NCBI GenBank assembly: GCA_933228675.1
Contig: OW121741.1
Location: 131,887,290 to 131,951,289 of the forward strand
DNA length: 64,000 nt
Source: Stomorhina lunata
Lineage: Eukaryota > Arthropoda > Insecta > Diptera > Rhiniidae
Direction of reading: 5' to 3'
The notes beneath the pieces were generated by a model. That model was not told the origin of the DNA, did not search any database, and worked only from the letters and a program-made list of their open reading frames with translations. This document shows positions 1 to 64,000 of the stretch, one piece after another. The translations under genes were made by a program, and so were the position numbers. Positions within the stretch are counted from its first letter, which is position 1. Every line of letters starts with the position of its first letter.

Positions 1-1375
1 AATTTTTAGTACCAAAATGTTACTAAAGAAATTTTTAGAAGCAAAAATTTACTTAAGAAATTTTCAGTAGTAAAAATTTACTAAAAAATTTTTAGTGGTA
101 AAAATTAACTTAAGAAATTTTCAGCAGCAAAAATTTACAAAAGAAATTTTTAGTACCAAAAATTTACTAAAGAAATTTTTGTAGCAAAAATTAACTAAAG
201 AAATTTTTTATTGCAAAAATTTACTTAAGAAATTTTTGTTGCTAAAATTTACCAAAGAAATTTTTAGTGGCAAAAATGTACTAAAACAATTTTTGAAGCA
301 AAAATTTTATAAAGAAATTTTCAGTAGCAAAAATTTACTTAAGAAATTTTCAGCAGCAAAAATTTACAAAAAAAAATTTTAGTACCAAAAATTTTCTAAA
401 GATATTTTCAGCAGCAAAAATTAACAACAGAAATTTTTAGTACCAAAATTTTACTAAAGAAATTTTCAGAAGCAAAAATTTACTCAAGAAATTTTTAGTA
501 GGAAAAATTTACTAAAAAATTTTTAGTGGTAAAAATTAACTTAAGAAATTTTTAGTATCAAAAATTTACTGAAGAAATTTTCAGTAGCAAAAATTTATAA
601 AACAAATTTTTAGTAGTAAAAATTTACTGAAGATATTTTCAGTAGCAAAAATTAACTAAAGAAAATTTTAGTAGCAAAAATCTACTAAGGAAATCTCCAG
701 AAGTAAAAATTTACTAAAGAAATTTTCAGTAGAAAAAATTTGCTTAAAAAATTTTCTGAGTCAAATTTTGCTAAAGAAATTTTCAGTTGCAAAAATTTAC
801 TGAAGAAATTTTTAGTGTCAAATATTTACTTAAGAAATTTTTAGTAGCAAAATTTACTAAATAAATTTTCAGTAGCAAAAATTTATTTAAGAAATATTCA
901 GTAGCTAAAATTTACTAAAGATATTTTTAGTAGCAAAAACTTACTAAAGATATTGTTAGTAGCAAAAATTTATTAAAATACTTTAAGTAACTAAAATTTA
1001 CTATTCAAATTTTTAGTACCAAAAATTTGTTTAAGAAATTATCAGTATAAAACTTTGTAGTAGCTAAAATTTACTTAAGAAATTTTCAGTAGCAAAAATT
1101 TACTTAACAAATTTTCAGTAAAAAAATTTTCTAAAGAAATTTTTAGTAGCAAAAATTTTATAAAGAATTAGTTGTGGCCAAAATTTAGTAAATAAATTTT
1201 TTAAGAAAAAATTTACTAAATAAATTTTTGTAGCAAAAATTTACTAAATAAATTTTTGTAGCAAAAATTTACTAAATAAATTTTTGTAGCAAAAATTTAC
1301 TAAATAAATTTTTGTAGCTAAAATTTAATAAATAAATTTTTGTAGCAAAAATTTACTAAAAAAAATTGATTACAA
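1..1375. repeat. AT-rich 28-29 bp satellite array, diverged
   Basis: Tandem units of the form (AGTAGC)AAAAATTTACTAAAG followed by AAATTTTT or AAATTTTC. Each unit is an inverted repeat: arms AAAAATTT and AAATTTTT around ACTAAAG. Units here differ at many positions (AGTACC, AGTAGT, AGCAGC linkers), so it is older than the arrays at 9000 or 20400. The last units (about 1200-1350) are more uniform. No coding potential. Confidence 0.9.
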
Positions 1376-2430
1376 AAATTCACTTATACTAAAATTTTCT
1401 TATGTGAATATTTGTAAATTTTTACTTTTCACTCCTTTAAATTTCTGTCCTGGTTTTTGCTATATTTCTTATTTGCATCTCTGTAATTTACATATTTAGC
1501 AATCTTTAAAAGTATTTCACTTATTCACACAAGATGTTAAATTAAATTTAATCGCTTTAAATCAGTCACAGTGAAAGGAGTCTCCTCTAAAAGACCTCAA
1601 TAATTTTTGCTGAACAGAAAGGCAGAAAGACAGACATTCCATTCCGTCTGTCAGTTTATAATTGAACAATCTCAATCCCAATAATTTAACATTGAAATTT
1701 GTTGAATGTTCGACTATTCTTTGGGCTAAATCATCTCTTCCAATGCTACCACTTTCTGTTCCACTGCTACTTTTTGCCTGCCTAAATGTGGGTTAATTAA
1801 TTAACTTTTTAACTAATTAAGGTACATAATTTTAGATTTGGCAAAAATCATCTCTATAAACACCCATCAGTTAAATAAGCCAAAATAAAGACTAAAATGT
1901 ATTTAAAAAGCAAAAAGAAAAAGGTTTTTTTTGGCGGTTGTTTGGCACGCATGCGCAATGAAGAGTTCACGAAACAGTTTATTTTATTGAAATTTTAGAT
2001 TTTGTATTGATTTTCGTTGTTGTATCTTCGAGATCTTGCAAGTGGCTATAGGGAAAGGCGTGTGCCGTTGCCGCTGCCGCTGCTGCTCCGTTTTAAATGT
2101 TTTTCTTATTGAATTTGGAGCTTTTGTTATTTTGAAAAGTGAGTTAATTACCCTTCCGGTGCTGTTTGTTGTTGTCGGATTGTTTTTGTTACCGACTTTT
2201 GTTACGATTTTTTGTTTGGTATTCAATTGTTTTACCGTTTTTCTTGGGTGTCGGGATGTGAGTGGTTATATTTTTAGATTTTTTTTGGTTAACGCCTTCA
2301 GCGTTCAGTTTGCGGTCGGGTCAATAATGGAATGTATGAATAACTGATTGTATTTCGCGTTTTGGCGACCACTGTATTTACAGTTGCATGAATTTTTTTT
2401 AAACAATTTCATCATTTAAGGCCAAACATT
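1376..2430. other. Unique island without recognisable gene
   Basis: Non-repetitive DNA with visibly higher GC around 1920-2120 (GGCACGCATGCGCAATG; a CCGTTGCCGCTGCCGCTGCT run near 2065). Two overlapping open frames on opposite strands (1984-2226 minus, 2036-2347 plus) have low-complexity products with no family I recognise, and I treat them as chance. A short TTAATTAATTAACTTTTTAA tract lies near 1793. It could be a conserved noncoding element or promoter-like sequence; nothing decides this. Confidence 0.4.
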
Positions 2431-3565
2431 AGGCTGGTATTAAAAATAAGTACCGAAATTCACTTTGCAAAATTTTAGTACTGAAAATTACTCAAGAAAA
2501 TTTTTGTGCCAGAAAAATTTTAATATTAGTAGAATTTAAATATTAAATTAAAATCGACTAAAAAAATTATTAGAATAAAAATTTTATGCTAAAAATTTAA
2601 TGAAGAAATTATCAGCACAAAAAATTTTCAATCCAAAAAATTTACTAAAAAAATTTTTAGTACAAACAAATGATTAAAGAAATATTCAGTACAAAAAAAT
2701 TTTAGTACAAATTTTAGTCCTAAAAATTTTCTTAAGAAATTTTTAGTACAAAAAATTTGCTTAAGAAAATTTTAGTACAAACGATTTACTAAAGAAATTT
2801 TTAGTACAAAAAATTTGCTAAAGAAATTTTTAGTACAAACAATTTACTAAAAGAAATTAATACAGAAAATTTACTAAGAAATTTTTAGTACAAAAAAATT
2901 AGTAAAAAAATTTTAGGATAAAAAATTTAGTAAAAAAAATTTTTAGTACAAAAAATTTACTTAAGAAATTTTTGGTACAAAAAATTTACTGAAGAAATAT
3001 TTAGTACCAAAAATTTACTAAAGAAATATTTAGTACCAAAAATTTACTAAAGAAATTTTTAGTACAAAAAAATTATTAAAAAAATTTTAGGATAAAAAAT
3101 TTAGTAAAAAAATTTTTAGTACAAAAAATTTACTTAAGAAATTTTTGGTACAAAAAATTTACTGAAGAAATATTTAGTACCAAAAATTTACTAAAGAAAT
3201 ATTTAGTACCAAAAATTTACTAAAGAAATTTTTAGTACCAAAAATTTACTAAAGAAAATTTCAGTTATTAAAATTTACTTAATAAATTTTTAATTACAAA
3301 AAATTTACTAAAGAAATTTTTAGTACAAAAAATTTTCTTAGGAAATTTTTAGTACAAAAAATTTACTAAAGAAATTTTTAGTACTAGAGAAGAACAAAAA
3401 ATTTTGTAAAAAAAATTTTTAGTTCAAACAATTTACTTAAGAGATATTAAGTAAAAAAAATTTACTTAAGAAATTTTTAGTATAAAAAATGTCCTAAAAA
3501 AAATTGTTAGTACAAAAAATTTACTTAATGACTTTTTAGTTCAAAAAATTTACTAAAGAAATTTT
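2431..3565. repeat. AT-rich satellite array, ACTAAAG orientation
   Basis: Units AGTACAAAAAATTTAC, (T/C)TAAGAAATTTTT, period about 28-30 bp, diverged. A block of about 177 bp around 2885-3065 is repeated almost exactly at 3062-3240, a recent local duplication. The loop reads ACTAAAG on the plus strand, opposite to the block that follows. Confidence 0.85.
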
Positions 3566-5085
3566 AGTAAACTTTTTGTACCAAAAATTTCTTTAGTAAT
3601 TTTTTTGTACCAACAATTTATTTAGTAAATTTTTTGTACCAACAATTTCTTTAGTAAATTTTTTGTACCAAAAATTCCTTTAGTAAAGTTTTTGTACCAA
3701 AAATGTCTATTAATTTTTTTGTTTTAAAATTTTCTGTACTAAATTTTTTGTACTAAACATTTTTTAGTAAATTTTTTGATAAATTTTTTGTACCAAAAGT
3801 TTACTTAAAAATTTTTTTTGAACTAAAAATTTCTTTCAAAATTTTTCGTATTAAATATATCTTTAACAAATTTTTTGTACTAAAAATTTCTTTAATAAAT
3901 TTATTGTACTAAAATTTTTGCTACAAAAATTTCTTTAGTAAATAATTCGTACAAAAATTTATTTAGAATATTTTTGGTAAAAAAATTTCTTTAGTAACTT
4001 TAGTAACTTTTTGCTATAAAAATTTCTTTAATAAATTTTGTACTAAATTTTTTTTAGTAAATTTTTGGCACAAAAAATTTCTTTGGAAAAATTTTTGTAC
4101 TAAAAATTTCCTAACTATTCTTTTGTACTTAAAACTTCCTTAGCAAATTTTTGGTACAACAATTTGTTTAGTAAATTTTTGCTACAAAAATTTCTTTAGT
4201 AAATTTTTGCTACAAAAATCTCTTTAGTAAATTTTTACTACAAAAATTTCTTTACCAAATTTTTTGATACAAAAATTTTTTTTCTAAATTTTTGCTACAA
4301 TTATTTTTTTACTACATTTTTGCTATAAAAATTTCGTTAATAAATTTTTGCTACAAAAATTTTTTTAATAAATTTTTGGTACAAAAATTTCTTTAGTAAA
4401 TTTTTGGCTTGAAAAATTTCTTTAGTAAATTTTTGGCTTCAAAAATTTCTTTAGTAAATTTTTGGTATAAATTTTTCTTTAGTAAATTTTTGCTACAAAA
4501 ATTTCTTTAGTAAGTTTTGGCTACAAAAATTTCTTTAGTAAATTTTAGCTACAAAAATTTCTTTAGTAAATTTTTGCTACAAAAATTTCTTTAGTAAATT
4601 TTTGATACAAAAATTTCTTTAGTAAATTTTTGCTACAAAAATTTCTTTAGTAAATTTTTGCTACAAAAAGTTCTTTAGTAAATTTTTGCTACAAAAATTT
4701 CTTTAGTAAAGTTCTTTAGTAAATTTCTGCTTCTTTAGTAAATTTTTGCTACAAAAATTTCTTTAGTAAATTTTTTCTACAAAAATTTCTTTAGTAAATT
4801 TTTGCTACAAAAATTTCTTTAGTAAATTTTTGCTACAAAAATTTCTTTAGTAAAGTTCTTTAGTAAATTTCTGCTTCTTTAGTAAATTTTTGCTACAAAA
4901 ATTTCTTTAGTAAATTTTTGCTGCAAAAATTTCTTTAGTAAATTTTTGCTACAAAAATTTCTTTAGTAAATTTTTGCTACAAAAATTTCTTTAGTAAATT
5001 TTTGCTACAAAAAATTCTTTAGTAAATTTTTGATACTAAAAATAAGGTTATTTGTACCAAAAATATCTTGAGTGACAATTTTTAA
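3566..5085. repeat. AT-rich satellite array, CTTTAGT orientation (inverted relative to 2431-3565)
   Basis: Units TTTGCTACAAAAATTTC then TTTAGTAAAT, about 28 bp. The loop reads CTTTAGT, so unit orientation flips at about 3560-3570. The 3' half (4200-5030) is much more uniform than the 5' half. A composite containing AAAGTTCTTTAGTAAATTTC then TGCTTC occurs twice (around 4705 and 4850), showing block duplication. Confidence 0.85.
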
Positions 5086-5940
5086 CAAAATTTTTTGTTA
5101 AAATAAGTTTAACGAATTTTTTTCTTGAGGGGATCAAGGAGATTCCTAATAAAATTTGAATCAATATCATACTATTATTTTATTGCAAATATTTTTCAAT
5201 AAAATTTTTTAATTTGTCTTCTGGTCCACAGAAACCACATCTCCAAAGATACTTGTATGCATTTATTCCCATATCCATAAATATGTATGTATGTTTTTAT
5301 CAGTAGCAAAATTTTTCAATTTCAAAAATTTATAACTTTTATTGCTCTTGTTCCAAACATTTATTGAAAGCGGAATATTGAAACAACCTGCAGATTCGAT
5401 ATCATTGTTTTCCGATTTTTGTTTGTTTATTTCCTAAGTAGCCCCTTACGCCGTTACTATTTAAACGATTCTCCACCAGATAGCGGTCACTTTCGATTGT
5501 TTGTTGTTGCTTTTGTCTTCTCGTCGCTACTTACCGATCGATGTCTATATTAAGTAAATGAAATAATGAATGTATCCATAGACGGACTTTATTGTTCGGA
5601 CAGACGAACCAAGCCACCAAACATTTGCAAAATGTGTGGCCCTGACCACAGTTAACATTAAATTATTAGTTTCATTATTTTTACCTTTTTTTTTTTGGTT
5701 GTATGAAAGGCATCAGCAGAAAAACAAAATCGTTTTCTGATTGAGTTTCTTAATTTTTATTGTTTCATCCACAATAAATATTTGAGCTTTTTTTCGAAAT
5801 GTGTGCAACCTGCCACTCCGGATTACCTCAAATGATTTGCTATGGTTTATTGTGTAAATAAAATAAATTTTTGAGGTAAAAGTACTTCTTTGGTGTTAAG
5901 TGTTAAATAAGGATTTGTAATAAGTTAAAACTATAAAACA
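5086..5940. other. Unique island without recognisable gene
   Basis: Non-repetitive DNA. The central part (about 5440-5660) has more balanced composition (for example CCCCTTACGCCGTTACTA, TCGTCGCTACTTACCGATCG, GACGGACTTTATTGTTCGGA). No open frame longer than about 60 codons and no RNA gene seen. Candidate conserved noncoding sequence only. Confidence 0.4.
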
Positions 5941-8060
5941 CAATTTTAGACAAAAAAAAAATTGTATCACAAAACTTTACAAAAACAACTTTTGGTACCA
6001 ATTTTTTTAGTACTTAATATTTACCAAAGAAGTTTTAGTACTTAAAATTTACTATAACACTTTTTAGTACTAAAAATTTACCATACAAATTTTTAGTACT
6101 AAAAATTTACCAAACAAATTTTTAGTACTAAAAATTTACCAAAGAAATTTTTAGTACTAAAAATTTATGAATGAAATTTTTAGTACTAAATATTTACCAA
6201 AGAAAATTTTAGCACTAAAAATTTACCAAAGAAATTTTTAGTACTAAAAATTTGACAAAGAAATTTTTAGTACTAAAAATTTAAAACAAATTTTAAGTAC
6301 TAAAAATTTACCAAAGAAATTTTTAGTTCTTTAAATATACCAAATAAAATTTTGGTACTAAAAGTTTTCCAAAGAAATTTTTAGTACTAAAAATTTACTA
6401 AAGAAATTTTTAGTACTAAAAACTAAAGAAATTTTTAGTACTAAAAATTTACCATAAACATTTTTAGTACTAAAAATTTAACAAAGTACTAAAAATTTGC
6501 CAAAAAAAATTTAGTACTAAAAATTTGTCAAATAAATTTTTAGTACTAAAAATTTACCATACAAATTTTTAGTACTAAAAATTTACCAAAGAAATTTTTA
6601 GTACTAAAAATTTATGAATGAAATTTTTAGTACTAAATATTTACCAAAGGAAATTTTAGCACTAAAAATTTAACAAAGAAAGTTTTAGTACTAAAAATTT
6701 GACAAAGAAATTTTTAGTACAAAAAATTTGGCAAAGAAATTTTTAGTACTAAAAATTTAAAATAAATTTTTAGTACTAAAAATTTAAAATAAATTTTTAG
6801 TACTAAAAATTTACCAAACAAATTTTTAGTACTAAAAATTTACCAAACAAATTTTTAGTACTAAAAATTTACCAAACAAATTTTTAGTACTAAAAATTTA
6901 CCAAAGAAATTTACTAAAGAAATTTATAGTACTAAAAATTTACGAAAGAAATTTTTAGTTCTTCAAATATACCAAAAGAAATTTTTTTACTAAATATTTA
7001 CCAAAGAAATTTTTAGTACTTAAAATTTACCAAAGGAATTTTAAGTACTAAAAATTTGGCAAAGAAATTTTTAGTAAGAAAAATTTGCCAAAAAAAATTT
7101 TAGTACTAAAAATTTACCAAAGAAATTTTTAGTACTAAAAATTTACCAACGAAATTTTTAGTACTAAAAATTTACTAAAGAAATTTTTAGTACTAAAAGC
7201 TTACGAAAAAAAGTTTTAGTACTTCAAATATACCAAAAGAAATTTTAGTACTAAAAATTTTCTCAAGAAATTTTTAGTACTAAAAATTTAAAACAGAAAT
7301 TTTTAGTACTAAAGAAATTTTTGTAGCAAAAATTTACGGAAGAAATTTTTGTAGCAAAAAATCACTAAAGAAATTTTGAGTGCAAAAAGTTTACCAAAAA
7401 AATGTTAAGTAAAAAAAATTTTTAAGAAATTTTTAGTACAAAAAATTTACTAAAAAAATTAAGTAGACAAAATTTACAGATGAAATTTTAAATAGACAAA
7501 ATTTACTTAAGAACTTTTTAGCACATAAAATTTTCTAAGGAAATTTTTGGTACAAAAATTTTGCTAAAAAAATTTTTAGTACAAAAAAATTACTAAAGCA
7601 ATTTTTGTAGCTAAAATTTACTAAATAAATTTTTGTAAAGAATTTTTTGTACCAAAAATTTACTAAATAATTTTTTGTAGAAAATTTTTTGTACCAAAAA
7701 TTTACTAAATAAATTTTTGTACCAAAAATTTACTAAAGAAATGTTTGCACCAAAAATTTACTAAAGAAATTTTTGTACAAAAAATTTACTAAAGAAATTT
7801 TTGTATCAAAAATTTACTAAAGAAATTTTTGTACCAAAAATTTACTAAAGAAATTTTTGTACCAAAAATTTACTAAAGAAATTTTTGTACCAAAAATTTA
7901 CTAAAGAAATTTTTGTACCAAAAATTTACTAAAGAAACTTTTGTACCAAAAATTTACTAAAGAAACTTTTGTACCAAAAATTTACTAAAGAAATTTTTGT
8001 ACCAAAAATTTACTAAAGAAACTTTTGTACCAAAAATTTATTAAAAAATCTTTAAAGATT
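5941..8060. repeat. AT-rich satellite array, ACCAAAG/ACTAAAG orientation
   Basis: The left part (6000-7300) has units TAGTACTAAAAATTTACC then AAAGAAATTTT. The right part (7640-8040) is a fresher set, TTGTACCAAAAATTTACTA then AAGAAATT, nearly identical from 7790 to 8030 with a 28 bp period. Every unit has the AAAAATTT / AAATTTTT arms. Confidence 0.9.
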
Positions 8061-8780
8061 CTTAGTAATTTCTTAAAAGAATTTTAGCGTTCAAAGAAAT
8101 TGTGCTAAAATTAAAAATATATTTTTTACTATAAAGATTTTTGGTACCAAAAATGATCTCATCATCATTTTGAACAACTGGCTTATAAAATTATTTTTTT
8201 TTTCCAAACTAACCATTTCCATGATCACCGTTACCAATTTTCCCATTTATGAGTGAGTCATCGTCATCTTCATCAACGACAGCAACAACTTTACAACAAA
8301 ATGTGAAACGCCAAAAATTTTAAATTACTTTTAAATTTTTACTCTGACTCTGGCTATTGTTTCATTCAAAACTTTTCGATTTTATTCATAAAACGTGGCC
8401 AGCTGCAGATTATCTCTTCCAACTTCCCAACAATTTTCTGTCTGTCTGGCTGTGGAAAACAAATGCTACGCAATTGAACAAATGCGCGTGTAAAATTATG
8501 GTCTTTAAGGAAACACACGAGACTCCGTAACCAAAAGTGCAATAAGCCAACAACAACAATAAAAGCAACAAAATATAGTAACGGGTGGGTCGCCACCAAT
8601 TGCCCCAACTGTAAATTATTTACAAGATACTTAAAAATATAAATAAACAAGTCATGACCTTAAAGGAGTGATTTATAAACTGAAATATTCAAAAATATGT
8701 TTACAACTAGAAATTATTTAAGATATATCCACGTAAAATCTAATAGTGGTGTCAAAAAGTCTTATTTTGGTACCAAAATT
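8061..8780. other. Unique island without recognisable gene
   Basis: Non-repetitive. A 94-codon open frame on the minus strand (8366-8650) would encode a Leu/Val/Phe-rich peptide with a hydrophobic middle (LLYFVAFIVVVGLLHFWL). I do not recognise it, there is no support for expression, and single open frames of this size occur by chance. Could be noncoding. Confidence 0.35.
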
Positions 8781-11280
8781 TGTGGCACTAAATACCTCTG
8801 TAATAAAGCTTCAATACTCCAAATTTCCTTAGTATATTTTTAGTACTAAAAAGAACTTTAGGTAATTTTTTCATTTTTAGTACAAAGACATTTTTTTAGC
8901 AAATTTTAGTACAAAAAGTAAATTTTTGATACAAAAATTTGTTTAGAAAACTTTTGCTACAAAAATTTTAGTAAATTTTTGGTACAAAAAATATTGCTAA
9001 AAAGTTTTTGGTACATAAATTTCTTTAGTAAATTTTTGGTACAAAAATTTCTTAAGTAAATTTTTGGTACAAAAATTTCTTAAGTAAATTTTTGGTACAA
9101 AAATTTCTTTAGTAAATTTTTGGTACAAAAATTTCTTTAGTAAGTTTTTGGTATAAAAATTTCTTTAGTAAATTTTTGGTATAAAAATTTCTTTAGTAAA
9201 TTTTTGGTACAAAAATTTCTTTAGTAAATTTTTGGTACAAAAATTTCTATAGTAAATTTTTGGTACAAAAATTCCTTTAGTAAATTTTTGATACAAAAAT
9301 TTCTTTAGTAAATTTTTGGTACAAAAATTTCTTTAGTAAATTTTTGGTACAAAAATTTCTTTAGTAAATTTTTGGTACAAAAATTTCTTTAGTAAATTTT
9401 TGGTACAAAAATTTCTTTAGTAAATTTTTGGTACAAAAATTTCTTTAGTAAATTTTTGGTACAAAAATTTCTTTAGTAAATTTTTGATACAAAAATTTCT
9501 TTAGTAAATTTTTGGTACAAAAATTTCTTTAGTAAATTTTTGGTACAAAAATTTCTTTAGTAAATTTTTGGTACAAAAATTTCTTTAGTAAATTTTTGGT
9601 ACAAAAATTTCTTTAGTAAATTTTTGGTACAAAAATTTCTTTAGTAAATTTTTGGTACAAAAATTTCTTTAGTAAATTTTTGGTACAAAAATTTCTTTAG
9701 TAAATTTTTGGTACAAAAATTTCTTTAGTAAATTTTTGGTACAAAATTTAAATTTGAAATTTTTGGTACAAAAAATTTCTTTATAAAATTTTTTGGTACA
9801 AAAAATTTCTTTAGTAAATTTTTTGGTACAAAAAATTTCTTTAGTAAATTTTTTGGTACAAAAAATTTCTTTAGTAAATTTTTTGGTACAAAAAATATCT
9901 TTAGTAAATTTTTTGGTACTAAAAATTTCTTTGGTAAATTTTTGGTACAAAAAATTTCTTTAGTAAATTTTTGGTACAAAAAATTTCTTTAGTAAATTTT
10001 TTGGTACAAAAAATTTCTTTAGAAAATTTTTTTGTACAAAAAATTTCTTTAGTAAATTTTTTGGTACAAAAAATTTCTTTAGTAAATTTTTTGGTACAAA
10101 AAATTTCTTTAGTAAATTTTTTGGTACAAAAAATTTCTTTAGTAAATTTTTTGGTACAAAAAATTTCTTTAGTAAATTTTTTGGTACAAAAAATTTCTTT
10201 AGTAAATTTTTTGGTACAAAAAATTTCTTTAGTAAATTTTTTGGTACAAAAAATTTCTTTAGTAAATTTTTTGGTACAAAAAATTTCTTTAGTAAATTTT
10301 TGGGTACAAAAAATTTCTTTAGTAAATTTTTTGGTACAAAAAATTTCTGTAGTAAATTTTTTGGTACAAATAATTTCTTTAGTAAATTTTTTGGTACAAA
10401 AAATTTCTTTAGTAAATTTTTTGGTACAAAAAATTTCTTTAGTAAATTTTTGGTACAAAAAATTTCTTTAGTAAATTTTTTGGTACAAAAAATTTCTTTA
10501 GTAAATTTTTTGGTACAAAAAATTTCTTTAGTAAATTTTTTGGTACAAAAAATTTCTTTAGTAAATTTTTTGGTACAAAAAATTTCTTTAGTAAATTTTT
10601 TGGTACAAAAAATTTCTTTAGTAAATTTTTTGGTACAAAAAATTTCTTTAGTAAATTTTTTGGTACAAAAAATTTCTTTAGTAAATTTTTTGGTACAAAA
10701 AATTTCTTTAGTAAATTTTTTGGTACAAAAAATTTCTTTAGTAAATTTTTTGGTACAAAAAATTTCTTTAGTAAATTTTTTGGTACAAAAAATTTCTTTA
10801 GTAAATTATTTGTTACAAAAAATTTCTTTAGTAAATTTTTTGGTACAAAAAATTTCTTTAGTAAATTTTTTGGTACAAAAAATTTCTTTAGTAAATTTTT
10901 TGGTACAAAAAATTTCTTTAGTAAATTTTTTGGTACAAAAAATTTCTTTAGTAAATTTTTTGGTATAAAAAATTTCTTTAGTAAATTTCTTGGTACAAAA
11001 ATTGTCTTTTGTAAGTGGTACAAAAACTTTCTTAAGTAAATTTTTTGATACAAAAAATTTCTTGAGTAAATTTTTGGTACAAAAAATTCTTTAGAAAATT
11101 TTTTGATTAAAAAAGTTTCTTAAGTAAATTTTTGGTACAAAAATTTCTTGAGTAAATTTTTGGTACAAAAAATTCTTTAGAAAATTTTTTGATTAGAAAA
11201 GTTTCTTATGTTAATTTTTAGTACAAAAATTTCTTTAGTAAATTTGTGGCACTAATAATTTTTTGAATAATTTTTTATTG
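8781..11280. repeat. Highly homogeneous GGTAC satellite: 28 bp units then 30 bp units
   Basis: From about 9010 to 9745 the unit is 28 bp: GGTAC, arm AAAAATTT, loop CTTTAGT, arm AAATTTTT. From about 9750 to 10990 it is 30 bp, with one extra A in the left arm and one extra T in the right arm; sequence lines repeat exactly every 60 bases. Dozens of units are identical. Because 30 is a multiple of 3 and no stop falls in some frames, long artefactual open frames appear on both strands here. 8781-9010 and 10990-11280 are diverged edges. Confidence 0.95.
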
Positions 11281-12130
11281 CTTTTTGTAAGTAGGAGCTT
11301 GCAATAAAAGCGAAACCATTCTAACGACCGTAGCTAATTACAAATCTAGTCCTACTTGTAATTTGGAACATTAAGAATCCGAATGTGGGTGTAGTTTTGT
11401 TTAAAATTGAAAACTAAATTTGGTACCAAAACTTACACACGCTTTAAGCTGGTGTCTAAGTTGACCTGGCCTAAGATGATGTTAATGGTGTTTGCTGTTA
11501 CTGTTTAGGTTTTAGATTCAAACATACAACGTCGAATATTTTCATAAAAGTAAGTGAATTGAGACTAAACTTAGACTGCATTCCAATTTGTTTAGTGGTG
11601 ATGCCAAACAGCCAGCCCCAACGGAGCAAGAACGACAATAAATATTTAGTTAGTTAAGACAGTCAATAGAAAAAAAAGACGGACACTTTAAGGCTTTGGA
11701 ATTATTTGCAATGACGCAACAATCGCTGGTTGTTTCGTTGTTGTTTTTTTTTTTATTTTTTTGCTTCTCCAAACAATTTCAATTTTAAATGTTGAACTGA
11801 ACATATTTCACTTATAACATCCGATATGAGAGACACACAAAGTATTTTATAATAAATTCAGCAAATACAACGCATTTTGCCCCAATTACGTTCGATCTGG
11901 TTTTATAGTATTTTTCAATTTTATTCGTTATTATTTGGATTTTTTTCATCTTTTTTTTCTTGGTCTTCAGTTGTACTCGTAGTATTGTACTAGATATTGG
12001 TAATATACCAACTCAAGTCAACATGAAGAACATACTCAAAAAAATAGTTAAGTCTAGGAATTGGATGTGGACATTAGGATGGTACTAACTCCACTGAAAT
12101 ATATATTTTAAAAAATTCTAAAAACATTCA
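11281..12130. other. Unique island without recognisable gene
   Basis: Non-repetitive DNA between two satellite arrays, with a long T run near 11744-11760. It includes more complex stretches (CCAGCCCCAACGGAGCAAGA near 11611; ATGACGCAACAATCGCTGG near 11711). No open frame above about 60 codons and no RNA gene seen. Confidence 0.4.
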
Positions 12131-15100
12131 GAACAAAACATTTTTTATAGTCAAGTTTTGGTACTAACAATTTATTTAGTAAATTTTTGTACTAAAAATT
12201 TATTTAGTAAATTTTTGTACTAAAATTTTCTTTAGTCAATTTTTGTACTAAAAATTCATACAGTAAATTTTTGCACTAAAAATTTCTTTAGTAAATTTTT
12301 TGTACTAAAAATTTCTTTAGAAAATTTTTCGTACTGAAAAATTCTTTAGTAAATTTTTTGTACTAATAATTTCTTCAGGCAATTTTTTGAACTAAAAATT
12401 TCTAAAGTAAATTTTTTGTACTAAAAATTTCTTTAGTAAATTTTTTGCACTAAAAATTTCTTTAATAAATTTTTTGTACTAAAAATTTCTATAGTCAATT
12501 TTTTGTACTAAATATTTCTATAGCAAATTTCTTGTACTAAAAACTTCTATAGCAAATTTCTTGTACTAAAAATTTCTATATTAATTTTTTTGTACTAAGA
12601 ATTTTATAGTAAATTTTTTGTACTAAAAATTTCTATTGTAAATTTTTTGTACTAAAAACTTCTTTAGTAAATTTTTTGTACTAAAAATTTCTATAGTAAA
12701 TTTTTTGTACTAAAAATTTCTATAGTAAATTTTTTATACAATAAATTTCTATAGTAAATTTTTTTGTATTAAAAATGTCCACAGTAAATTTTTTGTACTA
12801 AAAATTTCGTTGTTAAATTTTTTGTTCCAAAAATTTCTTTGGTAAATTTTTAGTACTAAAAATTTCTTTAGTAAATTTTTTGTACTAAAAATTTTTTTTA
12901 GCAAATTTGTTGTACTAAAAATTTTTTTAGTCAATTGTTTGTGCTAAAAATTTCGTTAGTAAATTTTTTGTACTAAAAAATTCTATAGTAAATTTTTTGT
13001 ACAAAAAATTTCTATAGTAAATATTTTGTACCAAAAATTTCTATTGTACTAAAAATTTCTTTAGTAAATTTGTGGTACTAAAAATTTCTTTAGTAAATTT
13101 TTTGTACTGAAAACTTCTATAGTAAATTTTTTTTTATTAAATATTTCTATAGTAATTTTTTTGTACTGAAAATTTTTTTAGTAAACTTTTGTACTAAAAA
13201 TTTCTTTAGTAAATTTTTTGCACTAAAAATTTCTTTAGTAAATTTTTTGTACTAAAAATTTCTTTAGTAAATTTTTTGTACTAAAAATTTCTTTAGTAAA
13301 TTTTTTGTACTAAAAATTTCTTTAGTAAATTTTTTGTACTAAAAATTTCTTTAGTAAATTTTTTGTACTAAAAATTTCTTTAGTTAATTTTTGTACTAAA
13401 AATTTCTTTAGTAAATTTTTTGTACTAAAAATTTCTTTAGTAAATTTTTTGTACTAAAAATCTCTATAGTAACTTTCTTGTACTAAAAATGTATGCAGAC
13501 AATTTTTTGTACTAAAATTTTTTTTACTAAATTTTTTGTACAAAAAATTTCTTTAGTAAATTTCTTGTACTAAAAATTTCTTAAGTAAATTTTTTGTTCT
13601 AAAAATTTGTTTAGTGTTTTTTTGTACTTAAAACTTCTTTAGTCAATTTTTTGTTCTAAAAATTTATTTTGAAAATTTTTTGTACTAAAAATTTCTTTAG
13701 TAAATATTTTGTACTAAAAATTTCTTTAGAAAATTTTTTGCACTAAAAATTTCTTTAGTAAATTTTTTGTACTAAAATTATTTCTAGTAAATTTTTTGTA
13801 CTAAAAATTTCTTTAGTAAATTTTTTGCACTAAAAATTTCTTTAGTAAATTTTTTGCACTAAAAATTTCTTTAGTAAATTTTTTGTACTAAAATTATTTC
13901 TAGTAAATTTTTTGTACTAAAAATATATACAGAAAAATTTCTGTAGTAAATTTTTTTCTATTAAAAATTTCCAAAGTAAATTTTTCGTACTAAAAATTTT
14001 TTTAGTAAATTTTTGGTTCTAAAAGTTTCTTTAGTAATTATTTTGTACTAAAATTATTTTTAGTGAAATTTTTGTACTAAAAATTTCTTTAGTAAATTTT
14101 TTGTACTAAAAATTTCTTTCGTAAATTATTTGTATTAAAAACTTCTTTAGTTAATTTTTTGTACTAAAAATTTCTTTAGTAAATTTTTTGTACTAAAAAT
14201 TTATTTAGTAAATTTTTTGTACTAAAAATTTCTTTGGTAAACTTTTTGTACTAAAAATTTCTTTAGTAAATTTTTTGTATTTTTTATTGTATTTTTTTTT
14301 TCTATTAAAAATTTCCAAAGTAAACTTTTCGTACTAAAAATTTTTTTAGTAAATTTTTGGTTCTAAAAGTTTCTTTAGTAATTGTTTTGTACTAAAATTA
14401 TTTTTAGTTAATTTTTTGTACTAAAAATTTCTTTAGTAAATTTTTTGTACTAAAAATTTCTTTCGTAAATTATTTGTATTAAAAACTTCTTTAGTTAATT
14501 TTTTGTACTAAAAATTTCTTTAGTAAATTTTTTGTACTAAAAATTTCTTTCGTAAATTATTTGTATTAAAAACTTCTTTAGTTAATTTTTTGTACTAAAA
14601 ATTTCTTTAGTAAATTTTTTGTACTAAAAATTTCTTTGGTAAATTTTTTGTACTAAAAATTTCTTTGGTAAATTTTTTGTACTAAAAATTTCTTTGGTAA
14701 ATTTTTGTACTAAAAATTTCTTTAGTGAATTTTTTGTACTAAAAATTTCTTTAGTAAATTTTTTGTACTAAAAATTTCTTTAGTAAATTTTTTGTACTAA
14801 AAATTTCTTTAGTAAATTTTTTGTACTAAAAATTTCTTTAGTAAATTTTTTGTACTAAAAATTTCTTTAGTATATTTTTTGTACTAAAAATTTCTTTAGT
14901 ATATTTTTTGTACTAAAAATTTCTTTAGTAAATTTTTTGTACTAAAAATTTCTTTAGTATATTTTTTGTACTAAAAATTTCTTGAGTAAATTTTTTGTAC
15001 TAAAAATTTATGCAGAAAAATTTTTGTACTAAAAATGTCTTTAGAAAATTTTTTATACCAAAAATTTGTTTAGTAAATTTCTTTAGTAAATTTTTTTTTT

Positions 15101-15165
15101 ACTAAAAATTTCTTTAGAAAATTTTTTGTACTAAAAATATCTAAGGCAAATTTTTGGTAAAAAAA
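12131..15165. repeat. 29 bp TTGTACT satellite array, CTTTAGT orientation
   Basis: Units TTTTTTGTACTAAAAATTTC then TTTAGTAAA, period 29 bp. The cleanest stretches are 13200-13440 and 14580-14990. A longer block with TTTCGTACTAAAAATTTTTT and GGTTCTAAAAGTTTCTTTAG occurs near 13980 and again near 14320, a higher-order duplication of about 340 bp. Edges are diverged. Confidence 0.92.
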
Positions 15166-15425
15166 ACTGTTATACAATAAAATAAAAAACACTGTTTTTC
15201 AAATATTTTTTCTTATAGAAAAACTGTTATACAAATAGTGTTTTATAGAAAAATTGTTATACAAAAGTTTTTTCTATAGAAAAACTGTTATACAAAAGTA
15301 TTTTCTGTAGAAAAACTGTTATTTAAAAGAGTTCTATAAGAAAAGCTGTTATGCAAAGGAAATTTCTGTAGAAAAAAGTATTTTCTATATTATAACTGTT
15401 ATACAAAAATTTTTGAGTACGAACT
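15166..15425. repeat. Short tandem family with AAAAACTGTTATACAAA
   Basis: About six diverged copies of AGAAAAACTGTTATACAAA plus a TTTTCTATAG-like tail, roughly 45 bp each. It is unrelated to the CTTTAGT family next to it. No coding potential. Confidence 0.7.
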
Positions 15426-16700
15426 TTTTTCTATTGAGGATAGTTGATTTTTTATTAACAAGATCGATCGAAAAGAAGAATATGTAAGATTCGGTACCCC
15501 TCTATTACAGACTTGCCTTACCCATTAATGCGTTCGTTTTCAATTGCGTCCGTCCATACATCCATAACGTCCACCCGTCCGTGTGTCTTTAGATCTGACG
15601 GTCGTTAGTGGGTTTGTGAGTAACTGAATATTCATTCATTCATTCATTCCTTCGTCTAACAAGAATAAGTATCTGTCGTCGTCGGTTGTTACAGTTTAAA
15701 ATACATTTTTAGTTATTTAAAAAATCGTCTGAAGAAATAAACATACAAATTTTCATACAACAGCATGCCAAGACATGTTTTATTTTTTTGTGTTTTTTAA
15801 TATTGAAAATTTTGGAATATGGGGAGTGTCATAATGGAAAATAGGCGGTTATATAGTGAATCTTTTTTTCAGATATCCATTTATCAATTAGCGTTGTATT
15901 GAGTTTGCATTCTATAACCTTTACCCAAATAATCTCGGTTTAACTGATCGGTACAGATTTGCTGTAAATGTATAAAAATGACTTTGGGCCTGATAAATCG
16001 GTTCAGAAGTCGAATAGTTTTTCTTTTAGAATTCAAATTTTGAATTATATACATTTTTTGGTTGTTTTTATAAAGTTATTAAAAAGTAAAAACCTATACG
16101 AAATCCCCCCTATATTATACTATATCTAGTGCATAAATTTTAATTTTTTTTCAAAAACTTTGAAGAGATTGCTAGACTATTTTTTTATTTATTTTATTAT
16201 TTTTGTTTTTTTTTTATTTCAGATCAATCTAAACCCCTTAAAACCAGGTTTGGCATTTAATAGTTATTTATATAAAAAAAAATTTAATATTGAAATTTAA
16301 ATCTCGTGCTGTCTAGAGTTGGTCGTTAAATATGGAGTTTTTGGTAAATAACTTGAAAATTTTATTACATCGCAACGTCCTCTCATTTGTACAGATACTT
16401 TTAAAGATTTTTTATTATAAGATTTTGAGTTTTTGGTGCATAATATTTTTCATCACATAATTCATTTGAATTTGACCAATGGTTGGTTGTATCGGCTGAC
16501 AGCATCCATTCTTTATGCGTGTCTTTTTCATTTTAGCGACTTTTTTTTTGGCTGGTATTACACACACTTTTGATTTCATGCGTGCAAAATTTGTCAAAAG
16601 TAATTCTCGTCTTAAATTAAAAAAAAGATACAAAGTTATTAAAGTCGGTTTAAAGGCTTTAGATTTCCAAGAATACAAAATAGCCAAAAAGTTACTTACA
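15426..16700. other. Unique island without recognisable gene
   Basis: Non-repetitive. It holds a Pyr-rich CCGTCCATACATCC / CCACCCGTCCGTG stretch near 15551, an ATTC tetranucleotide run near 15630-15650, and overlapping open frames on both strands around 16415-16799. The plus frame starts MRVFFILATFFLAGITHTFD (signal-peptide-like) but runs straight into satellite DNA, and the minus frame is Lys/Leu-rich. I recognise neither and take them as chance. Confidence 0.4.
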
Positions 16701-18715
16701 AATAAAAAATGTAGCAAAAATTCACTACAAAAAAATTTTGTAGCAAAAATTTACTTAAGAAATTTTTGTAGCAAAAATTTACTAAAGAAATTTTTGTAGC
16801 AAAAATTGACTAAAGAAATTCTTGTAGCAAAAATTTACTAAAGAAATTTTTGTAGCAAAAATTAACTAAAGAAATTTATGTAGTCAAATTTACTAAAGAA
16901 AAATTTACTAAAGAAAATTTTGTAGCAAAAGTTTACCAAAGAAATTTTTGTAGCAAAAATTTGCTAAAGAAATTTTTGTAGCAAAAATTTACTAAAGAAA
17001 TTTTTGTAGCAAAAATTTACTAAAGAAATTTCTGTAGCAAAAATTTACTAAAGAAATTTTTGTAGCAAAAATTGACTAAAGAAATTCTTGTAGCAAAAAT
17101 TTACTAAAGAAATTTTTGTAGCAAAAATTTACTAAAGAAATTTTTGTAGCAAAAATTAACTAAAGAAATTTATGTAGTCAAATTTACTAAAGAAAAATTT
17201 ACTAAAGAAAATTTTGTAGCAAAAGTTTACCAAAGAAATTTTTGTAGCAAAAATTTGCTAAAGAAATTTTTGTAGCAAAAATTTACTAAAGAAATTTTTG
17301 TAAAGAAATTTTTGTAGCAAAAATTGACTACAGAAATTTTTGTAGCAAAAATTTACTAAAGAAATTTTTGTAGCAAAAATTCACTAAAGAAATTTTTGCA
17401 GCAAAAACTTACCAAAGAAACATTTGTAGCAAAAATTTACAAAAAAAAATTTTTGAGATAAAAATTTACTAAAGAAATTTTTGTAGCAAAAATTTACTTA
17501 ATAAATTTTTGTAGCAAAAATTTACTAAATAAATTTTTGTAGCAAAAATTTACTAAATAAATTTTTGTAGCAAAAATTTACTAAAGAAATTTTTGTAGCA
17601 AAAATTTACTAAAGAAATTTTTGTAGCAAAAATTTGCTAAAGAAATTTTTGTAGCAAAAATTTACTAAAGAAATTTTTGTAGCAAAAATTTACTAAAGAA
17701 ATTTTTGTAGCAAAAATTTACTAAAGAAATTTTTGTAACAAAAATTTACTAAAGAAATTTTTGTAGCAAAACTTTACTAAAGAATTTTTGTAGCAAAAAT
17801 TTATTAAAGAATTTTTTGTAGCAAAAATTTACTAAAGAAATTTTTGTAGCAAAAATTTACTAAAGAAATTTTTGTAGCAAAAATTTACTAAAGAAATTTT
17901 TGTAGCAAAAATTTACTAAAGAAATTTTTGTAGCAAAACTTTACTAAAGAAATTTTTGTAGCAAAAATTTACTAAAGAAATTTTTGTAGCAAAAATTTAC
18001 TAAAGAAATTTTTGTAGCAAAAATTTACTAAAGAAATTTTTGTAGCAAAAATTTACTAAAGAAATTTTTGTAGCAAAAATTTACTAAAGAAATTTTTGTA
18101 GCAAAAATTGACTAAAGAAATTTTTGTAGCAAAAATTGACTAAAGAAATTTTTGTAGCAAAAATTTACTAAAGAAATTTTTGTAGCAAAAATTTACTAAA
18201 GAAATTTTTGTAGCAAAAATTTACTTAAGAAATTTTTGTAGTAAAAATTTACTAAAGAAATTTTTGTAGCAAAAATTTACTAAAGAAATTTTTGACACAA
18301 AAAAATTACTAAAGAAATTTTTGTAGCAAATACTTCATTAGCAAAAATTTACTAAAGAAATTTTTTGTGACAAAAAATTTACTAAAGAAATTTTTTGTGA
18401 CAAAAAATTTACTAAATAAATTTTTTGTGACAAAAAATTTACTAAAGAAATTTTTGTAGCAAAAATTTATTAAAGAAATTTTTTGTCTCCAAAAATTTTC
18501 TAAAGAAATTTTTTGTGACAAAAAATTTACTAAAGAAATTTTTTGTGACAAAAAATTTACTGAAGAAATTTTTTGTGACAAAAAATTTACTAAAGAAATT
18601 TTTTGATCGAAAAAATTTACTAAAAAAATTTTGTGATACGGAAAAATTTACTAAAGAAATTTTTTGTTACAAAAAATTTACTAAAGAATTTTTTTGAGAC
18701 AACAAATTTAAAAAA
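16700..18715. repeat. 28 bp GTAGC satellite, changing to about 30 bp GTGAC units
   Basis: Units TTGTAGCAAAAATTTACTAA then AGAAATTT, 28 bp, very uniform from 17460 to 18290. A composite with ATTTATGTAGTCAAATTTAC occurs near 16872 and again 294 bp later. From about 18355 the linker becomes TTGTGAC with six-base A and T runs, giving about 30 bp units and spurious open frames. Orientation is ACTAAAG, opposite to the array at 20415-22130. Confidence 0.93.
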
Positions 18716-19209
18716 GAAAAACACAATTTTTTTATAATTCGATTATTTTTTATTGAATTTTTGCATATGGTTTTAATTTATAATAGTTAAGAGTTTTCAA
18801 TTTTCAATTAATTAAATTTTTCAAAAAATTATAAAAAAATAATAGTAAAAATTTAAAAGAGTTTCCTAAAATTAATTAATAGTGATCTTATATATAAAAT
18901 TCGTATAGTTATTAATTTAATTAAAACTAAACAATTTGTGACAAAAAAAACAAACTTATCTTTAAAATAATTAATTAAAAAATAAATACATTTATTAAGT
19001 TTTTCTTTTAAATATTTAGATTTTTCTTTAATAGAGTCTAATACAAAATATTACTAAGTAAATTTAGAATACTTAAGTATAACAAGGATTAAGTCCTGGA
19101 TGTTTTAGATATAAAATATTTCAACTGTACAGAGAGAAAGAACATAAAAGGACTTATGATGTTTTGTAATAAAAAGAATTTAAATAAGTTTTTACTTTAG
19201 TTTTTTTGT
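18716..19209 (-). promoter_or_regulatory. ham: ham 3' UTR / downstream flank with candidate poly(A) signals
   Basis: About 0.5 kb of unique, very AT-rich DNA between the ham stop codon and the next satellite array. On the minus strand AATAAA occurs at 18991-18996 (about 215 nt past the stop) and at 18749-18754 (about 455 nt past it). AATAAA is frequent by chance at this base composition, so neither can be called the used site. If the transcript went past 18715 it would run into the 28 bp array. Confidence 0.3.
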
Positions 19210-20364
19210 TTAATCATCTTCTACTGTTTCATTAGCCTCCGAAATTTTAAGGTTTTCATTGGTTATATCAGCCGAGGAGGGTCTCGAAACTGATAACTCA
19301 TTATCACTGTTATTGTAGTCCGTATCATTTTCTGCATTACCTATACTCGAGGGTGTATACAGATCCTCATTATAGGTAACGCGATCCATAAAGTTGCGTA
19401 TCTCATCAAAATACGAATCCTCACGATCAGCCTCATTCGAACTGGGCGAATCACTTATAGCCAAACCCAGGCCCGTGGTATCCGATTCATGTTTCTTTAG
19501 ATGACGATCCAAATTGGTCTGTTGACCAAAGCATCTATCACATAAATGACATCTAAAGGGTCTTTCTTTGTTGTGAATATTGCGCACATGTCTTTGCAAG
19601 TTCGAGGATATGCTAAAAGCACGATCACAATATTTACAGGTATAAGGCTGTTCCCCGGTATGGGTCCTCAAATGGCGCGTTAAATTGGCAGATCTTGGAA
19701 AGACCTTGCCACAAAACTTGCAGGTATAACGATCTTTTAATTTCCCGGATTGGGCCACTTGTAAAGCGGTTGACGAAAGACCTCTCAAGGCCTCATGAAA
19801 CATGGGCTCATTGACAAACTGTTGCTGCTGCTGTTGCTCCTCTCTAGCGCGCAAAGCATTGGCCTCTAGAGACGACCGTTCACTCATTAGTCCTAAAAAA
19901 GGAAACGGCCGCGGAAAGGTAGACTCCAATGCATGAGAGCGATAGATTTCATCAAGCAACATGGGATGTAAGGGGCGAGGGCATGGGGGCAAAGCTGAGG
20001 GATTAGTTTCTAAAGCCGCTGTGCTCGAGACATTGCATGGTGGTGAGGGTGATGGCGTGGGCCCTGGAGAGGCCGTAGGTGTACCACTGCTGTTTACTGA
20101 GGAATTGAAGAGTCTCGGCTTTTTTGTTATATGCTCATAGCTATCGTTATTGCTATGATCCTCATGGGCTATGGGACTGATTTCTCCCCGTATATTCAAA
20201 GTGCTATTGTTGCCATCGCGGGAGGATTTACGATCTTCTTGACTGAAGTTGGAGTCAATGCTATTGCGTTTGCGTGAAACACTTAGATCCAAAGGCAGTT
20301 CAGTGTATGATGATTTGGGCTCTACTTCAGGGCGGGGTGAGAGCGAGACAATGTCAATGGATTT
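19210..20364 (-). CDS. ham: hamlet terminal exon: PLDLS CtBP motif and C-terminal three-finger cluster
   Basis: 1155 bp, 384 codons plus TAA at 19210-19212, phase 0 start after a TTCCAG acceptor. The exon begins [31 protein letters not shown] contains PLDLS, the canonical CtBP-recruiting motif kept in EVI1, MEL1 and Hamlet, implying repressor activity. A Ser/Pro/Thr-rich segment ([17 protein letters not shown]) and a QQQQQQ run follow, then three C2H2 fingers ([51 protein letters not shown]) almost identical to the second EVI1 cluster. The tail is acidic ([10 protein letters not shown]). The open frame runs past the acceptor into satellite DNA up to 20433, but that part is intron. Confidence 0.96.
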
Positions 20365-20414
20365 CTGGAATAAGAAATAAATTTTAAAAATTAGTAAAGG
20401 GCTTATACTTCTTT

Positions 20415-22130
20415 CGAAAATTTTTTGTCTCAAAAAATTTTCTTTAGTAAATTTTTTGACTCAATAAATTTTCTCTAAAAAATTTATTTAGTAAATTTTT
20501 TGTCTCAAAAAATTTTCTTTAGTAAATTTTTTGTCTCAAAAAATTTTCTTTAGTAAATTTTTTGTCTCAAAAAATTTTCTTTAGTAAATTTTTTGTCTCA
20601 AAAAATTTTCTTTAGTAAATTTTTTGTCTCAAAAAATTTTCTTTAGTAAATTTTTTGTCTCAAAAAATTTTCTTTAGTAAATTTTTTGTCTCAAAAAATT
20701 TTCTTTAGTAAATTTTTTGTCTCAAAAAATTTTCTTTAGTAAATTTTTTGTCTCAAAAAATTTTCTTTAGTAAATTTTTTGTCTCAAAAAATTTTCTTTA
20801 GTAAATTTTTTGTCTCAAAAAATTTTCTTTAGTAAATTTTTTGTCTCAAAAAATTTTCTTTAGTAAATTTTTTGTCTCAAAAAATTTTCTTTAGTAAATT
20901 TTTTGTCTCAAAAAATTTTCTTTAGTAAATTTTTTGTCTCAAAAAATTTTCTTTAGTAAATTTTTTGTCTCAAAAAATTTTCTTTAGTAAATTTTTTGTC
21001 TCAAAAAATTTTCTTTAGTAAATTTTTTGTCTCCAAAAATTTTCTTTAGTAAATTTTTTGTCTCAAAAAATTTTCTTTAGTAAATTTTTTGTCTCAAAAA
21101 ATTTTCTTTAGTAAATTTTTTGTCTCAAAAAATTTTCTTTAGTAAATTTTTTGTCTCAAAAAATTTTCTTTAGTAAATTTTTTGTCTCAAAAAATTTTCT
21201 TTAGTAAATTTTTTGTCTCAAAAAATTTTCTTTAGTAAATTTTTTGTCTCAAAAAATTTTCTTTAGTAAATTTTTTGTCTCAAAAAATTTTCTTTAGTAA
21301 ATTTTTTGTCTCAAAAAATTTTCTTTAGTAAATTTTTTGTCTCAAAAAATTTTCTTTAGTAAATTTTTTGTCTCAAAAAATTTTCTTTAGTAAATTTTTT
21401 GTCTCAAAAAATTTTCTTTAGTAAATTTTTTGTCTCAAAAAATTTTCTTTAGTAAATTTTTTGTCTCAAAAAATTTTCTTTAGTAAATTTTTTGTCTCAA
21501 AAAATTTTCTTTAGTAAATTTTTTGTCTCAAAAAATTTTCTTTAGTAAATTTTTTATCTCAAAAATTTTTTATTTAGTAAATTTTTTGTCTGCAAAATTT
21601 TTCTTAGTAAATTTTTTGTTTTTAAAAATTTTCTTTAGTAAATTTTTTGTCTCAAAAAATTTTCTTTAGTAAATTTTTTGTCTTAAAAAATTTTCTTTAG
21701 TAAATTTTTTGTCTCAAAAAATTTTTTTTAGTAAATTTTTTGTTTCAAAAAATTTACTTCAGTAAATTTTTTATCTCAAAAATTTTTTATTTAGTAAATT
21801 TTTTGTCTGCAAAATTTTTCTTAGTAAATTTTTTGTTTTTAAAAATTTTCTTTAGTAAATTTTTTGTCTCAAAAAATTTTCTTTAGTAAATTTTTTGTCT
21901 CAAAAAATTTTCTTTAGTAAATTTTTTGTCTCAAAAAATTTTCTTTAGTAAATTTTTTCTCTCAAAAAATTTTCTTTAGTAAATTTTTTGTCTCAAAAAA
22001 TTTTGTTTAGTGAATTTTTTTGTCTCAAAAAATTTTCTTTAGTGAATTTTTTTGTCTCAAAAAATTTTTTTTTGTAAACTTTTTGTCTCAAAAAATTCTC
22101 TTTAGTAAATTTTATTTTTGATAAGTTTTT
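20415..22130. repeat. 31 bp GTCTC satellite filling a ham intron
   Basis: Units TTTTTTGTCTCAAAAAATTT then TCTTTAGTAAA, 31 bp, over 50 copies; from about 20500 to 21540 they are almost identical. The array fills nearly all of the 1788 bp intron (20365-22152) between two coding exons, leaving about 50 bp at the acceptor side and about 25 bp at the donor side. A block with TCTGCAAAATTTTTCTTAG appears near 21590 and near 21808, a local duplication. Confidence 0.95.
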
Positions 22131-22152
22131 TGGTAAATTTGGATTATCTTAC

Positions 22153-23079
22153 CTTATCATCTTCATTCATTTTTTGCGCCAGATCCTCCTCCTCTTCCTT
22201 TTTGATTTTAAGCGATTTCTCCTTCTTTACTTCCCCTTTTGTTCTTTCCAAAGAGCTGGGAATTTGCTCCCTTGACTCTTCATCCGAACTAAACCTTTGC
22301 TTTTCTCTCTTGGGGCTAAGCTCACTTTTGCCTTTCTGTTGTTCTCTCTCGAATTGAGGAAAATATAAGCCCGCCATATTCATCTCTTCCTTAGAGGAGC
22401 TCAAAGCTTTGTTCAGGTTATTGCTGTTGGTGTTGAGCGGATTTTGTTGAGGTGTTTGATTTCTCAGTTGTTGCATTTTAAAGTCCATATTGGGTTTCGA
22501 GAACATGGGCGAAAAGTTGGAGGTTTGTGTTACGGGAGGCTGAGGAAACATGCCCTGCAAACCAAAGGCCGCTGCCGCCGGAGGAAAGGCAGGGAAAAAG
22601 GTAGAGCGCCAAAATAGAAAAGGATTCGGTGGTGTATTCATATTGTTGCCCAAAGAACCGTTAACGGCCGAGGATCTTGATTGACTGCTGGAAGCCTGTG
22701 TAGCGGCTGGATGATGTAAAGAATGTGTTAGACTGGGGGGTAGACCTACACCCGCTGGCTGAACGTTGGTGGAATCACAAAATCTCTTGTGCTTCGACAA
22801 AGAGGTAACCGTACTAAAGCTTTGACCACACTTGCTGCACTTGATTTGCATGCGACAGTCGGCGTGCATGCGTCGGTGGCGACACAGGTTTGAGAATTGT
22901 GTATAGGCTTTGAAGCAGACCTCACACTGAAAGGGTTTAACGGAGGAATGGATGTGCGTGTGTTGTTTTAGGCCTGATGAGGTAGCAAATGTTTTACCGC
23001 ACTCAGGGCAAGCGTGACTTCTGGCTCCAACGTGATGGTTACGAATATGTCGCTGTAGATTTGAGGGATCACAAAATAC
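22153..23079 (-). CDS. ham: hamlet exon: fingers 3-6 and Pro/Ala/Ser-rich linker
   Basis: 927 bp, exactly 309 codons, phase 0 at both ends. The acceptor TTTGCAG precedes 23079 and the donor GTAAGA follows 22153. In order: the rest of finger 3 ([16 protein letters not shown]); finger 4 ([17 protein letters not shown]); finger 5 ([17 protein letters not shown]); and a C2HC finger 6 ([17 protein letters not shown], then KRFC). The links VGARSHA and HSSVKPF between fingers are close to EVI1. A linker of about 200 residues follows, with a hydrophobic [13 protein letters not shown] patch, Gln/Asn-rich stretches and a basic-acidic C-terminal run ([19 protein letters not shown]). Base composition is far less AT-rich than the flanking DNA. 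The family binds a GA-rich DNA site through this cluster. Confidence 0.95.
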
Positions 23080-24060
23080 CTGCAAATGGTCAGAAAAAGA
23101 AGAGATTTTTTCTATTATTATTTTTTTTTTTATTTGAAACAATTTGATTGATGTGTATTTTGTGTTGTTTTTTTTTCAACTTCTACTACTGATACACGAT
23201 TCCGTATTAATGGCTTAAGAAATACAACACAGGCCTAGCTACTGTATCTCTAGCTCAACAATAGCTTTAGCTCATATCAGACAAACCTTAAAATTTTAAC
23301 CAAACTTATTTTTTTACAACAAAAAAAAAAAAAAACCTTTGAGAGTGTAAAAAATCTCTTTTGAGGACAAATAATTAAAAAATATCATTCAAATAACGCT
23401 AGCACACTTTAAACTTGGACCAAAGATAACGAAAACTCTGTAATTAATCAATCATTCGCTAAGATGTTTATTGAATGAATTACAAAAAAAAAGACTCTAA
23501 CGCTGCTCATATACTCAATTATTTGAATTGTTCAAAATTCAATTGTCTAATTCGTAGAAGCCCGAAATAAAACCAACATTTCATTTTTTTCTTTTTTAAT
23601 TTTTTTTTTTTTTCTGAATAATAAATAATCAAATTTCTGTTCGCTGTGTTAAAAGCAGATTAGGCCGTAGAATATCGTCTTTCGAGCCAAATAACCCATT
23701 TCAAACAAGAAAATAAAAATCAACCAATAATCGAGCTATAAACCTCAAAGCTCTAAACGCTTGAAAACACCTACTTTCCAACAGTTACTTATTACGAATC
23801 GATGGCCATCAATTGTAACAATTGTCGTCATCGAAGTCGTCGTTGTTACCATAAAACAAAAGAATGCGCACATTAAGCCAAAAAAGCCATCCATCCGTCC
23901 GCCAAACATCGAGATAAAACACAAACCAAAACGAATTTAAATCTATGAGGTTAGAAGAAAGATGGATGGATGGACGGACGGCTGGAAAGACGGACGCAAG
24001 GACAGACAGACGGAATGACGGACAGAAATTTGTAGGGTCATAGTAAACTTTGTTGGAAGC
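23080..24060 (-). other. Ham intron, unique part
   Basis: Non-repetitive intron sequence. It includes homopolymer T and A runs (near 23115, 23320, 23600) and moderately complex DNA (for example ATTGTCGTCATCGAAGTCGT at 23820). No exon signals with a matching frame were found. A purine-rich GGATGGATGGACGGACGG-type tetranucleotide tract lies at about 23961-24025. Confidence 0.5.
23961..24025. repeat. GATG/GACG/GACA imperfect tetranucleotide microsatellite
   Basis: Runs of GATGGATGGACGGACGG, then GAAAGACGGACGCAAGGACA and GACAGACGG. Similar tracts (GACAGACAGACAGACG near 55675; GTCCGTCC-type near 15551) occur elsewhere in the window. Confidence 0.8.
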
Positions 24061-25200
24061 TTTGTAACAGTTTTTGAATATTTAACAGATTTGGGATAAG
24101 TACTTCAACATTTTCTTAAAATGTTAGAACTTTCCTTAGAAAATTTTACAATATTAAGAGCTTTTTCTGTAAGTTTTTAAAAATTAAAGCTTTTCTATTA
24201 AAACTTTATTGAAAGTTTTTTAGAAAAGCTTTTTGTCTCGACTCTTTTCTGTAAAAACTTCTTTATATTGAAAAACTTCTTCAAAAGATATTTATTAATA
24301 TTAAAAGCTTTCTATAAAAACTTTTTTTAGTAAAAGCTCTCAATATTAAATTTTTATATTAATTTGTATTATTTCTTTAGATTTTGTATTAAGAGCTTTT
24401 TATAGGAAAATGTTCATATACATAAAATGTTTTCTATAAAAACTTTTTTCAAAATTTCTTAAGACACTTTTGACTGCTTTTTATAAAAGAGTTTGTTACT
24501 CTTGAATGTTTTCTATAAACGCTTCTTTATATTTAAAGCTTTCTTTATGATTTTTTTAATATTGATTTTTTTTAAAGAAACTCGTTAATATTAAAAGCTT
24601 TTTATGGAAGCATTAAATTATTGAACTTTTTAAATAAAAAAATTAAAAACCTTAAAAGCTTTTTCGGATTTATAAAATTTTATTTATAAACTATTTATAT
24701 CAAAAGCTTTTTTACTTAAAGGCAAAATTTTGCTATATTAAGAACTTTAAGTTTTATAAGAAATCTTAAGAGATTTAAAGCTTTCTAAAGAAAAAGTTAC
24801 ATTTATTACAGAAATAGCGAAGTAGAAATAGTCTAAGATTTATAAGGAAAATTTTAAGCTTTATACTCCTCCTTTTTTGCATATATGTTAAAAGCTTTCT
24901 ATAGAAAATATTGAACAGGCTATTTGGAGCTTTTTGATGTAAATGCTTGATATTGTTTTTAATACTAAAGTCTTTAAAATTAATATCTTTATTTTATTGT
25001 AAGCTTTATATATAAAATCTTAAAACTTTAAAAGCTTTTTTTAGTAAATAATGCTTTTACAAGAAATTGCAATAATAAAAGCTTTGTTATAGAAGTATGT
25101 TCATGTTTGAAAGCTGTAGCAATAACAAAAGCTTTTTATATGTTTATTTTGAAAGCTGTTAAAAAAGCTTTTTTATACTTATGCTTTATTTTACTGCAAA
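24060..25200. repeat. Irregular AAAGCTTT repeat family in ham intron
   Basis: Dozens of AAAAGCTTT(T/C) blocks (each a palindrome with a HindIII core) separated by 25-60 bp of TATAAAAACTTTTTT-like DNA and ATATTAAAAGC. Diverged; no regular period is visible by eye. No coding potential. Confidence 0.7.
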
Positions 25201-28000
25201 GCCAAATAAATGAATCATATTTTCTGGAAAAAAATACGATATTCAAAATTTTCATGTGAAAAATTTATAATATTTGAAGTTAAACTAATTAAAATTTACG
25301 ATATTGAAATATTTCATAAGAAAATTTAACGAGATTGAAAAGTTTCCTAAGAAAGATTTACGATATTGAAAATTTTGTTAAGAAAAAAAATTTCTTCTAA
25401 AATATTAATGATATTTAAAATTGGCATGAGAAAAATGTACGATTTTCGAAAATTTCCTTGGAAAAATATACGATTTTGAAACTTTCGTTTTGAAAAGTTT
25501 ATAACATTTAAAATTTGGTGAAAAAATTAATGATATTAAAAGTTTTCTTAAAGAAAATTTACGATATTCGAAAATTTCCTTGAAAAATATAAGATATTGA
25601 AAATTTCGTTTACAATATTTAAAATTTTTGTTTAAAAAATTTACGATATTAAAAATTTTCTTAAGAACAATTTACGATATTAACAATTTTCTTAAGGAAA
25701 ATTTACGATATTAAAAATTTTCTTAAGAAGAATTGACGATATTAAAAATTTGATTAAAAATATTAACGTTTTGAAAATTTTCTTTACAAAATACGATATA
25801 AAAAATTTGCTTAAATAAATTTACGATATTAAAAGACTTCCTGAGAAATATCGACGATATTGAACAATTTCAAAAGAAAAAATAATAAAACTTAAAAAAT
25901 GCTTAAAAAATATTTACGATATTGCGAAATTTGTTTCAGAAAATTTACGATATTGAAATTTTTCGTTGTAAAAAATACGATATTAAAAATTTTCTTAAGA
26001 AACTTAGTCAATATTGAAAATTCGATTAAGAAAATTTATAATATTAAAATTTTTTTAAGAAAAATTTACGATATGAAAAATTTTCTTAAGAAAAATTTAC
26101 GATATTAAATTTTTCTTACGAAAAGTTTTAGATATGAAAAATTTTCCTAAGAAAAATTTACGATATTAAAAATTTTCTTAAGAAGAATTGAAGATATGAA
26201 AAATTTTGTTGGAAAAATGAATGTATTCAAATTTTTTTTTTAGAAAAAATTACGATATTGAAAATTTGCTTTAAAAAAATTTACGATATTAAAAGATTTT
26301 TTGAGAAATATCGACGATATTGACAATTTCTTAACATAAAATAATTGAACTTATAAAAATTTTAAGAAATATTGACTATATTGCAAACTTTGGTTAAGAA
26401 AATTTACGATATTGAAATTTTAAATTGTTAAAAATTACAACATTAAAAATTTTCTTAAAAAAAATTAGACAATATTAAAAATTGGAGTAAGAAAATTTGT
26501 AATAATGAAAAGAGTTACGATATTGAAAAATTTGTTATCAAACAGTTTTAAAAATTTAGAAATATATAAGATATTGACATTTCGTTTTGAAAAGTTTAAA
26601 ATATTTAAAATTTTGTTAGGAAAAATTTACGATATTAAAAATTTGCTTTAGGAAAATTTACGATATTCGAAAATTTCCTTGGAAAAATATAAGATATTAA
26701 AAATTTCGTTTTGAAAAGTTAACAATATTGAAAATTTTGATAAAAAAAAAAATTTACGATATTGAAATTTTCTTATGAAAAGTTTACGACATTAAAAATT
26801 TTCCTAAGAAGAATTTATGATATTAAAAACTTTTTTAAGAAGAATTGACGATATGAAAAAACTTGCTTAAAAAACTTAAGCTATTCAAAATATTCTTCAG
26901 AAAAACATACGATATTAAAAATTTGTTTAAAAAAAATTTACGATATTAATTACGATATTTTCTGAGAAATATGGACGATATTGAAATATTTCATAAGAAA
27001 AAATAATGAAACTTAAACAATTTCTAGGAAATATTGAAAATATTGCAAAATTTGTTTCAAAAACTTTACGAAATTGAAATTTTTCATTGTAAAAAAATAC
27101 GATATTAAAAATTTTCTTAACAAACTTAGACAATATTGAATTCTATTAAGAAAATTTATAATACTGAAAATTTTCTCTAAAAAAAGTAACGATATTGAAA
27201 ATTTTGTTATGAAAAATTTATGATATTTAAAATTTTGTAAAGAAAAAAAAAACGTTATTAAAAATTTTCTTATAAAACATTACGATATTGAAAAATTTTG
27301 TTGGAAACAAATAAGATTTAGAAAATTTAGTTTGGAAAAGTTTGTAATATAAAAAATTTTGCTAAGAAAAATTTACGATATTAAAAGTTTTCTTAAGAAA
27401 TGTTTACGATATTAAAAGTTTTCTTAAGAAAAATTTACGATATTAAAAGTTTTCTTAAGAAAAATTTACGATATTAAAAGTTTTCTTAAGAAAAATTTAC
27501 GATATTTGAAAATTTTCTTGGAAAAATATAAGATTTTGAAAATTTTGTTTTCAAAAGTTTTTAAAATTAAAAATTTTGTTAAGAAAAATTTACGATATTA
27601 AACGTTTTCTTAAGAAAAATTTACGATATTTGAAAATTTTCTTAGGAAGAATTGACGATATGGAAAATTTGGTTAAAAAATAATGTATTGATTCTTTAGA
27701 AAAAATTGCGATATTGAAAATTTGCTTTAAAAAAATTTACGATATTGAAAATTTGCTTTAAAAAAAATTTACGATATTAAATAATTTCCTGAGAAATATA
27801 GACGATATTGAAAAAAAATAATGAAATTAAAATTTTTATAAAAAATATTCACGATATTGCAAAATTTGTTTCAAAAAATTTACGATATTGAAATTTTTCA
27901 TTGTTAAAAATAACGATATCGAAAATTGTAGTCATAAATATCGACTATATTGAAAATTTGTTTTAAAAATGTATAATATTAAAAATTTACTTTTGGTTTA
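25200..28000. repeat. TTACGATATT / TTTTCTTAAGAAAA satellite in ham intron
   Basis: Units of AAATTTACGATATTGAAAAT then TTTCTTAAGAAA, about 27-31 bp (31 bp in the cleanest run, 27380-27500). TTTTCTTAAGAAAA is a perfect palindrome in each unit, so this is a second hairpin-type family, different in sequence from the CTTTAGT arrays. Diverged overall. Short open frames here (for example 25899-26108) are repeat artefacts. Confidence 0.88.
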
Positions 28001-28019
28001 TGAACATAATTCTTAATAG

Positions 28020-28217
28020 TTATGTTTGTAAATTTAGTAATAATGCGAGGTTTTCAATCTGTCTAAATTGGGGATAATCCTCCTGAAGAGATGGCTTAAC
28101 CAACCATCGAAACGCGTCAAGGAATTTGGTTTCTCCGCAAACATTTTTTGGCTTTTTATCAATAAATTGGTCTGTTACATTAATAAATAAATGTAACAGA
28201 TTTGGGATCAAATGCAA
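28020..28217 (-). pseudogene. Possible coding remnant of unknown origin inside intron repeats
   Basis: A 65-codon minus-strand open frame embedded in AT satellite but with distinctly richer, coding-like composition. The product begins MHLIPNLLHLFINVTDQFID, continues KKPKNVCGETKFLDAFRWLV and KPSLQEDYPQFRQ, and ends IENLALLLNLQT. Residue diversity (W, C, P, Q, D, E) is unlike translations of neighbouring repeats. No splice signals with a usable frame were seen and the frame before the Met is open only briefly. It could be a fragment of a transposon protein or of a retrocopy. I do not recognise the family. Confidence 0.25.
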
Positions 28218-28225
28218 ATACGCTT

Positions 28226-30200
28226 CTTTTTGAATTAAAAATTTTTTATAAAAAAAAGTTACGATATTGCAAATTTTTTTATAAAAAAAAATTTAATTTA
28301 TTAAAAATTTTCTTAAAACAATTTAAGTTATTAACTTATTTTAAAGAAATCTTTACGAAATTAAAAATTTTCTTAAGAAGAATTTAGGTTATTGAAAATT
28401 TTGTTAAGAGAACTTTAAATACTATTTTTGTTTGTCTAGTGTAGCGTGCCTCAAAGTTCGTTCTTGCCAACTTCACTCTTACTTGTGGCTCTTTTAGTCG
28501 TTTTTTTTTTCTTTGGTTTGATTTGTTTGCCTAATCATGCTGTCATAATGCTTAAGTTTTTCAAAATTTCTATACAAAATATTTTTCTGCTTCAACATTA
28601 AAAAAAAATTTTTGTTGCCTGATCTCCATAAAAGAAACACAATTATTTTGTTATAGCTCGTGCTGTTTGACTACTATTACAGAAAAATTAAAAAAAAAAA
28701 ATTGAATAAAAAAATTAAGAAAAAAATAGTTTCAAAAAAAATTTGAAATAAAAATCAAATCAAAGGAATTACGTTAACTGAGGGGGTGTTTAAAAAAGAT
28801 TTTAAAGCTTTTTCGTTGTCAGCTTAAAGTTGTTATGGCTTTTTGGGGGGGCAGCAGACAGACTTAGATGATCATATAGAAAAGCAAATTAAAGTGACAT
28901 TTATTTAGAATTTAAATTATAAAAAGAAGTATAATTTTAGGAGATAGGAGTATTTTAAGGAAATGAAAATAGTTTTAGTTCTATTATATGTAGAAAATCT
29001 TAGTATTCCTTTCTCTTTTTTAAGATTAAGATCTTAAGATCTTGTTCTCTTAAAGTTTCTATTTAAAATAACTTGTTCTTGGCTATAATGATGAGTAGTA
29101 GAATTTTTTTCCTCTTGATTATCCCTCAAAACTTCAAATGAAATCTTTTAACATCAAAATCTTTAAAATCCATTAAGTTTAAGTTACAAGCAAAATAGAC
29201 AAGAAAAAACATTTCAGAAAATATATTTCAATAGATCAAATGAAAATGATGGGGCATCATGGGATGAAATCAAAGCTATACTATATCGTACATGTATCAA
29301 GTAAATGAAAAAAAGAAAAAAAATATTGTCATAAATTACATGAGAGTATGAAAAGCCTTTTAAAGCCAAGTTACAACAAATGGAACACACCTTAAATTGT
29401 TACAAACATTTTTTCTTACTTAAATTACTTTTTTTCTTCTTCTCCTCTACATCTTCGGATCGTCTAAAGCTGAACTGAAGCTTCTAATGCTTCTAATACC
29501 GATCGATACATAAATCTTTCTTGTATTGAAAATGATGTCTAATTGCTAAACTGAATTATTTTCCTTAACTTGTTTCGTCGTTATTAACCATTTCGAGTTT
29601 GTTTTTTGCTTTAAAGGTTTTGAAACCAGATTTTTTTCTTAATTCTATTGTTTGATTTTGAAAAAAATTTTAATGAAAAAATATAGAGTATCATATTAAT
29701 GGCCTTTGGGCGGTATTTGTTTGGTAGTCGTATGTTAGAAATCAAAAGTTTTTTTTTCTTCTTTCAAAAAAAGACAATTGTGATAATAATTTTTTAATTT
29801 CAGTTGATCAATCTTCACACTTTTTGTTTTCTTCTTTGAAAAATGAGTGACAAAATCCATTTACTTGTTTTTTTTTTTTTTTTTTTTTTTTGAAGGAGGA
29901 ATTTTGAATTAATTTTTGAATTTAACTTTTAACAATTGAAGCTCTTTAGCAACATTGAAATATTTTTATAAATAGCTCTAATAAGACATGGTCACCAAGA
30001 AACAAGAGTAAAACCCTAATCCATCAATATTTTGAAAATAAATAGAAATAATTTTGAAAAAAAATAACAAAATCTGAAAATAAGACCTTAAAACTTGAGA
30101 TTTAAACAATTTGCATATAAAAACTTTTGGTTAAGAAATGAAAAGGATGTAAGAGACTTAAAATCGAAACAATAAAATCAAAATTTAAGCCACAAAAGCA
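28226..30200 (-). other. Ham intron, mostly unique
   Basis: 28226-28430 holds last remnants of the TTTTCTTAAGAA family. 28431-30200 is AT-rich single-copy-looking DNA with a T run of about 20 near 29870 and a G run at 28845. No exon, RNA gene or transposon end recognised. Confidence 0.45.
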
Positions 30201-30482
30201 AAAGCCAAATTTTTAAGAATTTCAAAATTTGAAAATTTTCTTTACAAAATTTGAAAATTTTCTTTACAAAATTTAATTTATTGACAATTTTCTTAAGAAA
30301 ACTTTAAGATATTGAAAACTTTCTTAAGAAAACTTTAAGATATTGCAAATTTTCTTAAGAAAACTTTAAGATATTGAAAATTTTCTTAAGAAAACATTAA
30401 AAAAATATTCAATTTTCTTACAAAATATTGACGATATTAAAGTATTTGTTAAGAAAAATTTAAGATAATGAAAACTTTCTTA
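30201..30482. repeat. TTTTCTTAAGAAAA satellite, segment left of the foldback element
   Basis: Units TTAAGATATTGAAAATTTTC then TTAAGAAAAC. Same palindromic core as 25200-28000 and continuous in type with the array at 35540, from which it is separated by the 5 kb transposon. Confidence 0.85.
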
Positions 30483-30659
30483 AGAAAAATTATGTGTGTG
30501 AAGATAAATTCGAATTTAACTAGCAAAGACAAAAACCACATATTTTAACAGAGCCACATTAACAGTTAACAGAGGTCTGTTAATCACTTAACATTTAGAT
30601 GTAAAGTGACAATAAATTCGGAATTTAATAAAAAACTGAATAATCGGGCCATATTATTG

Positions 30660-32721
30660 AATGGTTCTACTATACCACTATATACAAACGGTGAACTAAG
30701 GGGTATTTTATGGAACTGTTATAGTGGGATATCTGAGATAATTACCGAATTTGAGAAAAAGTGGAAAAAGTAAAACTCTACATACATATAAACTGAAATT
30801 TTTGAGGAAATTCTGGAGAGGATTTCTCGAGTTACGTGAATGGTTCCAATATACCACTATATAGAAATGGTGGCCTAATGGGTATATTATGGAACTGTTA
30901 TAGTGGAATATCTGAGATAATTACCGAATTTGAGAAAAAGTTGAAAAAGTAAAACTCTACATACATATAAAATGAAATTTTTGAAGAAATTCTGGAGAGG
31001 ATTTCTCGAGTTACGTGAATGGTTCCAATATACCACTATATAGAAATGATGGCCTAATGGGTATATTATGGAACTGTTATAGTGGGATATCTGAGATAAT
31101 TACCGAATTTGAGAAAAAGTAAAACTCTACATACATATAAAATGAAATTTTTGAGGAAATTCTGGAGAGGATTTCTCGAGTTACGTGAATATACCACTAT
31201 ATAGAAATGGTGGCCTAATGGGTATATTATGGAACCGTTATAGTGGGATATCTGAGATAATTACCGAATTTGAGAAAAAGTAAAACTCTACATGCATATA
31301 AAATGAAATTTTTGAGGAAATTCTGGAGAGGATTTCTCGAGTTACGTGAATGGTTCCAATATACCACTATATAGAAATGATGGCCTAATGGTTATATTAT
31401 GGAACTGTTATAGTGGGATATCTGAGATAATTACCGAATTTGAGAAAAAGTAGAAAAAGTAAAACTCTACATACATATAAAATGAAATTTTTGAGGAAAT
31501 TCTGGAGAGGATTTCTCGAGTTACGTGAATGGTTCCAATATACCACTATATAGAAATGGTGGCCTAATGGGTATATTATGGAACTGTTATAGTGGGATAT
31601 CTGAGATTATTACCGAATTTGAGAAAAAGTTGAAAAAGTAAAACTCTACATACATATAAAATGAAATTTTTGAAGAAATTCTGGAGAGGATTTCTCGAGT
31701 TACGTGAATGGTTCTAATATACCACTATATAGAAATGATGGCCTAATGGGTATATTATGGAACTGTTATAGTGGGATATCTGAGATAATTACCGAATTTG
31801 AGAAAAAGTGGAAAAAGTAAAACTCTACATACATATAAAATGAAATTTTTGAAGAAATTCTGGAGAGGATTTCTCGAGTTACGTGAATGGTTCCAATATA
31901 CCACTATATAGAAATGGTGGCCTAATGGGTATATTATGGAACCATTATAGTGGGATATCTGAGATAATTACCGAATTTGAGAAAAAGTAGAAAAAGTAAA
32001 ACTCTACATACATATAAAATGAAATTTTTGAGGAAATTCTGGAGAGGATTTCTCGAGTTACGTGAATGGTTCCAATATACCACTATATAGAAATGGTGGC
32101 CTAATGGGTATATTATGGAACCATTATAGTGGGATATCTGAGATAATTACCGAATTTGAGAAAAAGTAGAAAAAGTAAAACTCTACATACATATAAAATG
32201 AAATTTTTGAGGAAATTCTGGAGAGGATTTCTCGAGTTACGTGAATGGTTCCAATATACCACTATATAGAAATGGTGGCCTAATGGGTATATTATGGAAC
32301 TGTTATAGTGGGATATCTGAGATAATTACCGAATTTGAGAAAAAGTTGAAAAAGTAAAACTCTACATACATATAAAATGAAATTTTTGAAGAAATTCTGG
32401 AGAGGATTTCTTGAGTTACGTGAATGGTTCCAATATACCACTATATAGAAATGATGGCCTAATGGGTATATTATGGAACTGTTATAGTGGGATATCTGAA
32501 ATAATTACCGAATTTGAGAAAAAGTGGAAAAAGTAAAACTCTACATACATATAAAATGAAATTTTTGAGGAAATTCTGGAGAGGATTTCTCGAGTTACGT
32601 GAATGGTTCCAATATACCACTATATAGAAATGATGGCCTAATGGGTATATTATGGAACTGTTATAGTGGGATATCTGAGATAATTACCGAATTTGAGAAA
32701 AAGTAGAAAAAGTAAAACTCT
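30660..32721 (+). repeat. Foldback left arm: about 11 tandem 160-180 bp units
   Basis: Each unit carries GGTTCCAATATACCACTATA, a GGTATATTATGGAAC segment, GGGATATCTGAGATAATTAC, GTAAAACTCTACATACATAT and GGAGAGGATTTCTCGAGTTA. The basic period is 179 bp; shorter units lack a GTTGAAAAA/GTGGAAAAA stretch or a GAATGGTTCC start. GTTCCAATATACC and GGTATATTATGGAAC are near-complements, so each unit can itself fold into a hairpin. Confidence 0.92.
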
Positions 32722-32723
32722 GT

Positions 32724-35340
32724 AGAGTTTTACTTTTATGTATGTAGAGTTTTACTTTTTTCACTTTTTCTCAAATTCGGTAATTATGTCAGATATCCCA
32801 CTATAACAGTTCCATAATATACCCATTAGGCCATCATTTCTATATAGTGGTATATTGGAACCATTCACGTAACTCGAGAAATCCTCTCCAGAATTTCTTC
32901 AAAAATTTCATTTTATATGTATGTAGAGTTTTACTTTTTCCACTTTTTCTCAAATTCGGTAATTATCTCAGATATCCCACTATAACAGTTCCATAATATA
33001 CCCATTAGGCCATCATTTCTATATAGTGGTATATTGGAACCATTCACGTAACTCGAGAAATCCTCTCCAGAATTTCTTCAAAAATTTCATTTTATATGTA
33101 TGTAGAGTTTTACTTTTTCAACTTTTTCTCAAATTCGGTAATTATCTCAGATATCCCACTATAACAGTTCCATAATATACCCATTAGGCCACCATTTCTA
33201 TATAGTGGTATATTGGAACCATTCACGTAACTCGAGAAATCCTCTCCAGAATTTCCTCAAAAATTTCATTTTATATGCATGTAGAGTTTTACTTTTTTCA
33301 CTTTTTCTCGAATTCGGTAATTATCTCAGATATCCCACTATAACAGTTCCATAATATACCCATTAGGCCACCATTTCTATATAGTGGTATATTGGAACCA
33401 TTCACGTAACTCGAGAAAGCCTCTCCAGAATTTCCTCAAAAATTTCATTTTATATGCATGTAGAGTTTTACTTTTTTCACTTTTTCTCAAATTCGGTAAT
33501 TATCTCAGATATCCCACTATAATGGTTCCATAATATACCCATTAGGCCACCATTTCTATATAGTGGTATATTGGAACCATTCACGTAACTCGAGAAATCC
33601 TCTCCAGAATTTCCTCAAAAATTTCATTTTATATGTATGTAGAGTTTTACTTTTTCCACTTTTTCTCAAATTCGGTAATTATCTCAGATATCCCACTATA
33701 ACAGTTCCATAATATACCCATTAGGCCATCATTTCTATACAGTGGTATATTGGAACCATTCACGTAACTCGAGAAATCCTCTCCAGAATTTCTTCAAAAA
33801 TTTCATTTTATATGTATGTAGAGTTTTACTTTTTCAACTTTTTCTCAAATTCGGTAATTATCTCAGATATCCCACTATAACAGTTCCATAATATACCCAT
33901 TAGGCCACCATTTCTATATAGTGGTATATTGGAACCATTCACGTAACTCGAGAAATCCTCTCCAGAATTTCCTCAAAAATTTCATTTTATATGTATGTAG
34001 AGTTTTACTTTTTCTACTTTTTCTCAAATTCGGTAATTATCTCAGATATCCCACTATAATGGTTCCATAATATACCCATTAGGCCACCATTTCTATATAG
34101 TGGTATATTGGAACCATTCACGTAACTCGAGAAATCCTCTCCAGAATTTCTTCAAAAATTTCATTTTATATGTATGTAGAGTTTTACTTTTTCCACTTTT
34201 TCTCAAATTCGGTAATTATCTCAGATATCCCACTATAACAGTTCCATAATATACCCATTAGGCCATCATTTCTATATAGTGGTATATTAGAACCATTCAC
34301 GTAACTCGAGAAATCCTCTCCAGAATTTCTTCAAAAATTTCATTTTATATGTATGTAGAGTTTTACTTTTTCAACTTTTTCTCAAATTCGGTAATAATCT
34401 CAGATATCCCACTATAACAGTTCCATAATATACCCATTAGGCCACCATTTCTATATAGTGGTATATTGGAACCATTCACGTAACTCGAGAAATCCTCTCC
34501 AGAATTTCCTCAAAAATTTAATTTTATATGTATGTAGAGTTTTACTTTTTCAACTTTTTCTCAAATTCGGTAATTATCTCAGATATCCCACTATAACAGT
34601 TCCATAATATACCCATTAGGCCACTATTTCTATATAGTGGTATATTGGAACCATTCACGTAACTCGAGAAAGCCTCTCCAGAATTTTCTCAAAAATTTCA
34701 TTTTATATGTATGTAGAGTTTTACTTTTTCCACTTTTTCTCAAATTCGGTAATTATCTCAGATATCCCACTATAACAGTTCCATAATATACCCATTAGGC
34801 CATCATTTCTATATAGTGGTATATTGGAACCATTCACGTAACTCGAGAAATCCTCTCCAGAATTTCCTCAAAAATTTCATTTTATATGTATGTAGAGTTT
34901 TACTTTTTCTCAAATTCGGTAATTATCTCAGATATCCCACTATAACAGTTCCATAATATACCCATTAGGCCATCATTTCTATATAGTGGTATATTGGAAC
35001 CATTCACGTAACTCGAGAAATCCTCTCCAGAATTTCTTCAAAAATTTCATTTTATATGTATGTAGAGTTTTACTTTTTCCACTTTTTCTCAAATTCGGTA
35101 ATTATCTCAGATATCCCACTATAACAGTTCCATAATATACCCATTAGGCCACCATTTCTATATAGTGGTATATTGGAACCATTCACGTAACTCGAGAAAT
35201 CCTCTCCAGAATTTCCTCAAAAATTTCATTTTATATGTATGTAGAGTTTTACTTTTTCCACTTTTTCTCAAATTCGGTAATTATCTCAGATATCCTACTA
35301 TAACAGTTCCATAAAATACCCCTTAGTTCACCGTTTGTAT
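32724..35340 (-). repeat. Foldback right arm: about 14 inverted 160-180 bp units
   Basis: Same unit as the left arm on the opposite strand (CTCGAGAAATCCTCTCCAG recurs about every 179 bp; shorter gaps near 34846-35016). The arm is about 577 bp longer than the left one, so unit number differs between the arms. Units vary at few positions, such as ACAGTTCC versus ATGGTTCC and CATCATTTC versus CACCATTTC. Confidence 0.92.
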
Positions 35341-35539
35341 ATAGTGGTATAGTGGAACCATTCAATAATATGGCCCGATTATTCAGTTTTTTATTAAATT
35401 CCGAATTTATTGCCACTTTACATCTAAATGTTAAGTGATTAACAGACCTCTGTTAACTGTTAATGTGGCTCTGTTAAAATATGTGGTTTTTGTCTTTGCT
35501 AGTTAAATTCGAATTTATCTTCACACACATAGAAAAATT

Positions 35540-38500
35540 TACGATAATGAAAATTTTTTTAAGAAAAAATTTAAAATTTTCGTAAAAAAATTTAGGATAT
35601 CTAAAATTTTCCTAAGAAAAATTTTAAAAATTGATGATTTTATTAAGAAAAAATTTCAATATTTAAAATTTTCTTTTGAAAAAGTTAACGATTTTATCAA
35701 TTTTCTTAAGAAAAATTAACGATAATGAAAATTTTGATACATAAAATTAGCAAAATTTAAAATTTTCTTAAGAAAAAATTTTTGAGAATTGAAAATTTTC
35801 TTACGAAAAATTTGCGAAATCGAAAATTTAGTCAAGAAAAATTTACGAAATTTAATTTTTTTTGAGAAATATTCACAAATTAAATATTTTCGTCAAAAAA
35901 ATTTTTGACACCGAAATTTTTTTTAAGAAAATTATTAATTGATCATTTATTAAGAAAAAATATTAACGATATTAAAAATTTTGATATGAAAAATTTCTTA
36001 CAAAATATTGACCATATTAAAGTATTTTTTAAGAAAAATTTAAAATAATGAAAATTTTCTTAAGAAAAATTTACGATTATGAAAATTTTTTTGAAGAAAA
36101 ATTTACTAAATTAAAAATTTTCGCAAGAAAACTTTAAAATATCTAACATTTTTTTTAAGAAAAATTTTAAAAATTAATAATTTTATTAAGAAAAAATTTC
36201 AATATTTAAAATTTTCTTTTGAAAAAGATAACGATTTTATCAATTTTCTTAAGAAAAATTAACGATAATGAAAATTTTGATACATAAAATTAGCAAAATT
36301 TAAAATTTTCTTAAGAAAAAATTTTTGAGAATTGAAAATTTTCTTACGAAAAATTTGCGAAATCGAAAATACGAAATTGAATTTTTTTTAAGAAATATTT
36401 ACAAATTAAATATTTTCGTCAAAAAAAATTTTGACATCGAATTTTTTTTTAAGAAAATTATTAATTGATCATTTATTAAGAAAAAATATTAACGATATTA
36501 AAAATTTTGATATGAAAAATTTCTTACAAAATGTTGGCCATATTAAAGTATTTTTTAAGAAAAATTTAAGATAATGAAAACTTTCTTAAGAAAAATTTAC
36601 GATAATGAAAATTTTTTTAAGAAAAATTTACAAAATTAAAAATTTTCGTAAAAAAAATTTAAGATATCTAAAATTTTCCTAAGAAAAAAAAAAAGATTGA
36701 TAATTTTATTAAGAAAAAATTTCAATATTTAAAATTTTCTTTTGAAAAAGTTAACGATTTTATCAATTTTCTTAAGAAAAATTAACGATAATGAAAATTT
36801 TGATACATAAAATTAGCAAAATTCTTAAGAAAAAATTTTTGAGAATTGAAAATTTTCTTACGAAAAATTTGCGAAATCGAAAATTTAGTCAAGAAAAATT
36901 TACGAAATTGAATTTTTTTTAAGAAATATTTACAAATTAAATATTTTCGTCAAAAAAATTTTTGATGTCGAAATTTTTTTTTTAAGAAAATTATCCAAAA
37001 TTGATCATTTTATTAGGAAAAAAATATTAACGATATTATAAATTTTGATATGAAAAATTAGCAAAACTTTAAATTTTCTTAAAAAACATTTGAGAATTGA
37101 AAATTTTCTTACGAAAATTTACAAAATCGAAATTTTTCTTAAGAAAAATTGACGATTTTGAAATGTTTTTTAAGAAATATTTACAAAATTAAAAATTTTC
37201 GCAAGAAAAATTTGGAATATCGAAAATATTCTTAAGAAAAATATTCAAAATTTATAATTTTATTAAGAAAATATTTCCGTATTTAAAATTTTCTTTTAAA
37301 ATATTAATGATTTTTATCAATTTTCTTAAGAAAAATTAACGATAATAAAAACTTTGATACAATACATTTGGAAAATTTTAAATTTTCTTAAAAAAAATTT
37401 AAGAATTAAAAATTTTCTTAACAAAAAATTTAAGAATTGAAAATTTTCTAAAGAATAATTTACGATATTGAAATTTTAAAGAAATACTTACAAAATCAAA
37501 AATGTTTTTTAAAAAAAAATTACAAAATTCAAAATTTTCATAAGAAAAATTGACGGTATTGAACATTTTTTTAAGAAATATTTACAAAATCAAAAATATT
37601 TGTATGAAAAATATTCAAAAATTATAATTTTTTTCAAGAAAATATTTAAAATTTTCTTAACAAAAATTTACAAAATATTAAATTTTCTTGAGAAAAGATT
37701 TGAGAATTTAAAATTTTCTAAAAACTAAATTTACAAAATATTAAATTTTCTTGAGAAAAGATTTGAGAATTTTGAAATTTTCTAAAAACTAATTTGATAT
37801 TGTTTAAGAAATATTTACAGAATTAAAATTTTTTGTCTGAAACATTTTTGACATCCAAAATTTTCCTAAGAAAAATTTTCAAAATTGAACATTTTATTAA
37901 GAAAATTTTATAATAACTAAAATTTTCTTAAGAAAAATTGAAGAATTTAATTCAAAATTTATAATTTTAGTAAGAAAATATTTCGATATTTAAAATTTCC
38001 TTTAAAAAAATTATGATTTTAAAAATTTTCATCGGAAAAATTTGCAAAATTTTAATTTTTTTTAAGAAAAAATTTAAGAATTTGAAAATTTTCTAATGAA
38101 TAATACACGATATTGAAAATTTTCTTAAAAAAAAATGTAATATATTGAAACTTATTTAAGATTAATTTACAAAATTAAGTAAATAAAATATTTTCTTAAA
38201 GAAAAGAAAAAATTTTCATTAAATTATTAAAAAGTATAAGATTATATTAAAAGGTTAACGATATTGAAACTTTTCATTAGAAAAATTTACGAAATTTTTA
38301 CAATTTTTAAGATATTCTTAAAAAAATTAAATAATTTTTAAATTTTCTTAATAATTTTATAGGAAATTGAAAATTAAAAAAAAAAATTTTAAATACTGAA
38401 AATCTTCTTAAGAGAAATTGACGTATTGAAAATTAAAAAAAAATGGCGAAATTGATAATTTTAATAAAAGGGAAAAATTCTTAAGAGAAATTTTAAAAAT

Positions 38501-38925
38501 TTAGAATTTTCTTAAGGAAAATTTCAGATGTTGAAAATTTTTAGAAATAGAAAATTTTCTTAAGAAAACGGTACGATATTTTCTCGAGAACAATTTTGTA
38601 AATTTTTTTAAAAAAAGTTTAAATATTATGTGACCTTTTTAAAAATAGAAAATTTTCTTAAGAAAACGGTACGATATTTTCTCGAGAACAATTTTGTAAA
38701 TTTTTTTTAAAAAAAGTTTAAATATTATGTGACCTTTGGCCCCCATATATGAATTTTTTTTTTTAATAAAAAATTTGCAAAATTAAAAATTTTCTTGACA
38801 AAATTAAAAATTTTCTTGACAAAATTACTAAATTTTAAATTTTCTATAGAAAAATTTAAGAATTCGAATATTTTCTTAAGAAAAAGTTACTTCTTTTTCT
38901 TGAAAAAAATTTTATTAATTTCTTA
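35540..38925. repeat. TTTTCTTAAGAAAA satellite right of the foldback element, with about 530 bp higher-order repeat
   Basis: Diverged 27-31 bp units. A longer block containing TTGATACATAAAATTAGCAA occurs near 35734, 36277 and 36800, giving a three-copy higher-order repeat of 523-543 bp. Near 38550-38735 a segment of about 95 bp with AAACGGTACGATATTTTCTC is tandemly duplicated. Toward the right edge GTGACCTTT blocks appear, blending into the next repeat family. Confidence 0.85.
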
Positions 38926-39097
38926 AAAAGATAGTCCGTGACCTTTGAGCTTTTTAATTTGTAATATTTTGAAAATTTGTTAATTCAAATGTAGAAAAAT
39001 GTAAATTTTTAACAAATGACCTTTGACCTTATATTTTCTTTATATTTAATTTTCTTTATATTTTGATATAATTAAAAAAATTTCTTTCAAAACTCAC

Positions 39098-39254
39098 CTT
39101 AGTACAATTTTCACAAGGATATTTCCGTATTTCGTTGTGCTGTAAGGCTCGATGCTTCAACAACAAAGGACGATGACAGTAACGTTTCGAACACAATTCA
39201 CAGAAAAATTCGTCCTTACGAAAGTGATGGGCTCCCACCAAATGATCGTCGAGT
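39098..39254 (-). CDS. ham: hamlet exon: end of finger 1, finger 2 and start of finger 3
   Basis: 157 bp. The acceptor TTTCAG is just above 39254 and the donor GTGAGT just below 39098. It reads [17 protein letters not shown], then [20 protein letters not shown] and [15 protein letters not shown], ending in phase 0. Finger 2 is C-x2-C-x12-H-x4-H. The first two cysteines of finger 3 (CENC) are here and its histidines (LQRHIRNHH) lie on the next exon, giving [17 protein letters not shown], nearly identical to [17 protein letters not shown] of vertebrate EVI1. That match is the strongest support for the 16 kb intron splice to 23079. Confidence 0.92.
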
Positions 39255-40400
39255 CTGAAAGATAAAAATACGAAAAAGAAAAATATTAAATATAATTAGC
39301 TTAATCAACATGTGTCAAAATTCACACTCCATTTACTCAGTATTTTCAAATTGAAGTTCAATATTTACAGATTGAAATCTCGGTGACATGAAAACAAACT
39401 TTAGCTAAACAAATTTCTCCTTTTTTTCCTTTTCATACTAACGACTCGTGCAAATGAAGGCGTTTTATATTTGCATTTATTTTTTTTTTGTGTGTCAACT
39501 CCCATTTGTTGGCCCTTAAAAAAAAACTATACATCTGATAACTAGAAAAAACCCATCTAATTTGAAAACTTTGTATGTCAGGTTATTCTATATTTCTAGC
39601 ATTTTTTGTGATTTTTTTTATTTGCTTCCATGAAAATTTAGTTTATCGGAATACAAATCATAGGGTTTCATCAGTTTGCTGTTAGCACATGTCACATGTC
39701 CTTTTTTTCTAAAACTAACATAAGGGGAAGTATAGCCTAAATAAAAACATGCAAACTTCCCAAGTTTATATTAGAATCAAATGGAAAAGTTTTTTAAGCT
39801 TAGAAAAAATTCAGTTATAATAAACAAGTATTATTTTTAACTTTTCTGTATTGTTAATCTTTTCGGCTTACTTCCCTTAGCCTACCTTCCCTTTTACTAA
39901 TTCATTCATATGTTTTTTATTATTTCAAAGGTAAGTGTTTATCAGGTTGTTCAGGTTGAAGTGACTTTTATGTTTTATGATGATGATGATTTTTGTGATT
40001 TGTCAATTGCGTGTTGTTGAAAAATCAAAATTATCCATTAACTAAATATATTATTGAGTGTAAGTTAGCTCGCCTGACAAATCATATAGAAATATTTTTA
40101 TATTGTACATACAAACATTTGCTCAAATAAACATTTTAAAAATTTAAATATTCTATTTTTTGAACTGGATTTTATTAATGCACTTATAATAGTGAGTTTT
40201 TGTTTTTTTGAGTAAATAAATCATCAAATATTAAGTTGTAAATTTTTCAGTAAATATTAAGTAATTGAAGCTTTTTAAAGCAAATATTTGACATACAATT
40301 TTGCAAAATTTTTAACACATTTTCAAGCCAAAAGTGTTGAAATAAGAGATAAGTAAACAAGAATTTATCAATAATTTGTATGTTGCAGCTCAATTTTTCT
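39255..40400 (-). other. Ham intron, unique part
   Basis: AT-rich single-copy-looking intron sequence right of the zinc-finger exon. It contains a short GATGATGATGA microsatellite near 39978. No DR1 copy, exon or transposon end recognised. Confidence 0.5.
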
Positions 40401-42660
40401 ATTTTGAATCAATTTAAACGAAATTTAAGAATTTGACCTTTGACCTCTAAATCTCAAAATCTTGTAAATCAATGTAATTTACTTGATGTATGTAGCATAG
40501 TCTTTGAAATATCATCTTCGCTTGAGAAAAATAACATATTCTTTGAATTAACCTAAAAATCTATGAATTTTTACAATTTGACCTATGACCTTGTGTTTCA
40601 AAATTAAAAAAAAAATCCAACTTATATAATGCAGAATTAAGGTTATCAGCTTAACTTGCTAAAAAAGTACTTTTTTCGTTTAATTTCTCTAAAAATCTAT
40701 GAATTTTTCAAATTTGACCTTTGACCTCATACAACAAAATAAAAAAAATTTGTATTGAATTTTACGAAAAATATGTGTTATATAATTTAATGTCGAAATT
40801 CATATAAAACAACCAATTTTTATAAAAGTATAGTAATATTTAAAATCTGACCTTTGACCTCATAATAGAAAATTTTTGAATTTTATAAAAATTTTGAAGC
40901 AAAATTTAGTTGAAAAATATATTTTATATGATTTTATGTCAAAATTCTTATAAAACAACCAATTTTTTAAAAAATCCATGAATTTTTAAAATCTGAACTT
41001 TGACCTCATAATAGAAAATTTTTAAATTTTATAAAAAATTTAAAGCAAACATTTTTTTGAGCTAAAAAATTTAAAGCAAAACTTTTTTGAGTTAAAAAAA
41101 GAAGCAAATATTAAATATTTGTGTTATTTTGCATTTTTAAGCACAGGCTTAAGAAGTTCTTTCAATTTTCCTGAGAAAACTTGAAATTTTCAAAATATAA
41201 CCTCTGACCCTTTAAAAGTTTTAAGGCGAATTATATAAGAAATGTGATAAAAAATAATGAAATATTATTAACGGTGGACTTATTTAAAAAAAAAAAGAAA
41301 ATTAAAAAAAATATCCCTGAAAATCTCTGAACTTTTAAAGTTTGACCTTTGTCCCCACATGACAAAATATGAAAATTTTGAAAATGTTAAGAATGTAAAA
41401 GTTTGTAAATGTTAAGAAGAAAAATACTTTATATGATTTTACTTTGATTTTCTAATAAAATGAACTATTTTGAAAAAAATCCCTGATTTTTGAAAAAATG
41501 ACCCATGACCTCTTAATAAAGAAATTGTTAATTTTATAAATAATAAATAGACAAAATTATGAAATATTAAAATTTTTTAGCTACTCTAGACAAGAAAAAC
41601 AGACTTCTTTGTATTTTATACAGAGTTATTGAAATTAAAAATATTGACCTTTGACCCCAAATGTTTGATTTCTTAGAATTTTATTAAATTTTTGAGAATA
41701 TGAAATAAAATGAAATGTTATGAACGGTGGAATTTTTTTTGAAAAAAAATTGAGAATTTTTAAAAATATCCCTAATAATCTATGAATTTTTAAAGATTGA
41801 CCTTTGACCTGATATGACAAAATACGAAAATATTGTACAAAATGTTAAGAAGAAAGATATTTTATATGATTTTACGTTGATTATCTTATGAAATTAACTA
41901 TTTTTATAAAAATCCCTGATATTTGAAAAGTTGACCTATAACCTCTTAATAAAAATTTGGTTTTTTTTATAAATAATAGAAAAAATTATGAAATATTTGA
42001 ATTTTTTAGCTACTCCAGACAAGAGAAACAGATTTTTTTGTATTTTATTGAGAATTACTGAAATTGAAAAATATTGACCTTTGACCCCGAATGTAAAATC
42101 TTTGTATTTCTTAAATTTTTAAGAATAGATAAACTTGTGTGATATTTTCCGAACAAATATGGACAATTTCTAATAAAATCAATAAAAATATTATAGTTTT
42201 ATAAACTTAACCTTTGACCTGAGAAGTTGAAAATTACTTTTTGAAGGAATTAAAGGAATTTTTAAAATTATTTGAATTTGTATAAACATTTTTAAGGCAT
42301 TTGCAAGCTTTTTGGTAATTTAATTAAAGAAAATTGGAAAATGACCCTTGACCTCTTAAACTAAAACTAGTGAAATTGCTTCAAATTTTAGGAATATTTT
42401 AATTTTTATGTTTTTCTATGGTTATGGCATCAATCTACACACTTTTTGTAATAAAATATATAAAATTATATGATTTCGAAAATTTTGACCTTTGACCCCT
42501 TGACTAAAAAGTTGTGATTATATCATAGTTTTCAAGTTGAATATATTTCTGGTTATGTATTGGCATATTATTCCCAGTAAAATAATTTATTTTCTAAAAT
42601 TCTTCAATAAGTAACATAAATTTACAAAGTGTGACCTTTGACCTCTTTTTTAAAAAGTTA

Positions 42661-43720
42661 GGAAATTTCTTTAAAAGTTTTAAATTCAAGTCTTAGTTAG
42701 TTTAGTATAAAAAATAGGAAAGGATTTAATAAATTTGAGGCTTTAAAACTAAAATTATTAAGTTTTCAATAAATTTCACAAAATTTGTATTTTCCTTGAA
42801 TTTTTTGACTTTGAAGGACTTATAAAACGTGATTTGAAAATATTTTAAAAAAATTTCTTTTGATTTTAATTGTCTGAATTGTTCTGAATAGAATATGTTT
42901 TAAAAAAATTAACATTTTTTAAAATGTTTAAGCAAAATTTTTAAAAATCGAAAAATATAGTTTTGAAACTGCTGTGAGCTTAAAGGTATAGATTAAATAG
43001 TAATATAGCAGCAAAAACCATTCTTTTTCGCTATCTTAAGGTTTTTATATTTGTTTCAGTTAGGCTGAGATTATTTTAGCAGATCTGAAGCGAGTTTAAT
43101 TTTTTAGCTTCATAGGAAGTAATTTTCCGCTAAAACAATTTAAAAGCAATTTATGTCAAAATTTAATTAGTTGTTCTAAATTATATGAAATTTATGTTTT
43201 TTTTTTTTGCTTTATATAAAAATATAGTTTTATTAAATATATATTTATTGTTAATTGTTTCCCTATATGCCCTTAAACTAAAACGATTAAACCCTTTTTT
43301 CTTCATATTCATTTTATTGTTTCATGAATTATATCAAAACATAAATGAAAAATGATTGAACGTTTTTCTTTTGTGTTTGTCCAGTTTTCTTCCTTGGGGT
43401 TATTGTTTAAACAGGAGGTGTGTTGATGAGTAAATGACAAATTAATAAAAATAAATCGTTAACAATTTTCAAACATTGTAATTATCACCTAAAGGTTGTT
43501 TTTTTGTTTTCTTCTGATTGTTCAGGGGCTATTCATAAGGTAAATTACTAAATTTAATTACTCTCAAGGGGATTTTCTTGTTTTATATGAAATAAAAGAC
43601 ATTGATTGTCTTTTTTTGTGTGTTTAATTATTGGAAATTAAGTTTAAGCTTTAGTTGAATGTTTGTTGGGAAATATTTATATCTTGGTTGACACTCGTAT
43701 ATTATTTAATAATTACTTAC
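42661..43720 (-). other. Ham intron, unique part before the 43721 exon
   Basis: AT-rich, non-repetitive. It contains no TGACCTTTGACC copy, although the family lies on both sides. The 43715-43720 end is the GTAAGT donor of the neighbouring exon on the minus strand. Confidence 0.5.
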
Positions 43721-43868
43721 GTTTCTAATTCTATAAATGTTTTATCGCAGACTTCACAGCGTATATCAAAACCGTTTTCGTCATCACTTAATTCACTTTT
43801 CAGATGATCCGAAGATTTGTCTTTTTTGTAATCGTCGTCACGGGTTAAATTGGAACCGTAAAAGGAGG
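43721..43868 (-). CDS. ham: hamlet exon: linker and first visible C2H2 finger
   Basis: 148 bp: two bases finish a codon, 48 codons follow, and two bases start the next. The acceptor TTTTTCCAG precedes 43868 and the donor GTAAGT follows 43721. The product is a charged linker (SFYGSNLTRDDDYKKDKSSD, then HLKSELSDDENGFDI) followed by RCEVCDKTFIELE. This finger is completed across the splice as [16 protein letters not shown], a C2H2 finger with x2 and x4 spacing. The exon sits between two blocks of the DR1 repeat array (to 42644 and from 43953), so that repeat family flanks it closely on both sides. Confidence 0.9.
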
Positions 43869-43899
43869 CTGGAAAAAGCAAGAGAGAGAAAAATTTAAA

Positions 43900-45920
43900 G
43901 AATTATCTTAAAAAAGTGTAAATTTTGGGCCAGGGAGTCATTTTTCTAAAAATGACCTCTGACCTTAAAGGCCGCAAAAAGTTTTTTAGGATGAAATGTA
44001 TAAGATTTTGTAGCTCTTAATGATTACATGAGATAATTTCGAATAAATAAAGGGTATTTTGTAACATTTTTGTAAAAATCGTAGAATTTGGAATATGACC
44101 TTTGACCTGGATTTTGTAAAACAAAAGATTTTACTGAACTTTGAGGAATATATGATCGATTCTTTATATTTTAAGAATAAGTTTTCATAAACTTCAAAAT
44201 ATTTGCCAACTTTTCCTTACAATAAACATTTTTATAAATGTGACCTTTGACCCACAAGGCTTAAAATAGCTTTTAAGGCAAAAATTTTAATTACTTTGGA
44301 GCTTTCGATGATTCGATGAGGTATTTACTAATAGATTTTAAGTTTGTCCTAATATTTTTGTAGAAATTTAGGAATTTTATAAATGACCTTTGACCCGACT
44401 TTGACTAAACTTTGAAAAAATTGGGATTCTACTTAATTTTGAAGAATATTCGTCTTGAATATAATACTTCAAATTGTTGTCTAGGAAATCTATACGTTTT
44501 GGGAAGTTATTTATGATAATTTTGAAAAATTTGTAAAGAAAAACTAAATAACTTAAAAAAAATTTTAGTACGACCTCAAAAATTTGACATATGACCTAGA
44601 AGAGGGAAATACCATTTTATTGGTAATTAGAAGATAACACATGATTGTATAATCCTTTATTGTTATTTAAAATATTTCCAACAATTCTAGTGTTCAAAAT
44701 TTGACAAATGAATATTTCAGACAATTTTTCTTAGAAAAATGCATTTTAAAAAAATTTGACCTTTGACCTAGATTATACAAATTACAATATTAATATTAAA
44801 TATTAAAATTTAAAGCGTTTCGTCATCTATTTTGATTTAAGAACAATTTTAAATGATATTCGAGTTAAAAACGAAATTTTTCTTTTGGAGTTAAACATTT
44901 TCAAAAACTTGACCTTTGCCCTTAAAGAGAGAAAACCAATTTTTTGCTCAAATTGAACACTATTGCATTAAATGATTGCTAAAATTATCTTTTAAGAGTA
45001 ATTAGCTCATTTCGACTATGCATTTTATTGTAAAAACCAGTTTAATAAAAATGACCTTTGACCTAGCCAGTAAAAATTATGATTCTGTACGAAATTAAAG
45101 TAATTTTGTATTAAATTTGAATTATATAGTAATTTTAAGGAATTCTAAGTGTACTTTTATATAGTTTGTGAAAAGTTAAAATTAATTAAAAATATGACCT
45201 TTGACCTAGAAGGGGGAAAACACTGAATTTGTCCAATTTTTCAGGTCTTATATATGAAATTGTTTTGATAATTACTCAAAAAAAAATTAAATTTTTAAAA
45301 CTTTGTTCATTCAAAAAATTGAATTTAAAAAATTTGACCTTTGACCTAATTGTAGATAATTGCGTTTCGGACTAAAATTTTGTTATTCTTTGTAACTACT
45401 ATCATTTTGAGAATGTTTCTTTTAAATCCTAACTATTTTCATGAGAAATTAAACATTTTCAGAAACTTGACCTTTGACCTAGAATCATTAAAACAACCTT
45501 TTATACAAATTTTAAAGCTTTTTCAATTGTTAATGATCTTTTATTGTTACTATTTATTTCATACTGAATTTTTCTTAACAAATTTTATCAGAAAACCCGA
45601 ATTAGATCATTTTGACCTTTAACCTGGTGAATTAAAGTTTCGATTTTTGATTAAAATTTAAAGCATTTTTGTATTTATTACGTTCTTTAGAATAACTTTC
45701 AAGCAATTAATCATTTTTGGTAGGAATTAGAATATTTTAAGACTCTTGACCTTTGACCGAGTATGATTTTTTGTTAAAATTTAGGAACTTTTAAATCCGA
45801 ACTGTTAAAATTTGTATGACTTAAGAATTTTTAATAAACTTTTCTATTACTGAATATTTTCAACAATTATTCTGAGAGAAAAGTAATTTTAAAAATTTGT
45901 CCTTCGAACGGGATTGTTAA
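43900..45920. repeat. DR1-containing intronic repeat array, block 2
   Basis: Exact TGACCTTTGACCT at 44096, 44757, 45052, 45195, 45335 and 45468; TGACCTTTGACCC at 44241 and 44384; TGACCTTTGACCG at 45747; variants near 43953, 44587, 44909, 45612 and 45898. Spacing is about 130-150 bp. Sequence around the motif has drifted far more than the motif itself: one copy to the next shares little beyond the 13-mer and general AT-richness. Orientation is the same as block 1. Confidence 0.9.
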
Positions 45921-47560
45921 AATTTCGAGTCAGATAAAAAATTTAAGAGCTTTTTAAAAGATCGAATTTTTATAATTTTGGAAAATATAAAAAAAGTTCT
46001 AATTCTTGATGAAATTTTTTTTTAATTTTTTTGATTTTTTGAAATATTTTGAAAATTCTTTAATTTAAAAAAAGTTAATGTAATTAAAAAAATTATATTT
46101 AAAAAAAATCAATATTTTTATTTAAATTTAAGAAAAATTTGATAGTTTGTGAATTTTTGATAGTTTTTAATTTTCCACTAAAATTTTTGTTTATAGAAAT
46201 TTTAATTTTTTTTTAACAATAATTACTTTTTCTTGTTGTTTTGATTAAATTTTTTAATTAAATGTTTATCACTTTTTGATGAAACTTTTCGTCAATTTCT
46301 TTAGTGTTTTTTTGTAATAATTTTAGTTGACTTTAAGGTTTTTTTTTTAATATTTATTTCGATAATTTTTAAGGAGACGCTGCAACCGAACTCTTCCGTT
46401 TCCGTTGAACAAGTGTTTGACCATTGAATCCTTTTTCACGTCAAGTGTCCTTTATGTGAAGTTTTTCTATAATTTCAATTTTAGTATTTTTGCTTCAAAA
46501 AATAAAAAATACACAAGGACTCATTGTCTCTGTACATTTTTCCTATAGACTAAACATATTCATATGAATAGATAATTGGCCTTTGTATTTAACGTGTAAA
46601 AAAACACCGAGAGTAGGGGAAAAACACCCTCATCTTTTTTATATGGTTTAAATAAAATTCAATAATTTTTGAGACCATAACACCCCTAAAACTTAGCTAG
46701 ACTTACAAGAAGTGACTCAAAACCAACACCTGAGTTGAAAAACTTCAGGACTTCAAAAAACCTTTAACAAAGAGTTTAAATTTTTAATTTAAATTAAAGC
46801 AAGTGTGTGCTAGAAGTAAGACGGGTATATCCCAAAAAACAAGCTTCATTTAAAAAATCCTAGAGGAAAAATCAAATTCTTCGTGGTCAATTATGAAAAG
46901 TCACTTTTAGTTGAAAACAGGTACTTTTTTTTCGAGTCAGGGTGTTTTCATTTGTTGGTCATTCTTTAGGGGATGTTTAGTGTAGTTTTGTTTATGTTTG
47001 ATGTCGCAAAGATTTCCTTGGCCACGCTGGACTGATTTTTCGTGATAGTGAACCCTATTTTAATTTTTCAAATTCATATGTCAAATGTTAAACTTCTTTT
47101 TCTTGTGGTCTTTTGGCCATAAAGTTAGGAAAACATTATTTAGCCCAGATGTTCTTGTTTTAGAAAGAAAGAAGGTGGTAGTTAAAATACTTGACTTTTG
47201 GTGGCAAAGGGCTATTGCTATTAACTGACTCTCTTTAGTGTTTAAGGATTTTTCCTGAACTATATTTTCACTGAAAATACACTAATTATTTGTGTAACTC
47301 TTGAAAGAGGGTTCAAAAAGTCAAATGTAATGAAAACAACGATGACATAAAATTGGGTGGTAAATAGTCAAGAAGGGCACCTGTTTCAAATTCCCACGCA
47401 ATTTTGAATTAATGAAAAAAAAGTTTTGAAAATTTGAAAATTTTTGAAATACCAAAAAAAAAACCGTTACTTTTGTTTTTTCTCACTCAAAAATTCAAAA
47501 TAATTGCAACTTTTTTTCTAGAATAATTTTTTTATAAAACTTTAATTATGAATTGTTTAC
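45921..47560 (-). other. Ham intron, unique part
   Basis: AT-rich diverged start, then non-repetitive DNA of higher complexity (for example GGAGACGCTGCAACCGAACT at 46372; TTGGCCACGCTGGACTGATT at 47018) that splits the DR1 array. No open frame, exon signal or transposon end recognised; possibly an inserted or ancestral single-copy intron segment. Confidence 0.45.
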
Positions 47561-47569
47561 AATATGCAT

Positions 47570-49470
47570 TTTTGATAAATATGACCTTTGACCTTGAAGG
47601 CATAAATAGCTTTTTTGGCTAAAATTTTGGGGTTTAAGGAGCTCTTTATGATCTTAAGTGATAATAACTAATAAATTTTAGATGTTTTGTAACTTGTTTG
47701 TCAAAATTATATGTAAAATTTGAATATGACCTCTGACCCAAATTTTAAGAAATCATTATTTTACTGAACTTTGAGGAATATATGATAATTTTTTTATTTG
47801 TGAGTACTTTGTCTTAAAATTTAAAATATTTCCAAACTTTTTCCTTAGTACAAAAGTTTTTATTAATTTTGACCTTTGACCCAAAAGACAGAGAATAGTT
47901 TTTTAAGCTAAAATGTTGAGGAGCTCTTACTGAGCTAATAAAGTAGTAACTAAAAAGGTTTTTCGTAACAATTTTTGAAATTTTAATTTTGACGTTTGTG
48001 AATATATAAGATTTTATTGAACCTTGATAAAAATATGATGGAATATTTTTAATTTAAAAATAATTTTTGAAAATAAAAATTAAAATATTTCAAACTTTTT
48101 TCTTGAAACAATCTTTTTTATAAGTATGACCTTTGACCTTATTGGCAAAAATAACTTTTTTGGCTAAAATTTTAAAAATTTAGGAGCTCTATACGATTAT
48201 ATAAAGTTATTCCTAATAAATTTTAGCTATTTCGTAATATTTCTGTACAGTTTTTAGAAGCATAATTTTGACCTTTGACCCTAATTGTTAATAAAAAGAT
48301 TTTACTGAACTATGATAAATATATGACTGAATATTCTTAATTTAAGAGGGATTTTTGAAAAAAAAAATAAAAATTTCAAACTTTTTCCTTAAAACATATT
48401 TTTATATAAGTGTGACCTTTGACCTTGAAGGCTGAGAATAGCATTTTTGACTAAATTGTGGAAAATTTAAGAGCTCTATATAATTCAATTAAATAATTAC
48501 TAGTACATTTTTGGTATTTCTTAACGCATTTGTAAAATTATGAATATTTAAATTTTGACCTTTGACCCTTGTTTTAAAAAAACCCAAGATTTTACTTAAA
48601 TTTGAGGAATATATGATTGTATTTGTATATGTTAAGAAATAACTTCTTATAAAATTCAAAATATTTGAAATTTTTTTTTTTTTTAAATAAACGTTTTTTT
48701 TATAAATGTCACATTTGACCTGGAAGACGAAAAATATCTTTTTCGGTAATAATTTTAAAAATTAAGGAGCTTTATGTGATTTAATTTAATAATTGCTTAT
48801 ACAATTTAGGTATTTTGCAACGTATTTTTAAAATTTTGATTTTGATTTTAATTTTGACCTTTGACCCGAATTTTAAAAACTAAGATTTTACTGAAATTTG
48901 AGGAAAATATTATTGATTTTTTTTCGGTTAAGTTTAAGTTTGTAGTAAATTCAAAATATAAGCAAACTTTTCCCTAAAACAAACATCTTTTTAAATCTGA
49001 CCTTTGACCTCGAAGAAGGAATATAGCTCTTTCAAAGCCAAATAGCGAATAGAGGTAATTTCTAATAATTTTTAAGTATTTCGTATGACATATGCAAAAC
49101 TTTTCATTGCAAAATACCATTTTTGGAAATGTGACCTTTGACCTTAAAACTTAAAAATTTGCTTTTTTGGCTAAAATTTTGAGACTTTAGGAGCTTTTAA
49201 TGATCTGATCTGATAACTACTTGAAATTTTTTGATATTTCTTAACATTTTTGTAAAAATCATAGAATTTTAAATATGACCTTTGAATCGAATTTATAAAA
49301 ACTGGGATTTTAGTGAACTTTGAGTGGTATTTGTAATTAAAATTTAACCTAGGCTTGTTTCCTAAGAAGTTTTTATATATTTTATAAAATTTTAGAGAAA
49401 ATAGAAAAAATTTTAAAATTTGACCTTTGACACAGAGTTCGAAAAATAAATTTTGGAACAAAATTTAACA
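47570..49470. repeat. DR1-containing intronic repeat array, block 3, with about 287 bp dimeric period
   Basis: TGACCTTTGACCT at 47582, 48127, 48413, 48998 and 49132; TGACCTTTGACCC at 47870, 48269, 48556 and 48855; variants near 47725, 48708, 49276 and 49420. T-ending and C-ending copies alternate roughly every 143 bp, so the true unit is a dimer of about 287 bp (47582 to 47870, 48127 to 48413, 48269 to 48556). Unit context such as GGCTAAAATTTT and GATTTTACTGAACTTTGAGG recurs with the dimer. Confidence 0.92.
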
Positions 49471-50340
49471 AATATTTGTTTTGGAAATGATTTTCAGACT
49501 AATTTTCTTTTAATTAAAAAAATGTTTGCAAAACTTTTCTTTAAACTTTATAGATTTTTTTTAATACTTCCTTGACTTTGTTAATCAAAATAATACATTT
49601 TGGTAAATCTTTAAAATTTTGAGTTTCTAAAAAAACCTTTCCTGACATCCAACTCTTGGCATAATTTTTCATTTTAAATCCTTTTTAAGTTAAGCCTTCC
49701 TTATCTAATTTTTGTCATTTTTAATCCTTTTTTTTCAAAATCCTTAAATACCTAATGATTTATCTCCCTGCTTTAAGCACTAAATGACAAATGAATTCCT
49801 TGCAAAATTCCCAAAAAATCGACCAACCAGTCAAATGACACTTTCTAATTTTGCAAAACTCGTGTAATTTCAAATAAAGATTGATGATTTCAAAATTGAT
49901 TAAAACATCTAAAAAATAGATATTCGCAAAAAAAAAAATGATCTTGTAGAAGAAACTTTTTCTCTACTCATTAGAGTTAACTACATCTTGTTCACATGTA
50001 TCCGAACAATTGAAATTGGAAATAATGTTTGGTATTAATGACATGTGCCACATATTGTTTTGTCATCAATTGCTGCAACAGAAAGAAAAAAACGGTAGTC
50101 ATTTTCGGTTTTAGTTGTAGTTTGATTTGACTTTTCCATAGTTTAGTTTTTGTTTTTCTTTTTTTTGTTAATACTCTGTCCTATTGTTGGCCTCAAATGA
50201 TTGATGATCCCATGGAAGCAATCTTACAGAGCTAGAGAGTATGTCTAATATTGATGATATTATTTAATGGATGTTTTACCCTTTTTTTCTTGAGATATGA
50301 AAGCAATATTAGCTATTAATTTAGTTGTTAGGTTTGTAGA
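49471..50340 (-). other. Ham intron, unique part
   Basis: Non-repetitive AT-rich DNA between the DR1 and the TTTGCAT arrays. No exon, RNA or mobile element signal recognised. Confidence 0.5.
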
Positions 50341-51794
50341 GGTTTAAAAGAAATTGATGTTTTAATTAAAAATGCAAGGATTTGATACATGCAGCCAAAT
50401 CGTTATAATCAGTACAAAACAATCTAAGAAAATCCATATCTTTGTTTAATAATTATATAGAAATATTGTGCATATATTTGCATATTTTAACTAAAATATG
50501 TAAGGTATTACTTATTTTATTATAAAAATATCTGAAATTTCCTTAAAATGCTTTAAATTAGTCAAAAAATCTAAATAGTGAGGAAAATATGCATAAATTT
50601 TAAGAAAATTATTTTTTTCTTTAATATTTTTTACTGTAACTTTTTTCAATGAAAACCTTGAGAGTAGAATTTGTACCAGTTCAAAGCCTAAAATCTTAGC
50701 TTTACCATGATATAAAAATTATCTGCATATATTTGCATATTTGGTTTAAAGTTAATAAATTCTCACTTATTATCAAAACAAGTGGTAAAACAACTTTTTC
50801 TTGTAAAAATTTGGTTATAAATTTTTTCAATGAACCCCTTTAGAATAAAATTTCTAACTATTTAAAACATGGAGTCTTAGCTTTCTTTTAATATAAAAAT
50901 CATCTGCATATATTTGCTTATTTGGATTGATTTTTTGTAATTTTTTATATATTCAGAATAAATTATGACTGAATTTTTATTAAAATGTTACAAATTAGAA
51001 AGAAAAAACTTAAATGAAAACAAAATTTAAAATTTTTATCAAGTTTCATATATTACAAATATTGAGGAAGATATGGTGAAATTTTTAGTTAGAATTATTT
51101 TTGTGTAAATATTTTTCTTTATAAGTTTTTTCAACATTTCGAGTAGAATTTTTCTCACTTTAATGCCTGAAGCCTTAGCTTTATTTGAATATAAAATTCA
51201 TCTGCATATATTTGCATATTTAGGCAGAAATCAATAATTTATCACTTATTATCACAAAAAATAGTAAAAGCTCAATTTTTTGAAATAGTTTTAGTTTTAA
51301 CTTTTTTAAATGGAAACCTTTGGAGTAGAATTTCTAACTATTTAAAGACTGTAGTCTTAGCTTTTTTTTCATATATAAATCATCTGCATATATTTGCATA
51401 TTTGGTTTAATTTTCATAATTTAAAACATATTCTGAAACGAAAATTACCTATATTTTTCAAATATGTTACATTAGTATAACAAACTTTTATAATTGTAAG
51501 TAAGATTTTTATCAAGTATTTCATTAATAAGGAAGAAAATATAGTAAAAATTTGAAAGAAAAAAAATTTTCTTAAAATTTTTATAGGTTATAAAATTGTT
51601 CAATGGAAACTTTTGGGGAAACATTTTTCTCAAATGAAAGCCTAAAGCCTGAGCTCTCTTACGATATAAAAACAATGTGCATATGTTTGCATATTTAAAT
51701 AAATTAAATATATAATTTCTCACCTATTATCAAAATAAGCATTAAAAACCCATTTTTTGAGAAAATTTTGGTTATAACTTTTTGAAATTGATTA
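50340..51794 (+). repeat. TTTGCAT (octamer) intronic array, left part
   Basis: Copies of (A)TCTGCATATATTTGCATA then TTT near 50472, 50732, 50908, 51200, 51382 and 51676, with spacing alternating between about 180 and about 290 bp. Each is preceded by AAAGCCTGAAGCCTTAGCTT-like sequence and a GATATAAAAATCATC stretch, and followed by TTATCAAAA and TTATAACTTTTTCAATGGAA blocks. ATTTGCAT is the exact POU/Oct octamer. No coding potential. Confidence 0.88.
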
Positions 51795-51802
51795 AATATA
51801 GA
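51795..51802 (+). repeat. Left 8 bp target-site duplication of the hAT-like element
   Basis: AATATAGA, repeated exactly at 53540-53547 on the other side of the element. Confidence 0.8.
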
Positions 51803-53539
51803 TAGCAATATATCAAAAACGGCTTTTTGCGAAAAAGAACTTTTTTATTGGAGAAAATTAATCTCTGGGTTTATAAAAATAATGTTTATTTTACAACTTT
51901 TTTGTTTCTAAATTCTGTTAAAAGATGGCGCTATTTTTAGGTTACATATGAAAATCGCATTTTTAATAATTAAAAGTTAAACATTTGGTTTGACAATGTT
52001 CCGCGACTTTGTTCAGGAGTATTTAGTCTAACTTTTTTCTGAATATACCAACATCGAAAAAAAACTAAATAACATGTATTTGATACATTTGTAATAAACA
52101 TGTCAATACCGCCGCCTTGCGGCAATCTTTTGTAGCATTTTTAAAAACACAAAAATAGATGCTTTCAAAAACTTTCAAAAGAGATATCTGCGATGAAATT
52201 CCGACAAAAAATAAGAATTCTAGGGGCAAAAGTAGTTAATAGTATACCAATTCTGATACTTTTTTGAACGATTGTTTTAAAATTTTGTGTAAAATTTAGT
52301 CACTGTTTACAATATTAGAAGTACAAATAATGTTTTTGTAATAAGAAAGGGTATGGCTTAAATTCCATATAAAAGTGAAAGTTTTTAACTTTTCTTTAAC
52401 TTTAGCATCCATATGCAAAAATCTTGTTAGCCAGATTTTTTTTATCGCGAAATTGGTTAGTTTCTTAATATGTTAATTTGTTTTTTATGTCCATTTAATT
52501 TTCCATCTCTACTTTTAAAAAATATAATCGCTGTAAATCGATGAGGTATTAAATACATTTTTTTCGTCGGACTTTTTTTGGTGGTAAGTGTCCATATTAC
52601 TAAATATTTAATTTTTAGTTTCCTAGAACACAAAACGATCAGAAGCCACTGTTGTCTTGTTACATTTTACGCATTTAAGAGGTTCAAAGTAGGCTGTATA
52701 CACACTTTAAGATGAAGAAGAAAATCAATGGTCGCGATTTAATCGTGTATTATTTTTGCTTCACTGTAGGCCTCAGGATATTTGTTCGTGAATTTGAACA
52801 ATATACCTTTAAGTACCACATTGCTATCATACATCAATGTGTCTTTCGAAGGTGAACAAGTGAAAAATGACACAAATAGGCTTGCTTGTTTTTTAAATGG
52901 CACAAAAATGGCTATGTATTTTTCTCGCAAAATTTGCACACATATTAAGAACATGTTTATCTAAAATTTTGATATGGCGCTTCTCGATGCGTTTCTTAGT
53001 TAATGAGTTATAGGAAGACAAATATTAAAAATGCAGAATTTTTACCCTTTTTTCATTTTTTTTGTTAGTTTTTCTCAATTTGTCGAAGAACCAAACATTT
53101 AATCGGGAAGCGCCATATCAAATTTTTAGATATCGATAGTAGCTATCTGTACGTATAATTTGGTCTCAAAATCTGTATCCGCTTTTGTGCCATTTTAAAT
53201 GCAAATTTTATACTTTTTTCACTCCTGCATTATCTTTTATACATATCTTTTCTCTAAGTGTACTGATGTTTTTTTTATGGTGATGAAATCTTTTACACTT
53301 ATCTAACTATACAAATTTAAAAAAGTATAATTTATGACCTATTAAGAAAGTTACAGCGCAAAATTTGCTTCTAGTTTAAAAGCCAAAATTATAGAAAACA
53401 CCCTGTATTTCAGGAACCAAAATAGCTTGGGCCATTTTATGTAGCACCAAGGATAGCTGAATATGTATCTGAAAAAATGTATATAAATTCATGTGATTAT
53501 CTTGAAATTTAAAAACCTACTTTTTTTGATATATTGCTA
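51803..53539. mobile_element. hAT-like non-autonomous DNA transposon
   Basis: 1737 bp, inserted into the octamer repeat array. The termini are inverted: TAGCAATATATCAAAAA at the left and its complement TTTTTGATATATTGCTA at the right. Flanking 8 bp duplications are exact (AATATAGA). An 8 bp duplication with TAG-initial ends fits the hAT superfamily. Inside there is an imperfect palindrome of about 380 bp centred near 53045 (GATATGGCGCTTC at 52971 against GAAGCGCCATATC at 53107). Short open frames near 52739-52964 on both strands lie in this palindrome and do not resemble a transposase, so the element is probably mobilised in trans, if at all. More complex in sequence than the host array. Confidence 0.82.
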
Positions 53540-53547
53540 AATATAGA

Positions 53548-55060
53548 ATAAAATTTCTAACTTATTAAAGCTTGTAGTCTAAGCTTTCTTTTTATATCAA
53601 AATTATCTGCATATATTTGCAAATTTGGTTTAATTTTCATAATTTGAAACATATTCTAAAACGAAAATTACCTATATTTCTAAAATATGTTACAAATTAG
53701 TTAAAGAAACTTTAATAATTACAAAATCTTTAACAAGTTTCATATTTAATTAATAATAAAGAAAATATGGTGAAAATTTAAAACAAAAAAAAAATGTTCA
53801 TATAAATATTTTTAGGTTATAAAATTTTTCAATGAAAACTTTTGGGGAAGAGTTTTCCTCCAATGAAAGCCTGAAGCCTTAGCTTTATTATGATATAAAA
53901 ATCATCTGCATATATTTGCATATTTATGCTTAAATTAATAATTTCTTACTTTTTATCAAAAATATGGAAAAACTATATATTTTGTCAAAATTATGGCTAT
54001 AACTTTTTTTAATGCAAAGCTTTTGAATAAAATTTCTATCAAATTAAAGCCTTATGTCTTAGCTTTATTTTTATATATAAACCAACTGCATATTTTTGCA
54101 TATTTAGTTAAATTTTAATAACTTGTTATATATCGAATTATATCTAAATTTCTCTAAGATGTTACAAATTAGAAAGAAACTACAATAATTGAAAAAAATT
54201 TATCTAATTTCATATATTATTTTAATGAAGGAAATTTAAGTAAAAAATAAGTTCTATAAATATTTTTCGTAACAAGTTTTTTCAATGGAGGCCTTTGGCC
54301 TAGAAGTTTTCTAAATTGAAAAAGTGAAGACATAGCTTTTTTCAAAAATAAAAATCATCTGCTTATATTTGCATTTTGGGTTAAAAATTTAAAATTTTTT
54401 GCATATTTAAAAAAAAAAAAACAAAAAATTGTGAAAACAACATTTTTTTTTGAGAAAATTTTGGGTTATAACTTTTTTAGCGGAAACCTACCGAACAAAT
54501 TTTTTATGGACTTAAAAAGCCTGAAGCCTTAGCTTAATTGTGATATAAAATATTTCTGCATTTATTTGCATATTTAGGCTTAAATCATAAATTTATTACT
54601 TATTACCAAAAATTTAAAAAATTTTTTTTTTTTTTTTGAAAATTTTACTTATAACTTTTTTAAATGAAAAGCTTTAGAATAAAATTTCTCAAGGTTTAAA
54701 GTCTGAAGCCTTTGCTTTATTGTAATATAAAATCTTTTTGCATTTATGTGCATATTAAGGCTTAAATCAAAAATTTCTTACTTATTATCAAAAAGTTGTT
54801 AAAAAAAACTTTGCTTATAACTTTGAAAACTTTGCTTATAACTTTTTTAAATGAAAAGCTTTAGAACAAAATTTCTTAAGGCTTAAAGCCTAAAGTCTTA
54901 GCTTTCTTTCTATATATAAATCATCTGCATATATTTGCATATTTGATTTAAAATTAATGATTTGTTATATACTTCCAAATAAATATAACTGAAATATTAC
55001 TAGTTAAAAAAACCTTAATAATTGTAAGATCTTTATCTAGTTTCATATATTATGAGGAAA
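53548..55060 (+). repeat. TTTGCAT (octamer) intronic array, right part
   Basis: Continues the array at 50340 after the transposon. Core copies near 53607, 53905, 54086, 54357, 54555, 54740 and 54925. The last three are about 185 bp apart, earlier ones alternate between about 180 and 270-298 bp. The AAAGCCTGAAGCCTTAGCTT block is kept in most units. Confidence 0.88.
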
Positions 55061-56840
55061 GTGAAATAAAACTAAAGTAAAAATAATCCAAAAAAAAGGA
55101 AAACACATTACGCAAACAAGATTTTACAGATTGTCAGACACACACGTACTTTCAAGTAACTCACTCAACTCCCGGTAATGTATTAATGTTTGATCTTGAC
55201 GCCATAGACAATCATAAATGTGGGAATTAGCACAGCTGGACTCTTTTTAGATGGAATAAAAAAAGAGGACTAGAGGAAAATTAAACTTTTAGTGAAATAT
55301 AAAGCAGTTTTCTGTAAAAAAACCACAGCTATTAGATACTTGTGTAAAGAACTGGCTAACTATCTCCATTGTTTTAAAGGCTACCTTAATTTTTGTTTTT
55401 TTTTTTTAGATAATGCTGCAGGCTTTTTTTTTGTGGGACTCTTGGAAAGACAACAAGCCAGATCTGTTAAAAGAGATAAATGCGTGACTTTGTTTTAAGG
55501 CACGCGCTCAAAAGTGTCACACATACACCAAAACTAATGACAGCTAAAAAGGTTCAATTTAGTAATGAATCGCTGCAGCTTTAATATAAGGGCTTTTTCT
55601 CTCCCCCTACATGAAAATAATTAAAGTCAACAAAAAAGTAATATTTGTTGATTATACAATTATTATTAGAGAAAGACAGACAGACAGACGATGCTGACTT
55701 TCCACCACCTTACTATCAATTTTTTGTATAAAAGATCTTGTGTAGCAAATGATCAATGATACTCTGAATCAGGGATATTCAAAATTTTATAATGTTATAG
55801 CAATCCCATGAAAATATGACATTAAATTGATATAATGTTTGTCAAACAGATTATAAGGGCTCAACGGCACCCTTTTGTCAACAAATCACAAAAAAGAGGT
55901 ACATGCTCTAACACATACACAGACACACTTACTTACACAGAGGCTTACATGGAAGCAGGAAACAAAAGTGTGATTTAGAACACACAGATACAAGAGTGAA
56001 AAAAGGATATTAATTGCCTAAAATTGTTACATACAAGAGACCACATATAGCCATTCAAGACTCAAACACACATGTTTTCATTTGTTATTAAAAATATTTG
56101 GTTAATTCCAATAAAATAACACAAAATTTTGAAAAGGGAAGATTATACAACATCATTAAAATCTACCAAATAAACACATCACCATCATTATAATCATCAC
56201 CTAAAAGTTAATAACATTTTTATGACTGTGTTTAAAATATATGTATATTTTTTTTTCATAAAGACTCACAGACATTGATATACAACTAAAAATCCTAATC
56301 CTCCCGTATAAAGAACGTGTAAATAAGCTGCCGCTGCTGCATTTGTCTAAAATCCCATAACATTGCACTTTTTCGGCTTCCGATCTTAAATAGAGATCAT
56401 TATAGATTTTATAGCAGTGACACGTTAATGTTGATATCATGTTTGATTAGAAACAGAAAATTTTATTTGGTCTTGTTCGCCGTTTTAAAACACAATTGAG
56501 GATTAATTTTTACTTGTTTTTATCTTTATGGGTATAATAGTAGAGAAACTGTTAAAAATGCGGGATTAAATTGTTTTTAACGAGACTTATCAAGGAATAA
56601 ATTAAAAAAAAAGACTCGTGTCAAAATTGAAAAATCTGAATTCTAAAAAGTCTTTGACTCTATAAAGGCAACACAAAAAAAGGATTAAGTAACTGAGAGT
56701 TAATTATTTATGTAACTTTTTTTTTAACAAGCCTCTTGAAAAATCTCTTGAAAATTTGAATAAATTATAGAAGTACTTAAACAATAAAAAAAAAATTTGA
56801 AGGTTTTTGAAATTTCCAAATCAAAATCTACAAGTTTTAA
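55061..56840 (-). other. Ham intron, unique spacer between the two inverted octamer arrays
   Basis: Non-repetitive, with a GACAGACAGACAGACG microsatellite near 55675 and CACACA-rich stretches (55135, 55910). Open frames at 55292-55498 (plus) and 56201-56440 (minus) have no recognisable family and I treat them as chance. No splice pattern consistent with a ham exon was seen. Confidence 0.45.
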
Positions 56841-58100
56841 TGAGACAAATAAGCAAACATATGCAGATGATTTATATACCAATAAAAAGCTCAGGATTTA
56901 GGCTTTAGTTAGTTATAATTTAGTTTTGCAAGAACTTCATTGAAAAAAGTTACACTAAAAAATGTATAAAGAAAAATTCATATTTGCTATATTTTGAAAT
57001 TGTAAGTCGAAATATACATGTTTAAATGAGACAAAAAAGCAAATATATGCATATGATTTATATACCATTAAAAAGCTCAGACTTTAGGCTTTAGTTTACT
57101 ATAAATCTGATTTTCGAGACCGTCATTGAAAAATGTTATAAACAAAAATCTATAAAGAAAAAATTATATTTGCTATATTTTTAATATTTGAACAAAACAT
57201 ACATGTTTTTATTGAGGCAAATAAGCAAATATATGCAAATAATTTATGCAGCGTCATAAAGCTCAGTCTTTAGGCTTTAGTTTGTTATAAATTTGACTTT
57301 CGAGAACTTTTCTGAAAAAAGTTAGACTTAAAAATGTATAAAGAAAAATATATATATTTGTAAATTTTGAAATTTTAAGTCGAAATATACATGTTTTAAT
57401 GAGAAAAATAAGCAAATATAAGCAGATGATTCATATAACGTTAAAAAGCTCTAACTTTAGGCTTTAGTTTGTTGATAATTTGACTTTCGAGAACTTCATT
57501 GAAAAAAGTTATAAACAAAAATGTATGAAGAAAAGACTATATTTGCTATATTTTGAAATTTTAAATCAAAATATACATGTTTTTATGAGATAAATAAGCT
57601 AATAAATGCAGATGATTTATATACCATTAAAAGGCTCAGACTTTAGGCTTTAGTTTGCTATAAACTTGATTTTCAAGAACTTTGTTGAAAAAAGTTTTAA
57701 GCAAAATGTATAAAGAAAAATTCATATTTGCTATATTTTGAAATTTTTAATCAAAGTATACATGTATTTATGAGGCAAATAAGCAAATATATGCAGATGA
57801 TTTATATAGGGTTATAAAGCTCAGTCTTTAGGCTTTAGTTTGTTATAAATTTGACTTTTGAGAATTTCATTGAAAAAAGTTATAATCAAAAATGTGAAAA
57901 GAAAAATTTATATTGGCTTATTTTTAAATTTTAAATCAAAATATACATGTTTTTATGGGACAAAAAAGCAAATATATGCAGTTGATTTATACAGCGTTAT
58001 AAAGCTCAGTTTTTAGGCTTTAGTTTGTTATAAATTTGACTTTCGAGAACTTTACTTAAAAAAGTTATAAGCAAAAATGTATAAAGAAAAATTTATTTTA
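56841..58100 (-). repeat. Octamer-family array in inverted orientation, about 184 bp units
   Basis: Seven units with AAGCAAATATATGCAGATGA, TTATA(T/C)A, AAAGCTCAGTCTTTAGGCTT and TTGACTTTCGAGAACTTCAT, near 56855, 57049, 57229, 57414, 57590, 57783 and 57969. These blocks are reverse complements of those in 50340-55060 (AAGCCTAAAG..., TGCATATATTTGC...), so the two arrays form a large diverged inverted repeat around 55061-56840. Most copies here read AAGCAAAT rather than ATGCAAAT, so the octamer is usually lost by one base. Confidence 0.88.
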
Positions 58101-58546
58101 ACTATATTTTCACTGTTTTCTTCTTAAAATAGAAAATCTGTCTTTATATCAAAATTTTTAAAGGTTTTCCGTTAATTTGAAATATTGTCATGAAATTTCA
58201 ATTATATTTGATTAAAAATTTGTAAAAAATTGAAACTTTAGGGTCTAGTTTTTTATAAATTTGATATTAAAGAATTTTATTAAAAAGACTATCTTTTCAC
58301 TGTTTTTTTTTCAAAATATAGAAAACTGATCTTTATCTGATAAGATCAATAAGTAAAGATATTGATCAAATATAAAGATATATCCTTTGAATTTAAAATG
58401 TAATCACGAAATTTCAGTTATATTTGATTGAAAATAATTTATAAATTATTGATTTTAGGCCAAATATGCAAATATCTGCAGAAAAGTTTTACACTGAAAT
58501 AAAGCTAAGACTCCAGGCCTTAAATTTCAAATAAATTACATTCTAA

Positions 58547-58662
58547 CCCCCTAATCCATAAACGAAAAATAATGAAATGAGAAGCTTATAAATCAAATTT
58601 TCCATACAAAATTCGTACTATAAGCCTTTGACAATTTTAATTTTCGTTAATGAATTAGGGGG
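58547..58662. mobile_element. 116 bp MITE with TAA target duplication
   Basis: The ends are inverted: CCCCCTAATCCATAAACG at the left, complement of CCCCCTAATTCATTAACG at the right, two mismatches. TAA lies directly outside each end (58544-58546 and 58663-58665). Removing it restores the local repeat sequence (ATTCTAA joined to AGGTTTTCGTTGAAAAAA), which other units of the array match. A TAA/TTA 3 bp duplication is typical of PIF/Harbinger MITEs; that superfamily call is inference. Confidence 0.65.
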
Positions 58663-58748
58663 TAAAGGTTTTCGTTGAAAAAAATTATAACCAATCATTT
58701 TACATTGAAAAATCCCATTACCAGAAACTCACAATCGTTTAATTTTTG

Positions 58749-58895
58749 TACGGTTATAAGAGGAGACTGCTTAAAAGAGATATATACTTTAAACTTTTAT
58801 TATCACGGTCTTACAAAATCTGTCCGGTGTTAGGAGGTGTACGATTATGGGAGGCGCCCGGTTATGAGAGGTGTCCGTTAGAAGAGTTTTTACTG
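58749..58895. mobile_element. Pogo/Tigger-like terminal fragment
   Basis: On the minus strand from 58895 the DNA reads CAGTAAAAACTCTTCTAACG, then GACACCTCTCATAACC, GGGCGCCTCCCATAATCG and TACACCTCC. CAGT-initial ends carrying CTCT(x)ATAACGGACACCTC motifs are typical of pogo/Tigger (Tc1-mariner) elements. A related CGGTTATAAGAGG lies at 58759. I cannot find the matching opposite end or a TA duplication, so it is probably a truncated or decayed copy. Confidence 0.5.
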
Positions 58896-59830
58896 TCTAT
58901 GCAAAAAGCTTGTTGACCATATTTTTCGCTATATTTTCTTGGAAATATAATAAAATTCATCAATATCTCTAAGAAGTATTAAGTAGATTTCCCTATTTGT
59001 TGAAATGTTAAAAAAATGTTTGTTATTTTTTATAAAAATTTAGTTGTTAATTATAAGTTTAAGGCCAAATATGCAAATATATGCAGATTATTTATATACT
59101 AAAGTAAAGACAAGACTATTAGCTTTAAACTAAGAAAAGTTTTTATTCAAAAGTATCCCGTTATAAAAAATTATAGATAAAAATATTTAAACAATTTTTT
59201 TTTTCAAAATATTTTAAATATATTTTCTCATAATGAAGAAAACTGACCCTAAGCTAATAATTTTCAAGGCTATTTTTACTATTTTGAAACATGTTAAGGA
59301 AACTTTAGGTGTATTTTATTTAAAATAAGTAGAAAGCTTTTGATTTTAAATCAACTATGCAAATATATGCAGCTGATTTGTATACTAGAATACAGCCAAG
59401 ACTTCAGACATTAAATGTATAGAATTTCTACTCTGAAGTTTTCCAGTACAAAAAGATATAACTAAAAATGTTTAAAAAAAATTATTTTGATTATATTTTT
59501 ATCATATTTTGGTCATAAAATAGGAAATAGATCTTTAGCTAACAAGTTTCTTATTCTCTTTTAAATCTGTTATTATATATAGATTTAAGTTATTTTTAAT
59601 AGAATTTAAATAACTAAATGTTAATTGATAGTATGAGAGGTAAGAACTTTTGTAAAATAAATTAGCAAAATCTAAAATCATCTAAAATTAAAGCCTAGGA
59701 CTTCAGGCTTTATATAGTTAAATAAATCGTCTGCATATATTTACATATTTGGACTAATAAGCACATATATGCAAACAATTTATATAATTATAGAAAGTTA
59801 AGATCTTAGGCTTTAACATAACATAATCAT

Positions 59831-60400
59831 ACAATTTATAGATTTCCATTTCAAAAGTTATAAACTCTCAAAGAGTAAGTTTTTATTGAAAAAAACTTGT
59901 ATTGTTTATAAAACTAAAATAAAAAATTTTTTGAATTGCCGTTTCAAAAATTGTTTTGCATAATTTAATTTTCTAAAAATAGTAACCGTTTTTCCTAAGA
60001 TTTTTCCCAAAGTCTTTTAACTCAGGGGGTGTATGTTTTTGTACAAACAAATTATGCTCATAAAATTTTCCCAACCCATTTAAACACCTTGCCACCTTAA
60101 AACAAAAATTCGTAACGTATTTTCTTCTGCTAAAAAAGAAGTCATGCTCAGGTGGCTCTGCCACCAAACAATACAAGCAAATGCCTTAACATTAGACAGT
60201 AGAAGTAACCTGACTTTAAGCAAAGACATATGGCTCAAACTTAACTTAAAAAATATAACTATTCTAGAACTCTTTAGAATAAAAACTCTTTAGAATAAAA
60301 ACATTTCTTTGGCAAAGGGTGGGAATGTGTGTGAAAAAAGGCTAGTACAAATTTTTACAATAAATATTTTTTAAATAATATTTTTTTTTCTAAAACTTAC
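59831..60400 (-). other. Ham intron next to the PR-domain exon
   Basis: Unique AT-rich DNA. A 67-codon minus-strand open frame (59973-60176) has a moderately diverse product (MYCLVAEPPEHDFFFSRRKY onwards) but no splice sites that would join ham, and I do not recognise it. The 60395-60400 end is the GTAAGT donor. Confidence 0.4.
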
Positions 60401-60560
60401 CATTATCACGTTCACTTCTGTCATCACTGCTATGTATTGAGGAACCATTATGCATTTCACCATTGGCTATAAGATCATTGTGCTCGTATAAATTTTTGGG
60501 CCGACCATCTATAATAATTTCTTCACCAGCCTCAATATCACGATTGGATTCGTACCAAAG
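60401..60560 (-). CDS. ham: hamlet exon: end of PR domain and acidic linker
   Basis: 160 bp, starts in phase 0 after a TTTAG acceptor and ends with one base of a split codon before GTAAGT. The translation begins LWYESNRDIEAGEEIIIDG. RDIEAGEE matches the (R/K)DI-x-PGEEL signature that closes PR/SET domains in PRDM3/16 proteins, so the PR domain ends here. The rest (RPKNLYEHNDLIANGEMHN, then a Ser/Asp-rich stretch ending SDDRSERDN) is a hydrophilic linker toward the zinc fingers. The split codon completes as GCC (Ala) with the exon at 43868, which supports the 16.5 kb intron between them. PR domains of this subfamily have been linked to histone methylation; nothing here shows that this copy is active. 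Confidence 0.9.
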
Positions 60561-60635
60561 CTAAATGGAAAAGATATTTAAAACAGGTTTATTAAATGTT
60601 ACGAATTTTTTTAATTTTGGAACTGAAAAACTTAC

Positions 60636-60773
60636 ACATCCCGCTACATAGAAATTATTGAAATTAGCCTCTTTTTCACTCTCTAAATTAGTGGAAGTGC
60701 GTATTTTCTTTAACAAGCCTTTGACTTCAGGTGAGGGTTCCAGGAGACTGCGTATATGGGAAATGGGTAGAAT
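60636..60773 (-). CDS. ham: hamlet exon: N-terminal part of the PR domain seen here
   Basis: 138 bp, 46 codons, phase 0 at both ends. Acceptor TTCAG just above 60773; donor GTAAGT below 60636. The peptide begins ILPISHIRSLLEP and contains VKGLLKKIRTSTNLESEKEA, then NFYVAGC. The stretch from GLLKKIRTS onward occupies the position of the NWL-x-YVR-x-A block in PR/SET domains of PRDM proteins, followed by the strand before the GEE motif supplied by the next exon. It lies 75 bp upstream of the next exon, a normal short fly intron. Upstream coding sequence must exist but I found no further exon between 60774 and 64000; the next 5' exon is probably past the 11 bp minisatellite and outside the window. 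Confidence 0.85.
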
Positions 60774-61302
60774 CTGAATGTAGAAAAATTTAACAAAAAA
60801 AATTTTGTAAATTTTAATAACAGTAAAGAAATGTAAATTGAAATAAAGAGAAAAAAGAAAGAACTAGAATTTTAAAATAATTTTCAAATCCTGTATTATT
60901 TTTTATACAATTTTTCTAAAGGAACGTTTTTATTTGTAAGTTAGGTGCTGCCATCTATTGTATAGTGGCTTTAACATTTATATAAAAGTATATTAAGAAA
61001 TTAGTAACGGCATTTAGGGGTTTGTGTCTTTACTATAACCTAGGGACTTATAACAGAATCATGTTAAAATTTTGTTTTTTGTTTACTGTAAACATATTTT
61101 TTATTCGTTTTGAGAGGTATTTTTTAATGCAGATTAAATTTCATGAAATTTAAACAAGACTTTATTATTTGTATTACTTAAAACTTTAATTCAGCAACAT
61201 TTTTGTGTTACTATCATTTCGAAAGGAAACCTTACGAAGTGATGAAATATGTGATTCTTAGAGAGTTTTTATATTTCGGTTGGAATTGAGTTTTTGTTTT
61301 AT
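60774..61302 (-). other. Ham intron, unique part upstream of exon 60636-60773
   Basis: Non-repetitive AT-rich intron DNA. A TGCTGCCATCTATTG stretch at 60948 resembles sequence often seen in fly transposon remnants, but I cannot assign it. No additional PR-domain exon was found here. Confidence 0.45.
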
Positions 61303-63140
61303 TTCTGTTCTAGTTCTGTTCTGTTCTGTTCTAGTTCTGTTCTAGTTCTGTTCTAGTTCTGTTCTAGTTCTGTTCTAGTTCTGTTCTAGTTCTGTTCTAG
61401 TTCTGTTCTAGTTCTGTTCTAGTTCTGTTCTAGTTCTGTTCTAGTTCTGTTCTAGTTCTGTTCTAGTTCTGTTCTAGTTCTGTTCTAGTTCTGTTCTAGT
61501 TCTGTTCTAGTTCTGTTCTAGTTCTGTTCTAGTTCTGTTCTAGTTCTGTTCTAGTTCTGTTCTAGTTCTGTTCTAGTTCTGTTCTAGTTCTGTTCTAGTT
61601 CTGTTCTAGTTCTGTTCTAGTTCTGTTCTAGTTCTGTTCTAGTTCTGTTCTAGTTCTGTTCTAGTTCTGTTCTAGTTCTGTTCTAGTTCTGTTCTAGTTC
61701 TGTTCTAGTTCTGTTCTAGTTCTGTTCTAGTTCTGTTCTAGTTCTGTTCTAGTTCTGTTCTAGTTCTGTTCTAGTTCTGTTCTAGTTCTGTTCTAGTTCT
61801 GTTCTAGTTCTGTTCTAGTTCTGTTCTAGTTCTGTTCTAGTTCTGTTCTAGTTCTGTTCTAGTTCTGTTCTAGTTCTGTTCTAGTTCTGTTCTAGTTCTG
61901 TTCTAGTTCTGTTCTAGTTCTGTTCTAGTTCTGTTCTAGTTCTGTTCTAGTTCTGTTCTAGTTCTGTTCTAGTTCTGTTCTAGTTCTGTTCTAGTTCTGT
62001 TCTAGTTCTGTTCTAGTTCTGTTCTAGTTCTGTTCTAGTTCTGTTCTAGTTCTGTTCTAGTTCTGTTCTAGTTCTGCTCTAGTTCTGTTCTAGTTCTGTT
62101 CTAGTTCTGTTCTAGTTCTGTTCTAGTTCTGTTCTAGTTCTGTTCTAGTTCTGTTCTAGTTCTGTTCTAGTTCTGTTCTAGTTCTGTTCTAGTTCTGTTC
62201 TAGTTCTGTTCTAGTTCTGTTCTAGTTCTGTTCTAGTTCTGTTCTAGTTCTGTTCTAGTTCTGTTCTAGTTCTGTTCTAGTTCTGTTCTAGTTCTGTTCT
62301 AGTTCTGTTCTAGTTCTGTTCTAGTTCTGTTCTAGTTCTGTTCTAGTTCTGTTCTAGTTCTGTTCTAGTTCTGTTCTAGTTCTGTTCTAGTTCTGTTCTA
62401 GTTCTGTTCTAGTTCTGTTCTAGTTCTGTTCTAGTTCTGTTCTAGTTCTGTTCTAGTTCTGTTCTAGTTCTGTTCTAGTTCTGTTCTAGTTCTGTTCTAG
62501 TTCTGTTCTAGTTCTGTTCTAGTTCTGTTCTAGTTCTGTTCTAGTTCTGTTCTAGTTCTGTTCTAGTTCTGTTCTAGTTCTGTTCTAGTTCTGTTCTAGT
62601 TCTGTTCTAGTTCTGTTCTAGTTCTGTTCTAGTTCTGTTCTAGTTCTGTTCTAGTTCTGTTCTAGTTCTGTTCTAGTTCTGTTCTAGTTCTGTTCTAGTT
62701 CTGTTCTAGTTCTGTTCTAGTTCTGTTCTAGTTCTGTTCTAGTTCTGTTCTAGTTCTGTTCTAGTTCTGTTCTAGTTCTGTTCTAGTTCTGTTCTAGTTC
62801 TGTTCTAGTTCTGTTCTAGTTCTGTTCTAGTTCTGTTCTAGTTCTGTTCTAGTTCTGTTCTAGTTCTGTTCTAGTTCTGTTCTAGTTCTGTTCTAGTTCT
62901 GTTCTAGTTCTGTTCTAGTTCTGTTCTAGTTCTGTTCTAGTTCTGTTCTAGTTCTGTTCTAGTTCTGTTCTAGTTCTGTTCTAGTTCTGTTCTAGTTCTG
63001 TTCTAGTTCTGTTCTAGTTCTGTTCTAGTTCTGTTCTAGTTCTGTTCTAGTTCTGTTCTAGTTCTGTTCTAGTTCTGTTCTAGTTCTGTTCTAGTTCTTT
63101 TCTAGTTCTGTCCTAGTTCTGTTCCAGTTCTGTTCTTGTT
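61303..63140. repeat. 11 bp minisatellite (AGTTCTGTTCT)n, about 165 copies
   Basis: Unit AGTTCTGTTCT on the plus strand, AGAACAGAACT on the transcribed ham strand. Apart from a short CTGTT expansion at the left edge, I see one internal substitution (TCTGCTCTAG near 62076) until the degenerate right edge from about 63096. Because 11 is not a multiple of 3 and the unit contains TAG on both strands at unit junctions, every frame is closed, so it is noncoding. Confidence 0.97.
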
Positions 63141-64000
63141 CTTATTTAGTTTCTGTTTTCTACTAAATCTAGCTCTGTAATGGTATTAGTTTAAAAGAAT
63201 TACTTAACTCTATCTGATCTTTTTATCCCATTGCCATAGTAAGTCAATATGATAAAATTTCGAAGTCTTATTGAAAAATTCCTTTACTTTCCAATTAACT
63301 TTTTAGTCATCCCCTTCCCACTGTGCTGTCTTATGATATGATAAATGAATTGAGCGTGACAAGAGTTGTCTTAAGGTCGTACATCCCTTTCTCTAAGACA
63401 ATGACACGACTAATTAAAGTTAGGGAAACCACACAAAAGAAGCGTACAGGACACAATTCATTCTACACGGTAGCCACTGCTACCTACTCACAAAATAACA
63501 CACTTGTGCCCAGAAAACGCAAGATCTCTTAAGACAAACATACGACGTCTTAGGGTCTAGTAAATTTTAAAAGAAGCATGCAAGAAATTAAAATTAATAG
63601 CAATACCCTAGAGTATTCGAAAGATAGAAAACTCAACAAGCCAGAACGGGTTGCTCAAATTAAAAACAGTTATCTCTATTTGTCTATAACAAATTGCTTA
63701 GAATTTATAGAGAAATCCTTTTTTTGTGTCCTTTTTTGAAGAAAAAATATTTGTGTTTTTTTTCTTGTAGTTTCTGGTATATACGAGTATGAGCTTGTAA
63801 ATTTGCCACTGCTGGGTTTGTTTAATATAATTCATAATCTGTTTTTTTTATTTTCAAAAATCCTTTAGCCAACAATTAACACACACAGCCTGCAGTTTAA
63901 CAGCTAAAGCATCCTTTTTGTGTTAATATTTTTTTTTTGCATTTTTTTTTTGCAAAATTGATGATGATAAAGACGTCTCGCCTTATTTTACATTAACTAG
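63141..64000. other. Unique sequence at right edge, no recognisable exon
   Basis: Non-repetitive, moderately AT-rich, probably ham intron or 5' region. A 69-codon plus-strand open frame (63323-63532) has a Thr/Arg/Lys-rich product I do not recognise; it is antisense to ham and likely chance. Runs of T occur near 63716, 63752 and 63928. No PR-domain sequence was found in the minus frames. Confidence 0.4.

What the first reader, a model, noticed from the sequence alone, without database searches (positions are those of the whole stretch)
39017..49432. Several dozen consensus DR1 nuclear-receptor sites tandemly arrayed in hamlet introns
Seen: TGACCTTTGACCT at 17 positions and TGACCTTTGACCC/G at 10 more, plus about 15 near copies, all in one orientation, about 130-145 bp apart, across 10 kb and on both sides of two coding exons. 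Known: AGGTCAAAGGTCA is the ideal direct repeat with 1 bp spacing bound by HNF4, RXR/USP, COUP-TF (Seven-up) and related receptors. The 13-mer is better kept than the roughly 120 bp around it in blocks 1 and 2, which suggests selection on the motif, gene conversion, or recent spread. Inference: this could be a homotypic enhancer or a receptor-titrating decoy satellite in a gene that acts in sensory-neuron lineages, where Seven-up is a known regulator.
Basis: partly seen in the sequence, partly recalled or inferred. Interest (0 to 1): 0.9.

Follow-up and report, generated by a model that had tools for sequence, protein, structure and literature searches.

The report
Receptor-site repeat arrays in hamlet introns
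Introns of a fly nerve-cell control gene hold dozens of copies of a hormone-receptor-type DNA site inside an old repeat whose other letters have almost all decayed, and the same site recurs in a like array in a second control gene, which suggests that something still reads the site.

Summary
In detail: 27 exact TGACCTTTGACC sites, all on one strand, and 43 repeat units in three blocks beside two exons of a hamlet-like gene. The 12-bp site is far better kept than its unit: mean pairwise identity 0.91 against about 0.39 for flanks; in alignable subfamilies flank distance is 0.46-0.65 against 0.06-0.08 in the site. Remaining variation falls mostly on the spacer and first purine, as in a DR1 nuclear-receptor site.

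It is not private to hamlet. Genome-wide the 13-mer occurs 426 times against 30 for its reversed control; a DR2 version 20 against 6. Closely spaced pairs lie at 42 loci. The array with the next most exact sites found is in a spineless/AhR intron, again beside a coding exon. A third array keeps the site while its flanks differ by 54%.

Best reading: old, short tandem arrays kept as multi-site platforms for a sequence-specific protein, probably a DR1-type nuclear receptor. A cis role in hamlet is plausible but unproven; a satellite box serving only the repeat itself is the main rival.

The parts
38730..39029 (+). Three DR1-like sites (38730 with 2 mismatches, 38939 with 1, 39017 exact to the 13-mer) below exon 39098-39254, beside a 98-bp/31-bp AT-rich array; not counted among the 43 units
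39098..39254 (-). Coding exon of the hamlet-like gene, C2H2-like ([25 protein letters not shown]...)
   Evidence: AG/GT splice sites and open frame; Pfam zf-H2C2_2 E 5e-4, below the curated cut-off
40434..42644 (+). Block B1: 16 repeat units each with a DR1 box, in the intron between the two exons
43721..43868 (-). Coding exon (SFYGSNLTRDDDYKKDKSSDHLKSELSDDENGFDIRCEVCDKTFIELE)
   Evidence: AG/GT splice sites and open frame
43953..45910 (+). Block B2: 14 repeat units each with a DR1 box (last one with 4 mismatches)
47582..49433 (+). Block B3: 13 repeat units each with a DR1 box, A/B dimer order, plus one decayed unit near 47990; related to B2
19210..20460 (-). Open stretch with C-terminal C2H2 fingers of the hamlet/MECOM/PRDM16 family
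22144..23175 (-). Open stretch with further C2H2 fingers of the same gene (same strand; joining inferred)

Best explanation
The arrays are old, short tandem repeats in introns. In each unit only a 12-13 bp DR1 box (sense strand RGGTCAAAGGTCA) has been kept, by purifying selection, because a sequence-specific protein binds it. The protein is most likely a DR1-binding nuclear receptor of the COUP-TF/Seven-up, RXR/Usp, TR2/4-Hr78 or HNF4 kind (candidates recalled). In hamlet and spineless the many equivalent sites form a multi-site platform that raises or represses the gene. Shown: the sites, their order and orientation, the sharp excess conservation, DR1 specificity genome-wide, and recurrence in spineless and at 42 loci. 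Inferred: protein binding, which receptor binds, and the effect on transcription.
For: Site identity 0.91 against 0.39 in flanks, best other 12-column window 0.55. Subfamily distances 0.65 and 0.46 in flanks against 0.058 and 0.075 in the site. Sharp edge at position 14. 7 of 25 core changes fall on the DR1 spacer (7 of 43 against 18 of 473 cells, P 0.0026), and the first half-site base is A27 G14 C2. 13-mer 426 against 30 for the reversed control, DR2 version 20 against 6. Same pattern at spineless (flanks differ 0.378, site 0.096) and at a third array (0.535 against 0.062). Hamlet and the main spineless array lie beside coding exons of minus-strand genes with the box in the same orientation. 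Parallel: mammalian tandem repeats that keep PU.1-type motif clusters while unit sequence varies (PMC13373173).
Against: No binding, chromatin or expression data. Arrays occur at 42 loci, most of unknown gene context, and some belong to a dispersed repeat family, so the box may serve the repeats. One close pair of units shows no site constraint (41499/41932, flank 0.161, site 0.167). In spineless a few units seem to have lost the site (gaps of 270 and 260 bp; 27 flank-model hits for 24 units) and two exact sites and a near copy are reversed. Faint shared A/T patterns leave common descent open. Whether arrays favour transcription-factor genes could not be tested.
Confidence: 0.45

Rival explanations
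1. Satellite box serving the repeat itself: the DR1 box is bound by a host protein, or used in recombination or insertion, in a way that promotes spread, homogenisation or packaging of arrays, like a CENP-B-box-type motif. Its presence in hamlet and spineless would be incidental.
For: 42 loci hold closely spaced pairs; a dispersed family carries the box alone and in short tandems. Precedent: a 17-bp Box 1 conserved among nematode satellites that are otherwise as little as 32% alike, at monomer junctions (PMC3694981).
Against: The half-site pattern and DR1 spacing specificity fit a receptor. About 12 of 21 sampled loci show the site with no recognised repeat around it, though all were picked for holding it. 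The two arrays richest in exact sites lie in introns of two transcription-factor genes (two cases only).
Confidence: 0.3
2. Neutral turnover: units with an intact box are the ones that duplicate, or short conversion tracts refresh the box, so it looks conserved without any protein.
For: Higher-order A/B dimers and recent pairs show that units do duplicate. Within units the box is the longest shared stretch, so it could seed exchange.
Against: Conversion limited to 12-13 bp with a sharp edge is not a known tract length (recalled). Flanks of most units are diverged near background, so few units are recent. It does not explain the variable spacer or DR1 specificity outside large arrays.
Confidence: 0.12
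3. Receptor decoy: the arrays mainly titrate a DR1 receptor away from other genes.
For: 43 near-ideal sites in 9 kb at hamlet and 426 exact 13-mers genome-wide.
Against: Hamlet's sites are only a small share of the 13-mers in the genome (17 of 426), so titration by this locus would be weak; a decoy needs no intron of a transcription-factor gene.
Confidence: 0.05
4. RNA-level role: GGUCAAAGGUCA in the nascent transcript is what is read.
For: Same orientation to transcription in hamlet and in the main spineless array.
Against: No Rfam match at gathering threshold in 36-52 kb. Two exact spineless sites are reversed. Genome-wide the 13-mer lies on both strands, 229 and 197, though gene strands were not known.
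Confidence: 0.05

Closest known systems
MORC3-repressed tandem-repeat enhancers, IFNB1-MRE and TWIST2-MRE (PMC13373173; outline with abstract and sections 10, 12, 13 read)
   Same: Tandem repeats, in introns in the Focad case, with dozens of sites for one factor class; across mammals unit size and consensus vary while the motif cluster is kept; a second locus has the cluster without overall similarity.
   Different: There the sites are PU.1/SPI and activity is shown; here the site is a DR1, one per unit of about 133-156 bp, in an insect, and activity is untested.
CENP-B box and box-like motifs in satellites (nematode Box 1, PMC3694981; abstract and section 13 read)
   Same: A short motif kept in otherwise diverged tandem repeats.
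   Different: Different motif; here the arrays studied are short and intronic, the motif reads as a DR1, and junctions at the box were not tested.
Nuclear receptors on variant telomere repeats (PMC7691514 passages; PMC11194075 and PMC13187458 search listing only)
   Same: COUP-TF and TR4 class receptors bound to tandem DNA.
   Different: Hexamer telomere repeats in human ALT cells, no DR1 box in a long unit; the cited paper argues the receptor role there is indirect.
Homotypic transcription-factor site clusters in fly enhancers (search listing only)
   Same: Many sites for one factor near a developmental gene.
   Different: As recalled, those are not tandem-repeat units spread over kilobases and several introns.
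Euchromatic 1.688 satellite arrays of the Drosophila X bound by Painting of Fourth (PMC5788526, search listing with start of abstract)
   Same: Short satellite arrays outside heterochromatin linked to protein targeting.
   Different: No 12-bp receptor box is known to me there (recalled), and the role is chromosome-wide.

Membership tests
DR1 nuclear-receptor response element | Two RGGTCA half-sites in direct repeat with one base between | tested here: met
   26 of 43 units exact over 12 bp, consensus RGGTCAAAGGTCA; consensus definition recalled
DR1 nuclear-receptor response element | Half-sites constrained more than spacer and first purine | tested here: met
   Spacer 7 of 43 changed against 18 of 473 other cells; first base A27 G14 C2
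DR1 nuclear-receptor response element | Bound by a receptor dimer in the cell | not testable with these tools
   No binding data held
Homotypic motif-cluster tandem-repeat enhancer (MRE-like) | Tandem repeat with tens of sites for one factor class | tested here: met
   43 units, 27 exact 12-mers in the window
Homotypic motif-cluster tandem-repeat enhancer (MRE-like) | Cluster kept although unit sequence varies | tested here: met
   Within this genome: hamlet, spineless and a third array; relatives not available
Homotypic motif-cluster tandem-repeat enhancer (MRE-like) | Enhancer or repressed-enhancer activity | not testable with these tools
   No reporter or chromatin data
Satellite with CENP-B-box-like motif | Short motif conserved across diverged units | tested here: met
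Satellite with CENP-B-box-like motif | Similarity to the CENP-B box itself | not tested
   No alignment to a CENP-B box was run
Satellite with CENP-B-box-like motif | Array or unit transitions located at the box | not tested
   Unit junctions were not mapped

The most novel reading that the evidence does not exclude
This fly genome holds a class of regulatory tandem arrays defined only by a DR1 box about every 130-185 bp. Unit sequence drifts freely or arises anew while the box is kept, and the largest arrays sit inside introns of neuronal selector genes (hamlet, spineless), where they act as high-copy nuclear-receptor switches.
Probability: 0.25. Interest if true: 0.9.

Novelty: new variant of a known kind. 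Interest (0 to 1): 0.7.

Why it matters
Repeats are usually masked and treated as neutral. Here a repeat that has decayed to near background keeps one receptor-type site in most units, at hamlet, at spineless and at a third locus. If receptors bind, it is an insect counterpart of the mammalian motif-cluster repeats, found from sequence alone, and it offers a direct test of how many weakly selected sites one gene can hold. My paper searches showed no report of DR1 or nuclear-receptor-box satellites in insects; some searches listed only part of their hits, and the library covers open-licence papers only.

Tried and rejected
Loose pairwise alignment of flanks was uninformative: shuffled flanks also aligned at 0.73 and 876 of 903 pairs lay within 2 sd of that. 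I replaced it by anchored columns, subfamily alignments and motif-masked profiles. The hit list was cut, so I rely on the block counts; there the models were trained on the same units, so 'no unit without the site' is only weakly tested.

I first took B1, B2/B3 and spineless as unrelated in sequence. The A/T profile test shows B1, B2 and B3 share a faint pattern (lag 0 ranks 1 of 51 in all three pairs); spineless ranks 3 of 51 and family F 2 of 51 against each hamlet block (spineless against F ranks 11), so distant common ancestry is not excluded. The pooled masked model gave two marginal spineless hits, one on each strand.

Spacings in hamlet fall in groups near 134, 144 and 153. A helical-turn rule is tempting, but the Gaussian null ignores shared descent and the 25 other loci spread over 128-157 without such groups, so I do not claim it.

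The scan of viral contigs gave three hits in prokaryotic elements, with no sign of relation to the fly arrays. Rfam: no match at gathering threshold in 36-52 kb. Whether arrays lie near transcription-factor genes in general did not complete (PF00046; PF00105; PF00010).

Full report
What is there. The window carries 17 exact TGACCTTTGACCT and 10 TGACCTTTGACC[C/G], all on the plus strand, between 39,017 and 49,144, with near copies among them. A first-order Markov model expects 0.0007 exact 12-mers in that length. Leaving out three sites below 39,030 that lie beside another AT-rich array, one decayed unit near 47,990 and chance 4-mismatch hits, there are 43 units in three blocks. With the decayed unit included, 37 of 41 within-block spacings lie between 125 and 165 bp, mean 142.8; the others are 120, 172, 201 and 204.

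Gene. The minus strand encodes C2H2 fingers whose named relatives in the list are hamlet-like, MECOM/EVI1 and PRDM16 proteins (120 of 1523 hits were listed, the best of them unnamed, and full-length fly hamlet was outside the length range of that search). The two exons among the arrays, 39098-39254 and 43721-43868, have proper splice sites and finger-like translations; the first gave a Pfam hit below the curated cut-off and the second was not searched, so their place in the same gene is inference. The sense strand carries GGTCAAAGGTCA.

The site is kept, the unit is not. Anchored on the site, mean pairwise identity is 0.875 over 13 columns (0.867, 0.876 and 0.889 in the three blocks) against 0.394 in flanks, where composition alone gives 0.324. 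The 12-column site scores 0.907; the best other 12-column window scores 0.547. The edge is sharp: the base after position 13 is C13 T10 G9 A11. In the two subfamilies that still align, flank distances are 0.65 and 0.46 and site distances 0.058 and 0.075. Of four closer B1 pairs, three show a slower site and one (41499/41932) does not. A neutral star simulation at per-lineage divergence 0.2 and 0.33 gives a mean of 7.3 and 2.6 exact units of 43, with maxima of 17 and 10 in 500 runs; 26 are observed. The simulation ignores shared ancestry, so it may overstate the contrast.

The variation looks like a DR1. In the 12 core positions 25 of 516 cells differ from consensus; 7 of these are at the spacer (7 of 43 against 18 of 473 elsewhere, Fisher P 0.0026). 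The first half-site base on the AGGTCA strand is A 27, G 14, C 2. That is the RGGTCA-N-RGGTCA logic of nuclear receptors (consensus recalled).

Genome-wide. The window lies in a 728-Mb genome of 104 contigs. The exact 13-mer occurs 229 + 197 times, its reversed control 16 + 14; only the first 100 places were listed. The DR2 version, one base longer, occurs 7 + 13 times, control 4 + 2. Pairs of 12-mers on one strand number 8, 48, 19 and 9 at spacings 97-127, 128-158, 159-189 and 190-220, with no control hit in any bin. Clustered within 15 kb, these rows fall at 42 loci, 26 of them in the 128-158 bin; hamlet gives 13 of the 48 pairs and spineless 6. Of 21 sampled loci outside hamlet and spineless (L004-L007, L015-L031), two hold small tandem pairs, 7 I assigned by eye to one dispersed repeat family, and 12 showed no shared flank apart from one similar pair, L018/L022. 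All were picked because they hold the exact 13-mer.

Spineless. The array with the next most exact sites found is at C1:13441348-13444734: 25 listed sites with up to 2 mismatches, 14 exact, unit about 133 bp. Beside it a minus-strand exon encodes the bHLH of the aryl hydrocarbon receptor (E 5e-23), and PAS-like exons on the same strand lie further along at 13,392k and 13,381k (found with recalled patterns); the insect AhR is spineless (recalled). All 18 exact 12-mers in the 230 kb read lie between 13,437k and 13,451k, on both sides of the bHLH exon; two of them, and a near copy, point the other way. Aligned flanks differ by 0.378, the site by 0.096. Gaps of 270 and 260 bp, and 27 flank-model hits for 24 units, suggest that a few units have lost the site. 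Motif-masked models of the separate hamlet blocks find no spineless unit at E 0.01 and the reverse also holds; B2 and B3 models find each other, and B1 finds two hits in B2 and one in B3. The pooled model gave two marginal spineless hits. A/T profiles correlate best at the right register among B1, B2 and B3, and faintly with spineless.

A third array, C7:22558600-22560600, gene context unknown, has 14 sites with up to 3 mismatches (8 exact) on one strand at irregular spacing; over the 13 used, some with overlapping flanks, flanks differ by 0.535 and the site by 0.062; the B1 masked model gave one hit there, the other three none. A small array at C11:102954100 has six units with at most one mismatch each.

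Interpretation. The excess conservation, its sharp edge, its half-site pattern and its repetition at three loci with different flanks are best explained by a protein that reads this site. An ideal DR1 points to nuclear receptors of the COUP-TF/Svp, RXR/Usp, TR2/4-Hr78 or HNF4 kind (recalled). That the two arrays richest in exact sites lie in introns of hamlet and spineless, two transcription-factor genes with roles in sensory neurons (hamlet in olfactory neurons, spineless in R7 photoreceptors; PMC5899351 passages), favours a cis-regulatory platform, but it is two cases and the general test did not complete. The closest parallel is the MORC3-repressed tandem repeats, where PU.1-type motif clusters are kept while unit sequence and length vary, and a second locus has the cluster without overall similarity (PMC13373173). 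The wide scatter of arrays means that a box serving the repeat itself remains a serious rival, as for the nematode Box 1 (PMC3694981). Binding, activity and conservation in relatives could not be tested here.

Noticed in passing
L001:3564-3775; L002:5931-6087; L003:402-558: Three IMG/VR contigs from prokaryotic elements carry tandem TGACCTTTGACC: in L001 a 22-bp iteron-like array, in L002/L003 a cluster between two genes. They look like an independent use of the same 12-mer, perhaps replication iterons.
   Followed up: partly
L017, L021, L023, L024, L025, L026, L027: A dispersed repeat family around TGACCTTTGACC[T/C]CGG...AAAG...GGTTAA carries the same DR1 box in single copies and short tandems across the genome; its ends were not mapped.
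   Followed up: partly
window:30708-35314: A 179-bp satellite with an open 70-aa frame per unit, on the minus strand up to about 32.7 kb and on the plus strand after it, so the array is inverted.
   Followed up: no
window:9669-11119 and 18309-18697: Short-unit tandem arrays open in several frames (repeats of KFTKEIFCTK type) in the same gene region.
   Followed up: no
window:36024-38170: A 31-bp AT-rich array built on TTTTCTTAAGAAAA; its 98-bp end copies carry TGACCTTT and TGACCTTTGGCCC.
   Followed up: no
window:40434-49421: Spacings between boxes group near 134, 144 and 153 bp, and A/T tracts keep fixed places around the box (T at -28 and -8, A at -3 and +24, T at +34).
   Followed up: partly
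L013:6501-9709: A long array of short units (KNFSIENFFI-type frames) on the other side of the spineless bHLH exon.
   Followed up: no
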